This document shows positions 1 through 64,000 of a stretch of DNA of 64,000 nucleotides, in pieces. The number at the start of each line of letters is the position of its first letter. Positions within the stretch are counted from its first letter, which is position 1. The position numbers were made by a program, and so were the translations under genes. Origin of the DNA: Planctomycetota bacterium. Its GTDB lineage: Bacteria > Planctomycetota > UBA8108 > UBA1146. The DNA is taken from contig JAAZXB010000011.1 in the NCBI GenBank assembly GCA_014240375.1, positions 50,512-114,511 on the forward strand, read 5' to 3'. The notes beneath the pieces are model-generated. The model did not search any database and had not been told where the DNA came from. It saw nothing but the letters and a program-made list of their open reading frames with translations.

Positions 1-481
1 AGAAGTGCTGAAACCCCCGGTCGATGGGCCAGTTGGTCCGCTTCTTCGGCTCGATCCGCTGCTTTGCCTTGCCGAGATTGTGCGTGACGTGCCACTTGCC
101 CGACATGTAGGTGCGGTAGCCGGCGGCAGTCAGGTGTTCAGCGATGGTCGCGGTCGTCGGGGACAGTTCGCCTCGATAGCCCGACGAGCCGCCGTCGTAC
201 ACCATGTGACCGACACCCGCCTGGTGAGCATAGAGACCGGTCAGTAGTGATGCCCGCGTCGGACAGCAGCGAGCCGTGTTGTAGAACTGGCTCAAACGAA
301 CACCTCCGGCGGCCAGTTCATCGAGATTCGGAGTCTCGATCTCACCGCCGAAACATCCGATATCAGACCAACCCATGTCATCGGCCATGATGACGATGAT
401 GTCGGGTCGTGACGGCTGGCAAACAGGCAACTCCAACACCGGGAAAATACTCAACAAGCAAAATGACAACAGATGATTCAT
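1..481 (-). CDS. Sulfatase (arylsulfatase family), 3' end outside window
   Basis: Formylglycine-dependent sulfatase that would hydrolyse sulfate esters, probably on polysaccharides, outside the cytoplasm. The ATG at 481-479 has a GGAGGAG ribosome site about 8 bases upstream. About 160 codons are in the window. A hydrophobic N-terminus is followed by the metal-binding start '[11 protein letters not shown]', the sulfatase signature '[13 protein letters not shown]' (C72-x-P-x-R76, with C72 the residue converted to formylglycine) and 'SGKWH'. The C-terminal part lies off the left edge. It is divergent from the cytochrome cluster at 634, with a 152-bp shared upstream region. A second, unrelated sulfatase lies at 42697. 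The family is certain; the substrate cannot be told. Confidence 0.93.
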
Positions 482-633
482 CTAGTACTCCTCCAGCGAA
501 TTGACTGCTCTTGTCCCTTGAGAATTGTCGCCCTGGCGGATTCCATTCAGTTTCCAGTTATTTTGTCTTATGCTGCTTCTCCATAGCACGATTGACCCAA
601 ACCGAATTTCGAGACGAAATCGAGGCACCGGTG

Positions 634-2550
634 ATGCCCGCCAGCAAGCCGCCCATCACTTCTGTACTCATCGGTTTCCTGCTGGGTTTCTTCATCCTTG
701 CAGGACCATCCGAGAACCACTTTGGATCCCATCATCCAGTCTATTCTCAGGATCCTCCTCCAGCGCCAACTGTCGAGGATGATGATCTCCTCGATGATGA
801 TCTCCTCGATGACGATCTGCTCGATGACGATCAACCGTTACCTGGGAAACCTCCAGAGAATACACCTGTCCACCAGGCATCCGGCGACAATTCTCTCGAT
901 GCTCACGGTAGCCTCTTTGCAGAGAACAACTTTCCCTCGGCAGACCGATGTGCAAGTTGCCATCCCAAACAATATCGAGAGTGGTCCGTTTCTCAGCACG
1001 CATACTCTCAATTGAGTCCGCTGATGGTGTCGATGCAAATCGCCTTGAACAAGGGTACCAGTTCCACCACAGGAGATTTTTGTGTTCGCTGCCATACACC
1101 CATCGGATCCGACATCGGCGAACCCGCCAACATTTCGAACCTCGATCGACACCCCATCTCGAGAGAGGGAGTTACCTGTGTCGTCTGTCACCGTATCAGT
1201 GCTCCCTACCGAAAGGTCATGGGAAGACTGGGGATCGACAGGGGAGATCTCATCGCTCCCGTGAAAGGTGCCCTCGGCAATGCAGAAATGATGCGCGTAC
1301 TCGGTGAACCTGAATCGTTTCAGGTAAATACTGATCGCAACGATGTCGGTCGCGACATCCACGCTGAGGTAGAGAAGTTTCCTGAGCTGGAAGACCCATC
1401 CTTCTGCGGAAGTTGCCACGAGGTCTACACACCCAACGGATTCCGAGTTCATGATGTTCTCAGCGAGTATCGAAACTCTCCCGCAGCGGCCCAGGGAATT
1501 TCATGCAACGATTGCCACATGGGTAAGGAAGAGGGGATCCCGTCCGGTTATGAACAAGGCCCCGGTGCGGTGGTCGGTGGAGAAAAGACAACCAACAGGA
1601 AGTTGACGAATCATTTCTTTGCAGGCCCTGACTACTCCCTGCTCCATCCCGGTGTTTTCCCCATCAACAAACGGGCCCAGGATCTCAAATCGATCTCCGA
1701 ATGGTGCCTCTTCGATGTAGACAGCGGCTGGGGTACCGACAAATTCGAAGACGATTGCCCGGATCACTTCGAATTCCCCGCAGCATGGAATTCCATCGAT
1801 GATCGATACAGCGCACGTGAGATCATCGATGAACAGCTCGAACTGCTCGATTGGGCCAAGCAACAGCGGATCGAGATGATGCAGCGAGGCTTCGGACTTT
1901 CCGATATCCGTGTCAATTCGGCGGGTGAAGAGGGAATCGAATTCGAGATCGACGTGAAAAACCTCTCCAGCGGGCACAATCTCCCCGCCGACAAGATCGG
2001 GAGGATTTTTGTCCTCCAGGTCGAAGTTACCGATTCACGAGGAGATCTCGTTTTCATCTCCGGAGATCGTGACCCGAACGGCGATGTCAGGGATGGATTC
2101 TCCCTTTATGTCCGTAATGGTGAGGTCGCACTGGATGAACAGCTGTTCAATCTGCAATCCAGAGTGTTGACCAGAAACGTGCGTGGAGGAGAGCGGGAAC
2201 AGGTGCTCACGGCCCATCACTCGGTCTCGGCCCTCCCCTTCATCCGTCCCGCCTCCAGGCCCAATAACGTATACGGCCACCCCAAAGGAGTAAGAAAACA
2301 CCATCGAAGTATCGAACCGCTGGGACATCGAACGGCCAAATATCGAGTTGCAGGAAAACTACTCACCGGTCGGGGACCATACTCGATCAAGACGAAATTC
2401 ATCTCTCAATCGGTCCCCGTGAACCTGATTCTTCACACGATGCATGTCGGATTCGATTACGGTCTCTCACCTCGAGCACTGGCCGAGAAACTCGTCGATG
2501 GCGCCATCGTGATCGCCGAGAAATCAACGGTTGTAATAGTGCCCCAGTGA
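634..2550 (+). CDS. Pentaheme c-type cytochrome, paralogue A of electron-transfer cluster
   Basis: Exported multiheme cytochrome of 638 aa. ATG 634 is preferred because a signal sequence follows at once (hydrophobic residues about 10-23). A TTG at 511 and a GTG at 631 are also in frame. Residues 49-66 are a tandem acidic DDDLL repeat. Five CXXCH heme sites lie at C106 (CASCH), C150 (CVRCH), C182 (CVVCH), C258 (CGSCH) and C291 (CNDCH), in a cytochrome c554-like N-terminal half. The C-terminal half of about 340 residues has no further heme and looks beta-rich ('SGHNLP', 'VGFDYGLSPR'). It is followed 227 bp later by a close paralogue with the same layout. Role inferred: periplasmic or surface electron carrier in the 634-13023 cluster. 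Confidence 0.92.
   Translation: MPASKPPITSVLIGFLLGFFILAGPSENHFGSHHPVYSQDPPPAPTVEDDDLLDDDLLDDDLLDDDQPLPGKPPENTPVHQASGDNSLDAHGSLFAENNFPSADRCASCHPKQYREWSVSQHAYSQLSPLMVSMQIALNKGTSSTTGDFCVRCHTPIGSDIGEPANISNLDRHPISREGVTCVVCHRISAPYRKVMGRLGIDRGDLIAPVKGALGNAEMMRVLGEPESFQVNTDRNDVGRDIHAEVEKFPELEDPSFCGSCHEVYTPNGFRVHDVLSEYRNSPAAAQGISCNDCHMGKEEGIPSGYEQGPGAVVGGEKTTNRKLTNHFFAGPDYSLLHPGVFPINKRAQDLKSISEWCLFDVDSGWGTDKFEDDCPDHFEFPAAWNSIDDRYSAREIIDEQLELLDWAKQQRIEMMQRGFGLSDIRVNSAGEEGIEFEIDVKNLSSGHNLPADKIGRIFVLQVEVTDSRGDLVFISGDRDPNGDVRDGFSLYVRNGEVALDEQLFNLQSRVLTRNVRGGEREQVLTAHHSVSALPFIRPASRPNNVYGHPKGVRKHHRSIEPLGHRTAKYRVAGKLLTGRGPYSIKTKFISQSVPVNLILHTMHVGFDYGLSPRALAEKLVDGAIVIAEKSTVVIVPQ
778..831 (+). repeat. 15-bp in-frame tandem repeat (DDDLL units)
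   Basis: Three copies of a 15-bp unit (gatgatgatctcctc-type, synonymously varied) plus a partial fourth encode DDDLL repeats just after the signal peptide of cytochrome A. Confidence 0.9.
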
Positions 2551-2777
2551 AGAAGACTCCCCTCGATCTCCCGGTCTGATCATTTCGCGAGAAAGACCGT
2601 GTGAATCACCTCGCCATGACCAAATTGTTCATCGAAAAGGAACCACTCAAAGCCGTACAGAGTTGGTAGTATGCAGCCAAGAAGTTGGTCGCCTGAGAAT
2701 CTGGGGTGATCATCTCGAACAGTTACGGCGATCCGGGATTGGGTTCAGAGTTCTTCCCGGATGCCAAGGAGGTAATC

Positions 2778-4700
2778 ATGGTGGCTCCATCACGGCGACG
2801 CTTCTTCTCCGGTATCGGCCTCAGCGTATTCATGCTGTTCTTGTTACTGAATTCGATATCCGCCCAGGATCCGACTCCCGATCCACCGACTGTCGAAGAC
2901 GAACTACTCGATGACGAACTACTCGATGACGAACTACTCGATGATGAACTACTCGATGATGATCTCCTCGATGATGATCTCCTCGATGAAGTCGCCGAAA
3001 AACCGGATGTGAAACCAACTCCGGACGAAACACACGCCAAGATTTTTGCCCGGAGCAACTTCCCTTCGGCAGACGAGTGTGCGCTGTGTCACCCGACTCA
3101 GTACAAGGAATGGTCGGTGTCGCAGCATGCATACTCGCAACTGAGTCCCTTGATGATGTCGATGCAGAATGCCATGAATGCCGGGACCAGCAGCACCAAT
3201 GGTGACTTCTGTCTCCGCTGTCACGCTCCGGTGGGCTCCGACATGGGAGAAGCCTTCAGCATCTCCAATCTGGATCGCCACCCCGCCTCGAGGGAGGGGA
3301 TCACCTGTGTCACCTGCCATCGGATGAGTGCGCCGTATCGAAAGGTGTCGGGGCGACTGGGAATCGATCAAGGAGATATCTTCGATTCAGTGAAGGGTCC
3401 CGGGGGCAACGCCGAACTGGCCCGCATCCTCAACGACCCGAAGACCTTCAAGGTCAACACTGACCGCGAAGATGTGGGCCGCGCCATCCATGCCGAGGTT
3501 GAAAAGTTCCCGGAGATCTCAGATCCTGCTTTCTGTGGCAGTTGTCACGAAGTTTTTGCTCCGAACGGTCTCAAGGTGCATGAACTGATCAGCGAGTACA
3601 GGAACTCCCCTGCCGCAGCGGAAGGGATCACCTGCAACGACTGTCACATGGGACGGGAGCAGGGCATTCCCAGCGGCTACAACTTCGGCCCCGCAGCAGA
3701 GGTAGATGGAATTCCCACCGCCGATCGGAAACTCACCAATCACTTCTTCGCCGGCCCTGACTACTCCCTGATCCATCCGGGCATCTTCCCCGTCAACCGG
3801 AAGGCGAACGAGTTGAAGTCTCTCGCAGAGTGGCTCCTCTTCGATGTCGAGGCGAACTGGGGAACCGAGGAGTTCGAGGAGAACTGCCCCGATGATTTCG
3901 AGTTCCCCGATGAATGGTTCTCCATCGATGATAGAGAAGCAGCCCGGCTGATCATCGATGAACAACTCGAGTTGCTCGAATGGGCCAAGCAACAACGAAT
4001 CGCCGTGCTAAAACGAGGATTCGACCTTTCCGACATCCGGGTGACCAAAGCCAGCGATGATGGGATGGATCTCGAAATCGATGTCAAGAACCTCACCACG
4101 GGTCACAACCTCCCGACAGGTTTCGATGCGGAGCGATTTTTCGTGGTTCAAATCGAGGTCAAGGACTCCCGTGGGGAAATGGTCTTCGTCTCCGGAGATC
4201 GGGATCCAAATGGAGATGTCCGGGATAACTTTTCCCTTTATGTCCGCAGTGGCGAGATCGAGTTGGATGAACAACTGTTCAACCTACAATCCAAGTTCAT
4301 ATCGAGAAATATCAGGGGAGGAGACCGAGAGCAGGTTCTCACCATCAACAATTCGGTAACGGCTCTCCCCTTCATCCGGCCGGCATCGAGGCCCAACAAT
4401 ATCTACGGTCACCCGAAGGGGATGAGAAAACATCGGCGAGGCATCGAGCCGCTGGGGCACCGAACCGCACGCTACCATGTCGATGGCGACATGCTGACAG
4501 GGAACGGACCCTACACGGTCGAGGCTCGTTTCGTCTCCCAGGCAGTTCCTGTCAATCTGATCCACCAGACGATGCACGTGGGCTTTGACTATGGATTGTC
4601 CCCTCGCGAACTGGGCAAACGCCTGGTGGATGGGGCCGTGGTGGTCGCCGAACGATCCGCTGTCGTGGAGATCCCCGTGACGAAGGGAGATGGATCTTGA
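2778..4700 (+). CDS. Pentaheme c-type cytochrome, paralogue B
   Basis: 640-aa paralogue of the preceding gene. ATG 2778 has a strong AAGGAGG site 6 bases upstream, so the longer frame from GTG 2706 is unlikely. A signal peptide with an N-terminal RRR cluster and the hydrophobic run 'FMLFLLLNSISAQ' is followed by six DELLD/DDLLD units (residues 41-70). Five CXXCH sites follow: CALCH (C101), CLRCH, CVTCH, CGSCH and CNDCH. The C-terminal half matches paralogue A closely except near 'TGHNLP', where A has a short local difference. Its TGA overlaps the TTG of the outer-membrane protein gene (TTGA at 4697-4700), so translation is probably coupled. Inferred role: partner of the beta-barrel in electron transfer. 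Confidence 0.93.
   Translation: MVAPSRRRFFSGIGLSVFMLFLLLNSISAQDPTPDPPTVEDELLDDELLDDELLDDELLDDDLLDDDLLDEVAEKPDVKPTPDETHAKIFARSNFPSADECALCHPTQYKEWSVSQHAYSQLSPLMMSMQNAMNAGTSSTNGDFCLRCHAPVGSDMGEAFSISNLDRHPASREGITCVTCHRMSAPYRKVSGRLGIDQGDIFDSVKGPGGNAELARILNDPKTFKVNTDREDVGRAIHAEVEKFPEISDPAFCGSCHEVFAPNGLKVHELISEYRNSPAAAEGITCNDCHMGREQGIPSGYNFGPAAEVDGIPTADRKLTNHFFAGPDYSLIHPGIFPVNRKANELKSLAEWLLFDVEANWGTEEFEENCPDDFEFPDEWFSIDDREAARLIIDEQLELLEWAKQQRIAVLKRGFDLSDIRVTKASDDGMDLEIDVKNLTTGHNLPTGFDAERFFVVQIEVKDSRGEMVFVSGDRDPNGDVRDNFSLYVRSGEIELDEQLFNLQSKFISRNIRGGDREQVLTINNSVTALPFIRPASRPNNIYGHPKGMRKHRRGIEPLGHRTARYHVDGDMLTGNGPYTVEARFVSQAVPVNLIHQTMHVGFDYGLSPRELGKRLVDGAVVVAERSAVVEIPVTKGDGS
2898..2987 (+). repeat. 15-bp in-frame tandem repeat, six units (DELLD/DDLLD)
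   Basis: Six tandem 15-bp units, the first three identical (gacgaactactcgat). They encode an acidic Leu-Leu repeat between the signal peptide and the first heme of cytochrome B. Confidence 0.93.
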
Positions 4701-6139
4701 ATCCTCCGCAGATCGTTCCCAGCAGCGCTGGAAGGTGGTGCAGTTCCCCTCCGTCCCGCCGCATCCAGACGACGCTCCTGTGCCTGATTCTCGTCCTTTT
4801 CAGCCAGCGCGGCTGGTCCCAACAGGAAGAGAGTCCCAGTAGACTTCCCGATCATCCGATCCCGCTGATCCCCGAGGATCAGATCGAGCCGACTCCACCG
4901 CTTCTAGAACTGGGCCCAGGCTTTCTCGACACCGGCCGATTGGGGCGAGGTTTCGACATTCCCACCGGTGCGGTCTGGCGACCATCGTTGTGGGTTTATG
5001 GAAACCTGCGGACCGGAATCAATGTCATCGACCCAGCGGGCAATGACAATCGGAAGATCGAATGGGCCAATCGCATCGATCTCTTTGCAAACCTGCAATT
5101 GTCCGGCACCGAAAGAATCCTGGTGGGACTACAACCGCTTCAGGACCAGGGCCAGTTCACCGGCTACATCATCGAACCGGAAGCAAGCGAAGGATGGAAC
5201 GACAACACCAGTCTCGAGTTGACCACTTTCTTCTTCGAAGGAGAGCTCAGCGAGCTGTTTCCTCGACTCGATCCGGCCGGAGACAAGAAACTGGATTACG
5301 GTTTCAGCTTCGGTAGATGGGGTGTTGATCTGCAAGATGGAATCCTGGTCAACGACAACATGGATGCAGTTGGTGTCACCCGTTTCATCCCCTTCACTGG
5401 GGCATCCAATATGCGATTCACCACGATCTATGGCTGGGGGCAACTACACCGCGATGACAACAAGCTCTCCACCCAATCCAGGTTGTTCGGAATTTCCACA
5501 GAGACTGACACCTATTCCAGCACCATCGATGCCGACCTCGTCGCAGTGACTGCTCCGACTGCTCAGGGAGGCGATGGCATCTTTGCTGGAATCGGATCAT
5601 CGCAGCGGATCAAGAAATGGGGCCGCACCTTCAACACTACAATTCGCTGGTGTGTTTCCTCAGCATCCGAAGCTGATAATGCCCAGGTCAGTGACGGAAT
5701 GCTTTTCTTCGCCGAAGCATCGACCACTCCATACGGTACCGATGACAATGCCTACGGAACTCTTTTCCTCGGCATCGATGAGTTCTCCTCCGCGGGCAGA
5801 TCACCGGCCAAGGGTGGTCCCCTGGGAAAGGCTGGAATCCTCTTCGCAGCAGCAGGCCTGGGCAGTTTCAAGCCAGCATTGGGCAATCGAGCGGATCGTT
5901 CCTTTGGCGGCGCAGTTGGCTACCAGTGGATCCTCTCCGGGGGTGAGCGTAACTTCATCGTTGAACTGGGTGGAAGAACACCGACAGAGGGAAGTGATCC
6001 TGCCTCCGGAGCGATGGGAATCCGCTACCAGGAAAAACTCTCGAATAGAGTGATGGTGCAATGCGATGGCTACACGAAGATGGACGAGGGTGGGGCCACC
6101 AACAATGGGATTCGAACCGAGTTCCTGGTGAGGTTCTAA
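4697..6139 (+). CDS. Outer-membrane beta-barrel (porin-like) protein in cytochrome cluster
   Basis: 480 aa. The TTG start at 4697 overlaps the preceding TGA and has AAGGGAGATGG upstream. A signal peptide (hydrophobic 25-36, cleavage near 'GWSQQ') is followed by a proline-rich linker and then by alternating polar/hydrophobic strands. Short acidic turns and a terminal aromatic residue (ending 'EFLVRF') are typical of BAM-assembled barrels. There is no heme motif and no TonB plug. Its place between periplasmic-type multiheme cytochromes and a reductase resembles porin-cytochrome conduits, in which a barrel sheathes a multiheme wire through the outer membrane. That role is inferred from context. 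A simple porin for a soluble electron acceptor is the alternative. Confidence 0.82.
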   Translation: MNPPQIVPSSAGRWCSSPPSRRIQTTLLCLILVLFSQRGWSQQEESPSRLPDHPIPLIPEDQIEPTPPLLELGPGFLDTGRLGRGFDIPTGAVWRPSLWVYGNLRTGINVIDPAGNDNRKIEWANRIDLFANLQLSGTERILVGLQPLQDQGQFTGYIIEPEASEGWNDNTSLELTTFFFEGELSELFPRLDPAGDKKLDYGFSFGRWGVDLQDGILVNDNMDAVGVTRFIPFTGASNMRFTTIYGWGQLHRDDNKLSTQSRLFGISTETDTYSSTIDADLVAVTAPTAQGGDGIFAGIGSSQRIKKWGRTFNTTIRWCVSSASEADNAQVSDGMLFFAEASTTPYGTDDNAYGTLFLGIDEFSSAGRSPAKGGPLGKAGILFAAAGLGSFKPALGNRADRSFGGAVGYQWILSGGERNFIVELGGRTPTEGSDPASGAMGIRYQEKLSNRVMVQCDGYTKMDEGGATNNGIRTEFLVRF

Positions 6140-6142
6140 CAA

Positions 6143-7426
6143 TTGAATCTCGCTGAAATTATTTACTGGATCGGATCAGGAATAGTAATCCTGGTCCTGC
6201 TGGAAGCCTTGATCTCGATGTTAAAACCCATCGTCGAGTTCAGGAGAACCAAACAATTGATGAACCTCTCCGCCAAGAAGTTGCAGAGGGAACTCGAACT
6301 GGTTCCAGTTTCTTCCGCCACACCAGGGTCAAATCGAGCGTGGCGCGGATATCGCCGATTCATTCTCGAGGAAAAGGTGGCCGAGACAGATGACATCTGT
6401 TCCTTCTTGATTCGACCCGTCGATGGCGAAGCGTTGCCCAGTTATGAACCGGGACAACACCTGGGATTTCAGTTTCGAATCCCCGGACAGACCAAACTCA
6501 CTACCCGCAACTACTCCCTCTCTTGTGCCCCCGGGGATCCGCAGCGCTACAAGATCACCGTGAAGAGGATCCCGTCACCCCCAGACCAACCCAGTGCTCC
6601 TCCAGGACAGGGCTCTTCGTACTTGCACGACAGCATCTCCATCGGTGATCTACTCGAGGTGAGCAGTCCTGCAGGTAGGTTCGTCCTTGATCGCCAAGAT
6701 CCCCGTCCAGCAGTTTTCGTGGCAGGGGGGATCGGCATCACTCCACTGTTGAGCATGCTCGAGACCATCTGCACCGAGAACATCAATCGAAAGTGCTTCT
6801 TCATCCATGCTGTCAGGAATCGCGATGAACATGTATTTCGCGACCACATCGAGCAACTCATCACGAACAGAAGCAATCTGGATCTCCATGTGTTCTACAG
6901 CCATCAGGAGGAGGGCCAGGACTTCACCACAACCGATCCCGCTTACCACGAGGGGTTCCTCGATGTCGAACGCCTGGTCCAGATCACCGGTGGGGGGGAC
7001 CTCCAGTATTACATCTGCGGTCCACCACCGATGATGTCTGCAATTGTCCCTGCCCTTGAAGAATCGGGAGTCTCATCGGACAGCATCTTGATGGAGGCTT
7101 TTGGTCCCGCATCCACTCGAAAAAATCCCTCCGTTGATTCGACAGCAGCAACAGAGACACCAACAAACATTGAAAAGTGGACGCTACACTTCAACAGGAG
7201 CAATCAAACGATCCTGTGGAATGGTAGCAATTCGATACTGGAGTTGGCCGAAAAATCCGGGATCCACATCGACAGCAGCTGTAGATCAGGAAACTGCGGA
7301 ACCTGTGAAGTTCCCCTCCTGGAGGGCAAGATAGAGTATGACGAAGAACCTGAGGTAGACATCTCGCAAGGGCATTGCCTTACGTGCGTGGCGAGACCTA
7401 CCTCCAATATTGTCCTGAATGTTTGA
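6143..7426 (+). CDS. Membrane-anchored NAD(P)H:flavin/[2Fe-2S] oxidoreductase
   Basis: 427 aa starting with TTG 6143, three bases after the barrel gene. One N-terminal transmembrane helix (about 8-28) resembles the NqrF anchor. An FAD domain has the flavin motif 'RNYS' (122-125), an NAD(P)-binding domain has 'GGIGITP' (195-201), and a C-terminal plant-type [2Fe-2S] ferredoxin domain uses C380, C385, C388 and C415 ('CRSGNCGTC', 'CLTC'). The order FAD-NAD-Fd matches phenol-hydroxylase/Hcr-type reductases; NqrF has Fd first. Reaction inferred: NAD(P)H oxidation with electrons passed through FAD and 2Fe-2S to a membrane or cytochrome partner. It is the only NAD(P)H-linked enzyme of the cluster. 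Confidence 0.9.
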   Translation: MNLAEIIYWIGSGIVILVLLEALISMLKPIVEFRRTKQLMNLSAKKLQRELELVPVSSATPGSNRAWRGYRRFILEEKVAETDDICSFLIRPVDGEALPSYEPGQHLGFQFRIPGQTKLTTRNYSLSCAPGDPQRYKITVKRIPSPPDQPSAPPGQGSSYLHDSISIGDLLEVSSPAGRFVLDRQDPRPAVFVAGGIGITPLLSMLETICTENINRKCFFIHAVRNRDEHVFRDHIEQLITNRSNLDLHVFYSHQEEGQDFTTTDPAYHEGFLDVERLVQITGGGDLQYYICGPPPMMSAIVPALEESGVSSDSILMEAFGPASTRKNPSVDSTAATETPTNIEKWTLHFNRSNQTILWNGSNSILELAEKSGIHIDSSCRSGNCGTCEVPLLEGKIEYDEEPEVDISQGHCLTCVARPTSNIVLNV

Positions 7427-7470
7427 AACATCATGGAACTGTTAGATCGGATCAAAGGAGAACACTGCAG

Positions 7471-8505
7471 ATGAACTTGAAACCCCTCTTTGTATTCGCC
7501 GTCTCTGTTGTCATCACTGCGATTTCTTTCGGTGCAGCCGAGAGGACAACGAAGGATCTCCCCATCGGTCCCGGCTTTGATACCTCGAAGGTGATTGGGC
7601 CTGCCGATTGCATCGAATGCCACAAACATTCGGGAGGGGTGTGGGAAAACACTCCGCATCACGACTCGATCACCGGAGTGCACCGGAGCAAGGAAGGCCA
7701 TGCGATCGCCAAGAAGATGGACATCGCTCGGATCACCAGGGAAAGTCTTTGCATCAACTGCCATGCCACGGCCCAACAGGCGGCGGATAAGACCCATCTG
7801 ATTTCCAATGGCATCTCCTGTGAATCTTGCCACGGGGCTGCTGGCGACTGGATGAAGCGTCACGGCGAGTTCAGCGACAAGGAAGAGGGAGAGGAAACAG
7901 AGGAAGAGATCGCGAAACGATGGAACGATGCGGAAGCCGCGGGAATGCTACGACCATCGATGGTGCTGAGCATCGCAAGGAACTGTGTCAGTTGCCATGT
8001 CGTGCCTCATGAAGATCTCGTCAACACCGGAAAGCACTCCGCTGGAAGTGAATTCGAACTGGTTTCGTGGAGCCAGGGCATCGTTCGCCACAACAACTTC
8101 TACTCCAAGGGACAAGAAAACAAACTCGCATCCATCGAGAAGCAGAGGCTGTTCCACATCATCGGAATCATGGCGGAGATGGAAATCGTCCTCAAAGCGG
8201 TGGCGACCGCAAAGGCGAAGGGTAATTATGCGATAAAGAACGCCAAGCGGTTCAGCCTGCTGAGAAAGAGACTTAAAGCCGTGAATCAGGTGCTCGACAA
8301 CCCACAGATCAAGGAAGCGATGGCCGCCATCGTGGATCTGAAAATGAGTCTTAAAAATCAAGATGCAATCGCTGCTGCTTCGGAGCAGGTCACGGCTTCG
8401 CTGAATGCATTCGCGGTACTGAATGACGGCAGCACCCTCTCTGCAATAGATTCACTGATTGCAAAGGAAGAGGACTACAAGATGGGATCTGTGAAACAGG
8501 AGTAG
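7471..8505 (+). CDS. Tetraheme cytochrome c554-like protein
   Basis: 344 aa. ATG 7471 follows an AAAGGAG site by ten bases and begins a clear signal peptide (residues 1-23). Four CXXCH motifs (CIECH at C47, CINCH, CESCH, CVSCH) lie in the first half, with extra histidines ('PHHDSITGVH') able to act as distal ligands, as in the cytochrome c554 family. The second half (about 215-344) has no heme and is mostly helical and Lys/Ala-rich, possibly a four-helix domain. It lies between the flavin reductase and the iron-sulfur fusion. Inferred role: periplasmic shuttle in the same chain. Confidence 0.92.
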   Translation: MNLKPLFVFAVSVVITAISFGAAERTTKDLPIGPGFDTSKVIGPADCIECHKHSGGVWENTPHHDSITGVHRSKEGHAIAKKMDIARITRESLCINCHATAQQAADKTHLISNGISCESCHGAAGDWMKRHGEFSDKEEGEETEEEIAKRWNDAEAAGMLRPSMVLSIARNCVSCHVVPHEDLVNTGKHSAGSEFELVSWSQGIVRHNNFYSKGQENKLASIEKQRLFHIIGIMAEMEIVLKAVATAKAKGNYAIKNAKRFSLLRKRLKAVNQVLDNPQIKEAMAAIVDLKMSLKNQDAIAAASEQVTASLNAFAVLNDGSTLSAIDSLIAKEEDYKMGSVKQE

Positions 8506-8528
8506 TGCTCCTGGAATGAACACCCGCC

Positions 8529-10220
8529 ATGAATGAACAGGAAGTCAAAGTAGATCGCCCGAAACGTTGGGACCAGCCCTTCGGCGATGAACCACTCCCC
8601 GACCATCTGATTGATTGGGCCCTGTCAGGGACGGCCCTTTCATTCGCATGCACAGACTTTCAACCCAGTGGCGCGACCATCATCGACATCCTCAAAAACG
8701 ATGCCCGACTGGTGAGCTATCAACCTGGCGATATCATCATCCGGAAGGGTGACTATGGCGGATCCGTATTTTTTGCCCTGAAGGGTTCAACACACGTCCT
8801 CCTCGATCCCGCCGGCGAAGAAGTGCTACAAACCAGAAGCACACCAAAGAAGCGGACCTGGTGGCAAGCTCTCTCGCAGCTGTGGAAGAATTCCAGGCAT
8901 ACTGAATCGAGAAATATTGATCCCATCAGCAGTTCCACTTTCGATAAAAAGGCGATGATCAAGAAGTCGCGAATGATTCCCTACGACCTCGACCAGTTCA
9001 TCGAGAAGTTCAAGTCTGTAGAGATTCCGATTGGAAGGTCGATTGGAGAAATCGCCGCACTCAGAAGGTCATCCAGGACTGCAACCGTCTTCGCCAACGA
9101 AACATCGGAAATTCTAGAACTACGGTGGCAAGGGGTCCGAGACATCTGCCGGAAGTCGCGGCTGTTCCGGGAGTACCTCGAAGAAGAAGTCAGAGCCAGA
9201 TCGATGGGGAACATCTTCTCTGATCTCCCGCTCTTCGACATGATTCCTCCCCTCGATAGATCGAAACTGCTGGATGGATGCATCTTTGAACGACACGGCA
9301 ACGAGAACTGGAATCACGGGATTCGAACCACAGAGGTAAACCGAGATAAAATTCTCGATCAGGAGACTCTCGTCATCAAGAAAGGGTGGAGACTCGACGG
9401 CATCTATGTGCTGCTCAACGGGTTTGCACGCATCTCCAGAAACAGTCGAGGAGTCACCGACACCGTCGATTACCTGAGACCTGGAGACATCTTCGGACTC
9501 AAGGAACTGATCGACGCCAAGAATTCAGGGGAAGCACCAGTAGCTTCCAGTAGCCTGCACTGCATCGGAGCGACCGACCTGCTGATGATTTCCACTCCTG
9601 CGGTCAAGGACCTGATCCTTCCCCACATTCCCGAGAGTCTGCTCCTTGAAGAATTCGGCAGGGACGGAGACAAGCTCGATGTCTCCCGGGAGCTCCTCGA
9701 TTTCCTCGTCAACCACAGGACCATCAATGGCAATCAGACGATGATCATCGACCTGGATCGGTGTACCGATTGCGACGATTGCGTAAAAGCCTGCGCCGTC
9801 ACCCATGATGGAAATCCACGTTTCATCAGGGAGGGACAAAGACACGCCCAGTTGATGGTGGCATCCGCATGCATGCACTGTTGCGATCCAGTTTGTCTGG
9901 TTGGGTGCCCGACCGGTGCCATTCATCGAGAACACTCCAGCGGGAATGTCGTCATCCATGACTCCACTTGTATCGGTTGTGCAACATGCGTAGAAGCCTG
10001 CCCCTACGACAACATCCGGACGGTGGAAATCAAGGATTCCGAGGGACGACCCATCATTGACACGAAATCTGGAGCCCCCATCCTGCGAGCGACAAAATGC
10101 GATCTCTGCATCGACCAACCCTCGGGGCCAGCTTGTGTCAATGCCTGCCCTCATGATGCACTGCACAGGGTCAACTTCGGCGATCGCGATTTCGCCGATC
10201 GATTGTGGAGGAGATCCTGA
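8529..10220 (+). CDS. cNMP-binding-domain / four [4Fe-4S] ferredoxin fusion protein
   Basis: 563 aa, no signal peptide, so cytoplasmic. Two cNMP/CRP-type beta-roll domains are visible: about 57-205, with a long basic insertion, then 230-375 ('LRPGDIFGLKELI'). The C-terminal domain (about 403-550) is a DmsB/NrfC-type ferredoxin with sixteen cysteines in four clusters: C412/415/418/422, C448/451/456/460, C481/484/487/491 and C524/527/536/540. This couples a sensory module to an electron-transfer subunit. Its stop overlaps the start of the b-type membrane protein (TGATG). It may feed electrons to or from that protein, gated by a nucleotide or by the redox state of the clusters; this is inference. 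No helix-turn-helix is seen. Confidence 0.9.
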   Translation: MNEQEVKVDRPKRWDQPFGDEPLPDHLIDWALSGTALSFACTDFQPSGATIIDILKNDARLVSYQPGDIIIRKGDYGGSVFFALKGSTHVLLDPAGEEVLQTRSTPKKRTWWQALSQLWKNSRHTESRNIDPISSSTFDKKAMIKKSRMIPYDLDQFIEKFKSVEIPIGRSIGEIAALRRSSRTATVFANETSEILELRWQGVRDICRKSRLFREYLEEEVRARSMGNIFSDLPLFDMIPPLDRSKLLDGCIFERHGNENWNHGIRTTEVNRDKILDQETLVIKKGWRLDGIYVLLNGFARISRNSRGVTDTVDYLRPGDIFGLKELIDAKNSGEAPVASSSLHCIGATDLLMISTPAVKDLILPHIPESLLLEEFGRDGDKLDVSRELLDFLVNHRTINGNQTMIIDLDRCTDCDDCVKACAVTHDGNPRFIREGQRHAQLMVASACMHCCDPVCLVGCPTGAIHREHSSGNVVIHDSTCIGCATCVEACPYDNIRTVEIKDSEGRPIIDTKSGAPILRATKCDLCIDQPSGPACVNACPHDALHRVNFGDRDFADRLWRRS

Positions 10221-11047
10221 TGATCAACCTGAAGCCTCCATCCGGTTCCTTGATCACCTTGCTGGCGGTAGCGTTTGTTGCCTTCCGCTACTGCATACAT
10301 GAAACCGATCAATCCCTTGGAGATCCGGCCAGGACCAGTGGCTGGTTTCTACTCGGCAGCTTCGTGTTGCTATGCGTCTACGGCGTCCGCAAGAAGTTAC
10401 CTTTCCTTCCGCTGGGAAAAACATCGACCTGGCTGATGTTGCACCTGACGACTGGAGTTCTCGGTGGCTATTTCTTCCTTGAACACACCGAGTTTCGTTT
10501 TCCGACGGGTATCTTCGATACCCTGCTCTGGATCGGCTACTTTGTCATACTGCTGAGTGGTTTCACGGGATGGGTACTGTTGAGGACCATTCCTCAACCG
10601 TTGCGGGAGTCGATTCATCTCCTTCCGGCAAGAATCGATCAGGAGATTGCTACCCTGATCAAAGAAGCAGATTCGTTGATCCTCGAACTGCGAAAGTCCT
10701 CATCCCACAACGAGTACGAACTGGTTTATCTTTCGATTCTTCGACCATTTCTGTTCAGCAAGGCCCGTTCCCTCTCCTCCGGAAAAAAGGAAAAACAATA
10801 CCTGCCAAATGCAGTAGTAGATTCCTATTCACGACACAGCAACTTCTCAAAACTAGAATCCAACAGTGTCGAAGATAAGATTCATCAGATAGTTCTGAGG
10901 AAGTCTGTACTCGATCGCCAACTTCGCCTCCATTCCTGGATGAGAGGCTGGCTTTTGATTCACCTCCCGTTCACCGGTGCAATGGTGATCATGATATTGC
11001 TACATGTAATCCTGACTCACGCCTTTGCCGCGGGAACCGTGCAATGA
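10220..11047 (+). CDS. Di-heme b-type membrane cytochrome, putative quinone-interacting subunit
   Basis: 275 aa. ATG 10220 overlaps the preceding TGA and has GGAGGAG 7 bases upstream. Five likely transmembrane helices: about 11-24, 41-57, 71-88, 101-122 and 247-268. A soluble, charged segment lies between the fourth and fifth. The third helix carries H75 and H89 and the last carries H248 and H262. Each pair is separated by 13 residues, the spacing used by bis-His b hemes in cytochrome b-type bundles. H267 is a further candidate. Flanked by the ferredoxin fusion and the decaheme cytochrome, it would link quinones or cytoplasmic iron-sulfur clusters to c hemes. The sequence family is not recognised; heme binding is inferred. 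Confidence 0.8.
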   Translation: MINLKPPSGSLITLLAVAFVAFRYCIHETDQSLGDPARTSGWFLLGSFVLLCVYGVRKKLPFLPLGKTSTWLMLHLTTGVLGGYFFLEHTEFRFPTGIFDTLLWIGYFVILLSGFTGWVLLRTIPQPLRESIHLLPARIDQEIATLIKEADSLILELRKSSSHNEYELVYLSILRPFLFSKARSLSSGKKEKQYLPNAVVDSYSRHSNFSKLESNSVEDKIHQIVLRKSVLDRQLRLHSWMRGWLLIHLPFTGAMVIMILLHVILTHAFAAGTVQ

Positions 11048-13023
11048 TGCAGAAGAAGCGCACTCCTACCGACGCCCAGGTTGTCAATTATCTGCGTCCC
11101 GACCAGCCTTACCAGTGTGGCAGCAGGGAAGGTCACTGTAGTGCAGGGCCGTCTCCCAACGGTCGCTGCCCCCATCTCGATTCGCCATGTATTCCGGTGC
11201 TCAGCGAATGGAAGAAACGACAGAAATACTTTCGAAGAGCGATTCTTCTGACCATCGGTCTCGTGGTGATGATCATCTCTGGAAACGACCAAACGATCAT
11301 CGACCCGGGCCTGCACAGCTCCTTTCACTCGCATCTGAAGTGTGCCGATTGCCATGAGCCGGTGGAGATGGCATCGATGGAATTTCTTCGGCGAGGAGTG
11401 ATGGGACAAGGAGATCCGCACGCATCGATGAAGTGTCTCGAATGCCACGACCTTGGAGAATTTGGTGGAGATCCACATTCGATTTCTCCGGAGTACCTGA
11501 AGTCGCTATTCGCCGGGAACTCCACATCAGAAACCTCGATGCAGAATATTGCCTGCGCTCGATGTCATGAAGAACATCGCCCTCAAAATGGTGCCGCACT
11601 TGTCAACGATGCTCGTTGTCAATCATGTCACCAGCAGGCCTTTCATTCCTTCTCCGATGGGCACCCGGAGTTCAGCAATAACTTTGGTCAACCGGAACAA
11701 GCCATCGGTTTCAACCATGTGGAACACGCCAGAAAGCACTTCGATGAATATCCTGAACTGGCACCCGAATCGTGTGATGACTGCCATGACCTCGGGAAAG
11801 ATCAGCATCGAATGATCGTCAGACCCTTCGAAATTTCCTGCGCACCATGCCATGCAGATTCCATCAGTGGTCACGAGGCCACCGGCAAGGACAAGGGAAT
11901 CGAATTTCTATCCATCCCGGCGCTCGACACCGCTTCACTTCAAGAGGCGGGCAAGGAGATAGGAAACTGGCCTTATGGCGGATCCGAATTCCCAACGGCA
12001 TGGAGCCTGCGCTGGATTCGAAATGCCGGCATCGACAGTTCCACTCTGAAACAACTCTCCACCGTGGAGCTGTACTCCCTCGATGGAAAAAGCGATGAGA
12101 TTCTGTCGGCGACAGAGCAGCTGGCCCACCTCTTCAAAGAGGGGGTTACTACTGCACTGAGTTCCGATCTTGAACTCTTCACTCGCTCTCTCGTCTCCCC
12201 TTCGGTCCAGGAAGGACTCGATCGCAGACAGATCCACCGCCTTGGTGGGCAGCTACCCAGATCCGTGCTCTTCCTGGCCAGTTCCGATTGGTTCGCTCCA
12301 CCGGAACAGGAGGGTCAGCCGGAACAGGAGGGTCAGCCGGAAGCCGCTGCTGACCAGGAATCGTGGGATGAAGAGGACGACCTGCTGCTGGATGAGGACG
12401 ATGACCTGCTGCTGGATGAGGACGATGACTTACTACTGGATGAGTCCGAGGATGAAAACGTGTCCACAGAAGAGCCGGATTCATCGACGAAGCGGATGGA
12501 TCTGGAGAAGTGGGCCAGTGGCGGTGGGTGGTATTTCGAGGAACCTTCCATTCGCTACAGACCGGTTCAACACGCTGACCCGTTCATCGAAGCGTGGGCC
12601 ACCCTGGAAGCCGGGGGCAGCGGGAAGGATGCCGATTCGGAGTCGATCTTCCAGGAAGTCTTCGGCCCACTGGCGGCGGGAAACTGTGCTTCCTGCCACA
12701 TCGGTGTCCAGTATGGCAAGGCTCCGGTTCACTGGTCACCACAATCGATGCGACCTGCTTCATCCCCACAATCGACCCGGTTTTCCCACGGCCCCCACGT
12801 ACTGCCTGGATCGAGCAAGAATTGTCTCAGCTGTCACCAGTTCGACGACGATCCGCAGCAGGAGAGGGACTGGAAGGCGATCACTCGAGATCGTTGCACC
12901 GACTGTCATGGGCAAGAGGTGGTATCCACCTGCACCACCTGTCACGACTACCACGTGGGATCACCCGGCAATCTGCTCAATGCCGTCTCCATCGATCAGT
13001 TACAACTGCCTCAAAGGAAGTGA
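11044..13023 (+). CDS. Membrane-anchored decaheme c-type cytochrome with cytoplasmic Cys4 segment
   Basis: 659 aa. ATG 11044 overlaps the upstream TGA. Residues 1-60 are a basic, cytoplasmic-looking segment with four cysteines (C25, C32, C42, C49) in 'CGSREGHC...RCPHLDSPC', possibly a metal site. A single helix at about 66-79 anchors it. Ten CXXCH motifs follow: CADCH, CLECH, CARCH, CQSCH, CDDCH and CAPCH in the N-terminal block, and CASCH, CLSCH, CTDCH and CTTCH near the C-terminus. A heme-free stretch between the blocks contains acidic repeats (PEQEGQ and EDDDLLLD units). Last gene of the cluster; its stop is 3 bp from a convergent aminotransferase. Inferred role: electron transfer between the b-type protein and periplasmic hemes. 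Confidence 0.91.
   Translation: MMQKKRTPTDAQVVNYLRPDQPYQCGSREGHCSAGPSPNGRCPHLDSPCIPVLSEWKKRQKYFRRAILLTIGLVVMIISGNDQTIIDPGLHSSFHSHLKCADCHEPVEMASMEFLRRGVMGQGDPHASMKCLECHDLGEFGGDPHSISPEYLKSLFAGNSTSETSMQNIACARCHEEHRPQNGAALVNDARCQSCHQQAFHSFSDGHPEFSNNFGQPEQAIGFNHVEHARKHFDEYPELAPESCDDCHDLGKDQHRMIVRPFEISCAPCHADSISGHEATGKDKGIEFLSIPALDTASLQEAGKEIGNWPYGGSEFPTAWSLRWIRNAGIDSSTLKQLSTVELYSLDGKSDEILSATEQLAHLFKEGVTTALSSDLELFTRSLVSPSVQEGLDRRQIHRLGGQLPRSVLFLASSDWFAPPEQEGQPEQEGQPEAAADQESWDEEDDLLLDEDDDLLLDEDDDLLLDESEDENVSTEEPDSSTKRMDLEKWASGGGWYFEEPSIRYRPVQHADPFIEAWATLEAGGSGKDADSESIFQEVFGPLAAGNCASCHIGVQYGKAPVHWSPQSMRPASSPQSTRFSHGPHVLPGSSKNCLSCHQFDDDPQQERDWKAITRDRCTDCHGQEVVSTCTTCHDYHVGSPGNLLNAVSIDQLQLPQRK
12373..12441 (+). 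repeat. In-frame tandem repeat, three units (ED(D)DLLLD)
   Basis: One 21-bp and two 24-bp units in the heme-free linker of the decaheme cytochrome. They encode acidic LLLD repeats that recall those of the two pentaheme cytochromes. An 18-bp duplication (PEQEGQ x2) lies just upstream, near 12300-12338. Confidence 0.85.
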
Positions 13024-13026
13024 GCC

Positions 13027-14217
13027 TCAGCGAGTCTCGTTCCATCTTTCGATTCTCGACAGGGCTTCATCGAGAATCTCGTCGCTGGTGGCAAAAGAGA
13101 TGCGAATGTGGCCCACCGCTCCGGCACCGAACCATCGTTCCTCTCCAGGGACCACTGCGACGCGGGCCTTCGCCTCCAGTTCAGCGGCGAGGGCGGACGC
13201 CTCCAGTCCCGTCTCTCGAATCTCGGGGAAGAACAGGTAGGTTCCCTCCGGTTCGATGCAGTGGAAGCCATCCAGCGCATCGAGCCGTGCCGCACCGCTC
13301 TTTCGCAACCGTCGGAGATGCTGGAGAAACTCTCCTCGCCACTGCTGACAGTCTCGTAGCGCAGTCACCGCTGCCACCTGTGAGACCACCGACGCGCCGA
13401 AGGTGGTGCGCGGTGCACCTGAGGCTTCCAGTACCTGATCTGCGAGCAGCCTGCTGCCACTATGAATGAAACCGATTCTCAGTCCCGCCAGGCCATAGGT
13501 CTTGCTGAACCCGGATACGATGATGGTTCGACTGGCCACCTCTTCTCCGAGAGAAGCGATGTGAATCATCGGCACGTCACCCAGGATGATGTCTCCCCAC
13601 ACTTCATCACTGATGATCCGCAGGTCATGTTTCACGGCGAGTGCCGCGACCCGTTGCAGTTCATCCCTACGCAGAACCCGTCCGGTGGGATTGTGTGGAT
13701 TACACAGCAAGATCGCCCGGGTACGCGGTCCGATCAACTGCTCCAGGGCTCCCTCGGGAATGGCACCAGTGATCGGCTCCAGTGGACAACGCACCACCGA
13801 CGCCCCCGCAACTTCGCAACAATGAGGAAGCAGAAAGTCGACAGGATCGAAGGTGATCGCCTCATCGCCGGCGGCCAGTACCGCGCGACAACTGGCCCAC
13901 AGCGCCGAGGCAGCGCCGTCCGTCGCCAGCACCTGATCGGGATGCGACGGAACCCCCCCGACTTCGAGGAAGGAACTGACAGCCTCACGGAATTCCACCA
14001 GCCCTCTGGTGGGTCCGTAACCCAGCACTCCATCGGATACATGGGCGGTGATCGCCTCGATGATCGGTGGGGCTACCGGAAAATCCGGGTCCGCCGCCGT
14101 CAAGGGAATGACATCTGAATCGACCTCCGCCCAGCGCAGGTTGAAGGCGCGCTGACGAAGCAGTGTGAGATTCACCGTGTCCGAGGAAAACGAGGTAGTG
14201 GGTTCATCGAAGTTCAA
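13027..14217 (-). CDS. PLP-dependent aminotransferase, class I/II
   Basis: 396 aa fold-type I PLP enzyme. The TTG start (14217-14215) is supported by a GGAGG site 8 bases upstream, and no in-frame ATG precedes the conserved core. Visible motifs: 'CNPHNPTGRV' (substrate/PLP contact), 'SDEVWGDI' (Asp to the pyridine nitrogen), 'SGFSKTYGLAGLRIG' with the Schiff-base lysine, and 'HIRISFA' with the carboxylate-binding arginine. The 'GYGPTRGLVEFREAV' start resembles the MalY/PatB-aspartate aminotransferase group, so C-S lyase activity is an alternative to transamination. It ends 3 bp from the convergent decaheme gene and lies 28 bp downstream of the monooxygenase, likely co-transcribed. Confidence 0.9.
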   Translation of the reverse strand: MNFDEPTTSFSSDTVNLTLLRQRAFNLRWAEVDSDVIPLTAADPDFPVAPPIIEAITAHVSDGVLGYGPTRGLVEFREAVSSFLEVGGVPSHPDQVLATDGAASALWASCRAVLAAGDEAITFDPVDFLLPHCCEVAGASVVRCPLEPITGAIPEGALEQLIGPRTRAILLCNPHNPTGRVLRRDELQRVAALAVKHDLRIISDEVWGDIILGDVPMIHIASLGEEVASRTIIVSGFSKTYGLAGLRIGFIHSGSRLLADQVLEASGAPRTTFGASVVSQVAAVTALRDCQQWRGEFLQHLRRLRKSGAARLDALDGFHCIEPEGTYLFFPEIRETGLEASALAAELEAKARVAVVPGEERWFGAGAVGHIRISFATSDEILDEALSRIERWNETR

Positions 14218-14245
14218 CAGCCAGCCTCCACGATAACCCGACGAC

Positions 14246-15340
14246 TCACGAGCTGATCGGAACGATCTGCTGGGTGCGGCGAGTAGGGTTCAGAAACTGC
14301 GACTGCATCCGGCGACCCATCTGCAGGCGCGCTCTCAGGATTGGAATCCGGTGCCTGGAGAACTCGCAGAAAATTCCATCGAGTTGTTCCGGATCCGGCG
14401 TCCTGGAGACATGATGGTCGAGTAGATCGCCGATGGCGAGAGCATCCTCGATCGCCGATCCGGTGCCCTGGCTGGTGAAGGTCAACAGTGGATGCGCTGC
14501 ATCTCCTACCAGCAGTACATTTCCTCGATGAAAACGCGATGGAAGATCCCTGTCCGTGGTCCTCCACAGGTGGGTCTGATTCAGTTCCGACCCCAGGATG
14601 ATCTCGGCGACAGGATCTGGCCACTGCTGCACTTCCTGCCGGAGCCAGGCCAGCTTCTCCTGCTGCGGCGATAAGATCATCGGCCAGCGCCGCGGATCGC
14701 ACTGGATGTACCAGGTGACGCTTCCTGTGGAGGTGGGAACCAGTCCGATGGAGATCCCCTCGCCGGTTCGACAGTACTTGAGAAAGCGTCCGTTCAGGAG
14801 TTCCGGGATTGCGTCTCCCCGGTACATTCCGACCAGTTCGACGCTCTGCACCGGACGCAACGCCGGGCCCGGGGTCCAACTGCTTCTGACCCTTGAGCGA
14901 ACCCCATCGGCCCCGATGAAAAGATCTGCTTCGACGCGAGTTCCATCCGAAAATATCGCCGCTCGAGCGACCCCTTGCGGATCTGATTCAAAGCCGAGAA
15001 ATGATTTATCCTGGTGAAGAATCCCCGGCTCCAGGGAAGCGAGGAGAGCGTTCTGAAGCTCGGATCTCTCAATTCCTACCGTGTCATGAAGGCCCTGGCA
15101 GAGGATCGATCGACCCTCTGCATCGCGAATATCCAACTGTTCCACCGAGTATCCCATCGATTCCTGATGGACCCCGAGGCGATTCAATCCCTGTCGGACG
15201 GAAGGAGTCAGAAGCAACCCGAAGCCACCGGTGTTGGTGCCTGCTCTCCGCTCGAAAACGGAGACTTCATGGCTACTCTGGCGCAATCTCAGCGCAGAGG
15301 CCAATCCTGCAGTGCTTCCACCGATAACAGCAATCCGCAT
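14246..15340 (-). CDS. FAD-dependent monooxygenase (salicylate/PHBH-type)
   Basis: 364 aa. ATG 15340 is chosen because the Rossmann motif 'IAVIGGSTAGLASALRLR' starts at the second residue; an upstream in-frame start would add 28 residues without a motif. Further family marks are 'FIGADGVRSRVR' (DG motif) and 'GNVLLVGDAAHPLLTFTSQGTGSAIEDA' in part (GD motif, FAD ribityl contact). Such enzymes hydroxylate or oxidise aromatic and other small substrates with NAD(P)H and oxygen, in the cytoplasm. It is probably the first gene of a two-gene unit with the aminotransferase downstream. It is divergent from the SDR/ABC operon. Confidence 0.88.
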   Translation of the reverse strand: MRIAVIGGSTAGLASALRLRQSSHEVSVFERRAGTNTGGFGLLLTPSVRQGLNRLGVHQESMGYSVEQLDIRDAEGRSILCQGLHDTVGIERSELQNALLASLEPGILHQDKSFLGFESDPQGVARAAIFSDGTRVEADLFIGADGVRSRVRSSWTPGPALRPVQSVELVGMYRGDAIPELLNGRFLKYCRTGEGISIGLVPTSTGSVTWYIQCDPRRWPMILSPQQEKLAWLRQEVQQWPDPVAEIILGSELNQTHLWRTTDRDLPSRFHRGNVLLVGDAAHPLLTFTSQGTGSAIEDALAIGDLLDHHVSRTPDPEQLDGIFCEFSRHRIPILRARLQMGRRMQSQFLNPTRRTQQIVPISS

Positions 15341-15564
15341 GGGTTCAACCTGACTATTCTGGACCTGGAGAAGTGTCACGACATGAATTGAATCCGCTTC
15401 TCTGGCGATCTCGGACGCTCTCATCTGGAATTTCCTGAATTGCCGTATTCACCTCCTGAGGGGCTCTCATACGGCGATGCTCCCCTCCTCTGTAGCGCCG
15501 ATGCTGAGCCGGGACGCACCCCTGGCCTCGGTGCTTGCCCGTTGACCGCCATCCTGGGGGCTCT

Positions 15565-15578
15565 ACTCTCCTGAGAGT
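15565..15578. promoter_or_regulatory. Short palindrome upstream of SDR/ABC operon
   Basis: ACTCTC-CT-GAGAGT is a perfect 6-bp inverted repeat 44 bp before the SDR start, in the divergent region between the monooxygenase and the sugar operon. It could be an operator. No regulator gene is adjacent, so this is tentative. Confidence 0.25.
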
Positions 15579-15621
15579 CATACAGATTCAATCCCGGACC
15601 ACCTCGAGAAGCGGAGTTCAG

Positions 15622-16383
15622 ATGTCAGGTCACTTCTCACTTGCAGATCGAACCGTGCTGATCACCGGATCCAGCACCGGCCTTGGAAAGGCGATGGCGC
15701 ACTCCTTCGGAGCTGCTGGAGCACGGGTCGCCATCAACTACCAGAACAATGTCGAGCGAGCCGAGGAGGCTCTTTCAGGTTTCAAGGATGCCGGTTTCGA
15801 AGGCGCGCTCTTTCGCGGGGATGTGACAGACGAAGCGGGAGTGCAACGCCTCACTGCTGAAGTTGCCGAAACGCTGGGACCCATCGATATCGTCGTCGTC
15901 AACGCAACACCGGCCCAACCGCAGATGCCCATCGAGGAATACGACTGGGATTTCTACCAGTCGATGATCGACTTCTTCATCAAGAGCCCTTATCTGCTGA
16001 CCCGGGCCACTCTTCCTCACATGCGAGAGCAGAAGTGGGGACGCGTCATCAACATCGCCAGCGAGGTTTACACCAGGGGACTCTCTCCCTTCAGCGCCTA
16101 TGTTGCTGCCAAGGGGGGACAGCTCGGCTGGACCCGCAGCATGGCCAACGAGTTGGCACCGGATGGAATCACCGTCAACGCCATCTCGCCGGGATGGATC
16201 CCCGTCGAGCGACATGAGAATGACTCTGAAGAGGATAAACAGGGCTACCTCGATGTGATTCCGATGCAACGCTGGGGAGTTCCTTCCGATGTCGGTGGAG
16301 CCGCAGTATTCCTGGCGAGTGAAGCGGCGAGTTTCATCACGGGACAAAACATCCACGTCAACGGCGGCGTCTGCCTGCCCTGA
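15622..16383 (+). CDS. Short-chain dehydrogenase/reductase
   Basis: 253 aa classical SDR. ATG 15622 immediately precedes the core. Cofactor motif 'TGSSTGLGKA', catalytic Tyr-Lys in 'YVAAKGG', a Ser in 'INIASEVY', and the C-terminal 'FITGQNIHVNGG' typical of FabG-like members. The usual NNAG is replaced by 'VNATP', an atypical but tolerated variant. It is the first gene of a probable operon with a sugar ABC importer 21 bp downstream. It may oxidise or reduce the imported sugar, or a sugar acid; the substrate is inferred from context only. Confidence 0.9.
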   Translation: MSGHFSLADRTVLITGSSTGLGKAMAHSFGAAGARVAINYQNNVERAEEALSGFKDAGFEGALFRGDVTDEAGVQRLTAEVAETLGPIDIVVVNATPAQPQMPIEEYDWDFYQSMIDFFIKSPYLLTRATLPHMREQKWGRVINIASEVYTRGLSPFSAYVAAKGGQLGWTRSMANELAPDGITVNAISPGWIPVERHENDSEEDKQGYLDVIPMQRWGVPSDVGGAAVFLASEAASFITGQNIHVNGGVCLP

Positions 16384-16404
16384 TCTCGATTAGAGGAGGA
16401 TCCC

Positions 16405-17421
16405 ATGAGAAATTCTGTCGCACTCATCATCGCGCTGGCCCTGATCGGTTACCTCGCATATTCCTTCAAAGGGTCGGTGGTACAACCCAACGCCAATGCC
16501 GCACCCAGACTCGCATTCGTCACCAACGGAGTCGCCGACTTCTGGGTCCTGGCCGGCAAGGGGGTTGAAGATTCCGCTTCCGAGATCGGGGCCGATGCGA
16601 GCTTCCACATGCCCCCCGATGGACTGGCGGATCAGAAGCGGATCATCGAGGACCTGATGGTCAAGGGGGTCGACGGCATCGCCGTCAGTCCCATCGATCC
16701 TGCCAACCAGACCCCCTTCCTCGATCGTATCGCCGAGCAAACACTGCTGATCACTCATGATTCGGATGCTCCCGATTCGAAACGAATCTGCTTCGTCGGT
16801 GTCGACAACTACGAAGCGGGAAGGATGTGTGGAGAACTGGTCCAGGAAGCACTCCCGGAGGGTGGCAAGGTGGCCATCTTCGTCGGACGTCTCGAACAGG
16901 ACAACGCACGACTGCGTCGCCAGGGTGTCATCGACCAGATCCTCGGCCGTGAGTGGGATTCGAGTCGCTACGACAAGCCCGGAGAACAGATCGTCGGCAA
17001 CGGTTTCGAGGTGGTCGCCACTCTCACCGACCAGTTCGACATGGCCAAGGGAAAGGCCAATGTCGAGGATATCCTGTCGCGTCATGGGGACATCGCCGGT
17101 TGCATCGGCCTGTTTGCCTACAACACTCCGCTGATCCTCGAAGCACTGGAGCAATCGGGCCGCATCGGCAAGGTCAAGGTGATCAGCTTCGACGAAGACG
17201 AGCGCACCCTGCAGGGCATCATCGATGGCACCGTTCACGGTACCATCGTGCAAAACCCCTACGAGTACGGCGCCGCATCGATGCGACTTCTGAAAGCGCT
17301 CGCCTCTGGCGATCGTTCTGGTATTCCAGAAAACGGAATCTTCAAGGTTCCCGCCAGAACCATTCGCAAGGCCGAAGTCGAATCGTTCCGCAAGGATATG
17401 CGCAAGAAACTGGGCAAGTGA
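16405..17421 (+). CDS. Sugar ABC transporter substrate-binding protein (ribose-type)
   Basis: 338 aa. ATG 16405 has GAGGAGG upstream. An N-terminal hydrophobic segment (5-20) without a lipobox suggests an uncleaved anchor or Sec signal. The mature part is a periplasmic-binding-protein type 1 fold of the RbsB/XylF class: 'LAFVTNGVADFW' at the first strand, 'VDGIAVSPIDP', 'FVGVDNYEAGR', and 'VISFDEDERTLQGI' near the hinge. It delivers a sugar or cyclitol to the transporter encoded by the next two genes. Its TGA overlaps the GTG start of the ATPase gene. Confidence 0.92.
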   Translation: MRNSVALIIALALIGYLAYSFKGSVVQPNANAAPRLAFVTNGVADFWVLAGKGVEDSASEIGADASFHMPPDGLADQKRIIEDLMVKGVDGIAVSPIDPANQTPFLDRIAEQTLLITHDSDAPDSKRICFVGVDNYEAGRMCGELVQEALPEGGKVAIFVGRLEQDNARLRRQGVIDQILGREWDSSRYDKPGEQIVGNGFEVVATLTDQFDMAKGKANVEDILSRHGDIAGCIGLFAYNTPLILEALEQSGRIGKVKVISFDEDERTLQGIIDGTVHGTIVQNPYEYGAASMRLLKALASGDRSGIPENGIFKVPARTIRKAEVESFRKDMRKKLGK

Positions 17422-18917
17422 CCTCCAGTGGGCCCCTCATCGAAGCTTGTGCGGTGACCAAACGATTCGGCGGTGTCTGTGCAGTAGATGGCGTTTCTCT
17501 GTCGATACGAAGCGGCGAGATCACCGCGATCGTCGGCGAAAATGGCGCCGGGAAGAGTACCCTGGTCAAACTCCTGTGCGGTGTTCATCGGGCCGATGAA
17601 GGAGAAGTTCGTATCGACGGCCAAGCGGTGGCGATGAAGGGTCCAGCAGACGCTCTCTCGCGCGGGATTGCCCACATTCCCCAGGAACTCGAACTCTGTG
17701 ACGCGATGTCGGTGTCACAGAATCTGCTGCTCGGATCCGAACCGATCGGCCGATTTGGTCTCATCGATGAGGACCAATGCCTGCGCCAGGCGCGCAACGC
17801 TCTCGAAAAAGTGTCCCTCGAAATACCTCTCGATGTGCCGGTACAAGACCTCGGTCACGGGCAAAGGCAACTGATCGCCATCGCCAGAGCACTCGATGGT
17901 GATGCTCGTGTGTTGTTCCTCGATGAACCCACCGCCACTCTCTCTCCAGTAGAAACCAGCATCCTGCTCGAACAGATCGATGCGATGAAGACCGCCGGAG
18001 CCGCGATCGTACTGATCACTCATCGACTGGCCGAGGTGGAGCAGGTGGCGGATCGGGTGATGGTGCTGCGAGATGGTCATCCTGTCGCCTCCCTCGCAGG
18101 AGATGAGATCGAACGTTCGGAGATGGTACGCCTGATGGTCGGTCGAGACCTCGAACCAATCAAGGAACAGGAAACCACCTCGGGGGAAGTACGACTACTG
18201 ATCGAGGATCTGACCACTTCAGCACACCCTGATCCGATTCATCTCGAGGTCAGAGCTGGAGAGCGGATCGCCCTGGCGGGACTGGTCGGGGCCGGCCGAA
18301 GTGAACTGCTGGAGGCGCTATTCGGATTGCGAGATCGAACCGGAGTCGTGGAGGTCGACGGAATCACCGTCCCTCCTTTCGATGCCGCGAGGTCGGTCGA
18401 GATGGGACTGGCACTGGTCCCGGAGGAACGAGCTTCTCAGGGGCTGGCTCTCCAGATGACTGTCGAACAGAACGCCGTCCTGCCCGGAATTCACCGCCAT
18501 GGTCGCTCCTTCGGCTGGCTCAAGCGTCGTGCCGGAGAGGAGGTGGCCAAGCAACTGGTAGAGAACCTCGATGTGCGCCCTGCTGCGACCGATCTGGCCG
18601 TTTCAGATCTGTCCGGTGGAAACCAACAGAAGGTGGTGATCGGAAAATGGCTCGCCCTCCACCCGGGAGTCCTGCTCCTCGATGAGCCAACCCGAGGAGT
18701 CGATGTCGGTGCACGGGAAGAACTACACCAGCGCCTGATGCAGTTGTCAAAAGATGGGGTGGCGATCCTCTTCTCTTCGAGCGAGATGGAAGAGGTACTC
18801 GCTCTTTCCCACCGCATTGTGGTGCTACACGAGGGACGGATCACTGGAACTCTCACCACCAGCACCACTAGCGAGGAACAGGTGATGGCCCTGGCCACCG
18901 GAGGAGAACCAAAATGA
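17418..18917 (+). CDS. Sugar ABC transporter ATP-binding protein, duplicated ATPase (RbsA-type)
   Basis: 499 aa. The GTG start at 17418 overlaps the binding-protein stop (GTGA). Two fused ABC domains: the first has Walker A 'GENGAGKST', a signature variant 'LGHGQRQ' and Walker B 'VLFLDEPTA'. The second has the degenerate P-loop 'GLVGAGRSELLEALFG' characteristic of RbsA/MglA proteins, the signature 'LSGGNQQKVVIGKWL' and 'LLLDEPTRGVDVG'. It powers import at the inner membrane together with the permease, whose ATG overlaps this stop codon (ATGA at 18914). Confidence 0.94.
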   Translation: MTSSGPLIEACAVTKRFGGVCAVDGVSLSIRSGEITAIVGENGAGKSTLVKLLCGVHRADEGEVRIDGQAVAMKGPADALSRGIAHIPQELELCDAMSVSQNLLLGSEPIGRFGLIDEDQCLRQARNALEKVSLEIPLDVPVQDLGHGQRQLIAIARALDGDARVLFLDEPTATLSPVETSILLEQIDAMKTAGAAIVLITHRLAEVEQVADRVMVLRDGHPVASLAGDEIERSEMVRLMVGRDLEPIKEQETTSGEVRLLIEDLTTSAHPDPIHLEVRAGERIALAGLVGAGRSELLEALFGLRDRTGVVEVDGITVPPFDAARSVEMGLALVPEERASQGLALQMTVEQNAVLPGIHRHGRSFGWLKRRAGEEVAKQLVENLDVRPAATDLAVSDLSGGNQQKVVIGKWLALHPGVLLLDEPTRGVDVGAREELHQRLMQLSKDGVAILFSSSEMEEVLALSHRIVVLHEGRITGTLTTSTTSEEQVMALATGGEPK

Positions 18918-19900
18918 GAGATGAGCGAAAACTACTCGGCATCCTCGGAGTGCTGGTGGCGGTGGCGATGGTGACAACACTGTTCAGCCCATCCTTCGTC
19001 AGTGCTTACAACATCGAGAACCTGCTTCGAAGGAGTGCTTTGTTTGGCATCATCGGCATCGGTGCCTCGCTGGTCATCATCACTGGTGGTATCGACCTCT
19101 CCATCGGATCATTGATCTGCCTGGTCGGCTGCCTCACCCCATGGCTCATCACCGTGGTCGGCGTAACTCCCTGGCTGGTGGTGCCAGCATTACTACTTCT
19201 CGCCACGCTGCTGGGTATAGGCCACGGCATGCTGGTGACACGATTGAAGTTGCAACCGTTCCTGGTCACTCTCTGTGGCCTGTTCATCTATCGAGGACTC
19301 ACCCGAGGGATCTTGGCCGACAACACGGTCGGATTCGGCACCGAAGGAAGCGCATTACGCTCCCTCGGAAATGGCCGAATTCACCTGCCAGGAATCGATG
19401 GATTTGCTCTACCCGCTCCACTGGTGATTCTCATCGTCATCGCGGTGATCTCCTGGCTCCTTCTGAACAGAACCGTCTGGGGACGACATCTGAAGGCGAT
19501 CGGTTGCAATGAAACCGCCGCTCGTCACTGCGGTATCGCGGTCGATCGGGTCAAGGTTGGAGCCTACGCCCTGTGTGGTCTATTGACCGGCATCGGCGGA
19601 CTGCTTTTTGTGCTCGACACCGGCTCCGCACAACCTTCCAACTTCGGCAACTTCTACGAGTTGTACGCCATCGCAGCGGCAGTACTGGGGGGCTGTTCAT
19701 TACGGGGCGGAGAAGGCTCCATCATCGGTGTGCTGATCGGAGCCACGCTGGTTCAGGTCCTTCGCAATGCGATCGTGCTGATCGACGGCATCCCTCACTC
19801 GTCAGAGTTCGCCATCATCGGTGGAATCATCTTGATTGCGGTGATCGCCGACGAGGCCATACGACGCTTTACTACAACCACCAAATCATTGAAAGAATGA
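18914..19900 (+). CDS. Sugar ABC transporter permease (RbsC-type)
   Basis: 328 aa integral membrane protein with about eight to ten hydrophobic helices. It shows the family block 'IGIGASLVIITGGIDLSIGSL' in part and 'GRHLKAIGCNETAARHCGIAVDRVK', the cytoplasmic coupling loop of RbsC/XylH permeases. It is translationally coupled to the ATPase gene. A homodimer is expected, as in other members. The next gene (DUF1080) starts 163 bp later and may share the transcript. Confidence 0.93.
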   Translation: MRDERKLLGILGVLVAVAMVTTLFSPSFVSAYNIENLLRRSALFGIIGIGASLVIITGGIDLSIGSLICLVGCLTPWLITVVGVTPWLVVPALLLLATLLGIGHGMLVTRLKLQPFLVTLCGLFIYRGLTRGILADNTVGFGTEGSALRSLGNGRIHLPGIDGFALPAPLVILIVIAVISWLLLNRTVWGRHLKAIGCNETAARHCGIAVDRVKVGAYALCGLLTGIGGLLFVLDTGSAQPSNFGNFYELYAIAAAVLGGCSLRGGEGSIIGVLIGATLVQVLRNAIVLIDGIPHSSEFAIIGGIILIAVIADEAIRRFTTTTKSLKE

Positions 19901-20063
19901 CCCGACAGAAGACTATCGCCAACTCACCCTGTACCGAATTCAAGATGTCGAGGTATATTGACGCTGTGGTTTCAGCGGATGAAGAATGGTGGAATCGACA
20001 ATCAGGGGTGCGCGGGTGGATTCGATCCCTCTGCATCCACTCGGAATTAGATCTGGAGATGTA

Positions 20064-21587
20064 ATGCGTTCGATTTCTTACCTGATCCTGATGATCTCGA
20101 TGGCCACTCCACTCCAGCCAGTAAATGGCCACCAGGAATCGGTCTCCGACAAGAACCCGGCGAAACAATTGCTCGCCCGATTGAGCGGGATTGATTCATC
20201 TGACAAGGACAACATTCTCGATCAGGCGCTCGCCAATGATGGAGAACTGGTCCTGGCAGTGCTGTTGCAGGTCGTCGATCGCAATGCAACTCGAGGAACA
20301 GCAAAAGAGTGGCAACAACTCTTGAACTCCGATGTGGCGGCTCGGTCGTCGATCCATGGCCTGGTGATGCTCGCCGCTGCCCCCGGTAGGGAACAGAAGA
20401 GTGCCCAGTTCGGAGCCATCCTTACCCAACAGTTCACTGGAACTGCTGTCGATGGTGTCTCGAGATTTCTCGCCAGAATGCTCGGTTCCCTCGGCAACTC
20501 GGTCGCCGTCACTGCTTTGACCGCATCGATCCAGGCCGATGCACCGTGGTCCGATGAAACGATTCGGTCGCTCGGATCGATTTCAGGAGATGCCGCTCAA
20601 CACGCGCTCGTCTCCTTGATGCTCGATGCTCCCACTCGCTGGAAGCCGGCCATTGCACAGGCATTGTCTTCCCGGAACGGCTCCGCAACCGTGATCGCAG
20701 CGCTCGAAACCGCCCTGAAGGAAGATGATGAGCGAGTGAAGCTCGCAGCGCTCGATGCCCTGGTGGCCCTGGGTGCCGAGACCGCGATGAAACCTATCAT
20801 CGATCTGCTTCTCGCCGCGGATCCCGATCAGAAGGGGGCTCACTCTCAGCGGGTCATCGAACTGGCGCAGCGCCTCGATGCAAATCACCATGAGATCTAT
20901 GCCCGCAACTTGCTCGATGCACTCCTGTTGACATCCGGAGTGCCCGAGAATAGACGTGTCGTTGCCACTCGGCTTCGACAACAGCTGGGTTCCTGGAGGG
21001 CCCTCTTCGATGGCTCCAGTTCCAAGGGCTGGATCGGCCACACCGATGGCTATCAATTCTCAGCAGGAGAAATTCAGTGCAGCGCAGGCAACGGTGGAAA
21101 CATCTATACAGAGGAGCAATTTGACAACTTCATCCTGAGATTTGAATTCAAACTCTCGCCAGGTGCCAACAACGGACTCGGATTGCGAACACCCTCATCC
21201 GGCGATGCTGCCTATGCAGGAATGGAAGCGCAGATTCTCGACAACTCTGCCGACAAGTGGGCCAACCTGAAACCCTATCAGTATCATGGCAGCATCTATG
21301 GAGTGGTTCCGGCCAGACGTGGATTCCAAAAACCGGTCGGAGAGTGGAACCAGCAAGAAGTTCGTTGTGATGGTCGCCAGGTGAAGATCATCCTCAATGG
21401 GCATGTCATCCTCGATGCCGATCTGGACTCCGTCAGCCGCGGAGGAACCATCGATGGTCGGGAGCACCCTGGCCTGAAGAGGGACACCGGACACATCGGA
21501 TTTCTCGGGCACGGCGATGCTGTAGCCTTCCGCAAGCTCAGGATACAACCATTGATCCGGTCCGCGGATCCACAGCAGGGCGAATAA
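20064..21587 (+). CDS. Secreted HEAT-like / DUF1080 (3-keto-disaccharide hydrolase family) protein
   Basis: 507 aa. ATG 20064 has GGAGATGTA just upstream and starts a signal peptide (6-22). Residues about 40-310 are Ala/Leu-rich helical repeats of HEAT type ('DERVKLAALDALVALG'). The C-terminal about 190 residues are a DUF1080 beta-sandwich: 'WRALFDGSSSKGW', 'FEFKLSPGANNGLGLRTP', 'GVVPAR', 'WNQQEVRCDGRQVKIILNG', 'HIGFLGHGDAVAFRKLRI'. The domain is annotated as 3-keto-disaccharide hydrolase and is expanded in planctomycetes. Position behind a sugar importer and an SDR suggests periplasmic sugar processing. This is inference. Confidence 0.88.
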   Translation: MRSISYLILMISMATPLQPVNGHQESVSDKNPAKQLLARLSGIDSSDKDNILDQALANDGELVLAVLLQVVDRNATRGTAKEWQQLLNSDVAARSSIHGLVMLAAAPGREQKSAQFGAILTQQFTGTAVDGVSRFLARMLGSLGNSVAVTALTASIQADAPWSDETIRSLGSISGDAAQHALVSLMLDAPTRWKPAIAQALSSRNGSATVIAALETALKEDDERVKLAALDALVALGAETAMKPIIDLLLAADPDQKGAHSQRVIELAQRLDANHHEIYARNLLDALLLTSGVPENRRVVATRLRQQLGSWRALFDGSSSKGWIGHTDGYQFSAGEIQCSAGNGGNIYTEEQFDNFILRFEFKLSPGANNGLGLRTPSSGDAAYAGMEAQILDNSADKWANLKPYQYHGSIYGVVPARRGFQKPVGEWNQQEVRCDGRQVKIILNGHVILDADLDSVSRGGTIDGREHPGLKRDTGHIGFLGHGDAVAFRKLRIQPLIRSADPQQGE

Positions 21588-22336
21588 TTGAAACGGGAGA
21601 CCCTCGATCAGTGATCGTGGATCTCCCTGGGGTTGTACCTTGGTCATCACCCATGAATCGATCTCAATGAAATCAAGACAACCGAGCAATAACCAAATCA
21701 GCAATCACCAAATCTTGGTTCCCATTTCTGGGATCGTTATTGCCCTGGTGGGCATTCATCCGCGTGCCATGCCAACGATCTGTAGATTCCTCGAGACTGC
21801 ATTCGAAATCTCGGATTAAACAGTCTTCACGCACACCTCTGATCATGCATTCCCCATCGGGACAAACTGGAGGCTGATTGAACTATCCAAATTGAACACT
21901 GATCGTCGGGCCAAATCGCCTTTCTTGCTCCTGATAACGATTCGGAAACCAGCATTTTGTTATTTTTCACAATAACGAAGCGAACGCAGCGCCGGTTTCT
22001 CCTCTATTCGCAATCTATACATAAGAAAAATAAAGCACATTCACTTCCCAACATTCAACTCTATAAATAAACGTCTCTCCACTGCAATCACCCAGTGACA
22101 AGTCATTACTGTTTGACACTGAACCAAGTTTCTCTACCTTTCGACACTTGAGTGGTTCACCTGCGAGTTCCCTGGTCACCACTCTGCAACACTATCTGGC
22201 CACCAAAGGCTCACAGGTGCCCATCTGCGGGGGTTTCAGAAGTTACACTCCTTACGCCTTGTTACTTGATTCCAGCCCCAATCGCTCTGAAACTACTCGG
22301 TAGTTTCGCTCCCAATAGCCGACCAAAAGGAGAATC
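21588..22336. other. 749-bp intergenic region without a credible gene
   Basis: No frame with coding character was found on either strand. It holds a hairpin just after the DUF1080 gene (21595-21627), an AT-rich stretch at about 21950-22080 and a small GTTATT/AATAAC inverted repeat at 21959-21976. A TTGACA hexamer lies at 22113-22118 without a convincing -10 box. The thiol peroxidase promoter is presumably here. Confidence 0.6.
21595..21627 (+). terminator. Hairpin after DUF1080 gene, possible terminator
   Basis: GGGAGA and TCTCCC form the outer stem, with an inner GATC...GATC pairing, starting 8 bp after the stop codon. It is not followed by a clear T-run, so factor-independent termination is uncertain. 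Confidence 0.4.
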
Positions 22337-22855
22337 ATGTCCAGCACCAGAACCGCAGCCATCACTCTCAAAGGGACTCCATTCGATGTAACAGGACTTC
22401 CCCTCGCCGTCGGAGATACGGCTCCTGATTTCGTGCTTCTCCACAACAGCCTCGAAGAGGTTTCCCTCTCATCCTACAAGGGTGAATTTCGAATCATCGC
22501 GACTGTTCCATCTCTCGATACACCGGTCTGTCAGGCGGAAACGAAGCGCTTCAATGACGAAGTAGCGCGCAACGAAAACATCGATGTGATGGTGGTCAGT
22601 GCAGATCTTCCTTTCGCCCAGAAACGCTGGTGTGGAGCAGAAAGCGTTGAAAATGTCACCGCTCTCAGCTGCCATCGCTCAGCGGCATTCGGAGAAGCTT
22701 ATGGGGTTCAGATCGCCAATGGCCCCCTCCAAGGATGCCTGGCCAGAGCTGTTTTCGTGATCGACGCCTCTGGCCAGCTCTTGCATGTCGAGTACGTGAC
22801 AGAGGTTGCGGATCAACCCGATTTCGCTGCAGTGCTCGCAGTCACGACCCGCTGA
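22337..22855 (+). CDS. tpx: Thiol peroxidase Tpx
   Basis: 172-aa atypical 2-Cys peroxiredoxin of the Tpx group. ATG 22337 follows AAAAGGAGAATC. Peroxidatic cysteine in 'PSLDTPVCQAETKRF' and resolving cysteine in 'DLPFAQKRWCGAE', both at the positions known for E. coli Tpx. An additional Cys is seen in 'ALSCHRS'. It reduces hydroperoxides in the cytoplasm or periplasm using thioredoxin. It stands alone, convergent with the SDR downstream. Confidence 0.95.
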   Translation: MSSTRTAAITLKGTPFDVTGLPLAVGDTAPDFVLLHNSLEEVSLSSYKGEFRIIATVPSLDTPVCQAETKRFNDEVARNENIDVMVVSADLPFAQKRWCGAESVENVTALSCHRSAAFGEAYGVQIANGPLQGCLARAVFVIDASGQLLHVEYVTEVADQPDFAAVLAVTTR

Positions 22856-22887
22856 AGAGGTTCCACGGGCCCAAGGTGGTCGGCAAC

Positions 22888-23712
22888 TCAGCTTGTATTC
22901 ACCGGAGTCTCCGAGGAGGAGTCGCGGTACGATGAACCCTGTCTCGCCACCAGCCAGCGACGCAGAGGGGCAGGAATCAGCCACAGGATGAAGAGCAAGC
23001 TCTTGTAGATCAGCCCGGGTACGCAGTAGATCTTTCCCTTGTCGCAGGCTTCCAGAGCTTCTCGGGCCACTCGGTCCGACTGTAACCACATGTAGCCGGG
23101 CATCTTTGACATCTTCTCGCGGGTCCCGGTCACGTCGTGAAACTCGGTGTAGGTGAAACCAGGGCATAGCGCAGTGACATGCACTCCGCTGCCCTTGCAC
23201 TCGAGGGCGAGGCATTCGGTGAACAGGTTCAATGCAGCCTTGACTGCCCCGTAAAGGGTGTGGCCGGCAGTTCCCGGCAAGAAACCCGCCACCGAAGAAA
23301 CCTGGATGATGCGTCCTTTTCCTCGTTTTTTCATCGCGGGAAGCAAACGGTGGGTCAACTCACAGACTGCAGTCAGAAGGACCCGGATGAACTGTTCGTG
23401 CTGCTCCCACGGCTGGGAGAGATAGGCTCCTGAAAGCCCGTATCCCGCGTTGTTGATCAGCACCTCGACCTCGACCGAGTCTCGTTCGAGATCGGCGACC
23501 AGAGCGGAAACCGCCGATGGATCGGACAGGTCCCGCCCTTCGACCCGACAGTCGATGGAGTGCTCGCGAGACAGGTCGGAGGCGATCTTCTCGAGCCGAT
23601 CGACTCGTCTGGCCACCAGCACCAGATCGTATCCTCTTCGTGCCAGTTGGTGAGCAAAGCTGAGACCGATGCCAGAACTGGCACCTGTCACCAGTGCTAC
23701 AGGACGGCTCAT
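22888..23712 (-). CDS. Short-chain dehydrogenase, DltE/YqjQ-like
   Basis: 274 aa SDR. Cofactor motif 'VTGASSGIGLSFA', 'NNAGYG', Ser in 'IIQVSSVAG', catalytic Tyr-Lys in 'YGAVKAA'. The C-terminal extension (about 225-260) contains a hydrophobic helix 'LLFILWLIPAPLRRWL', suggesting membrane association, as in many DltE-like SDRs with lipid-like substrates. Its ATG overlaps the stop of the upstream secreted protein gene (ATGA at 23709-23712), so the two genes are co-transcribed. The substrate is unknown. Confidence 0.9.
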   Translation of the reverse strand: MSRPVALVTGASSGIGLSFAHQLARRGYDLVLVARRVDRLEKIASDLSREHSIDCRVEGRDLSDPSAVSALVADLERDSVEVEVLINNAGYGLSGAYLSQPWEQHEQFIRVLLTAVCELTHRLLPAMKKRGKGRIIQVSSVAGFLPGTAGHTLYGAVKAALNLFTECLALECKGSGVHVTALCPGFTYTEFHDVTGTREKMSKMPGYMWLQSDRVAREALEACDKGKIYCVPGLIYKSLLFILWLIPAPLRRWLVARQGSSYRDSSSETPVNTS

Positions 23713-24608
23713 CGACGCGGCTCACCTTCGTCCTGTTGAGGCTTTTTCGTCTTCCCCTGTGCGGGACCATAGCGGCCATCGGGAAGCCGGGTAGCCCAGC
23801 GATACTTGGGATCCTCCAGCAGTGCAGTGATCCATGGGTCTCTTTCTCGCACCAGTTCTCCACTGGTCAACTCCCATTCGTGGGAGATCTGGCGCGCCCG
23901 CTCGGGGTCTGCTTGTGCTTCGAGCAGCGAAGTCAGGGCCCAGTAGAGATATTCGACCGCCATGCAGGGGTAATCGCAGCTTCGATCATCGTAGTGAAAC
24001 CACGCCTTCTCCGGGTAGCGCCGGGGCACTGCTCCGAATCGACCTCCTCTCGCTCGATCGAGACAGTCGCCCAGTTCGGTGCCTGGCCTGGGGCCAAAAA
24101 TACGCGGGTATGCTTCGCCATATCCGGTGGTCACCAGGTGCAACACCTCTTCGATGGTCGCATCGAACTCGCCGGGTGGTTTGGTCTCCTCGGCGAATTG
24201 ACCCTGGAGATGGTGGTAACCCAGTTGATCGATCCCTGAACGATCGAGTCGCTCCATCTCTCGCTCGCTGCCAAACAGCACCATCCCCATCTGTCGACCA
24301 GCCATCGCCTCCACGACCTTGGGATCGTCCGCCACTCCGTCCTCATCATTGTCGAGGTACTCCGCCAGCACCGCGGCCACATGCCGCACCTTGTCGGTAG
24401 ACACACCCCTGGTGGCAAGGACATGAACGCCGAATACCGATGTGTACTGGCTGAAATGTTTCTGAAATTCCGACATCTTTTCTGGCACCGTCGTAATTTT
24501 CAGATCCGGGGGCGTGCTGACCGCTACTGGATCGATCTCGTCTCCTGCTGCAGTCAGCGTTCCAGCGAGAATTACCCCCAACAACAGGGTGGAATACACC
24601 GAGTTCAT
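23709..24608 (-). CDS. Secreted protein of unknown function with calcium-loop-like motif
   Basis: 299 aa. ATG 24608 with AGAGGAT upstream starts a clean signal peptide (1-21, cleavage near 'LTAAGDE'). A longer in-frame extension exists but has no signal and would overlap the divergent gene. One loop 'DNDEDGVADDPKVV' is like an EF-hand/dockerin calcium loop. A second conserved-looking block is 'ATIEEVLHLVTTGYGEAYPRIFG', which recalls metal-dependent hydrolases but lacks HExxH. The C-terminus is basic and low-complexity ('QGKTKKPQQDEGEPRR'). I do not recognise the family. Co-transcribed with the downstream SDR. Confidence 0.8.
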   Translation of the reverse strand: MNSVYSTLLLGVILAGTLTAAGDEIDPVAVSTPPDLKITTVPEKMSEFQKHFSQYTSVFGVHVLATRGVSTDKVRHVAAVLAEYLDNDEDGVADDPKVVEAMAGRQMGMVLFGSEREMERLDRSGIDQLGYHHLQGQFAEETKPPGEFDATIEEVLHLVTTGYGEAYPRIFGPRPGTELGDCLDRARGGRFGAVPRRYPEKAWFHYDDRSCDYPCMAVEYLYWALTSLLEAQADPERARQISHEWELTSGELVRERDPWITALLEDPKYRWATRLPDGRYGPAQGKTKKPQQDEGEPRR

Positions 24609-24708
24609 CCGATCCTCTTTCCGTGGGTCACTTGAATTGCCAAGATCATACCCGAGGAACCAGCGCACGACCTTGCCAGTCTGACTCGATCGGGAGAAGG
24701 GAACCCGC

Positions 24709-25323
24709 ATGATGGACTCCTTGAAAGGGATCTGGAGGCATTGGATGCAATTCAATCTGCATCCTCTCGATCCTCCCCACGCCTGGCGGATCGCTCGTGG
24801 ATCCAGCTCCGCTGCGTCTTTCTGTCGGACCCTGACTCGATTAAAAATTCGCACTGCGATCGACCTTCGCCGTGCCAATCGCTGCGACAAGGCCAGCGGC
24901 ACCATCGACTTCGAATCTCTCGGCATCGAATATCACAATCTCCATCTGCGCTCCTCCGATCTTCCACACCCGGAACCGCTGCTCAAGTTCAGCCAACTCC
25001 TCGTAGATGCACCGCGCCCACTCCTTCTTTACTGCAAACGAGGAAAGGACAAGACCGGTTTTGGATCGGCGCTGTACCGCCACCTTGTGCGAGGAGAGGC
25101 GCTCGATGTGGCGTGGCAGCAGTTGCGCTGGATCCCATTCGGACACCGCCCTGGCAAACATCAGGGCCCTCATCTCTTTCGTCTCTTGCTCCAAGAGCAG
25201 CAACCCACCGACCTGCTGCGCTGGATTCAGGATGACTACCCGGAGATCTTTCACCGTGGTGTCGAGCGCGGCGAGATCGCCCCGGTACATGCCAGCGGTT
25301 CCTTCAGCGCTGAATCGGAGTGA
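24709..25323 (+). CDS. Tyrosine/dual-specificity phosphatase-like protein with altered P-loop
   Basis: 204 aa, no signal peptide, ATG 24709 or 24712. The fold signals are 'IRTAIDLRRANRCDK' (strand and Arg-rich turn) and the P-loop 'LLYCKRGKDKTGFGSALYR'. Protein tyrosine phosphatases use C-x5-R in 'HCxxGxDRTG'. Here the catalytic Cys is kept, but the phosphate-binding Arg is Lys and the preceding His is Tyr. Activity may therefore be weak, altered or lost. It is divergent from the secreted unknown at 23709-24608, with about 100 bp between them. The family is reasonably sure; catalysis is not. Confidence 0.8.
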   Translation: MMDSLKGIWRHWMQFNLHPLDPPHAWRIARGSSSAASFCRTLTRLKIRTAIDLRRANRCDKASGTIDFESLGIEYHNLHLRSSDLPHPEPLLKFSQLLVDAPRPLLLYCKRGKDKTGFGSALYRHLVRGEALDVAWQQLRWIPFGHRPGKHQGPHLFRLLLQEQQPTDLLRWIQDDYPEIFHRGVERGEIAPVHASGSFSAESE

Positions 25324-25360
25324 CTCGACGGTTCCAAGCCCAGCAGATCCCCCGGCGCAC

Positions 25361-25398
25361 TCGTTCCTCCCGCAATCGTTCCTCCCGCAATCGTTCCA
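25361..25398. repeat. 15-bp intergenic tandem repeat
   Basis: Two exact copies of tcgttcctcccgcaa and a partial third lie directly after the phosphatase-like gene, outside any credible reading frame. Confidence 0.85.
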
Positions 25399-25421
25399 CT
25401 CAGATCAGGATGAAAAAGACG

Positions 25422-25454
25422 CGGAGCCCCCGGGCGATAAGCCCAGAGGCTCCG
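25422..25454. terminator. Two-tier hairpin between convergent genes
   Basis: CGGAGCC (25422-25428) pairs with GGCTCCG (25448-25454). Inside it, GGGC-GATAA-GCCC forms a second stem. It lies between the convergent genes ending at 25323 and 25619, where a bidirectional terminator is expected. A TTTTT run follows about 20 bp later on the + strand. Confidence 0.45.
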
Positions 25455-25618
25455 GTGAGGAGGTGTTCAGGTTTTTCGATCAGGGTCGGGGGGATCGCCA
25501 GCCCGCCTTCGGCGCCCCCCCTTCCCTAACTACAGATCCGGGTCCAGACGGAGACCGGACAGGAAAACCCAATTTTATTCAGGAATTACAGGAACTGCCA
25601 AATTCAGCCAGGAATCGG

Positions 25619-26248
25619 CTAATTGAGGGGGTCTGGTATCGGGTCTCGATGGCAAGTTCGACAGCGTGCGCCAAAGAAACCTGCGATGGCACACTCCTCG
25701 CAGCACTCGAGCCGGGTCAACGCCTCGACCAGCCTGCGGTACTGCTGGGCGGCTCTGGCGGCCGCCTCCTTCGAATCAAATCGAACCGATCCGACCCAGG
25801 GTGTGCCGCAACTTCGACACTGGCCCACCTCACCCACCACCAATTTGCAACCTGAACAATCTCCGCCGGAGCCATCCTGGACCCCGAGTGCCAGCGACCA
25901 GGTCAATTCAGAGAAGTACAGCTGGCCGGCAACAAAGCCATTGCGACAGCGAGTACAGAACTCATCTTCAGGAGCGACGATGAGACACATGCCACATTGC
26001 AGTGTATCGATCTCGACATCATGTCCATGGGCATCGAGGATTTGATGGAACTGTAGCGATGGAATCACCAGGCCGGCCACCAGGCCGTGTTGACAGGCAG
26101 AACACCAGCCATTGATCGGTAACGCCTCAAGACAGCCGGAGCAATCCAGCTCCGGTACTGAAGGCCCTCTCAGTTCGCCCTGCTGACAACCAGCCCCCAC
26201 GGTCAAGACCAGTGTGAGCGACAGCCACCTGCAACTCCTCAGGGACAA
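25619..26248 (-). CDS. Lipoprotein with four CxxC...CxxC zinc-ribbon-like repeats
   Basis: 209 aa from a TTG at 26248, with GGGGGA about 10 bases upstream, overlapping the end of the preceding gene. This start gives a lipoprotein signal with lipobox 'VGAGC' (C21). A further upstream TTG (26299) is possible. The rest contains four Cys4 modules of similar spacing: 'CSGC...CSAC', 'CGMC...CTRC', 'CSGC...CRSC' and 'CEEC...CRTC'. The first two end in 'GLVAG/GFVAG' and the third in a related Gly-rich turn. They look like tandem zinc ribbons (rubredoxin-type knuckles), unusual for an exported lipoprotein. A short Ala-rich helix precedes the last module. Function unknown; metal binding is inferred. 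Confidence 0.75.
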   Translation of the reverse strand: MSLRSCRWLSLTLVLTVGAGCQQGELRGPSVPELDCSGCLEALPINGWCSACQHGLVAGLVIPSLQFHQILDAHGHDVEIDTLQCGMCLIVAPEDEFCTRCRNGFVAGQLYFSELTWSLALGVQDGSGGDCSGCKLVVGEVGQCRSCGTPWVGSVRFDSKEAAARAAQQYRRLVEALTRLECCEECAIAGFFGARCRTCHRDPIPDPLN

Positions 26249-27387
26249 GCGGCGAATCCCCCGCAGTCGAGTGGGCCCGGCGTCGGATCCTGACCACAAA
26301 CCACCGGAGCGGTCGGCGCAGCTCCTCCGCCAAAGAGGTAGGTCAGCAGGCTGATCGCATCTGCGACATCGGTACCGTTGTCGTCATTGGCATCGAGAGC
26401 GTTGAGGCAACTGGCACTACCACCGGAGAAGAGGTAGGTCAGCAAGAAGATCGCATCGGCGATGCCGATGGCTCCATCGGCATTGGTATCGCCCCGGACG
26501 AAGTCGATCACCGGTGGTGCATCGTTGTCACCGATGGTCAGAGTGAAACTGGATGGAGTTCCCAGAACCACTCCTGGAGGTACCTGGAGGTTCAGAATCG
26601 CCGTTTCATCCATTTCGATGACGCTGTCGTCGATGATCGTGATCGGCACATCCACCGTCAAGGATCCGGCCGGAATCAGGAGCATTCCGCTGGCCGAGTA
26701 GTCCAATCCCCCGGAGCTCGCTGTACCGGAGAAACTCAGGCCAGCAGCAATGTCGGAGGTCGGAGCCGAGGAGAGTTCCACCGTAGCGGTGTAGATTCCC
26801 GCCGCTTCGGTCACGCTGTCGCTGGCCATCGAGAAGGAAACGGAGATCGGTGGCGGAGGAGGGCCGCCGGCATCGACGCTGCCGGTCACGTCACTGTAGT
26901 TGGTGGGGGAATTGACTCCGGTCTCGAGCAGTCCGCTAGTGAGATTCACCTGAAGCGAAGTGACCCCATCGAGGGGCAGTTCGTTGGCTGCATAGATCCA
27001 CTCGTCATAGAAGTAGAAGGTGATGGTATCACCGTTGAGTCCGAGGAAGTTATCGGGCAAGACGAAGTCTGGAGTGGGAGCTCCTGGCAAGGCGGCAAAG
27101 GCGGCGGTGCCGATCAGGATGTGCTTGAAGGCCGTATTGCCAGCGACCCCGCTCGGAAAGGTGAAGGTACTACTGGTCGCAGTACTCTCGATCCACTTGG
27201 TGCCGAGGTTGTTCTCACAACAAGCGCTGGTCGGTTGATAGACCTCGACGAACTGAATCGTCCCATCCGAGTTGGAGAAGACCTCGTTGAGATCCCACAG
27301 GTGTGATCCCGGAAGTACCGATGAAGCACTCGATCCGGTCGAGAGAAGAAGCACCAGCACCAGTGCAAGTTTGATTCGCGTCATCAT
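26239..27387 (-). CDS. Secreted Calx-beta / dockerin-type domain protein
   Basis: 382 aa. Start ATG 27387 (or 27384), GAGGG upstream, signal peptide ending near 'SSASSVLPG'. The N-terminal about 170 residues form a lamin-tail-like domain ('HLWDLNEVFSNSDGTIQFVEV'). A Calx-beta domain follows (about 185-295, 'VTEAAGIYTATVEL', 'EMDETAILNL'). The C-terminus is a dockerin-like pair of calcium loops, 'RGDTNADGAIGIADAIFLL' and 'DANDDNGTDVADAISLL', each followed by YLF-GG. This tail is typical of exported planctomycete proteins. Probably a surface or extracellular structural protein. Confidence 0.88.
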   Translation of the reverse strand: MMTRIKLALVLVLLLSTGSSASSVLPGSHLWDLNEVFSNSDGTIQFVEVYQPTSACCENNLGTKWIESTATSSTFTFPSGVAGNTAFKHILIGTAAFAALPGAPTPDFVLPDNFLGLNGDTITFYFYDEWIYAANELPLDGVTSLQVNLTSGLLETGVNSPTNYSDVTGSVDAGGPPPPPISVSFSMASDSVTEAAGIYTATVELSSAPTSDIAAGLSFSGTASSGGLDYSASGMLLIPAGSLTVDVPITIIDDSVIEMDETAILNLQVPPGVVLGTPSSFTLTIGDNDAPPVIDFVRGDTNADGAIGIADAIFLLTYLFSGGSASCLNALDANDDNGTDVADAISLLTYLFGGGAAPTAPVVCGQDPTPGPLDCGGFAACP

Positions 27388-27470
27388 GAAACCCTCACTT
27401 CTGATTTGTCCATGCAAGTCTGATCGCACAGGACAGTAATATTAATAGTCATATCGAACCGAATTGGATC

Positions 27471-27484
27471 GGGGCTCCTGCCCC
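27471..27484. other. Short GC hairpin GGGGC-tcct-GCCCC
   Basis: A 5-bp GC stem with a 4-base loop in the region between two co-directional minus-strand genes. It may contribute to termination after the histidine phosphatase gene. Confidence 0.3.
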
Positions 27485-27504
27485 CATCTGAATAGCATCG
27501 ACAC

Positions 27505-27528
27505 TTGGTGCAAATTGTAGTGCACCAA
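27505..27528. promoter_or_regulatory. Perfect 8-bp inverted repeat TTGGTGCA...TGCACCAA
   Basis: Two 8-bp arms separated by 8 bases, 118 bp upstream of the Calx-beta/dockerin protein start and 56 bp past the stop of the preceding gene. It could be an operator or a terminator stem; no T-run follows on the minus strand. Confidence 0.35.
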
Positions 27529-27583
27529 CCCAACACCGAGTCCTTCCATCTTATCGTACCGAGAACGCCCTTCAAATCGCTAA

Positions 27584-28282
27584 CTAGTCACAGACAGCGC
27601 CATATTGTGTTTCTCTTGTCACTACTGCAGAGGAAGGCAAAGAATCTGCTGCTGGCCAGTTGCAAATATACAGCCGATCGAAGAGATGTCCGGGAATCCA
27701 GTTCTGCCCCGACACTCGATCGGTACCTCCGATCGATCCTCCCACCTCCTCGACAAACATCGGCACGGTATTCTGATGGCCGCAGATCACCACACACTGC
27801 CCCGCTCCGATGGTCGCGATGGCATCTCGCCACGCCGGGGCATCGCCCGCCTGGATCGTTTCGATTTCTACACCGACCCTGGAAGAAAGCGGTTCCAGCG
27901 TCTGCCGGGTTCGCCTGTATTCGGTACACAGCAATCGGTGGACCGGCTGCCCGGAGAGTCGCTGTGCCAGCGCCTCCGCTCTCTGATGTCCCTCCTCGGT
28001 CAGATCCGGATCGGCCCCCGATCCCTTCTCTGCATGACGAAGTACCATCATCGTGCAATACCCTGATCGGCTCTGGTCTTCCATCGGCGACTCCTCTGCA
28101 ACTCCATCTTTCAGTCGTCCCTGCTGGACACAACCCAAACAAAGCACCATCGAACCGATCACCGCGAGGTTACGCCATCGATGATTCCACTGCGGCACTC
28201 GTCCGCCGCGAAACTGCGGCACTCGTCCGCCGCGAAACTGCGGCACTCGTCCGCCGCGAAATTGTGCCATCATTCCAGTCAT
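27584..28282 (-). CDS. Histidine phosphatase (phosphoglycerate mutase-like) lipoprotein
   Basis: 232 aa. ATG 28282 has GAGGAG at a spacing of 6. The N-terminus is unusual: three tandem 8-residue units (FRGGRVPQ) precede the hydrophobic core and lipobox 'LCLGC' (C51), so the n-region is extended and very basic. The catalytic domain has 'MVLRHAEKG' (phosphohistidine RHAE), 'TEYRRTRQTLEPL' and 'VVICGHQNTVP', the second catalytic His of branch-2/SixA-like members. The role is probably a periplasmic phosphatase or a dephosphorylation-type regulator; the substrate is unknown. Confidence 0.88.
   Translation of the reverse strand: MTGMMAQFRGGRVPQFRGGRVPQFRGGRVPQWNHRWRNLAVIGSMVLCLGCVQQGRLKDGVAEESPMEDQSRSGYCTMMVLRHAEKGSGADPDLTEEGHQRAEALAQRLSGQPVHRLLCTEYRRTRQTLEPLSSRVGVEIETIQAGDAPAWRDAIATIGAGQCVVICGHQNTVPMFVEEVGGSIGGTDRVSGQNWIPGHLFDRLYICNWPAADSLPSSAVVTRETQYGAVCD
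28191..28262 (-). repeat. 24-bp in-frame tandem repeat, three units
   Basis: Three units of 24 bp (two identical, the third with one change) encode basic FRGGRVPQ repeats ahead of the signal sequence of the histidine phosphatase lipoprotein. Confidence 0.92.
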
Positions 28283-28348
28283 GGTGCTCCTCACTGTTAA
28301 TTTCCTTGTCCCGTATAGAATCGACCATCTCACGGAGCGGACCCCAGC

Positions 28349-29773
28349 CTAGGCCCGCTTCTCGGCTGATGAGGTCTCCTCGGTCACCAGATCGACCTGA
28401 ACCGCTGCGCGCTCGAACGATCTCGCCTCGTAGTACTTTCTTCTTCTCATCTTGACCAACGAACCAAAGAATCGATCGGGAATCCGTTCAACCCGCTCAT
28501 TGTTCTCTTCCACGATGTCATTGTAGTAGCCGCGTGCCAGCGCCACCTTTTCCTCGGTACGGATCAGTTCCTCGTGCAAATCGATAAATAAACTGTTCGC
28601 CCTCAACTCCGGATGGGCCTCCTTGAGCGCAATCAAAGAAGGGGTACAGGCGGTCGCAACCTCACCTACGGCGACCTGCGCCTCGTTGCGTAACAGAGCC
28701 AGGTGCTGCTGAAGACCCACTTCATGCTGTTGATATCCCTTCACCACCTCGACCAGTTGTGGGATCAGATCGTGACGCCTCTTCAGCTGAACATCGACAT
28801 TGTTCCAGGCCTGTTCGACCCGATTCTTCAATGCCATCAAACTGTTGTAGACCATCACTACCCAGCGTGCTGTCCAGTAGCAGAAGAAAACACCTCCCCC
28901 CAGAACTCCCGAGATCCACCAGGGGCCCGGGACTGCTCCAGCGAGCAGCCACGCTGGAAGTGCCACTGCGGTGACGAAACCGAACAGAAACCAGCCCCAG
29001 AATTGAAAACTGTAGCTGCTCGACTTCTGCTCCTCCGACTTCACCGAGATCAAGAAAAGCGGTGATTGTGGATCGCTGGCGATTTCCGGAGCCACCACAT
29101 CTTTTTGTAACCGCGATGATCCCATCACATAGATTCTTCGGTGTAGGGGAATTCCATTCTCGACGAACCTTCGTGTCCCTGTCGAGCCGAAGACGCTGCT
29201 CTGCGGTCCCTTGTCGTAATAGAGGGCATCCCCCTGGCCACAGCTTCTCGAAAAGAGAGCTGCGCTATCGATGTCGGCTCCTGCCGGGAGAACCCTCAAG
29301 AGTCCGGTGTCGTCCTCGAGGTAGAAGGGGCACGATCGGGTTCCCTGATCGACCGTATCCCAACCCGTCTTCATCCGCGTACGAGTACGGGTGTTCCCCT
29401 TGCTATCGGTGTAGGTCTCGGTGACGAGACGACGCCATTGTTCTGAAACCGTGTAGGAGTAATGAATGCAGAGGCTTTCTGCCAGATAACTGACCAGTGG
29501 ATCATCCGACTCTGCAGTTCCCTTGACCTCGACCAGTCCGATGAAAACCCCTGCCGTCTTGCAGGTGGGAACATCGTCGATCAAGCGCTGCTTGCGCCGC
29601 GCTCTCACCGAGAGTTCTGCCAGCAAGATCCACAGCGCCACCGCTGCGAACCCGATGGCCAGCGGCTGCCAGGGAATCTGTTCCAGAGATCCCAGCGATG
29701 AATCGATCTGTGCTGCCAGTCCCCGGAAAAGGAAGCCGCTCTCCAGCAGATCCATACAAGACACCAGTTCCAT
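28349..29773 (-). CDS. GIDE (MUL1-like) domain fused to LemA-like domain, membrane protein
   Basis: 474 aa. N-terminal transmembrane helix (about 38-56), then a domain matching the GIDE/BAM region of eukaryotic MUL1/MAPL: 'TAGVFIGLVEVKGTAESDDPLVSYL', seen in part, 'YSYTVSEQW', and 'LLRVLPAGADID' with a later 'RRIYVMGSSR'. Two more helices (about 258-300) follow. A C-terminal LemA-like coiled helical domain starts with 'YNSLMALKNRVEQAWNNVDVQLKRRHDLIPQLVEVV'. The start ATG shares one base with the LemA gene stop (TGATG), so the two are coupled. The GIDE domain is membrane-proximal in both settings; its bacterial function is not known. Confidence 0.88.
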   Translation of the reverse strand: MELVSCMDLLESGFLFRGLAAQIDSSLGSLEQIPWQPLAIGFAAVALWILLAELSVRARRKQRLIDDVPTCKTAGVFIGLVEVKGTAESDDPLVSYLAESLCIHYSYTVSEQWRRLVTETYTDSKGNTRTRTRMKTGWDTVDQGTRSCPFYLEDDTGLLRVLPAGADIDSAALFSRSCGQGDALYYDKGPQSSVFGSTGTRRFVENGIPLHRRIYVMGSSRLQKDVVAPEIASDPQSPLFLISVKSEEQKSSSYSFQFWGWFLFGFVTAVALPAWLLAGAVPGPWWISGVLGGGVFFCYWTARWVVMVYNSLMALKNRVEQAWNNVDVQLKRRHDLIPQLVEVVKGYQQHEVGLQQHLALLRNEAQVAVGEVATACTPSLIALKEAHPELRANSLFIDLHEELIRTEEKVALARGYYNDIVEENNERVERIPDRFFGSLVKMRRRKYYEARSFERAAVQVDLVTEETSSAEKRA

Positions 29774-30396
29774 CAGGAAAATGAGACCTTGGGTGCTTCC
29801 CGTTGTTCCGGAGCGTCCACCACGAACAGTTCCGCAGCATCAAACTTGAACATCGAAGCGATGATCAGGTCCGGAAAAGACTCCCGCAGGATGTTGTAGC
29901 GGGTGACGGCATTGTTGAATCCTTCCCTCGCATAGGAAACCTTGTCCTCCGTCGAGGTCAGTTCATCTTGAAGCGAGAGCATGTTGGAATTGGCTTTCAG
30001 GTCAGGATAGGCCTCTGCCAGCGCAAACAACCGACCCAGAGTCCCGGTCAATGCGGCCTCTGCCCCCATCAACTGCTGCATCGCCTGCGGATCTCCAGGG
30101 GCCCTGGCGACCTGCTGGGTCGCAGAAGCCGCCTGGTTACGCGCTTCGATCACAGCCTCGAGAGTTTCTCTCTCATGCTTCATGTATCCCTTGGCGGTCT
30201 CCACCAGGTTTGGAATCAGATCGTACCTGCGCGTCAGTTGCACATCGATTTGCCCGAAGGCGTTTTCAAATCCATTGCGCCCAGAGACCAACTTGTTGTA
30301 GATCCGAATACCCCAGATCAGTGCAATCACCAGAATCAACAGGAAGGATCCGATGATCGACAGAAACACTACCAGTGAATTTCCAGTTTCCATCAT
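29773..30396 (-). CDS. lemA: LemA family protein
   Basis: 207 aa. N-terminal transmembrane helix (9-29) with a short outside segment, then the LemA helical bundle: 'IYNKLVSGRNGFENAFGQIDVQLTRR', seen in part, 'DLIPNLVETAKGYMKHERETL', 'AYPDLKAN', 'LTSTEDKVSYARE' and 'YNxxxxSFPDLIIA'. Normal length for the family. LemA proteins often sit in operons with membrane proteases or TPM/YgcG proteins; here the partner is the GIDE-LemA fusion just downstream. The function of LemA itself is not established. Confidence 0.95.
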   Translation of the reverse strand: MMETGNSLVVFLSIIGSFLLILVIALIWGIRIYNKLVSGRNGFENAFGQIDVQLTRRYDLIPNLVETAKGYMKHERETLEAVIEARNQAASATQQVARAPGDPQAMQQLMGAEAALTGTLGRLFALAEAYPDLKANSNMLSLQDELTSTEDKVSYAREGFNNAVTRYNILRESFPDLIIASMFKFDAAELFVVDAPEQREAPKVSFS

Positions 30397-30654
30397 TCTC
30401 CTGCTTTCCTGAACCGAGGATCCTGCGACTCGCCCAGATCCACCGCACAGCGCATTCTAGGCAGAGATGTGGCTCGATGCCACAACTCGAACCCGCGCTT
30501 CGCACTCTCGAATTCGCCGTAACCACCCACTGCGCTCACGCGGATGTCGCACTCAAGAAGCGCGAAGCCCCACCGCAGCAGAAGTTCCTCGTGGCGATTC
30601 GATCCCTCGACTACCCTGAAGTCAGATCCACGAACTCGTTGCAGGAGGTGACCG

Positions 30655-31674
30655 ATGCTGGAGCAGGACTATGATTTGCAACGAAGATCGCTGCTGCTTC
30701 CTCGGCGCCGATTCTTGCAATCGATGGGAGCCGCCGCATGTTTGCTGGCGCTGCCGACCACTGCACGATCTGCCATCCGGCAACTGGATAAACCGGTGCA
30801 GATCGGCCTGATCGCCGATCTTCACCACGATGTGATGCATGACGCCCCGGCCCGGCTCGATGCCTTTCTCGAGGCGATGGCTGCAGATCCCCCCGATGCC
30901 ATCGTTCAGATGGGAGACTTCGCCCAGGCCAAGAAGCAGAACCGCCCCATCGTCGAGCAATTCCAGAAGGCTCACCCACTGGCACTTCATGTCATCGGCA
31001 ATCACGACACCGACGGCGGCGTGAGTTTTGATCAGCTGCTCGAGGAGTGGCAGATGAAGAGTCGTTACTACACCAAGGATGTGAAGGGCCTTCGCTTGAT
31101 CGTCCTCGATGGCAACGAGCGACATCCCGCACACAAGGGTGGTTATCCATCTCACATCGGCACGGAGCAGATGGAGTGGTTGAAGAAGCAACTCGAGAGC
31201 CACCAGGGTCCGATGCTGGTCATCTGCCACCAGCCACTGGCGGGGCCATCCTGCATCGACAATGCCGCGCAGGTGCAAAAGATTCTCAACACTGCTGCCG
31301 ATCGAATCGTACTCGTCATCAACGGTCATACTCACATCGACGACCTGATTCGTATCGGCGACGTCAGCCACTTGCATATCAACTCCGCCTCCTATCAGTG
31401 GGTCGGAGGAAATCACAAGAACATCAGTTACCCCGCAGAAGTTCACGCCGCCCATCCGTGGATCGAATACACCTGCCCCTATCAGGATTCCCTCTTCACC
31501 ACCTTGACCTTCGATCCAAAAAATGGCTCGGTGCAGTTCTCAGGGCAGAAGACCGAGTGGGTCGGAAAATCTCCAGAACAGGTGGGAGTCGCCAACAAAC
31601 CGGGTGTCATCGATGGCCAGCAGGTGGTCCCCGAGATCCGACCAAGGACGATCGAACGCTCGGCCATTAAATGA
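30655..31674 (+). CDS. Tat-exported calcineurin-like metallophosphoesterase
   Basis: 339 aa. ATG 30655 with GCAGGAGG 6 bases upstream. A twin-arginine signal is visible ('LPRRRFLQSMGAAACLLAL'). Phosphoesterase motifs in order: 'IADLHHD' (DxH), 'QMGDFAQ' (GDxxx), 'GNHD', 'ICHQPL' and 'NGHTHIDD' (GHxH), giving a complete di-metal site. The C-terminal region (about 240-339) is beta-rich. It acts in the periplasm on phosphomono- or diesters. Transcribed in the same direction as ychF, with a 201-bp gap. Confidence 0.92.
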   Translation: MLEQDYDLQRRSLLLPRRRFLQSMGAAACLLALPTTARSAIRQLDKPVQIGLIADLHHDVMHDAPARLDAFLEAMAADPPDAIVQMGDFAQAKKQNRPIVEQFQKAHPLALHVIGNHDTDGGVSFDQLLEEWQMKSRYYTKDVKGLRLIVLDGNERHPAHKGGYPSHIGTEQMEWLKKQLESHQGPMLVICHQPLAGPSCIDNAAQVQKILNTAADRIVLVINGHTHIDDLIRIGDVSHLHINSASYQWVGGNHKNISYPAEVHAAHPWIEYTCPYQDSLFTTLTFDPKNGSVQFSGQKTEWVGKSPEQVGVANKPGVIDGQQVVPEIRPRTIERSAIK

Positions 31675-31679
31675 ATGCC

Positions 31680-31725
31680 GATGAGTTCATCGAGCAGTTC
31701 ATCCAGTAGTTCATCGAGCAATATG
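31680..31725. repeat. Degenerate ttcatcgagcag-type direct repeats
   Basis: Three imperfect, closely spaced copies of a 'agttcatcgagca' motif lie just after the phosphoesterase stop. They are non-coding and belong with the other short tandem repeats of the window. Confidence 0.5.
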
Positions 31726-31875
31726 GCACGATGTTGTTGGAGGAATACGACCCAAATTGACAGCCAACGAGTCGATTCCACGCTATCCTGATACGTCATC
31801 AACGAAACTGATCGTCGATTTCTGATCCACCAGGACCGACCAGCAAACTGGATCCAGTATTGAGGAGTTACAACG

Positions 31876-32982
31876 ATGGAAGCCGGAATAGTTGGATTGC
31901 CCAATGTGGGAAAGTCGACTCTCTTCAATGCGCTGACCGCCGCCGGGGCTCACGCTGCCAATTACCCCTTTGCCACCATCGAACCCAATATCGGTGTCGT
32001 AGCGATTCCCGATCCCAGACTTGCCATCCTCAATGACCACATCGAGACGCAGAAACTGATTCCCACTTCGTTGAAGATCGTCGACATCGCCGGCCTGGTT
32101 CGAGGTGCCAGTACCGGGGAGGGTCTCGGTAACAAGTTTCTCAGCCATGTCCGCGAAACCGATGCCATCATCCAGGTAGTGCGTTGCTTCGAGGAAGCCC
32201 CTGGCGGCGAAGAGATCACTCATGTCGATGGCACCATCGACCCGCTGCGAGACATCGAGACCATCGAGATCGAACTGGTGCTGGCAGATCTCCAGACGGT
32301 CGAAGGTGCCCTCGATAAAGCGAAGCGTGCGGCCCGCAGTCGCGAGGATGAAGCGATTCTGCGACTGGCCCTGCTGGAGAAATTGTATCCGGTACTGGCG
32401 GAAGGCCGCCCCGCCCGTGAGGTCGATCTTGGATCGGATCCGCGGACACCTGGTGTGCTCAAGGGACTCGGACTCATCACCACCAAGAAACAGATGTTCG
32501 TCATGAACGTCTCCGATGACGACGCCATCGGTGAAGGAGCCATGGCCACTTCGGTGCGAAAACTGGCCAAAGAACGTGGTAGTCAGGCGGTGCCAGTCTG
32601 CGCACGTATCGAAGAGGAACTGTCAGAACTCGATGAAGTCGATCGCGTCGAGATGCTCGCCGACTACGGCATGAACGAACCGGCACTGGCCAAGTTGGCT
32701 CGCGCCACCTACGAGCTGCTCGGCCAGCAGTCCTTCTACACCGCCGGCGAGAAGGAGATCCGCGCCTGGACCGTCGCCAAGGGAGCCACCGCACCGGAAG
32801 CCGCCGGTGTCATCCATACCGACTTTCAGCGCGGCTTCATCCGTGCCGAGATCTACTCGATCGCCGACATGGAACAGTACAAATCGGAGAAGGCGATCCG
32901 AGAGGCGGGTAAGCTACGCGTCGAGGGCAAGGAATACAGCATGCGAGATGCGGATGTGTGTCACTTCCTGTTCAATGTTTGA
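31876..32982 (+). CDS. ychF: Redox-regulated ATPase YchF (OLA1 family), 3' end apparently replaced
   Basis: 368 aa, normal family length. ATG 31876 has GAGGAG upstream. P-loop 'GLPNVGKSTLFNALT', switch region 'ANYPFATIEPN', 'DIAGLVRGAS', a divergent G4 'MNVSDDD', and the C-terminal TGS domain ('GATAPEAAGVIHTDFQRGFIRAEI' region). It binds ATP and the ribosome. The last 73 bp (32910-32982) recur at 33649-33721 with 5 differences. The copy in this gene reads GKEYSMRDADV, whereas the downstream copy reads GKDYIMQDADV, closer to the usual GKDYxVxDGDV of the family. This suggests the present 3' end came with the inserted HNH gene. Confidence 0.96.
   Translation: MEAGIVGLPNVGKSTLFNALTAAGAHAANYPFATIEPNIGVVAIPDPRLAILNDHIETQKLIPTSLKIVDIAGLVRGASTGEGLGNKFLSHVRETDAIIQVVRCFEEAPGGEEITHVDGTIDPLRDIETIEIELVLADLQTVEGALDKAKRAARSREDEAILRLALLEKLYPVLAEGRPAREVDLGSDPRTPGVLKGLGLITTKKQMFVMNVSDDDAIGEGAMATSVRKLAKERGSQAVPVCARIEEELSELDEVDRVEMLADYGMNEPALAKLARATYELLGQQSFYTAGEKEIRAWTVAKGATAPEAAGVIHTDFQRGFIRAEIYSIADMEQYKSEKAIREAGKLRVEGKEYSMRDADVCHFLFNV
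32910..32982 (+). repeat. Copy 1 of duplicated ychF 3' end (73 bp)
   Basis: The final 73 bp of ychF including the TGA. It is 68/73 identical to 33649-33721. Similarity stops abruptly at both ends; on the right it ends exactly at the stop codon. Confidence 0.95.
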
Positions 32983-33039
32983 CTGACGGTAGCGGTGAGC
33001 AGACTCTGGAATCAACATTGCAACGAACGGCGATGATCA

Positions 33040-33651
33040 ATGAAACATGAAGAACTCATCGATTTCATTAAAGACAAGATGAGCATGGCTCACATCTATC
33101 AGCCATTGCTTATCAAGGAACTTGTCAAATGTGACGGCGCAGCAACGGTACGACAACTCGCTATATCAATGCTCGTAATGGACGAGAGTCGGATCCAAGA
33201 GTACAAAAAAATATTCAAACGGTGGCCGGAACAAACTTTAAAAAAACATGGTGTTCTTGAGCGTAACAAAGAACTAGTCTCTCTGACCACAGAGCCAATG
33301 ACGCTAGAGCAAAAGTCTGAGATCCTCCAGGTTTGTGAACAAAAAATACACGAGTACGTTCGTAAGCGTGGGGAAGGAATCTGGGATCCATTCGAGTCTT
33401 CTCCACTAACGAAAAACCAAAGATACGAAGTCCTCAAGCGTGCAAATAAGAGATGTGAATTGTGTGGAGTAAAAGAAGGCGACAAAGCTTACGAAGAACG
33501 ATTACCTCTACACGTTGATCACATCATCCCCTACTCGAAAGGTGGAGCCACGGATCTCGCGAACCTCCAGGCACTGTGTAGGAAATGTAACCAGGGCAAA
33601 GGAAATCGAGATGACACCGACTTCAGGATAGTTGACACATCCCCTGAATAA
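33040..33651 (+). CDS. HNH endonuclease, probable mobile (homing-like) gene
   Basis: 203 aa, ATG 33040, 57 bp after ychF. The N-terminal about 115 residues are helical and look like a winged-helix DNA-binding domain ('AATVRQLAISMLVMDESRI'). The C-terminal domain is a complete HNH nuclease: 'CELC', 'LHVDHIIPYSKGGATDLANLQALC' in part, and 'CRKCN', with the zinc knuckle and catalytic His intact. The gene is visibly more AT-rich than all its neighbours, which points to transfer. Its TAA (33649-33651) is the first three bases of the second ychF 3'-end copy. No recombinase or methyltransferase accompanies it. A free-standing homing-type or restriction-type nuclease is the best reading. Confidence 0.92.
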   Translation: MKHEELIDFIKDKMSMAHIYQPLLIKELVKCDGAATVRQLAISMLVMDESRIQEYKKIFKRWPEQTLKKHGVLERNKELVSLTTEPMTLEQKSEILQVCEQKIHEYVRKRGEGIWDPFESSPLTKNQRYEVLKRANKRCELCGVKEGDKAYEERLPLHVDHIIPYSKGGATDLANLQALCRKCNQGKGNRDDTDFRIVDTSPE

Positions 33652-33721
33652 GCTACGCGTCGAGGGCAAGGACTACATCATGCAAGATGCCGATGTGTGC
33701 CACTTCCTGTTCAATGTTTGA
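33649..33721 (+). pseudogene. Displaced ychF 3'-end fragment (copy 2)
   Basis: 73 bp encoding the last 23 codons and stop of a YchF, without any upstream coding part. Five substitutions separate it from copy 1 (three change the protein, two are silent). Its residues agree better with the family consensus, so it is probably the original end of the resident gene. Confidence 0.9.
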
Positions 33722-33733
33722 GAGGCTTACAGA

Positions 33734-34465
33734 GTGATTCGTTTCTCGATCCTTTTCTTGATCCTCGGTTCATCCCTTTGCGGCTGCGCCGGTAGTCACG
33801 ATCTCGTCGAACAATATGGCGGCATGCGAGATGTGCTTCGGATGGGAAACACGCAATCACGCATCTCCTTCGCTGAGATTCGCCAGCAGCCTCATGCCGT
33901 CGGTGTCGGCGCACTGACCGATCTGCAGGGGGAGATCACCGTCTTCGATGGCCAGATATTCGTCGCCACCACGCCGGATGGAATCAGCGCTTCCACCACC
34001 AGAGACGATCCGAACCCCGGTTCTGCAACCCTGATGACGCTTGCGCACGTCGAAACCTGGCATCAAGACCCACTCCCGGACTCGCCTTCACTCGAGCAGT
34101 CCATCGAGGAGGTCGCCAGATCTCACGGCATCGACACCGCCAAACCCTTTCCATTTTTCATCGAGGGAGTCGCAAGTAGTTACCAGATGCACGTGATCAA
34201 CGGGTACTGCCCCGTTGCAACACCCGATCTGGCTGCAGAGGAACAACCGTGGCGGCAGCATGGCGTATCGACAGCGCTGCGGGTGGTGGGTTTCTTCGCC
34301 AGGGATCAACATGGGGTGATGACCCATCACGGATCAAATCTACATATCCACGCCATCATCGTGAACGGGGACGAGTGGATTTCCGGCCATCTCGATGAGG
34401 TCGAGATGGCCGAAGGTGCCACCCTTTCGGTTCCGGTCGTCAGCGAAGCCAGGCCCCGCTACTGA
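33734..34465 (+). CDS. Acetolactate decarboxylase-like lipoprotein
   Basis: 243 aa starting with GTG 33734. A lipoprotein signal ends at 'SSLCGC'. The remainder follows the alpha-acetolactate decarboxylase fold: 'AVGVGALTDLQGEITVFDGQIFV' in part, then the zinc-ligand region 'LHIHAIIVNGDEWISGHLDEVEM', where the H-x-H and the later H match the three zinc-binding histidines of the family. Known members are soluble cytoplasmic enzymes turning acetolactate into acetoin. An exported lipid-anchored form is unusual, and its substrate may differ. It sits 12 bp behind the displaced ychF end, so it was probably the original downstream neighbour of ychF. Confidence 0.78.
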   Translation: MIRFSILFLILGSSLCGCAGSHDLVEQYGGMRDVLRMGNTQSRISFAEIRQQPHAVGVGALTDLQGEITVFDGQIFVATTPDGISASTTRDDPNPGSATLMTLAHVETWHQDPLPDSPSLEQSIEEVARSHGIDTAKPFPFFIEGVASSYQMHVINGYCPVATPDLAAEEQPWRQHGVSTALRVVGFFARDQHGVMTHHGSNLHIHAIIVNGDEWISGHLDEVEMAEGATLSVPVVSEARPRY

Positions 34466-34493
34466 GCCACCCGCTCCATCGGATGCAACCAAC

Positions 34494-36248
<1,755 letters not shown>

Positions 36249-36529
36249 GTAGACCTCCTTTGAAGAAAAATAGAAGTTGCTCCACCGGGGTGGAATGTAG
36301 TTCAAGTGAGCACGACCGAAGTTGCCAACCACGAAGTTTGACTTCATCGAACAGCCATCTCCACAACTATCAGATTTTCACCCGCCATCAGACACACTTT
36401 TTGGCTGTATTTACAACATTTAATGCAGCGGTTCGGTGCATTCAACACATCTATTCAAACAACACTGGAACCATCACCGAAGGCATCTAGCATGATCCAG
36501 AGAACCGCACCGTGTGGAAAGGAGTAGCG

Positions 36530-37255
36530 ATGTCCACCATTCAACGATCCATACCGCTGGAACCCATCCCCAGAAGCCGCTGGTGGATTGCGCTCTTCAC
36601 GCTGCCGCTGCTTCTACTCCAACCGCTGCTGGCAGGAATAGCACCCTACTCGCCTGAACAGCTGAAGTCGCTCTCCACGGTGATCGCTACCGGCACAGTA
36701 GTCGCGTTGGAACACCGTCTCATCGCTGATAATAATGGTGTTCTGACACGTCGCTGGAAGGCGACCGTTCGCCCCGACAAGGTCGAGAAGGCAACAGTGC
36801 CACCCGGGAATCTATTCTTCAGTTATCTCACCAGTGGTGGGGGATCTGTCATGGTGATGTGCGGACCTGCACAGGATCCGACACCGGAGATCGGGGATCG
36901 GGTGCGTGCCCATGCGGCAACCGGCGTGATGTTCGAGGGCCAGAATGTCTATCCAATGCTGGCTCCCAATGGCTGGGAACTCATCGATACCAGCGGGCGA
37001 ACTGGAGTGGCCGCCACCAGCAGAGATGATGAAAATCTGACTCTCCTCGATGTGGTGCGAGCCATCACCACGGGCGATCGACAGCGGTTGCTCGATCATG
37101 CAAACAAACGCAATATGCCGCTATCGATGCCGATGAAACTACTGCTGAGTCCCTTCGGAGTACCGGCCCTGATACTGATACCCATCATCTCCATCGGCCT
37201 GATGGTCTTGATCTGGAAAAGACTCGGCAAGCCCCGATCTAATCCCTCACCGTGA
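36530..37255 (+). CDS. Membrane-anchored exported protein of unknown function
   Basis: 241 aa. ATG 36530 has GGAAAGGAG 5 bases upstream; a nearby upstream ATG-less extension is unnecessary. An N-terminal hydrophobic helix (about 21-36) and a C-terminal helix (about 213-228) frame an exported domain with an OB/beta-like start ('STVIATGTVVALEHRLIADNNGV'). That domain includes 'LFFSYLTSGGGSVMVMCGPAQDP' in part. It ends with a basic tail ('WKRLGKPRSNPSP'), giving an inside C-terminus. No known family is recognised. It is convergent with a dockerin remnant 7 bp away. Confidence 0.75.
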   Translation: MSTIQRSIPLEPIPRSRWWIALFTLPLLLLQPLLAGIAPYSPEQLKSLSTVIATGTVVALEHRLIADNNGVLTRRWKATVRPDKVEKATVPPGNLFFSYLTSGGGSVMVMCGPAQDPTPEIGDRVRAHAATGVMFEGQNVYPMLAPNGWELIDTSGRTGVAATSRDDENLTLLDVVRAITTGDRQRLLDHANKRNMPLSMPMKLLLSPFGVPALILIPIISIGLMVLIWKRLGKPRSNPSP

Positions 37256-37262
37256 TGCATCG

Positions 37263-37640
37263 TCAAGGGCTTCTATCGAAGCCATCGCAATCGAGGGAAT
37301 CCTCGGTCGGATCCGCGCTACAGGTGATGAAGGGTTCCGGTGGAGCGGCCGTGCCCGAGAAGAGATCACTGAGCAGGTAGATGGAATCCGCAATGTTCCA
37401 CTGTCCATCGTCATTGGAATCGTGGGCTTCGAAACAGCCCGGGAAACAGAGGAAGAGACAGGTCAGATCCCAGACCCGATCTCCGATATCGATGGTGCCG
37501 TCCTGGTTCACATCCGAACGCCGAAAAGCAGTGTCGACGGTGACCGAGCCGGAGATGGTCGAGGGAGTGACCACGATGTAATCCCCATACTTGACGACAC
37601 ACGTGGGTACGGGCGGTTCTCCGAGGGCATCGTTTGGTCG
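37263..37640 (-). pseudogene. Remnant of dockerin-tail protein
   Basis: On the minus strand a frame without a convincing start or signal encodes 'NDALGEPPVPTCVVKYGD' and then a dockerin-like pair: 'RSDVNQDGTIDIGDRVWDL' and 'DSNDDGQWNIADSIYLLSDL', with the Cys-rich tail seen in the protein at 26239. The upstream part of the gene is missing, cut off by the end of the hybrid kinase gene (stop at 37642). It looks like the last about 120 codons of a secreted protein whose 5' part was deleted. A short gene from a GTG near 37574 cannot be excluded. Confidence 0.6.
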
Positions 37641-37641
37641 A

Positions 37642-39207
37642 CTACCCCAGCACCTTTTCGATCACGTTTTCGAGTTCGCTGATCAAAAACGGTTTGTGCA
37701 ACCGGTCCTTGAAACCGAACGCTTCTGGCGCCGCCAGCGTAGAATCATTGCCATAGCCACTTGCCACGATCGCACACACCTGCGAATTGATCTCTCTCAA
37801 CCGCTGGAAAGCCCAGCGTCCACCAAATCCTCCAGGCACCGTGAGATCGAGAATCACCAGGTCAAATACGAGATCGTCAGTGAAGGCCTTCTGGTACTCA
37901 GCGACGCACTGTTGGCCATCCGAAGTGTCTACCACCTGATGTCCCAGCGCTTCCAGCATCATTCTCAGGACTTCACGAACCTGATCGTTGTCGTCCATGA
38001 TCAAGATTCGGTATTCACCCCGATCAGTTGCGCAGTGCTGTGGTTCTTTCGCATCTGACAACACCTTGCTACTTCGGGGGAGGGCGATGCGAACCGTGGT
38101 CCCCTGACCTACTATGCTATTGATACTCAACCTCCCATGATGGCGTTGGATGATCCAGAATGCGGTGCTCAATCCAAGGCCGGTTCCGTCCGCCTTGGTG
38201 GTGTAGTAGGGATCCGTGACCAGGTCGATCTCATCCTCTGCGATTCCACAGCCGTGATCTTCGAACTCGATGATCACAGCATTTCGGTCGCCCCTCTTTT
38301 CTGATTCTTCAGAAAGGGAACCGTGTGTCACTCGAATCGACAGGCAGCCTCCACCCGGCATGGCTTGATCGGCATTGATGATCAAATTGCCAAACACTTG
38401 ATGGATTTGACCGACATCCACTTCCACCGCGGGAATGCTATCGTCAATTTCAAGGTTGATTTTCAACTTGGACCCATGACTGTTCAGTTCTGCCGCTTCA
38501 AGAACCAGATCTTTAATCGAGGCGATCTCAGTCCTTGGAGCACCGCCCTTGCTGAAGGTCAACATTTGCTTGGTGATGTCGCTTGCCTTCATGCATGCCT
38601 TGATGGCGATTTCAAGTTCTGATTTCACCAAATCCGTCGACCCGAGTTTGATCTGCGCAATGTCTATATTTCCCATGATGATCGAAAGGAAATTATTGAA
38701 GTCGTGTGCCAGTCCGCCCGCAAGTCGGCCGATCGATTCCAGTCGCTGAGACTTGGTCAACTCTGTCTCGTGACGGCGACGAGTGGTGTAATCCTCGAGC
38801 GTGCAAAGCACTCCGCCGTCAGCCAGTTGACAGATCTTGGTGTTCATCCAGACCACCTCATCTCCGGACCCTCGAACTCTGAGTAGTTTATCTTTCTCGG
38901 TCGAATCGCAGCTCAACACCGATTCGAGCAGAGCAGTCCAGCGGTTCCGATCCTCAGGGTGGATGAAATTAATGACAGCGAGTCCGCAGATCGAGCAGTC
39001 GCTCGGATCCGCAGGATTAGTTCCCCACAGCTTTTCTCCGGCGGCATTGGAGTACTGGATGCAAAATGCCTCGTCGAGCAAGATCACGACTTCCGGAAGT
39101 GCCGCCAGGATTTCTTCCTGGCGAACTTTTCGAGCCGCGATTTCCTCGACGAGGCGATGTTGCGCTTCTACTTCTCGATCGAGAGGGATGGATCCCTCTT
39201 GACTCAT
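37642..39207 (-). CDS. Hybrid sensor histidine kinase (PAS-HisKA-HATPase-receiver)
   Basis: 521 aa, no transmembrane helix, so cytoplasmic. A short coiled N-terminus precedes a PAS domain (about 30-140). An NtrB-type H-box 'GGLAHDFNNFLSIIMGNI' carries the phospho-His. The HATPase domain has 'VFGNLIINADQAM' (N box), 'FEDHGCGIAEDE' (G1) and 'GTGLGLSTAFWIIQRHHG' (G2). A C-terminal receiver (about 398-520) has 'DDNDQVRE', phospho-Asp in 'LVILDLTVPGG' and the Lys in 'LHKPF'. Such PAS-kinase-REC proteins usually signal to a separate regulator. Its ATG overlaps the stop of the isochorismatase-family gene (ATGA at 39204-39207), so the two are co-expressed. Confidence 0.94.
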   Translation of the reverse strand: MSQEGSIPLDREVEAQHRLVEEIAARKVRQEEILAALPEVVILLDEAFCIQYSNAAGEKLWGTNPADPSDCSICGLAVINFIHPEDRNRWTALLESVLSCDSTEKDKLLRVRGSGDEVVWMNTKICQLADGGVLCTLEDYTTRRRHETELTKSQRLESIGRLAGGLAHDFNNFLSIIMGNIDIAQIKLGSTDLVKSELEIAIKACMKASDITKQMLTFSKGGAPRTEIASIKDLVLEAAELNSHGSKLKINLEIDDSIPAVEVDVGQIHQVFGNLIINADQAMPGGGCLSIRVTHGSLSEESEKRGDRNAVIIEFEDHGCGIAEDEIDLVTDPYYTTKADGTGLGLSTAFWIIQRHHGRLSINSIVGQGTTVRIALPRSSKVLSDAKEPQHCATDRGEYRILIMDDNDQVREVLRMMLEALGHQVVDTSDGQQCVAEYQKAFTDDLVFDLVILDLTVPGGFGGRWAFQRLREINSQVCAIVASGYGNDSTLAAPEAFGFKDRLHKPFLISELENVIEKVLG

Positions 39208-39818
39208 ACCTTTACGCCGACTTTCTGGATGAAGCTGCTGTGGTCCAGGACTTCTGCGAAGTATGGGAACAACTCATTGCAGAACATGTCCTGCTCGACC
39301 TGAGTGCGACCGGATACGCAATCGGAAAGAACCACGACATTGTAATCTTCAGCAGCCTTCATGGCGGTTGCATTCACGCAGAGAGAAGTCACTGCTCCAC
39401 AAACGACGACCGTTTCAATTCCTTTGTTCGAAAGAACCTGGGCAAGATCGGTGTTGCTGAATGCGTTGAAACCGATTTTTCCCGGAACCTCGACGATCCA
39501 TTCTCCGTACTTGGCAATCGCATCGATGGTCTCAGCACCCTTGGTGCCCGCCTTGAATGCTTCGGCTTCCTTGATCATCTTCAAGATCCCGATCGGGTTC
39601 TCCAGCTCGTTGTGGTACTCACTGAATGCGATCGGAACAGAGATAATGGTCATCCCCGATTCGACAGCTGCGTTGAGCAGAACTTCAGTGTTTGCAACGG
39701 TTCCACTGACGGCACTCGACTCTTCGATGACACTGTTGAAAAGACCGTCACTGTCAAACCAGTCGCGCTGATAGCCGACCAAAAGGATCGCCGTCTTCGC
39801 AGGATCGTAACTGGACAT
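39204..39818 (-). CDS. Isochorismatase-family cysteine hydrolase
   Basis: 204 aa from ATG 39818, with AGAGATGGGAG upstream; an in-frame ATG four codons earlier overlaps that site. Catalytic triad residues are visible: Asp in 'ILLVGYQRDWF', Lys in 'VEVPGKIGFNAF', and the nucleophilic Cys in 'VVCGAVTSLCVNATA'. The cis-peptide 'GAVTS' precedes the nucleophile as in nicotinamidase/YcaC-like enzymes. The substrate (amide, carbamoyl or isochorismate-like) cannot be told. It is the first gene of a two-gene unit with the hybrid kinase; a perfect palindrome lies 15 bp upstream of the start. Confidence 0.92.
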   Translation of the reverse strand: MSSYDPAKTAILLVGYQRDWFDSDGLFNSVIEESSAVSGTVANTEVLLNAAVESGMTIISVPIAFSEYHNELENPIGILKMIKEAEAFKAGTKGAETIDAIAKYGEWIVEVPGKIGFNAFSNTDLAQVLSNKGIETVVVCGAVTSLCVNATAMKAAEDYNVVVLSDCVSGRTQVEQDMFCNELFPYFAEVLDHSSFIQKVGVKV

Positions 39819-39833
39819 CAAAACTCCCATCTC

Positions 39834-39850
39834 TTGCCAGATTCTGGCAA
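39834..39850. promoter_or_regulatory. Perfect 17-bp palindrome, likely operator
   Basis: TTGCCAGA-T-TCTGGCAA is an 8-bp inverted repeat with a 1-base centre, 15-32 bp upstream of the hydrolase/kinase operon start. Its position fits a repressor site overlapping the promoter or the 5' leader. The rest of 39851-40125 contains no credible gene. Confidence 0.55.
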
Positions 39851-40085
39851 ATTCTGAATTTCTGCACCGAAGGCACCATTGCCAACAGAATAGAAATTCT
39901 AATTACAATTCTTGGTCCCCTGACTTGCTGGAATCTCACTCCTGTTGGATCAAGGGCACCCGGCTCAACGCAGAAATGCGCGGACCGGTTCCCCGTTCCT
40001 CAGGAAATCAGCCACTCGAAGGGGAGATTGTCACTGTTCCCAGTATTGCCGGGAAACCAGGGCACAGAGGGTCCTACGACCAGCG

Positions 40086-40120
40086 AAAAGGCCTGATCAG
40101 AGTTCAGAAGTACCCCTTTT
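40086..40120 (-). terminator. Possible terminator after amidase
   Basis: On the minus strand AAAAGG...CCTTTT can pair around a 23-base loop, just past the amidase stop. The stem is short and the T-run is part of it, so it is weak. Confidence 0.25.
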
Positions 40121-40125
40121 GGTTC

Positions 40126-41808
40126 TTATCGGTCCGAGACTGGAAGTTCAGGGCGCTGCAGGTGATAGGTGGTCGAACGCTGCCATGCACTTCCCACTGC
40201 CACCAGCCGCGCTTCATCATGTGGATGCCCGATGAAGGTGATCGCTCTCGGCATCTGGTTCTCCTGGAAGCCACATGGCGCCACCAGACTCGGATGTCCG
40301 GTTAAATTGGTCACACCCAGCGTCTTGAAATCACCCGCCGGTGCCAGGTACACATCGACTTCCGAAAGCGCAGAAGCCGTTTCACGCATCAGCATCGTGC
40401 GGAGCCGCTGGGCACGGATGTATTCCACCGCTGGAATCAGCCTGGCAGCACGAAAACTATTGGGCCATGCCTGTGGTCCTTGTTCCACCAACTCATCATC
40501 TCGATCGCTACGGGTCAGTTCGTCGAATGCAGCCGCACTCTCGGCAAACAGGATCGTCATCATCGGCCACACCGGATAATCGGGTAACTCCACTTCCACA
40601 AGTTCTGCTCCGAGTTCTTTCAACTCATCGAGTACACTTCGATGAGACTCGGCTCGTTCAAATGCAGCGGGGGAGTATCCGATCTTCCAGCCCTCGATCG
40701 ACATCGATCCCGGCACTTCGAACGGACGATCCACGGCATCGAGATCGAGACCATCGGCACCCTCGATGGCATCGAGGACCACCGCAGTATCTTGCAAGTT
40801 GCGGCAGATGGGGCCGAGTTTGTCCATCGTCCACGACAGCGCCATCGCGCCGAATCTAGACACCCTTCCAGCGGTCGGCCGCAGCGAGGAGTTACCGCAG
40901 CGAGTCGATGGACTGACGATGGACCCCAGAGTTTCTGAACCGATGGCAAAAGGAAGCGCGCCCGCACCCACGGCAGCCGCCGAACCGGCGGAGGAACCGC
41001 TCGATCCATGCTCTCTGTTCCAGGGGGATAAGGTTTTTCCGCCGTACCAGACATCGCCCATCGCCAGGGCGCCGAGAGTGGTCTTGGCCACCAGAACTGC
41101 CCCCGCCTCATCCAGTTTCTTTACCACCGTCGCATCGATCTCGATCACCTGGTCCTTGTAGGGTGTCGCTCCCCAGCTGGTCCTGGTTCCCCTCACCGCA
41201 CAGAGGTCCTTCACTCCGTAGGGGATTCCATGCAAAAGTCCGCGGTACTTTCCAGCGGCCAGCTCCTCATCGAGTGCCTTCGCCTGACTCAGAGCCCGAT
41301 CCTCGGTATAGGAGATGACGCAATGCAACATCGCATCGACTTCCCTCAACCGATCCAGAAACAGTCGGGTCATCTCCACACAAGAAACCTGACGCGTCTC
41401 GATCAGGGATGCCAGCAGCGGAATCTCCGCCCACAGCAACTCCCGCAGGTCGTCGGGTCGCTTCACGTCCGGCAGTGCCCCTTGAGGAGCCAGTGAATCC
41501 ACCGTCGGCACCCACGGTGTCTCCAGCGCCCTGAAGATGAATGCCGGTGCCACCGAGTTCTCGATGGAGCGCTCGCCCATCGCTGCATATTCGTTGAGGC
41601 GATCGAGAGCCACCGGCAGCATCTGTGCCAGTTCCGTGCCGGTGAACTGTAGCCCAGCTACCGCCAATGCTTGACGCAGAGCCTTCTCATCGATGGGGGT
41701 GTCCTGCTCGGTCTCACCAGAGGTGGGCGGTTCATCCGGAATTGAGGATCCTCCACCCAAATCAGCAAGTGGGGAATGAAGTGCCAGCACCAATCCCAGA
41801 ATCATCAT
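40126..41808 (-). CDS. Amidase signature enzyme, exported
   Basis: 560 aa. ATG 41808 follows AAGGAGAATCG. A short hydrophobic N-terminus ('MMILGLVLALHSPLADLGG') suggests export or anchoring. Ser-cisSer-Lys triad: Lys in 'LHGIPYGVKDL', the cis-Ser in 'GSSGSSAGSAAAVGAG', and the nucleophile region 'GSETLGSIVSPSTRCG'. The N-terminal about 130 residues before the core are extra compared with GatA. Amidases of this class hydrolyse varied amides; with a non-cytoplasmic location and no gatB/gatC nearby, a tRNA amidotransferase role is unlikely. It lies downstream of the NUDIX gene and a tiny membrane peptide on the same strand. Confidence 0.9.
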   Translation of the reverse strand: MMILGLVLALHSPLADLGGGSSIPDEPPTSGETEQDTPIDEKALRQALAVAGLQFTGTELAQMLPVALDRLNEYAAMGERSIENSVAPAFIFRALETPWVPTVDSLAPQGALPDVKRPDDLRELLWAEIPLLASLIETRQVSCVEMTRLFLDRLREVDAMLHCVISYTEDRALSQAKALDEELAAGKYRGLLHGIPYGVKDLCAVRGTRTSWGATPYKDQVIEIDATVVKKLDEAGAVLVAKTTLGALAMGDVWYGGKTLSPWNREHGSSGSSAGSAAAVGAGALPFAIGSETLGSIVSPSTRCGNSSLRPTAGRVSRFGAMALSWTMDKLGPICRNLQDTAVVLDAIEGADGLDLDAVDRPFEVPGSMSIEGWKIGYSPAAFERAESHRSVLDELKELGAELVEVELPDYPVWPMMTILFAESAAAFDELTRSDRDDELVEQGPQAWPNSFRAARLIPAVEYIRAQRLRTMLMRETASALSEVDVYLAPAGDFKTLGVTNLTGHPSLVAPCGFQENQMPRAITFIGHPHDEARLVAVGSAWQRSTTYHLQRPELPVSDR

Positions 41809-41818
41809 CGATTCTCCT

Positions 41819-41926
41819 TCATCCGTTCACCTTGAAAATGATGATCAACATCATGACAGCCCATGCGAGCCATGCCGCGAATGCGATCTTCAGCCAAGGA
41901 ACCGGTTTCATTTTCACATCAGACAT
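41819..41926 (-). CDS. 35-aa single-span membrane peptide
   Basis: A small frame in the gap between the NUDIX gene (ends 41934) and the amidase (starts 41808) on the same strand. ATG 41926 to TGA 41819. It encodes a basic, proline-containing N-terminus ('MSDVKMKPVPWLK') and one hydrophobic helix ending in 'FKVNG'. Spacing on both sides is only 7-11 bp, and the amidase ribosome site lies in its last codons, which favours a real translated peptide in a three-gene unit. Function unknown. Confidence 0.6.
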   Translation of the reverse strand: MSDVKMKPVPWLKIAFAAWLAWAVMMLIIIFKVNG

Positions 41927-41933
41927 CGTGATT

Positions 41934-42632
41934 TCATCCATTCAGCATCAAGGACTGCAAATCGCCTAGATCGTAATTGTCGAGACACATCGGAGATCCA
42001 ACATCATTCCAGCGAAGGCAACCACAGTGGATCCTCTCCTGTTTGGCCTCGAGATCTGCCCTGCGTAGGCGAAGAACCCATTCGATCACCGGGAATGCCA
42101 GATCACTCCAGGGAATCTCCGACCAGGAGAACCACTTCACTTCGATGCTTTCGGCGCCCGCTCCGACCTCTGGACTGTTCAGACGAGCCAGGAACATCTC
42201 GTGCACCTGACCGATCCGGGTCAGATCAATCCGAGCGAAGGGGCGGATGATTTCCACATCTGCGAGCGCTTCCTCCTGCGTTTCTCGGGCCGCACCCTGT
42301 GCAAGAGACTCGTTCATCTCGAGAAATCCTGCCGGCGGGGTCCAGAGGCCCAGGGCGGGTTCGATCGCACGTCTACAAAGAAGAATCTGATCGTCTCTTT
42401 CGATCAATGTTCCGACCACGATCTTGGGATTGCGGTAGTGAATCTTTCCACAGCCAGGACAGACTCCACGCAAGCGATCCTCGCCCTCGGGGATCTCCTC
42501 CACCAGCATCGTTCCGCACGAAATACAGTGGATCGGCACATCCACGATCAACTGAAATTGCTTTCCCTCATCGAGACCTCCAGAGCAAAGGCTCGCAGAG
42601 GAACTGCTCCCGGGCAAGGATCTCGTTTCCAT
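41934..42632 (-). CDS. NUDIX hydrolase with N-terminal zinc ribbon
   Basis: About 232 aa if started at ATG 42632; starts nearer the zinc ribbon (TTG 42551 or GTG 42545) are also credible, and longer frames would run into the divergent sulfatase. A zinc ribbon ('HCISCG...VCPGCG') precedes a NUDIX domain with the box 'GFLEMNESLAQGAARETQEEA' split as G-x5-E-x7-RE-x2-EE. This layout matches the NudC/YjhB-like ADP-ribose or NADH pyrophosphatases that start with a ribbon. Cytoplasmic nucleoside-diphosphate cleavage is expected. A C-terminal tail of about 35 residues with several Cys ('CGCLRWNDVGSPMC') is extra. Confidence 0.85.
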   Translation of the reverse strand: METRSLPGSSSSASLCSGGLDEGKQFQLIVDVPIHCISCGTMLVEEIPEGEDRLRGVCPGCGKIHYRNPKIVVGTLIERDDQILLCRRAIEPALGLWTPPAGFLEMNESLAQGAARETQEEALADVEIIRPFARIDLTRIGQVHEMFLARLNSPEVGAGAESIEVKWFSWSEIPWSDLAFPVIEWVLRLRRADLEAKQERIHCGCLRWNDVGSPMCLDNYDLGDLQSLMLNG

Positions 42633-42696
42633 GTGGCCATCGGGCCCTGGGTATGAAATCCTCCTGCAACCGGAACCGACGGGAAGGAAACACCGG

Positions 42697-44073
42697 ATGA
42701 ACCAACAGGCTCGCTGGCTGCTGCCGGTCATCCTCTGCCTCGGCTGCTCGAACCTGCAAAGAGCAGAACCGAGTGCCACTCCCTCATTTGTCATCATCCT
42801 CGCCGATGACCTCGGTTGGGCTGATGTTTCCTACCAGGGAAGCCCCTGGAAGACACCCGCCATCGATGCCCTTGCAGCCGATGGCATTCGCTTCACCCGT
42901 GCGGCTTCCAATGGCCCCAACTGTGCTCCGAGCAGGGCCTGCCTCGTGACAGGAACCGATGTCACCCGTCACGGGATCTTCACGGTTCGCCCGGCAGCCC
43001 GTGGCAAGAAAAAGAACCGCCGCCTCGAACCGCCTCGTACCGAGCATAAGTTGAAAACGGAAGCGATCACCATCGCCGAGATGCTGGCCAACCACGGCTA
43101 TCGATCGGCCCACATCGGCAAGTGGCACCTCGGAGCGGATCCTGCCGAGCAAGGCTTCGATGTCTCCATCGCAGGGGATCAACGGGGCCACCCGAAAACA
43201 CACCTCGCCCCCTGGAATCTGCCTCATCTGGAGGAACAAGAGCAGGGCACCGCTCTGGCAGATGCGCTGACCGATCACGCAGTACAGTTCATCGAGGAGA
43301 ATGCCGATCGTCCGTTTCTGTTGATCCTCTCGCACTATGCTGTTCATACCCCGGTTCAGGCTCCCCCGGATGAAATCGCTTACTGGGCCCAGCAATTACC
43401 ACAGGAAAAGAAGAAGCGGCATCGCTATGCAGCGCTGGTCGATAGTGTCGATCGGTCGGTCAAGAGAGTCCGGGAATCGCTGGAACAGACCGGCTGTTCC
43501 GATCGCACGCTCCTCATCTTCACCAGCGACAACGGAGGACATGAAGGGTTCACCGATAACGGTCCACTGCGTGGTGGCAAGGGGATGCTGTTCGAGGGAG
43601 GAGTGAGGGTTCCCTTCATCGCCTGGGGCCAGGGCACCGGCTCTCCTGTCAGGGTTCAAGATGTTCCGATACAACTCACCGATCTAGTGCCGACGCTTCT
43701 CGAGATGGCCCATGTCCCGACACCGGCGGAGGTTCCCCTTGAAGGTGTCAGTCTGACCAAACTCCTGGATGGCAGCGCAACGCTCCCCGATCGAGATCTG
43801 GTATGGCACTTTCCCGCTTACCTGGAGGGATACACGCGCCTGCACGGCCCATGGCGAACAACGCCGGTCACCTCCATCGTTCGAGGTCCATGGAAGATGC
43901 TCGAATTCCACGAGGACCAGCGCAGATATCTGTTCCATCTCGAACGAGATCCTTCAGAACTCGACGATCTCGCCGATCAACAGGTCGATCGGGTCGAGCA
44001 GCTCGCCACCTCCATCGATCAGTGGCGAAAACAGCGAAATGCCCCGATGCCACGACCCAACAGCGAGCGTTGA
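42697..44073 (+). CDS. Sulfatase lipoprotein
   Basis: 458 aa. ATG 42697 gives a lipoprotein signal with lipobox 'LCLGC' (C17). Metal site 'VIILADDLGWADV', sulfatase signature 'NCAPSRACLVTG' (C76-x-P-x-R80, Cys type requiring the formylglycine-generating enzyme), 'SAHIGKWHLG', and 'FTSDNGGHEGF' with the second metal Asp/Asn pair. Complete and of typical length. A Lys/Arg-rich insertion ('GKKKNRRLEPPR') sits at about 110. It removes sulfate from glycans or small esters in the periplasm; planctomycetes carry many such genes. Divergent from the NUDIX gene. Confidence 0.93.
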   Translation: MNQQARWLLPVILCLGCSNLQRAEPSATPSFVIILADDLGWADVSYQGSPWKTPAIDALAADGIRFTRAASNGPNCAPSRACLVTGTDVTRHGIFTVRPAARGKKKNRRLEPPRTEHKLKTEAITIAEMLANHGYRSAHIGKWHLGADPAEQGFDVSIAGDQRGHPKTHLAPWNLPHLEEQEQGTALADALTDHAVQFIEENADRPFLLILSHYAVHTPVQAPPDEIAYWAQQLPQEKKKRHRYAALVDSVDRSVKRVRESLEQTGCSDRTLLIFTSDNGGHEGFTDNGPLRGGKGMLFEGGVRVPFIAWGQGTGSPVRVQDVPIQLTDLVPTLLEMAHVPTPAEVPLEGVSLTKLLDGSATLPDRDLVWHFPAYLEGYTRLHGPWRTTPVTSIVRGPWKMLEFHEDQRRYLFHLERDPSELDDLADQQVDRVEQLATSIDQWRKQRNAPMPRPNSER

Positions 44074-44200
44074 TCGCTGATCGCTCGACAACGCACCGAT
44101 TAGAGGGGATTCTGTGGCTTCCCCGGGCACCCCAGCAACCGTTGCTGATCTTCACCGCATCGGAGCGGGCCGCCGGTAGAACACCAGGCCAGGAGCAATT

Positions 44201-45955
44201 TTGATCCCCATCAGAGCATTCCGGTTCCTGGTTCCGATGGTCAAGCAGGAGAAATCCGTGATCGCCTGCGGAGTACTGCTGATCCTCGTGACCAGCATCT
44301 GCCAGGTGGCGGTTCCTCGGCTGATCGGGGTTGCAGTGGAGCGGCTCGAATCGGGTGTCGGCCTCGACCTGGTGATTCCCGTGGCGATGGCGATGCTCGG
44401 CGCAGTACTGATTCGCGGTGTCACTTCTTTCTGGGCGCGCAAGACGGTGATCGGGTCGAGTCGGCGCATCGAGAAGAGACTACGCGATCGGATGTTTCAA
44501 CACATCGAACAGCTCGACGGATCATTCCATGCGAAGTTGCACACCGGCGATCTGATGAGTCGATTCAATAGCGATGTCGAGGCTGTCAGGATGGTCTTCG
44601 GTCCGGCGATCATGTATTCGGTACAGACCGTCTTCATCCTGATCTTCACTATCACTTTGATGCTTCAAATCGACTGGCAGTTGACCCTCTGGTCATTGTT
44701 TCCGCTGGCCCTGATCACCATGACGGTACGCTTCATCGGCCCGTTGATACACAACCGATCGATGCGCGGTCAGGAGATGCTCGCAGACATCTCGGTTCAC
44801 GCACAGGAGAACTTCGCCAACGCACCGGTGGTGAAAGCGTTCGTCGTGGAAGATGCTGAAATCGACCGGATGAATCGATTGAGTCATGCCTACTTCCAGC
44901 AAAACATCCGTATCGCTCAATTGAGAGCATTCACCGGCAGCGCCTTTTCATTGTTCGGTGATCTGGCGCTGGTGACGCTATTGCTGGTCGGAGGCTTACG
45001 AATCCTCTCGGGAGATCTGAGCCTGGGAGAATTCGCCACCTTCAACGGCTGCCAGTTGCTGTTGATCTGGCCGATGATCGCCCTCGGCTGGGTGATGAAT
45101 CTGTTTCACCGCGGTGCAGCAAGTGCCGAGAGGATCCAGGCGATCCTCGATTCGATCCCCGCGGTGGACGATTCGAAGGCTCGATCGGAACACCAGGTAC
45201 AGGACGGTGGAGTCTCCTTCGATCAGGTGTGCTTCCGTTATCCACAAGCAGAAGAGCCGACCCTCGAACAGATCTCCTTTGATTTGCCCGGTGGCCAGAC
45301 TCTCGGTGTGGTCGGTGCGACTGCCAGCGGTAAGACCACTCTACTGAACCTGATTCCTCGACTGTCCCCGACCGACAGCGGCAACATATTCATCGACCAG
45401 ATACCGATCGAGCACTACACCCTCGATTCACTGCGTGGATCGATTGCAATGGTTCCGCAAGAACCATTCCTGTTCAGTGCGACCATCGCCGACAACATCT
45501 CCTTTGGAGTCGATCACGCCTCGATGGATGAAATCGTCGAAGTCTCACGGCTGGTCCGGATGCATGACGAAATCGGTAAGTTTCCTGATCGTTACGATCA
45601 ACGCGTTGGCGAGCGAGGCATCACTCTCAGCGGTGGACAAAAACAACGGATTGCCATCGCCCGGGCCATCCTGCAACGGCCTCGAATCCTGATCCTTGAC
45701 GATGTCTTGTCAGCAGTCGATTCAGAGACTGAAACCACCATCCTCGAGGGACTGCGTGACTGGACCGAGGATCTCACCGCACTGATCGTCACTCACCGCC
45801 TCAGTGCCATCACTCATGCAGATGAGATCTTGGTCCTCGATCAAGGAAGAATTGTCGAACGAGGAAACCACCGAGAGCTGCTCAACAAGAAGGGCCGATA
45901 CCACAAATTGTGGCGTCGCCAGACGGTCGAGGGTGAACTGGAGGATTTCGAATGA
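44201..45955 (+). CDS. ABC exporter half-transporter, subunit 1
   Basis: 584 aa, TTG start with CCAGGAG upstream. Six-helix type 1 exporter domain (about 15-300) and an ABC ATPase: Walker A 'GATASGKTTL', Q-loop 'VPQEPFLFS', signature 'LSGGQKQR', Walker B 'ILILDDVLSAVD'. The residue after Walker B is Asp instead of the catalytic Glu, so this subunit forms a degenerate site, as expected in heterodimeric exporters (LmrCD/TM287-288 type). Its stop overlaps the ATG of the partner gene (ATGA at 45952-45955). The substrate, lipid or drug-like, is unknown. Confidence 0.93.
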   Translation: MIPIRAFRFLVPMVKQEKSVIACGVLLILVTSICQVAVPRLIGVAVERLESGVGLDLVIPVAMAMLGAVLIRGVTSFWARKTVIGSSRRIEKRLRDRMFQHIEQLDGSFHAKLHTGDLMSRFNSDVEAVRMVFGPAIMYSVQTVFILIFTITLMLQIDWQLTLWSLFPLALITMTVRFIGPLIHNRSMRGQEMLADISVHAQENFANAPVVKAFVVEDAEIDRMNRLSHAYFQQNIRIAQLRAFTGSAFSLFGDLALVTLLLVGGLRILSGDLSLGEFATFNGCQLLLIWPMIALGWVMNLFHRGAASAERIQAILDSIPAVDDSKARSEHQVQDGGVSFDQVCFRYPQAEEPTLEQISFDLPGGQTLGVVGATASGKTTLLNLIPRLSPTDSGNIFIDQIPIEHYTLDSLRGSIAMVPQEPFLFSATIADNISFGVDHASMDEIVEVSRLVRMHDEIGKFPDRYDQRVGERGITLSGGQKQRIAIARAILQRPRILILDDVLSAVDSETETTILEGLRDWTEDLTALIVTHRLSAITHADEILVLDQGRIVERGNHRELLNKKGRYHKLWRRQTVEGELEDFE

Positions 45956-47883
45956 CCTCCCGAAAACCTGACAAAGATGACGACCGTAAAGATGATGACG
46001 AAGTCGAAGACTTCCATGTCGAGGAACTCATCGATCGCCCCTTCAGTCGATTGCTCGCAGGTCGACTGCTGAAGTACCTGCGGCCCTACCGCCGAATGGT
46101 ACTGCTGTCGGTGATCTTGATCATCTGTAGCACGATGCTCACCCTTGTCGGTCCTTTACTGGTCAAGGAAGCCATCGATGGGCCCCTTTCAATGTCGATC
46201 GGCAGCGACCAGGCGAGCAGTGAAACCGGTTCACTTCTCACCGAACTGGCGCAGCAGGTGGGCCTCGAATCGATCGATGAAGAAAGCGATGACCAGCAAC
46301 GAATCAGCTGGATGTGGCTGATCGCTGGCTGCTACTTCTCGATCTTGATGTTGCAATTGATCATCCAGTACATCCAAACGATGGTGCTGGAGATGACCGG
46401 ACAAAGCGTCACCAAGGACCTGAGAATGGAGGTGTTCGCACACCTCCAGAAACAGAGCTCCAGCTTCTACCACCGTAATCCTGTCGGGCGTCTCGTGACA
46501 CGAGTGACCAACGATGTCGAAGCTCTCAACGAACTCTTTGCCAGTGGTTTCGTGTCGTTGGCGGGGGACCTTCTCGCCATCACCGGAATCGTCGCGATGC
46601 TCTTCTGGACCAACGCAGAACTCGCTTCGATGGTCTTGCTGGTGACACCTCTGGTTGTGGTGGCCACCACGATTTTTCGTAAGTTTGCACGCAAGCACTA
46701 CCGCGAGATGAGACGACGCCTCGCCCACCTCAATGCTTACACCCAGGAATCGATCAGTGGCATGGAAGTGGTGCAGGTCTGCCGCCGTGAAAAACAACAA
46801 GCTCAACGCTATTCGCGGATCAATGGCACCCTGAGAGAAGCGCATCTCAACAGCATCTTCTGGTATGCACTGTTCTTTCCCACCGTCGAGATCCTGTCGG
46901 TGATTGCACTGGTGACCATCGTCATCCAGGGTGGCGCCCGGATCGATGCTGGCACCGCGACCTTTGGTGAGTTTTTTCTCTTCTGGACCTACCTGACTCG
47001 CCTCTTCTCTCCCCTGAGAGACCTTGCCGAGAAGTACAACCTGCTGCAATCGGCGATGGCTTCCAGTGAACGGATCTTCGGTCTCCTCGATACCGATTCA
47101 TCTCTACCAGAACCAGTGGTCGTGGTCGATGCCGACGACCGTTCGGTAGCGCGCACCGAAGAAATCCGCTTCGATCAGGTCTCCTTCAGCTACGACGGCA
47201 AGACCCCGGTACTGGAAAACTTGTCCTTCACCGTCGGAAGTGGAGAAACCATCGCCGTGGTGGGAGCAACTGGTGCAGGAAAGAGCACCATCATCAACCT
47301 GCTATTACGCTTCCACGATCCATCTAGTGGTTCGATCACCATCGGAGATCGGGACATCCGGAATCAATCGCTCGCCAGTCATCGAGAGCGTTTTGGACTG
47401 GTACTACAAGACGTTTCGGTTCTTTCACGAACTCTCGAAGAGAACATCCGCTTCGATCGAAACCTCGACCGCGACCGCATCAGCTGGGCACTGGAACAGG
47501 TACGCGGTTCTGCCATCGTCGCACGCCAGAAACTGGGACTCGATGAACCGATGATGGAGCGTGGCCGTACCCTATCCAGCGGAGAGAGGCAGTTGATCTC
47601 CTTTGCCCGGGCACTTGCAGGCGATCCACCGATTCTGGTGCTCGATGAAGCGACCAGTCATGTCGATACCGAAACCGAGGCACTGATCCAGGATGCGATC
47701 GATCGGCTGGTCAAGGGCCGCACCTCGGTGATCGTGGCTCACCGCCTGAGCACGGTGAGGAAAGCAGATCGGATCCTCGTGATGCACCACGGCCAATTGC
47801 GCGAGGAAGGCGGCCATGACGAGTTGGTGGCCCTCGATGGGATCTACGCTCGCCTGGTGAAGTTGCAGTTCGGAAACTCTTGA
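45952..47883 (+). CDS. ABC exporter half-transporter, subunit 2
   Basis: 643 aa. An acidic/basic N-terminal extension ('KPDKDDDRKDDDEVEDF') precedes six transmembrane helices (about 40-340). ATPase domain with Walker A 'GATGAGKST', Q-loop 'VLQDVSVLS', the slightly changed signature 'LSSGERQL', and Walker B 'ILVLDEATSHVD' with the catalytic Glu present. Together with the preceding subunit it makes a heterodimer with one canonical and one degenerate ATP site. The large helix 1-2 loop (about 85-125) is soluble and acidic. Confidence 0.93.
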   Translation: MTSRKPDKDDDRKDDDEVEDFHVEELIDRPFSRLLAGRLLKYLRPYRRMVLLSVILIICSTMLTLVGPLLVKEAIDGPLSMSIGSDQASSETGSLLTELAQQVGLESIDEESDDQQRISWMWLIAGCYFSILMLQLIIQYIQTMVLEMTGQSVTKDLRMEVFAHLQKQSSSFYHRNPVGRLVTRVTNDVEALNELFASGFVSLAGDLLAITGIVAMLFWTNAELASMVLLVTPLVVVATTIFRKFARKHYREMRRRLAHLNAYTQESISGMEVVQVCRREKQQAQRYSRINGTLREAHLNSIFWYALFFPTVEILSVIALVTIVIQGGARIDAGTATFGEFFLFWTYLTRLFSPLRDLAEKYNLLQSAMASSERIFGLLDTDSSLPEPVVVVDADDRSVARTEEIRFDQVSFSYDGKTPVLENLSFTVGSGETIAVVGATGAGKSTIINLLLRFHDPSSGSITIGDRDIRNQSLASHRERFGLVLQDVSVLSRTLEENIRFDRNLDRDRISWALEQVRGSAIVARQKLGLDEPMMERGRTLSSGERQLISFARALAGDPPILVLDEATSHVDTETEALIQDAIDRLVKGRTSVIVAHRLSTVRKADRILVMHHGQLREEGGHDELVALDGIYARLVKLQFGNS

Positions 47884-47976
47884 GCGCCGATCGACCGTTG
47901 CATCTTGCTCCAGGCCACTCCATCCTCCAGTTAAATCCAGAATCCGTCACAGGACCGAGATGAGAGAGAAATCCCG

Positions 47977-49956
47977 ATGACCCAGTGGAACAGACTGACT
48001 TTAATTTTCACCGTACTGACTACCTTTACCAGTGGTTCAGTCCGAGCAGATGACCTGGCACGCTTTTATCCCGAAGGGTGCTACCTCTACGCAGGAAGTA
48101 GCGGCTGGAACGGAATCGAGGACTCCTTCGCCAGCAGTCCCGCCGGAAAGATCTGCTCTCAACCTCGCTATCAAGGACTTCGTGGATATCGTGAGAAGTT
48201 CGCCAGTACCCTGGCCCAGTTGCTGGAACCCTTGATGAAGGGAACGCGCAACAGCGGTGGTCATTCTTCAAGTTCGACAGCGGTGTTCCTCGATGCCGAC
48301 CGACTTCAGATGATCATCCATGCGATGAAGCACGGCGTTTCGATCGGCATTCCACATTTCGATATCGATCCGATGAATCCAGAACTTCTCGGTTATCTCA
48401 TCATCGATGCAGGAGAAGAGTCGCAGCACTATCGAAACCTGGTCGCGATGCTGCTGGGGGAGAACGATCTACTCCGGGAAGATCCACATATCCAGACACT
48501 CGCGGACACTCGATGGACCGTGGCTACTCTCGACAATGATCCTCCACAAGAGATCTGGTGGGGGATTCATCAGCAACGGCTGGTCGTTGCCAGCGGCCAG
48601 CGCAGTGTCGAGATCTACCTGGAGATGTGTGAAGGTCAACAACCCACCCTCGCCGACAGCAAAACATATAAGAATGGCCTTCAGCGTTGCATCGGAAGTT
48701 CACGGATCAGTGCATCCTTCCAGTTCGATCTACCGGCCCTCTTTGATCAGATCTTCGGTCTGATGGAGGAGTTCGGTGCCGAAATCCCTCCAGGGGCCGA
48801 GCAAGTCGTCGACCAGATCACCCGGATTGGCGCTCTGCATGCCGGAGTCGGGGTGATCGGCGCTGACGAGGTGACTTTCACTTCCGGGGTCAGTTTCCCC
48901 GTGTTCGATACCGTCGGGGGAGGAGCTCCACTCTCCTCGGAGATGTTCTCGATCCTGCCAGAAAATCCTTTTCTCTTCTTCTCGTCCACCTTCGATGCAC
49001 CCGCCATCTTCGAGCAGATCGAAGAAGAACTCGTGTCTCTATTGGCCGACGATGTGAAGTGGAAGGTGGAACAGGGCAAGAAGACCTTTCAGGCGTTGAT
49101 CGGCACCTCGGTCGAGAATCTGGTCGCCGCCTTCGGTCATCGAATCACCCTGTTCGAGGAACCCACTGCCAGAGGCATCATTCCAGGCCTGGTGATGACC
49201 TTGGCCGGTGCCGACAGCGAGCAATGGAATCGACTGCTCGCCAAACAGCTGCCCATGATCCAGCTGTTGATCCGATCTTCTGGAATCCGCTGTAGCCTCC
49301 AGACACTCGATCTACCGCCGCACGAAGGTCAGGTCGAGCCGATCCGCTACCTTCAGCTCCTCGGTCTCGAGAGTCCCGTGGTGCCCGCATGGACCACCAT
49401 CGGGGATGAACTGGTCTTCGCTCTCCACCCGACCGTGCTGGAGCAGCTGCTTCATCGCCTCGAAACCCGGGGGGCAGACTCTGGTCGTTTCCAGTTACCG
49501 ACACTGGTCGCCGGAGCCACCCAGGAGAGCGCGATCGGCCCCAATGGCATCGGCATGCTCGATGCTGGCGCGCTGCTCCAGTGGAGTTGGCCCTCCATCG
49601 TCCCGGCAATTCAGTCGATTTCGGAGCGGGCTTCGCTGTCGATCGATGCCGCATCGATCCCACCGGCTCACATCTTTGATGAGTGGAAGATGACCAGTGC
49701 CATGTGGATCGACGAGAGTGGATTCCGAGCGACCAAGACATCCCCGCTACCGACCGGGCCCGAGTTCATCGGCGGTCTCATCCTGGGACTGATCTCTGCG
49801 AGCGCTGATTTCACCCGCGAGATGGTCGAGAGCATCGAAACAGATGCGGTGCCTGAACAGAGTGTGCCGCAGGAATCTACGCCGCATGAATCTACGCCGC
49901 AGATCGACGACAAGCCCGATCCGCTGAAAAAAGAAATCCGCGGAGAGCCGCTCTAG
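47977..49956 (+). CDS. Secreted DUF3352-like protein of unknown function
   Basis: 659 aa. ATG 47977 with GAGAGA upstream; signal peptide cleaved near 'SGSVRAD'. The sequence starts 'LARFYPEGCYLYAGSSGW', the pattern of exported planctomycete proteins whose first strand reads 'xxxxPxxxxxYxxxxx' and that are often placed in DUF3352. It continues as a long alternation of beta and helical segments, with no enzyme motif or transmembrane helix apart from a weakly hydrophobic 'FIGGLILGLISAS' near 600. The C-terminus carries a 15-bp duplicated linker ('PQESTPHESTPQ'). Function unknown. Confidence 0.75.
   Translation: MTQWNRLTLIFTVLTTFTSGSVRADDLARFYPEGCYLYAGSSGWNGIEDSFASSPAGKICSQPRYQGLRGYREKFASTLAQLLEPLMKGTRNSGGHSSSSTAVFLDADRLQMIIHAMKHGVSIGIPHFDIDPMNPELLGYLIIDAGEESQHYRNLVAMLLGENDLLREDPHIQTLADTRWTVATLDNDPPQEIWWGIHQQRLVVASGQRSVEIYLEMCEGQQPTLADSKTYKNGLQRCIGSSRISASFQFDLPALFDQIFGLMEEFGAEIPPGAEQVVDQITRIGALHAGVGVIGADEVTFTSGVSFPVFDTVGGGAPLSSEMFSILPENPFLFFSSTFDAPAIFEQIEEELVSLLADDVKWKVEQGKKTFQALIGTSVENLVAAFGHRITLFEEPTARGIIPGLVMTLAGADSEQWNRLLAKQLPMIQLLIRSSGIRCSLQTLDLPPHEGQVEPIRYLQLLGLESPVVPAWTTIGDELVFALHPTVLEQLLHRLETRGADSGRFQLPTLVAGATQESAIGPNGIGMLDAGALLQWSWPSIVPAIQSISERASLSIDAASIPPAHIFDEWKMTSAMWIDESGFRATKTSPLPTGPEFIGGLILGLISASADFTREMVESIETDAVPEQSVPQESTPHESTPQIDDKPDPLKKEIRGEPL
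49867..49902 (+). repeat. 15-bp in-frame duplication near C-terminus
   Basis: Two units (ccgcaggaatctacg and one variant) plus a partial third encode PQEST/PHEST in the C-terminal linker of the secreted protein. Confidence 0.8.
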
Positions 49957-49973
49957 ACGGTACTGCGCGCCAG

Positions 49974-51176
49974 TTAGATCGACCCCAGTTGCGGCAACGG
50001 GCCCACCAGTGGAGTGATGTACTCGATGAACTCCGAGTTCACATCGCATCCGCCTTCGATCCAGGATGGTGGCATCGTTCGGGTCTTTCCCGCCACCTCT
50101 GCCAGCGGCACCGGCACGTACTCGACCTGGTAGGGTGAATCGGACACCCTGCGAAGCGTCAAACTGGCCCCGGCCAACCCATCGGCTGCGGCCAGCACCG
50201 CATGTCGACCACTGGCTCTCGCCTCTTCTGCATCGACCTTGCTGACACAACCGGCGAAGGATCGTTGCAGGTAGCCGAAGGTATCGGCTCGTACCCTTAA
50301 CTTGTGACCCAGGCGCTCTCGAATCAGACGAGCCAGATGATCGCCCAGTGCACCGCTGCCCGAAAGCTGGACATTTCCGTGGGCATCTCTTTCCACCTCG
50401 CCAGAAAATTGCTCTGCCAGACTCTGAGCGATCGCAGTGCCAGACTGATCGTGAATCCCCTCGCTGACGGCGATCATGCAACGCCCCATGGCGCTGTAAA
50501 CACGATCGACATCGGCGATGAATTGCTCGACTTCGAATACCGATTCAGGCAAGTAAATCAGATGCGGCCCGGTTCCATGTTCGCTTCTGGCGAGTGCCGA
50601 GGCCGCCGTCAAGAAACCAGCATGGCGCCCCATGATCACATCGATCTTGATCCCCGGGAGCGCTTTGTTGTCGAGACTGTCACCGATCAGCGCGCAAGCA
50701 ACAAATCGAGCCGCCGAGCCGAAGCCAGGAGTGTGATCATTCAATACCAGGTCATTGTCGATGGTCTTGGGGACATGGAACGCTTTGAGGTCATGTCCCG
50801 CCGCAGCCGCCACCTCGGAAACGATGCGGCAAGTGTCCGCACTGTCGTTGCCTCCGATGTAGAAGAAATAACGGATGTCCCTCTTCGCCAGTTGCTGGAA
50901 GATCTTCTTGCAGTACTCCTCGTCTGGCTTGTCACGACTGGAGCCGAGAGTGGCTCCCGGAGTCGCGGCGATCTGCTCCAGCTGGTCTCCTGGCAGATCG
51001 GTGAGGTCGACCAGATCATCTTCGAGCATTCCTCGCACCGCATGACGCGCTCCGTAGATGGAGCCGGCCAATCCGGTCTCCTGGATCGCCTCGATCACGC
51101 CAACGAGAGACGCGTTGATGACGACCGTGGGGCCGCCTGACTGGGCGATGACAGCATTCTGTGCCGATTGACTCAT
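49974..51176 (-). CDS. pfp: 6-phosphofructokinase, pyrophosphate-dependent type
   Basis: 400 aa. ATG 51176 with GAGGGATTGG upstream; an in-frame start two codons earlier is also possible. Motifs: 'AVIAQSGGPTVVINASL' (phosphate donor loop), 'YIGGNDSADT', where ATP-dependent enzymes have GGDGS, 'VPKTIDNDL', with the Lys characteristic of PPi enzymes, 'MGRHAGFL', and 'PESVFEVEQF' for substrate binding. These changes point to PPi as phosphoryl donor, making the fructose-6-phosphate/fructose-1,6-bisphosphate step reversible. Cytoplasmic, glycolysis/gluconeogenesis. No glycolytic neighbours are in view. Confidence 0.92.
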   Translation of the reverse strand: MSQSAQNAVIAQSGGPTVVINASLVGVIEAIQETGLAGSIYGARHAVRGMLEDDLVDLTDLPGDQLEQIAATPGATLGSSRDKPDEEYCKKIFQQLAKRDIRYFFYIGGNDSADTCRIVSEVAAAAGHDLKAFHVPKTIDNDLVLNDHTPGFGSAARFVACALIGDSLDNKALPGIKIDVIMGRHAGFLTAASALARSEHGTGPHLIYLPESVFEVEQFIADVDRVYSAMGRCMIAVSEGIHDQSGTAIAQSLAEQFSGEVERDAHGNVQLSGSGALGDHLARLIRERLGHKLRVRADTFGYLQRSFAGCVSKVDAEEARASGRHAVLAAADGLAGASLTLRRVSDSPYQVEYVPVPLAEVAGKTRTMPPSWIEGGCDVNSEFIEYITPLVGPLPQLGSI

Positions 51177-51284
51177 GACCAATCCCTCCTCGGACTCGCA
51201 CCGGTTGGACTCGAACGATTATGGCGCGGTGCCACTCTCCGAGGGTACACCAGCCGGGGTTGCCGATGCGACCGACTCGCCGCG

Positions 51285-52652
51285 TTACTTCCCCGGTAGA
51301 TCCGGCGATCGATCGATGATGATCCGATCGGTAACCTCACCATCCGATCGGACATTCTCCATCTGCAACTGGTCAGAATCGATGGTGATCAGTGCCGAAC
51401 CGAAGACGGCCTGACTCTTCACCATCACCGGATGGTCACCGGTCTTCTTGACATGACCTCCGCCATGACCCACCACCGCGTAAACGGTTCCACCACCATC
51501 TTCAGTCCAGTAACGCTCACCCTCCCAGCGGATGATCTTGCCATCGCTACGGAGCACTTCCGTGGCAGGAACCGGATGATCGACACTCTCCCCGTAGCCA
51601 TACACTCCCTGGATCAGTCCCGATCGTTCGTAGATGTGAGAGTGTCCCGCCAGCACCAGGTCGACCCCTCCCGCTTCCAGGATCGGCACCGCCACTTCCC
51701 GCATCTTGACCAGGCGGCCCTCGCTGTCCTGGAAGTTGTTCGACCGGTGCGAACCTAGGCTATACGGAGGATGATGGAAAAATGCGATGATCCACATGCT
51801 ATCGGTCTGCGACAGATCCGCTTCCAACCACTTCATCATCGGACCCGCCGGGTCGATGGCATCTCCGCTCGAATCGAGCGAGATGAAATGGACAGAACCG
51901 TAATCGAAGGAGTAATACGCTTCGGTTCCACTGGCAACACCACCGCATTGACCTGCGGTAGGTAACAGATACGCCTCGAAATAAGGGCCCGCCTGGTCGA
52001 CGCTGGTCGAACTCTTCATCTCGTGATTCCCCGGTGCAGGCCAGCAAGCGATGGATGAAAGGATATCCCGATAGGGCCTGAAGAAGCGTGCCGAAAACTC
52101 TCCGTCTCGACCTCGGCTATAGGCCATGTCACCGACATGCAGCATCAGATCGAGCGGCGTATCACCGAGAAACTCCACCATCGAATCCCTGACCTGGTAC
52201 TGCACTGGACCACCGGTGCCAGAATCTCCCAGCGCCCAGATCCTCAACGGCCCATCCTGATCAACTGCCGGAGCGGAGCGGAACTGTCCCCTTCCCACCG
52301 ACAAGTCACCATTGCTGGCCCGGTACTGAATCTCTGTTCGATGGGGCAAGCCCTCGAGAACCACGTGATGATCGAGATAATCCTCACCATATCGAGATGG
52401 AACGGTCTCTCCCTCGACCACGTGTACCTGCTGCGATCCATCTGCAACATCCCCGAACAGTTGCCATTCGATCCGTGGTACTCCGATAAATCGAGTGGAG
52501 GTGCGCCAGGCGATGATGGCTCGATCGCCGGCGACCTGCTGCAGGTAGGGGAGCCTCGCCTTGTCCATCGGAATCCAGCCGCGGCTATCCATGTGGCGGA
52601 TTCCCAGCAGGAGGCCCAGTCCCAGCAGCAACAGTAGTAATCCGCGCTTCAA
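51285..52652 (-). CDS. Purple acid phosphatase-like metallophosphoesterase, membrane-anchored
   Basis: 455 aa from a TTG at 52652 with CGAGGGGGG 3-8 bases upstream. An N-terminal leucine-rich helix ('LLLLLLGLGLLLGI') anchors or exports it. A fibronectin-type purple acid phosphatase N-domain (about 35-135) precedes the catalytic domain: 'WALGDSGTGG', 'LHVGDMAYSRG', 'APGNHEM', 'FFHHPPYS' and 'VLAGHSHIYERS'. All five metal-ligand blocks are present. It hydrolyses phosphoesters outside the cytoplasm, fitting with the PhoD and Tat phosphoesterases of the window. Divergent from the ABC-F gene. Confidence 0.92.
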   Translation of the reverse strand: MKRGLLLLLLGLGLLLGIRHMDSRGWIPMDKARLPYLQQVAGDRAIIAWRTSTRFIGVPRIEWQLFGDVADGSQQVHVVEGETVPSRYGEDYLDHHVVLEGLPHRTEIQYRASNGDLSVGRGQFRSAPAVDQDGPLRIWALGDSGTGGPVQYQVRDSMVEFLGDTPLDLMLHVGDMAYSRGRDGEFSARFFRPYRDILSSIACWPAPGNHEMKSSTSVDQAGPYFEAYLLPTAGQCGGVASGTEAYYSFDYGSVHFISLDSSGDAIDPAGPMMKWLEADLSQTDSMWIIAFFHHPPYSLGSHRSNNFQDSEGRLVKMREVAVPILEAGGVDLVLAGHSHIYERSGLIQGVYGYGESVDHPVPATEVLRSDGKIIRWEGERYWTEDGGGTVYAVVGHGGGHVKKTGDHPVMVKSQAVFGSALITIDSDQLQMENVRSDGEVTDRIIIDRSPDLPGK

Positions 52653-52746
52653 TGGCCCCCCTCGGGTCAAATATTTTTCGTTCCGCCTGCGGGTACGATA
52701 CGCCTTTCGCTGAGGAAGCGGTAGGATACCCAAAACAGGAGATCAC

Positions 52747-54588
52747 GTGCTTCAGATCCAGAGTATCGGAAAAAGATTCGGAGAGCAGGTCCTCTTCGAC
52801 AATGCCTCATCCCTCATCGAGGCGGGTGAGAAGGTCGGCATCGTCGGTGCCAATGGCCATGGTAAATCAACCTTGATCAAGATGATTCTTCGCGAAATAG
52901 CCCCGGATCAGGGTCAAATCAGCGTCCACAAGGGAATCCGTGTCGGACACCTTTCTCAGCATCTGGTCTTCGCCGAGAAGACGGCTCTCGAAGAGGCGAG
53001 TCTCTCCCTTCAGGTCAAGGAAGAGGGATACATCGAGATCCATCGCGCCGAAGCGATGTTGATGGGCCTGGGCTTCTCCAAAGCTCAACTGGATCAAGCC
53101 CCCGAACAACTCTCCGGCGGATACCAGGTGCGCCTCAATCTGGCCAAGGCACTGCTGGAAGATCCAGACCTGCTACTGCTAGACGAACCGAACAACTACC
53201 TCGATATCGTCAGCCTTCGCTGGCTTCGAGGTTTTCTGAAAAAGTGGCGAAGGACGATGCTACTGGTCACACACGATCGCGAGTTCATGGATTCGGTCAC
53301 CACTCACACCATCGCAGTCCACCGGCAAAAGCTGAGGAAGTTTACCGGAGGAACGGAAAAGGCCTGGGAGCAGATCTACATCGAAGAAGAGATGCATGAA
53401 AAAACCCGGATGAACTCCGAAAGGAAAATCGCCCACGAAATGCGGTTCGTCGAAAGGTTTCGAGCCAAGGCCCGGCGAGCCAGTCAGGCGCAATCTCGCC
53501 TGAAACAGATCGCAAAACGAGAACGACTCGACAAGCTCGACGAGATTTCCACCCTCTCCTTCTCTTTCAATCACATCAACAATCCTGGCAAGTGGTCGAC
53601 CGAGACCCGAGCGATGGAGTTCGCCTACGAGGGTGGAGAAACCCTCATCAGCGGAATGGAACTCCATGTCGGTGCCGGAGATCGGGTCGGAGTGATCGGT
53701 CCCAACGGAAAAGGTAAATCGACACTGCTGCGCTTGCTCGCAGGGGAACTCAAACCGGTCTCTGGAGAGGTTCGCTCTCATCCATCGACGGTTCATGGCC
53801 TGTTCGGCCAGAGCGCCATGGGAGTGCTGCAAGACAAGCGAACCATCGAAGATGAAATCAACAGCGCCAACACCATGCTGACCCGAACCCAGGTGCGCGA
53901 AATCTGCGGAGCAATGATGTTTGGTGGCGACCTGGCACTGAAAAAGGTCGAAGTCCTGTCGGGGGGCGAGAAGTCGAGAACCTTGCTGGGCCGGGTACTG
54001 GCTTGCCCATCGAACCTACTGCTGCTCGACGAGCCGACCAATCACCTCGACATGGCCAGCACCGAGGCTCTCATCGACGCGATCAATGTCTACCCTGGAG
54101 CGGTGGTGATGGTGACCCACGTCGAGTCCGTGTTGAGAGAAACTTGCAATCGCCTGGTCGTTTTCGATGCAGGAATCGCCCGGGTCTTCGAAGGTGATTA
54201 CGACACTTTCCTGAATCGCTTCGGCTGGAGTGAAGAGGCTGGTTCCAGAGATACAGGCGAGCGCAAGAAGAACGAGAACCGAAAGGACAAGAGACGGGGG
54301 AGGGCGCAGCTGATCCAGCAACGGTCCGCACTACTCAAGCCGTTACGATCGCAGATGGAGCGCAACGAAAAACTCATCATCACCATCGAAGAAAAAGCCA
54401 AGGACACGGAACAGCGGCTGATCCACGCATCGGAAGCCGGTGACGGCGAGCAGATCTCGCGATTATCGCAAGAACTGAAGAACATGAGAGAATCGATCGA
54501 TACTGCGTTTCACAAGCTCGAAGAAGCGTCCAAGGAACATGACCAGATCGAACAGCAGTTCGACGAAAAACTCGATCGAAGCGAGTGA
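52747..54588 (+). CDS. ABC-F family ATPase (ribosome-associated, Uup-like)
   Basis: 613 aa, GTG start with AACAGGAGATCAC. No transmembrane segment. Two ABC domains: 'GANGHGKST' with 'LSGGYQVRLNLAKALL' and 'LLLDEPNNYLD', and 'GPNGKGKST' with 'LSGGEKSRTLLGRVL' and 'LLLDEPTNHLD'. Between them is a basic helical linker ('RFRAKARRASQAQSRLKQI'), the P-site tRNA interaction motif region of ABC-F proteins. A C-terminal coiled coil (about 515-613) is long and highly charged, as in Uup. It acts on stalled or idle ribosomes or, for Uup-like members, structured nucleic acid. Confidence 0.93.
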   Translation: MLQIQSIGKRFGEQVLFDNASSLIEAGEKVGIVGANGHGKSTLIKMILREIAPDQGQISVHKGIRVGHLSQHLVFAEKTALEEASLSLQVKEEGYIEIHRAEAMLMGLGFSKAQLDQAPEQLSGGYQVRLNLAKALLEDPDLLLLDEPNNYLDIVSLRWLRGFLKKWRRTMLLVTHDREFMDSVTTHTIAVHRQKLRKFTGGTEKAWEQIYIEEEMHEKTRMNSERKIAHEMRFVERFRAKARRASQAQSRLKQIAKRERLDKLDEISTLSFSFNHINNPGKWSTETRAMEFAYEGGETLISGMELHVGAGDRVGVIGPNGKGKSTLLRLLAGELKPVSGEVRSHPSTVHGLFGQSAMGVLQDKRTIEDEINSANTMLTRTQVREICGAMMFGGDLALKKVEVLSGGEKSRTLLGRVLACPSNLLLLDEPTNHLDMASTEALIDAINVYPGAVVMVTHVESVLRETCNRLVVFDAGIARVFEGDYDTFLNRFGWSEEAGSRDTGERKKNENRKDKRRGRAQLIQQRSALLKPLRSQMERNEKLIITIEEKAKDTEQRLIHASEAGDGEQISRLSQELKNMRESIDTAFHKLEEASKEHDQIEQQFDEKLDRSE

Positions 54589-55944
54589 TCAAGGCACTTC
54601 GGTATAGGTGCCATCGCTCCTTCTTGAGAGTTCTTCGAGGAATCCTCCGGCATCTCCCGATGTCGAAGCAAAGCCAACGGTATGAATCGGAATGTGTTCG
54701 AAGCGATTGAGATGATCGATGTGTTCCAGCAATTTCATGCCGTCGATGGGGTCATTGGCTCGAAAAGGCATTCCATCGGAGAGCAAGACTATCGTTCGAA
54801 CCCCGGGAATCTTGAATGCAGATTCAAGAGCACGGTCGGTCGAGGTGAATCCTTCCGGCTCAAAGTTGTCGACGAACTTGAGCGCCCTGCGCTTCTGATC
54901 CGGGCTCGCTTGCACCAGTTGATCAGACATCCGATCCACATCCTCATCGAAGGTCACCAGGCAGAACTTGAAGGAGCGCGGTAGCTCACGAATCATTCGC
55001 TTCAGTTCCTTCTGCACTCTCTTCAATCTCATTCGAGAGGCGGGCAAATCTTCCCAGCCCTTGTCCTTCTTCCCTCGCTTGTTGACCCCGGTTTTTCCTG
55101 CATCAGCCTTGCCGATCGGTTCCGACCCCTCGGGGAGAGGATCTCTCTGCTTCATCGAGATGCTGGTGTCGAGAACGAACACGATCTTTTTGCTGACCAG
55201 TTCCTGTCCGAAAAAGGCGGGGGGCTCGACCTTGACGCCGCTGCCCTTCAGGATGATCTTTGCCGGATCGAGTTTCTTACCCTTACCGAGAACCTTCTTG
55301 TTACCCTTCCACAGCGCGTCCCACTCCGATGCCGCAAAGAGATCTGCACCGGTCAACTTCTTCAACATCTGGCGGATTCGCTCCGCCACCAGCGACAGGT
55401 CTCGATCACGATCTTCTTGATGTTGCAATGCACGCACCATGTGAGGAATCGAACCGGGGTGTCCCTTGCCTTGCAATGCTTCGATCGCTTTCAACGCGAC
55501 ACTATCTTCTTCATCGTAAAGCCCCTGTAGAACCGCGCGGAAGCACTCCGTTTCCTTGCGCTTCGACAAGAAGCCCAGCAACAGATCTCGCACTTCTTTT
55601 CGTGGATGCTTTGTCGCCTGAGTACACAACCAATCGAGACCAGACCCCGGCAAGAGATTACGCAAGCCGACCAACGCCGCGTCTTCAACCACCGAGTTCC
55701 CCGAGAGCAGTGCACTGGAAATCACCTGCTCCATCGCCGAAGAGGTCCCCTCGACAGCGAGAGCTTCCACGGCAATTTTGACCTGCTTCTGATCGGAGCC
55801 AGCGATCGCCCGATCCAGGGCATCGTCATGCGCGGCCTCGAGTCGTGGCTCTCGAGCCGACAGCGGCAAGAGCAGCAGCAGGAGCAGCAGCAGGAGCAGC
55901 AGCAGCAATTTCGTGGTGATCGAACGACTCATCGCAATTTCCAT
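54589..55944 (-). CDS. Secreted HEAT-repeat / von Willebrand A domain protein
   Basis: 451 aa. ATG 55944 has GGAGG at 8 bases; a second ATG lies four codons later. The signal peptide contains an uninterrupted run of about fourteen leucines encoded by a gca/gct-type triplet repeat. Helical HEAT-like repeats cover about 40-200. A VWA domain starts at 'KKIVFVLDTSISM' (MIDAS DxSxS). It continues with a basic insertion and 'TSTDRALESAF' and 'TIVLLSDGMP', which complete the metal site. Binding of protein or glycan ligands on the cell surface is plausible. The stop is directly adjacent to the convergent ABC-F stop. Confidence 0.88.
   Translation of the reverse strand: MEIAMSRSITTKLLLLLLLLLLLLLLPLSAREPRLEAAHDDALDRAIAGSDQKQVKIAVEALAVEGTSSAMEQVISSALLSGNSVVEDAALVGLRNLLPGSGLDWLCTQATKHPRKEVRDLLLGFLSKRKETECFRAVLQGLYDEEDSVALKAIEALQGKGHPGSIPHMVRALQHQEDRDRDLSLVAERIRQMLKKLTGADLFAASEWDALWKGNKKVLGKGKKLDPAKIILKGSGVKVEPPAFFGQELVSKKIVFVLDTSISMKQRDPLPEGSEPIGKADAGKTGVNKRGKKDKGWEDLPASRMRLKRVQKELKRMIRELPRSFKFCLVTFDEDVDRMSDQLVQASPDQKRRALKFVDNFEPEGFTSTDRALESAFKIPGVRTIVLLSDGMPFRANDPIDGMKLLEHIDHLNRFEHIPIHTVGFASTSGDAGGFLEELSRRSDGTYTEVP
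55866..55908 (-). repeat. Leu-codon run in signal peptide
   Basis: An agcagcagg-type repeat on the + strand encodes about fourteen consecutive leucines in the signal peptide of the VWA protein. Simple-sequence expansion. Confidence 0.85.
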
Positions 55945-56056
55945 CCGTGGTGGCCTCCATCTGACCCCGAGTGTAACGATCAGGCCCCCGGGAGTGGAGG
56001 TGCTTGTTGATCCAATGCTCGATAAACCTCATCCTCCACCCATCGAAAGGGTCTAG

Positions 56057-58744
56057 ATGCCAATAATATTGCTCCGCACTGCGCTACTCCTGATGATCTT
56101 TCCCCTCAGCGGGTCCGCACTCTTCAGCCAGAAAATTGAACTCAACTGGAACAGCACTCCCGACCAGACATGGACCGGAGCCGACTGGAATTCCAATCGG
56201 CTCCAGGATTGGGAAGTGCGAGATGGAAATCTGCACTGCATCAATTCTCAGAAGAGAGATCCTGTCAGAACTACAATTTTGCTGACGAGTGAGGCACACC
56301 CGACCCAGGGTTCCTATGCGCTGGCGACCGAGATCTCCAGCGGCTGGCTCGCGGCACCTCATGAAGGTTCCTTCGGCGGAATCTTGTTTGGCATCGGGGG
56401 CACAGAAATCGACCCGAAGATTCGCTCGCTGGTCCACGACAAGCCCGCCGCCGATGGCGGAATCCTCGCGGTGATTCACCCGGATGGCCGTGTTGGTTTT
56501 CGCGACTTCCATCACGGCGGCGGTGGTGGCTCCTGGTCGATCGGAGGTCCACTACCGAAAAATCGTGGTCAACTGATCCCAGAGCAAACCAGAAATGGCG
56601 ACGGAGGAGAGGGGCCCTGGCTGTTGCGCCTGAAGGTGATTCCAGACTCCGAGTCGACCTTTCGCGTGCTCCTCACGGCCCATGCCAAGAAGGACGAGAC
56701 CCTCATCTCCTCGGCAGTTCTGCAGAAGGTCCCGGCGAATCTGGTCGACGGCTCCTTTGGCCTTGCCAGCCACCTCGGCGGCAAGAGTGGGTCGAACGGG
56801 TGGGTGATCCACAACTTCGGTGCGGACGGCGACGGGTTGGTCGCCACCGACGACCAATCCCTCGGCCCCATCTACGGGGTTCAGTACTGCCTGACAAGAA
56901 ACAAGAAGGGCACCCACAGCTGGAAGCTGACCGCACAGTTGGCACCGGTATCGGCACCTCAAGTCGAGTCTTGCCTGCTCCAGATCCTCGAAGATCAGCA
57001 GTGGAATACCATCTCTCGCGGCCAGTTCGAGCCGCTGTCGAGGGTGGTCCGCTTTCGCATGTCAAACTGGAATGCAGAGCGCGATCGCTCCTTCCGCGTT
57101 CGACTGCGTTACCGCAATTTAGACGATCAGGTAGAGAACCACGACTACTCCGGTATCGTTCGGGCCGAACCGGTCGCGGGCTCCGGTCCCATCGTGGTCG
57201 GCCTGATCTCCTGCATGAAGAACTTCACCGGCCAGCTGGCGTGGAACTCATCGTCGATCTGGTTCCCTCATCAAGAGGTTGCTGAAGGGGTCGCATCCCA
57301 CCAACCGGATCTGCTCTGTTTTGCCGGAGATCAGATCTACGAGGGGGACATCTCTCGTGCAGAAGGTGGTCCGCCCGACAAGATGCTGCTCGACTACCAC
57401 ACCAAGTTCCTGCGCTGGTATCGCTCCTTCGGCGAACTGACCCGCAACACTCCCTGCATCACCATCCCCGATGATCACGATGTCTATCACGGCAACATCT
57501 GGGGAGCCGGCGGCAAGCGCGGCCGTAAGGAACCGGGCACCACTGCCCAGGATTCCGGTGGCTACAAGTTGGCCCCGCGCCAGGTCAACGCCATCCACCT
57601 GACCCAGACCTCGCACCTGCCCGATCCCCTCATCGATGGGCCGATCGGCGAGGGCTACAGCGTTTACTCGACCCGTGTCGAATACGCCGACATCAGCATC
57701 GCGGTGCTCTCCGATCGCCAGTTCAAGAGTGCACCGCGCCCATCGGTGCCGCAGGGCAAGGTGGTCAACGGCTGGTTCACCAATCCCGAGTTCGATCCCG
57801 TCGATGCCGATCTGCCGGGTCTGCATCTACTCGGCGATGCGCAGGAGAAGTTCCTCGATCAGTGGGCGCTCGACTGGGGCTACGGTGCCCAGTGGAAGTT
57901 TCTGCTCTCGCAGACCCCCTTCTCCAATGTCGCCACCTTGCCACCGGGAAAAACCGGCGGCATCACGCTGAGTTTGCCGATCGTCGAAGCGGGCGACTGG
58001 CCCGAGGGTGAAGTTCCCGTCGCCGATTGCGATTCGGGGGGCTGGCCGCAATCCCCCAGGAACGAGGCGATCCGCCTGCTCCGAAAAGCGCGCGCCTTTC
58101 ACCTCGCCGGCGATCAACACCTTTCATCGTGTATCCGCTACGGGGTCGATGAGTTCCGCGATGGGGGAGTCGCCTTTGCCGGACCGGCGGTGGCCAACAC
58201 CTGGCCGCGGCGCTGGTTCCCTTCTACCGATGGAGGTGGCGAAAAGGTCAGTCCGCATCGTGGCACCGGCGATTACCTCGATGGCTTCGGTAACAAGATG
58301 ACGGTGCTGGCGATGGGCAACCCCTACCGGACTGGCCTGCAACCATCGCGGCTGCTCGACCGCGGCCCCGGCTGGGGCATCGTTCGCATCGACAACGACA
58401 GCCGCCAGGTCACCTTCGAATCGTGGCCACGCTGGAGTCGTCCCGGCGATGACGCTGCAAGCCAGTACCCCGGCTGGCCCATCACCGTCTCGCAACACTC
58501 CCTCGACGGTCGAACGCCCCATGCCCACCTCGCCCCGGTGCAGGAGCTGGATGGCATGACGGTGATCAGTGTCACCCGAGAGGGGGATGGGGAAGCAGAC
58601 CCGGGGGGAGCGCTGTACGGATACCGCCTGAAAGCGGGCGAGGTGTGGAATCCGCCGGTCTATCAGTCGGGCAGGTACCACGTCGTCCTCGGCAACCCGG
58701 AACAGAATCGCTGGAAGCTGATCCCGGTGCAGATCATTCCGTGA
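56057..58744 (+). CDS. PhoD-like alkaline phosphatase with N-terminal lectin-like domain
   Basis: 895 aa. ATG 56057, GAAAGGG upstream, signal peptide (4-24). The N-terminal about 260 residues form a concanavalin/DUF1080-like sandwich ('DWEVRDGNLHCIN', 'HLGGKSGSNGWVIHNFG'). A PhoD-type fibronectin-like segment follows, and the catalytic domain begins 'VVGLISCMKNFTG'. Metal motifs: 'CFAGDQIYEGD', 'TIPDDHDVYHGNIWG', 'NGWFTNPEF', 'FLLSQTPFSN' and 'HLAGDQHLSS'. It hydrolyses phosphodi- or monoesters outside the cell. The last 84 bp (58661-58744) recur at 60108-60191, after the next gene. The selenoprotein candidate starts 17 bp downstream. Confidence 0.92.
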   Translation: MPIILLRTALLLMIFPLSGSALFSQKIELNWNSTPDQTWTGADWNSNRLQDWEVRDGNLHCINSQKRDPVRTTILLTSEAHPTQGSYALATEISSGWLAAPHEGSFGGILFGIGGTEIDPKIRSLVHDKPAADGGILAVIHPDGRVGFRDFHHGGGGGSWSIGGPLPKNRGQLIPEQTRNGDGGEGPWLLRLKVIPDSESTFRVLLTAHAKKDETLISSAVLQKVPANLVDGSFGLASHLGGKSGSNGWVIHNFGADGDGLVATDDQSLGPIYGVQYCLTRNKKGTHSWKLTAQLAPVSAPQVESCLLQILEDQQWNTISRGQFEPLSRVVRFRMSNWNAERDRSFRVRLRYRNLDDQVENHDYSGIVRAEPVAGSGPIVVGLISCMKNFTGQLAWNSSSIWFPHQEVAEGVASHQPDLLCFAGDQIYEGDISRAEGGPPDKMLLDYHTKFLRWYRSFGELTRNTPCITIPDDHDVYHGNIWGAGGKRGRKEPGTTAQDSGGYKLAPRQVNAIHLTQTSHLPDPLIDGPIGEGYSVYSTRVEYADISIAVLSDRQFKSAPRPSVPQGKVVNGWFTNPEFDPVDADLPGLHLLGDAQEKFLDQWALDWGYGAQWKFLLSQTPFSNVATLPPGKTGGITLSLPIVEAGDWPEGEVPVADCDSGGWPQSPRNEAIRLLRKARAFHLAGDQHLSSCIRYGVDEFRDGGVAFAGPAVANTWPRRWFPSTDGGGEKVSPHRGTGDYLDGFGNKMTVLAMGNPYRTGLQPSRLLDRGPGWGIVRIDNDSRQVTFESWPRWSRPGDDAASQYPGWPITVSQHSLDGRTPHAHLAPVQELDGMTVISVTREGDGEADPGGALYGYRLKAGEVWNPPVYQSGRYHVVLGNPEQNRWKLIPVQIIP
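58661..58744 (+). repeat. Copy 1 of duplicated PhoD-gene 3' end (84 bp)
   Basis: The end of the PhoD-like gene including TGA. It is about 90% identical to 60108-60191: 3 differences in the last 68 bp and more in the first 16. Similarity ends at the stop codon. Confidence 0.92.
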
Positions 58745-58761
58745 CAGAAAGAGTCCTGTAG

Positions 58762-59985
58762 ATGAACATCACGATCCTCTGCCTCATCGCATCCATCGCC
58801 TCGATGCCTCTCAGCTCGATGCCTCTCAGCTCGATGCCTCTCAGCTCGATGCCTCTCAGCTCGATGCCACTCGCCTCGATGCCACTGCCTTGCCACGACC
58901 AAGACACTCTCTCCCAGCAGCAATTCCAGCAACTACATCGGCAACTGCAGGCGCCAGCCGATGCGCCGTGGCGGACCATCCCGTGGAACATCTCGCTGCT
59001 CGATGCCCAGCGCGCCGCCATCGACCAGCACAAGCCGATCTTCATCTGGGCGATGGACGGCCACCCCCTCGGCTGCACCTGAAACAACGGAATCCTTGAC
59101 CGTGAGTCAACCTTCGCCGACCCCGAGATCGTTCAGCTGCTGAAGACCAAGTTCATCGCCGTCGCCATCGACCAGGCCTACCACAGACGCCAGCAAGATG
59201 CCGAAGGAGAGTTCTACCGCAAGATCGCCGGCCAGAGTCCGCGCAACGATTTCAAGAAGACGACCCAGGGGCTCTACCTCGCCAGCGCCAGCGGCGAGTT
59301 GCTCGGCTTCAACAACAACCGTGGTGCAGACCGGATCAAAGCCCTGATGAAGCAGGCACTCGCACAGTTTCAGGCACCCGCTGCAACGCCGATCGAAGCG
59401 GGGCAAGTCGATCGCCGCTACCATGCACCTGTGCCCGAGGGTGCGATGGTCGTGCGGGTACAGGCAAAGATCCTCGGTGGCTACGAGCCCACCACCAACT
59501 ACTGGCGCAAGATCTTTCAGGAGTCGCTGTCACGCGACAACCTGTGGCTGACGGCGGCAGAGCAACAAGCGCTGGTGGCCGGTGATCTGCCTGCATCGCT
59601 GCAGCAACGGCTGGTGCGCTTTCACCTGATCGACAACACCCGCGGCGAACCTCAGATGTGGAAACCGCAAGAGATCACTGCCGTCGATCTATCCCTCGAG
59701 AAAGGTCTGCTGAGCGGCACCGTGCAGCTCGAAACCGCATCCGGCAACCGCGGCTACCAGGCCAACCTGCTCGGCCACATCGAGCACGAGGATGGCAAGA
59801 TCACTCGCTTCGACCTCGTCACCCACGGACAGTTCTGGGGCCATTGCACCTACACCCCCGGCCCACCGGCGGGAAAGTTCCCGCTGGCGATCTCCTTCAC
59901 CCTCGCCGATGGCAGTGATATCGCCGACGGTGTGCCACCCAAAGGATCGCGCGGCTGGCTGCGAGGCTACCTGCAACCGCAATGA
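58762..59985 (+). CDS. Thioredoxin-like selenoprotein candidate (in-frame TGA at codon 107)
   Basis: A single frame of 407 residues if TGA 59080-59082 is read as selenocysteine; otherwise a 106-aa product and a headless remainder. Signal-like N-terminus with five SSMPL repeats, then a thioredoxin_7-like domain: 'KPIFIWAMDGHPLGCT-U-NNGILDRESTFADPEI', written here with U at the TGA. The redox site would be C105-T-U107. Downstream the coding pattern continues without frameshift ('LLKTKFIAVAIDQAY', 'GLYLASASGELLGF'). A C-terminal domain of about 200 residues ends 'GWLRGYLQPQ'. A hairpin begins 7 nt after the TGA (13 nt to its inner stem). The gene lies between the two copies of the PhoD 3' end. 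The alternative is a nonsense mutation. Confidence 0.8.
58801..58885 (+). repeat. 15-bp in-frame tandem repeat in signal region
   Basis: Four exact copies of tcgatgcctctcagc and two degenerate ones encode SMPLS repeats, making up most of the N-terminal export signal of the selenoprotein candidate. Confidence 0.93.
59090..59115 (+). promoter_or_regulatory. Putative bacterial SECIS hairpin
   Basis: TTGAC (59096-59100) pairs perfectly with GTCAA (59106-59110) around the loop CGTGA. An outer GAA/TTC pair (59090-59092, 59113-59115) extends it. The loop starts 19 nt after the TGA and has G at its second position. Bacterial SECIS elements need a small loop with a G near its start at roughly this distance. 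Only the geometry is seen; SelB binding is inferred. Confidence 0.6.
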
Positions 59986-60107
59986 TCTCCGGCACTTCAC
60001 CTGATCATCGCATCTGCCAGATCTAGCCGCGCTTTTCCTGTCATGCCCGGCACAACAAGGCGCTGAAAAAAACTTGCGGAGTTATCTGGTGAGTAGGCGC
60101 TCAGGAG

Positions 60108-60191
60108 TAACAGCCAGGCAAGCACCACGTCGTCCTCGGCAATCCGGAACAGAATCGCTGGAAGTTGATCCCGGTGCAGATCGTTCCGTGA
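60108..60191 (+). pseudogene. Displaced 3'-end fragment of the PhoD-like gene (copy 2)
   Basis: 84 bp whose frame reads Q-PGKHHVVLGNPEQNRWK and ends in a stop, parallel to Q-SGRYHVVLGNPEQNRWK at the end of the PhoD gene. There is no upstream coding part; the codon before the CAG is TAA. It marks the right edge of a 1.4-kb segment containing the selenoprotein candidate. Confidence 0.88.
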
Positions 60192-60237
60192 GTGCGGCGT
60201 GGGCCACAATGACGGAGCAATTGTACGATTTGCCCTT

Positions 60238-61665
60238 TTAGAAAACCGTTTTGAGTTGTTGAAGCACGGGCGATCCATCCAGGGATGAGTTCTCCCTTGC
60301 ATAGTCGATGGCCCTCTTGCCCTGCTTGTCTTTCAGCTGAGCGTCCGCTCCCAGATCGAGCAACTGACGAACCAACACCGGTGGCGATTCCATCGCTGCG
60401 CACATCAGGGCGGTCTTGCCATCAGCACCCCTTGCGTTCACTTTCGCTCCCGCCTCGACGAGAATGGTAAGGATCTCGGCAGCGAGCTGTATCTTATCTC
60501 GCCCGGTTTCATCGGTTCCTGGATACTCCTCCGCCGCCCACATCAAGGCGGTGTAGCCGTTTTGGTCGAGAGCATCCGGGTCTGCACCCTTGTCGAGGAG
60601 CCACTTGATCATCTCTACCTGTTGCCCCCTCACTGCTCCCATCAGAGGTGTGACACCTCCTGACGGATTGACATCGGCTCCTTGTTTCATCAGCATTTCC
60701 GCCATCGGAGCACTTCCTCTGGAGCAGGCATGAGTCAGGGGATAGCCAAGCTTGGACCTGAGATTCACTTCTGCTCCCTTTGCAAGCAGCAGCTTGGCGG
60801 ATCTGAGGGAGGTTTCGTTTATTCCATGGGCCGCATGATGCAGCGCAGTCATCTCGCCGTATCTGCACTTCGCTTCGATCTTTGCACCCGCATCCAGGAG
60901 CAACTGGACCATCTCAGGGCCCTGATCCACGGAAAACATCAATGGAGTCTCACGCTCCGGGCTTGTACTGACATTTACATCCGCGCCATGAGCGATGAGC
61001 AACTGGACCATCTCCGGAGTGCAGATCCAATCTCTTTTGTACATTGAATGTCCTCTGCGGAGATACCACGCCAGCGGAGTGGTTCCATCGGTTCTGTCTC
61101 TGGGCCTGACCTTGCGATTCGCTGGATCACGATGGTTCGATTCCCATCTCGCCCAGTTGACATCGGCTCCATTGTTCAGGAGTACTTTGACAATTTCATA
61201 CTTTGCCCTGTCCAGTTCCGCATCCGTCCGGGTGCTACCCGGTGCAACCGGCAGTAAGGTTTTGAAGAACTTCGAGCCGATGCCCAGGCAGTAAATCAAT
61301 GCGGTGGATTGCTTGTCACAGTGGGCATCCACCTCTGCACCACTGTCGATGAGGAACTGAATCATTTCTGGAGTGCTCAGGTAGACAACAGCCATCATGA
61401 GGGGAGTCACTCCACCTCGTTTCCCTTCCACCTGATAGCGCATGTTGATATCGACACCACTGTCGATTACCGACTGAACCGCATCAATTTTCCCCTGGTA
61501 TATTGCCTGGAACATCGCGGATTGGGTCATCGCGGATTGGGTCATCGCGGATTGGGTCATCGCGGATTGGGTCATCGACTTCTGGGCAGCAACCATCGAA
61601 CTGCTGCTGGCCACCAGCAATATTGCGATGATCGATACCATCGGTAGCTTCTTGTAAGACATCAT
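60238..61665 (-). CDS. Secreted ankyrin-repeat protein
   Basis: 475 aa. ATG 61665/61662 with GAGGTGA. A signal peptide (about 7-28) is followed by four MTQSA units, then about ten ankyrin repeats with the usual 'G-TPLM', 'LL-xGADVN' pattern ('TPLMMAVVYLSTPEMIQFLIDSGAEVD' in part, 'NGYTALMWAAEEYPG', 'DGKTALMCAAMESPP'). Several repeats are longer than 33 residues because of inserted loops. It probably works as a periplasmic or surface protein-binding scaffold. It is convergent with the PhoD fragment. Confidence 0.92.
   Translation of the reverse strand: MMSYKKLPMVSIIAILLVASSSSMVAAQKSMTQSAMTQSAMTQSAMTQSAMFQAIYQGKIDAVQSVIDSGVDINMRYQVEGKRGGVTPLMMAVVYLSTPEMIQFLIDSGAEVDAHCDKQSTALIYCLGIGSKFFKTLLPVAPGSTRTDAELDRAKYEIVKVLLNNGADVNWARWESNHRDPANRKVRPRDRTDGTTPLAWYLRRGHSMYKRDWICTPEMVQLLIAHGADVNVSTSPERETPLMFSVDQGPEMVQLLLDAGAKIEAKCRYGEMTALHHAAHGINETSLRSAKLLLAKGAEVNLRSKLGYPLTHACSRGSAPMAEMLMKQGADVNPSGGVTPLMGAVRGQQVEMIKWLLDKGADPDALDQNGYTALMWAAEEYPGTDETGRDKIQLAAEILTILVEAGAKVNARGADGKTALMCAAMESPPVLVRQLLDLGADAQLKDKQGKRAIDYARENSSLDGSPVLQQLKTVF
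61517..61576 (-). repeat. 15-bp in-frame tandem repeat, four exact units (MTQSA)
   Basis: Four identical copies of gcggattgggtcatc (+ strand) just after the signal peptide of the ankyrin protein. Exact identity implies recent expansion. Confidence 0.95.
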
Positions 61666-61795
61666 TTCACCTCGATTCCACCCACTTGAATCCGATTCTG
61701 GCCAGCGATCGGACAGGAACCAAATTTATGGCGTATCCTGGCGAACAGGCACGAATACGGTGACAGCAGGTCGTGACAGCCGATCATGGCTACCT

Positions 61796-62479
61796 TCAGC
61801 CGCAGTGCTCTCTCGCACCCCCAACCGGGCGCAACCACCGAAACAGCAGCAGCGCACAGCAAGCGCCGGTCACCGGGCCGACGATGTAGATCCACAGCGT
61901 ATCTAAATTTCCGGAGACGATCGCCGGTCCCAGACTTCGCGCCGGATTCATCGAGGCACCACACAACGGCCCCGCCAACCACGCTTCCATGCCGACGGTG
62001 GCACCGATCACCAGCGCCGGGATGGGGCCCCGCGCCCACGACTGGTCGACGACCCACAGGATCACAGCGACCAGCACCATCGTCAGAAACAGTTCCAGCC
62101 CCAGACAACCGAGCAGTCCCGGAGCACCGGGCAGCGTCTCGCCGATGGATGTCGCATCTGGAAAACTGAACGCGACCACCACGCTCGCCACGATGGCACC
62201 GCAGCACTGGACGATCAGATAACCGGCCAACCGTTTCGCCGGCAACTTGCCCGCCACCACCATCGCCAACGACACCGCCGGGTTGATGTGAGCACCGGAG
62301 GCTTTGCCAAAGATGAGGATCATCGACATCACGGCGAGGCCGAACACCAGGCCGACGCCGGCGGCGCCCAGTCCATGACCGAGTCCATCCATCGTCGCCG
62401 CCCCGGTCCCCAGCAGCACCATGCCAAAGGTACCCAGCAACTCGGCGATGTAGGCACGGCGACCGGTCACATCCGACAT
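61796..62479 (-). CDS. Aquaporin / MIP family channel
   Basis: 227 aa from ATG 62479 (GTGGAG upstream). Six transmembrane helices and two half-helices with NPA boxes: 'SGAHINPAVSLA' and 'CGASMNPARSLGP'. The Arg after the second box belongs to the selectivity filter. 'YIAELLGTFGMVLLG' is the usual first helix. The length and residues fit an aquaporin-like (AqpZ/AqpM/Nip) channel for water or small neutral solutes rather than the longer GlpF type, which carries extra loops. No glycerol genes are nearby. Confidence 0.93.
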   Translation of the reverse strand: MSDVTGRRAYIAELLGTFGMVLLGTGAATMDGLGHGLGAAGVGLVFGLAVMSMILIFGKASGAHINPAVSLAMVVAGKLPAKRLAGYLIVQCCGAIVASVVVAFSFPDATSIGETLPGAPGLLGCLGLELFLTMVLVAVILWVVDQSWARGPIPALVIGATVGMEAWLAGPLCGASMNPARSLGPAIVSGNLDTLWIYIVGPVTGACCALLLFRWLRPVGGAREHCG

Positions 62480-62498
62480 CGAAACTCCACACCTCTCA

Positions 62499-63326
62499 TC
62501 AGGAACTGCTGCGATAGCGATCGACCCGCACACTCTTGCCCTTGAAACTGACCTGCGGTGGGGGAGATTCGACGATGGCGGGCGCCCGCAGCGACCGCTT
62601 CACCACCACCCGGGATGTGGCGATCTCCATCGCCAGCGTGAACAGTTCTTCATCCTGCAACGGATCGGACCCCTCACCGACCAGCATCCTGAGCAACATC
62701 GCATCTTTTTTCACTGCAGCTTTTTTCACTGCTGCCTTCTTCACTGCAGCCTTGCCGTTGCCCTGCTTCTTGCCGCTGCTCTTGCCGTTGCCTTCCGGAA
62801 ACATCGGATCGATGTAGATGACATCCGGCCGGCCCGATCCGGAAGCCGTCGAACTGCTCTCGTCAGCCCTCATCGCCGTGCGTGCATCCCCGATACGAAT
62901 CGTCAGCCGAGCCGCCGCTTCAGCGATCTGTCCGGCGCCTTTCAACGCCCGACTCCTCGCATCCTGCAGCAACATGCCGACAAACGGATTTCGTTCAAAC
63001 GCCACCACCTCGCAACCGAGCAGAGCCAGCGTCATCGCATCGCGACCGAGCCCGCCGGTGACATCCCAAACCAACGGCATCGGTGCCCCCGCCGCCGGCA
63101 ATACCGCCTTCGCCAGCAGGCCACCACGCCCCTGCTTCGCCCGACGCAAGATCGATGCAGAAGCCAGATCCACCGTGATGGCACCAAAGGCTTTCCCATC
63201 ATCCGGCAACACCGTCAAACCCTCCGGCCGCTGCTCGAAACGAAGCAACTCACACCCCCGACGAGGCGACAGCACAAAGCGGGTTCGAGCGGCAGCGTCA
63301 TCGGAATCGTCATCCATCTTCTTCAT
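62499..63326 (-). CDS. rsmJ: 16S rRNA m2G1516 methyltransferase RsmJ-like, with Lys/Ala repeat insertion
   Basis: 275 aa SAM-dependent methyltransferase. Motif I 'VWDVTGGLGRDAMTLALLGCEV', seen in part, 'FERNPFVGMLLQDARSRA', 'DVIYIDPMFPEG' (the DPMFP block typical of RsmJ/YhiQ), and a C-terminal 'RVVVKRSLRAP...SFKGKSVRVD'. In E. coli RsmJ the DPMFP block is followed by a short Lys-rich segment. Here it is enlarged by three 15-bp units (KKAAV). It modifies G1516 of 16S rRNA in the cytoplasm. Located 19 bp upstream of the aquaporin gene on the same strand. Confidence 0.9.
   Translation of the reverse strand: MKKMDDDSDDAAARTRFVLSPRRGCELLRFEQRPEGLTVLPDDGKAFGAITVDLASASILRRAKQGRGGLLAKAVLPAAGAPMPLVWDVTGGLGRDAMTLALLGCEVVAFERNPFVGMLLQDARSRALKGAGQIAEAAARLTIRIGDARTAMRADESSSTASGSGRPDVIYIDPMFPEGNGKSSGKKQGNGKAAVKKAAVKKAAVKKDAMLLRMLVGEGSDPLQDEELFTLAMEIATSRVVVKRSLRAPAIVESPPPQVSFKGKSVRVDRYRSSS
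62706..62750 (-). repeat. 15-bp in-frame tandem repeat, three units (KKAAV)
   Basis: Three near-identical 15-bp units (ttttttcactgcagc on the + strand) encode KKAAV repeats inserted after the DPMFP motif of the RsmJ-like protein. Confidence 0.93.
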
Positions 63327-63537
63327 GCCCGGAACCTACCCCCCAGTAGTGGCGATACAAGGGCTCTAATAGTACCGGTGTTCGGAAGCCAGCACCCCAC
63401 CCACGAACTTCTTTACAGAGCACTCTGCAAGACTAAAATACTCTCGGGTATTCATCAGATATATCTTTGGGATTCGGAGTTCCCTGCAAGGGCAACCTTC
63501 CAGACTCCATTCCCTTCTCGACACCCAGGAGGTGAAA

Positions 63538-64000
63538 TTGTCCCTTCGATTCGATGCGCGCATACAAACCCTACCGCTATTGCTGCTCGCCCTACTACTG
63601 AGCCTGACCACGACAGTTCCATTGCCGTCCCAGGTGGCCGAGATCTGTGATAATGGAACCGACGATGATGGCGACGGGCTGATCGACTGCGCAGATGATG
63701 ATTGCCTCTTCCCCCTGTATTCAGACAGCGGCCAGGCACTCGGCAACTCCGATAGCTTCGCTGTCGCCCTCGGCGACCTCGATGGCGATGGCGATCTCGA
63801 TGCTTGGGTCGCAAATTGTTGCTCCCTACCCAACCGCGTGTGGATCAACCAGGGCGGCATTCAGGGGGGAGTGGCCGGCAACTTCGCCGACAGCGGTCAA
63901 GCACTCGGCAGCTCCTATAGCACCGGTGTCGCCCTCGGTGACCTCGATGGCGATGGCGATCTAGATGCATGGGTCGCAAACAGCGGAATCAACCGCGTGT
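63538..64000 (+). CDS. FG-GAP/VCBS repeat protein, 5' part (runs off window)
   Basis: The TTG start at 63538 has AGGAGGTG 3 bases upstream. About 154 codons are visible, open to the right edge. A signal peptide ('LPLLLLALLLSLTTTV') is followed by a calcium-loop segment 'EICDNGTDDDGDGLIDCADDDC' in part, as in MopE/myxococcal-type exported proteins. FG-GAP units then begin: 'VALGDLDGDGDLDAWVAN' occurs twice in the visible part. Secreted or surface beta-propeller protein. Confidence 0.88.
   Translation, partial: MSLRFDARIQTLPLLLLALLLSLTTTVPLPSQVAEICDNGTDDDGDGLIDCADDDCLFPLYSDSGQALGNSDSFAVALGDLDGDGDLDAWVANCCSLPNRVWINQGGIQGGVAGNFADSGQALGSSYSTGVALGDLDGDGDLDAWVANSGINRV

Follow-up and report, generated by a model that had tools for sequence, protein, structure and literature searches.

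The stretch of DNA that we analyzed (hereafter the window) consists of 64,000 nucleotides of a contig from a Planctomycetota bacterium. Its features relevant to this work, all on the forward strand, are collected in Table 1. The central one is a predicted selenoprotein gene whose frame we re-read from the sequence: as the original prediction had it, the 407-codon frame is broken by a single internal stop, the TGA at codon 107, and the final stop is a TGA as well (59983–59985). The residues around the internal TGA read GHPLGC-T-U-NNG, so that the C-T-U order also described in that prediction corresponds to C105, T106 and U107. The match to this gene in its own genome contains one internal TGA. 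The start codon of the frame is presumed, further in-frame ATGs being found at 58804–58879.

Table 1. Features of the predicted selenoprotein gene and of its upstream neighbor in the window.
Feature	Position	Strand	Remarks
PhoD-like phosphatase gene	56057..58744	+	Pfam PF09423, 37.9 bits (cut-off 27)
Selenoprotein gene (predicted)	58762..59985	+	407 sense codons, UGA at codon 107
Hydrophobic, signal-peptide-like N-terminus	58762..58890	+	judged by eye
Thioredoxin-fold domain	58957..59382	+	residues 42–183 of the predicted model, protein counted from 58834
Cys105, partner in C-T-U	59074..59076	+	invariant, 81/81 (window + best 80 of 90 loci)
UGA, predicted selenocysteine, residue 107	59080..59082	+	TGA in 81/81 (same set); Cys in 21/25 focused-search matches
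Bacterial SECIS-like hairpin	59096..59110	+	stem UUGAC/GUCAA, loop CGUGA (59101–59105)
C-terminal domain	59401..59982	+	antiparallel β-strands and helices (predicted), no family assigned

Judging by eye from its N-terminus, the protein is likely to be exported. This N-terminus runs into a 15-bp tandem repeat (58800–58883) coding for MPLSS. Further tandem repeats (period 15 or 24 bp) lie in the window at 778–832, 2893–2989, 28189–28261, 61513–61577 and 62701–62750, and two such repeats lie early in exported-looking proteins, namely the MPLSS repeat of the selenoprotein gene and an AMTQS repeat in an ankyrin-like ORF of the minus strand (60238–61665), which suggests that they may serve as variable linkers behind signal peptides. 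On the 5′ side, the PhoD-like phosphatase gene ends 17 nt upstream of the selenoprotein gene on the same strand, and the two genes may be co-transcribed. An 84-nt direct repeat (58661–58744 and 60108–60191, 90% identical) carries the 3′-terminal part of the PhoD-like gene a second time, downstream of the selenoprotein gene, as if the selenoprotein gene had been inserted beside a duplicated PhoD-like gene end.

In a structure model of the protein, the UGA falls within one confidently predicted thioredoxin fold, which places the surrounding domain in this fold class. The first strand of this domain is followed by a helix, and residue 107 stands immediately before that helix. The original prediction had assigned this region to the redox site of thioredoxin_7-type proteins: a fold of that kind is indeed predicted, but the Pfam Thioredoxin_7 family (PF13899) is not matched by the window protein (P0001) up to an E-value of 1. 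Two of the 26 A3 members do match it (best E 9.7e-5). As regards the register with the CxxC motif of classical thioredoxins, residue 107 lies 11 residues before a conserved Phe. In the DUF255 protein L136 it is the first Cys that stands at this distance, and the spacing therefore favors alignment with the first Cys of the motif; the gap placement chosen by BLAST favors alignment with the second. A sequence-profile search of solved structures returned nothing meaningful (best E 0.24), and no structure was matched by the whole predicted model in Foldseek at E ≤ 0.001. Taken by itself, the C-terminal domain resembles calycin- and START-like barrels, too weakly for this to be used as membership.

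To follow the UGA codon across relatives, we scanned GTDB genomes with DNA patterns that did not cover this codon, so that the resulting set was not chosen for TGA. The best 80 of 90 relatives were taken as loci, giving 81 sequences with the window, and the homologous codon is TGA in 81/81 and never TGG. In this same set, the codons flanking the UGA vary synonymously, and on both sides of it the protein is conserved and the synonymous sites are variable. Among the best 80 of 90 loci, 22 are labelled Verrucomicrobiota/Kiritimatiellia and most of the others Planctomycetota. A contig labelled as a Bacillota MAG (L072) carries a copy 81% identical to the window protein; it is likely a mis-binned planctomycete contig.

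The hairpin announced by the original prediction (a 5-bp stem with loop CGTGA starting 13 nt after the TGA) is present as described: its loop, whose second position is a G, begins 18 nt past the TGA. PMC13188914 gives a bacterial SECIS (bSECIS) model in which the loop lies 16–37 nt from the UGA with a G within its first two positions, and the window hairpin (5 bp, CGUGA, 18 nt) falls within these limits. In the ungapped alignment of the 81 sequences (A1; window plus best 80 of 90 loci), which has 75 distinct rows, the complete five-pair stem is formed in 75/75 of them (375/375 cells). At the second pair, 66 rows have C-G, 6 have U-A and 3 have G-U; at the fifth, 74 have C-G and one has U-A. 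The second pair joins two third codon positions, so that the combinations CTC/TCG, CTT/TCA and CTG/TCT co-vary without changing the protein. Two stem pairs have changed on both sides, a number matched by 3 of 500 shuffles of A1. The paired percentage and the covariation score are attained by 0/500, but as regards further pair types, one of five measures, the alignment does no better than its shuffles (215/500). Controls slid along the same alignment pair in 3.5–41% of cells versus 100% for the hairpin, with covariation of 0.000–0.038 versus 0.109. Codon choice points in the same direction (window plus best 80 of 90 loci): the loop Arg is CGT in 80/81 versus 18.4% of 2073 downstream Arg codons, and the stem Asp is GAC in 80/81 versus 54% of 1533 downstream Asp codons. 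Given the TGA in 81/81, the pairs in 75/75 and the failure of all 500 shuffles to reach the paired percentage or the covariation score, the arrangement of TGA and hairpin is not due to chance; judged from these codon patterns, the hairpin is conserved beyond the needs of the encoded amino acids.

Folding energy gives a weaker signal. In the window, the folding energy of this region is −6.6 kcal/mol (z = −0.15 and −0.51), so that energy alone would have missed the hairpin and the comparison across sequences was needed; the value also falls short of the free-energy threshold of the published bSECIS model, ≤ −7.5 kcal/mol. That threshold belongs to a predictor, and PMC13188914 states that the model does not cover every bSECIS element. 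Over 46 nt, −7.5 kcal/mol is reached by 71/81 sequences, and the minimum-energy fold lacks the hairpin in 16/81 (both for the window plus best 80 of 90 loci). The SECIS assignment of the original prediction is supported by a conserved, covarying hairpin but not by the energy of the window's own copy. Beyond A1, we considered 35 distinct TGA sites drawn from L097 and L100–L146, mostly distant copies with some close relatives: a bSECIS-like stem of at least 5 bp occurs at 30/35 sites versus 18.3 (sd 2.6) in synonymous recodings, none of which (0/300) equals the observed number. The stem sequences of remote copies differ, for example GGCGGGCC-GGC-GGTCCGTC in the second copy of the window's genome (L097). 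This copy (L097:1378–2637, 32% identity, motif GCT-U, longer downstream hairpin) belongs to a wider group with an identical motif.

A first search of protein databases gave 1553 homologues, of which the best 120 were listed; 119 of these 120 begin after the UGA and the remaining one, P0040, has a W at its position. When the query was limited to residues 66–125, 25 matches were obtained, and 21 of them carry a Cys exactly at position 107, within a GHPLGCTCNNG motif, as the original prediction had anticipated for homologues of a genuine selenoprotein. One such Cys homologue, P0128, is 39% identical to the window protein over 358 residues, without gaps near the site. Homologues ending at residue 106, which would speak against selenocysteine, account for three of the 25 matches, in all likelihood truncated at the stop codon by gene prediction, versus the 21 Cys proteins that read through; the last match is again P0040. 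As for unrelated residues at the site, Ser or Asp are seen in distant copies only (L129–L131, the second copy of L133, L134 and the second match in L132), and these copies have also lost the Cys two residues before. U is kept without this Cys in L132 and in the first copy of L133, suggesting that the Cys partner may not always be required. The two nearby copies of L133 (G149:C321), AAG-U-DN with the UGA kept and the Cys lost and GTG-D-EN with Asp at the site, could represent a series of decay. Three candidate Cys counterparts were discarded: L135 and L136 encode other thioredoxin-like proteins, matched weakly (E 8e-7 and 8e-6), and in L137, found with L097 as query, the site lies at the very edge of the alignment. 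Note that the Cys-bearing homologues P0126–P0145 have no evident signal peptide, many beginning with MT..D..T; they are perhaps a cytosolic, selenium-free branch. The family had no match in plasmids (DNA search) or phages (protein search).

The genome of the window (G000, a 94.8% complete draft in 120 contigs) contains selA, selB, selC and selD, a set whose presence the original prediction had proposed to check and whose lack of selB or selC would have contradicted it. All four lie on contig C32: selA (529.7 bits), selD (344 bits) and a tRNA-Sec with a UCA anticodon (67.5 bits) side by side within 2.7 kb, and selB (390.9 bits). A second tRNA-Sec candidate, L002, scored over the Rfam cut-off (48.8 bits) and was rejected as a tRNA-Ser by ARAGORN. 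The selD gene, located between selA and selC (L147, G000:C32:222151–223074), itself bears a UGA (ASCAG-U-AAKLPP), at what we take to be the canonical Sec position of SelD. On a broader scale, of the 294 genomes sampled from the phylum 87 have a match to the window protein, with up to seven matches in one genome (G237), and in 79 of the 87 a match bears the TGA; the other eight are G076, G089, G110, G131, G134, G256, G260 and G272. The position of the TGA at the motif was read on fetched loci and is shown by 27 of the 29 loci L100–L128, the contig ending at or after the motif point in L101 and L115. A selB gene above cut-off is found in 190/294 genomes, that is, in 74 of the 79 with a TGA-bearing match versus 116 of the 215 others (Fisher p 1e-11), and the five TGA-bearing genomes without one (G136, G206, G217, G238 and G285) are drafts, 83–90% complete. 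The complete planctomycete genome behind locus L071 (K23_9) likewise has selB above cut-off. Among 145 genomes of Verrucomicrobiota, the presumed phylum of G294, G294 alone gave a match, so the family looks rare in that phylum.

The gene neighborhoods are diverse. A gene of a SelD-fusion cluster lies convergently downstream in 7 of the 81 loci (window plus best 80 of 90), followed in six by a gene of a SelA cluster; one member of each of these two clusters was checked by HMM. The SelD-fusion representative (L078) is an oxidoreductase fusion whose C-terminal half reaches 247 bits for SelD (cut-off 125); its best-scoring model, TIGR04369 ‘fusion_not_SelD’, stops at 465 bits, below its own cut-off of 700. 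The SelA representative (L081) scores 508 bits (cut-off 267.9). These loci are not independent, being labelled Rhodopirellula, Rubripirellula and Planctomycetaceae. Downstream sequence reaches at least 3.5 kb in 59 of the best 80 of 90 loci. No neighbor cluster is common to more than 10 of the 81 loci, and the neighbors of the window gene are absent from the 14 largest clusters; the sparse shared neighborhood therefore gives little functional clue beyond the SelD/SelA-type genes near some members.

Could the UGA be something other than a selenocysteine codon? Databases annotate the downstream part as a separate protein, which would imply that the UGA is a true stop followed by re-initiation, and this is how 119 of the best 120 of 1553 homologues are drawn; moreover, a GTG is found within eight codons after the TGA in 62 of the 81 sequences (window plus best 80 of 90 loci). 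We consider re-initiation very unlikely, since in the other 19, the window included, there is no ATG, GTG or TTG in this interval, the stop would split a single predicted thioredoxin fold, full-length Cys proteins continue across the site and the hairpin is kept more strictly than its amino acids require. A change of code that gives the UGA the meaning Trp, or readthrough by a near-cognate tRNA, could account for the W of P0040 but appears extremely improbable: TGA still acts as a stop in these genomes, since 36 of the 81 genes, including that of the window, end at TGA (2/81 are cut before their stop), the site itself is TGA and never TGG in all 81 with Cys as its counterpart, and the genome has the full set of sel genes alongside a SECIS-like hairpin. 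The draft state of the genome, in 120 contigs, might raise the suspicion of an assembly error or a pseudogene, an explanation with a practically negligible probability: the 80 other loci (best 80 of 90) refute it, since the same TGA recurs in many assemblies and the protein is conserved, with variable synonymous sites, on both sides of the codon.

The original reading of the UGA as selenocysteine is therefore strongly supported by the codon, the hairpin, the Cys counterparts and the sel genes, and this convergence leads us to predict, with near certainty, Sec at residue 107. It is also very probable, as a whole, that UGA 107 is decoded as Sec by the bacterium's own SelA, SelB, SelC and SelD and that the product is a thioredoxin-fold oxidoreductase, likely exported, with a predicted Cys-Thr-Sec motif. 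We infer the following course of events, in which the incorporation of Sec in vivo, export, the redox reaction and the role of the C-terminal domain are all deduced. Acting as a SECIS element, the hairpin would keep SelB with its Sec-tRNA at the ribosome, and translation would continue beyond the UGA through the thioredoxin domain's second half. In the predicted model, residue 107 lies where thioredoxins have an active-site cysteine. Sec107, as a selenolate, would likely attack a disulfide or a peroxide, Cys105 would resolve it as a selenenylsulfide, and the C-terminal β domain would give substrate or partner specificity. The likely assignment of Sec as the attacking residue and Cys105 as its resolving partner relies on the invariance of both in the main family and on the concomitant loss of the Cys in the Ser/Asp copies. 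A redox mechanism is probable, this being the usual deduction from fold and motif. An unlikely alternative is that Sec is inserted into a protein that reduces neither disulfides nor peroxides, for example a metal carrier or a protein handling selenium or lipids via its barrel-like C-terminal domain; a thioredoxin fold with C-T-U, replaced by C-T-C in the Cys homologues, argues against it.

Neither the window protein nor the second copy in its genome belongs to a Pfam or NCBIfam family above cut-off. The nearest families are the VPGUxxT selenoproteins and DUF255/DsbH. The former (NF041382/NF041383, OS_HP5) are likewise thioredoxin-like with a Sec motif, and 33 of 60 members of the window family match NF041383 weakly (best E 4e-4); P0040 matches NF041383 over its residues 55–124. 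However, P0001 gives no match, P0040 remains below both cut-offs (18.7 versus 275 and 14 versus 350 bits), and the Sec motif is GCTU-NNG in the window family versus VPGUxxT. For Thioredox_DsbH/DUF255 (PF03190), the window protein reaches 14.5 bits versus a gathering cut-off of 27, and it differs from both PF03190 and PF13899 by having C-x-U instead of CxxC and a C-terminal domain of its own. The C-x-U order itself is found in another thioredoxin-like selenoprotein, Sec.1 (CxU, PF13192; Table 1 of PMC13188914), but this one belongs to Thioredoxin_3, a Pfam family that P0001 does not match. Similarly, the Trx7/PDZ selenoprotein NF041199 has Sec in a Thioredoxin_7-type protein, according to catalogue rows of PMC9312934 and PMC13188914, but with a CxxU motif and a PDZ domain, and P0001 has no NCBIfam match. 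No entry with the motif and domain of the window family appears in the 2026 table of 119 prokaryotic selenoprotein families (PMC13188914), nor did we find such a family in the open-access literature searched, which includes PMC13188914, PMC9312934, PMC4807772, PMC12013277, PMC5029168 and PMC2398784; the supplementary selenoprotein table of PMC4807772 could list a relative. Relative to this literature, the window gene represents a new family of an already known kind.

What the finding may mean for planctomycetes is best put as one joint reading, to which we give even chances as a whole. The window protein would be the first representative of a large selenoprotein superfamily, as yet unlisted, that is found in Planctomycetota and more rarely in Verrucomicrobiota and is made of exported thioredoxin-fold C-T-U enzymes with a new ligand-binding β domain, in which Sec prevails and Cys is the exception. 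The superfamily would have escaped notice because automated gene prediction truncates its members at the UGA; the closest relatives in the protein database are nearly all cut N-terminally (119 of the best 120 of 1553). It would rank among the main selenium users in these bacteria, and its addition would explain the presence of the Sec machinery in many planctomycetes. The family also offers a clean SECIS element with natural covariation for the study of SelB recognition in a little-studied phylum, and its Sec/Cys pairs allow one to ask what benefit selenium brings to a C-x-U thioredoxin-fold enzyme.
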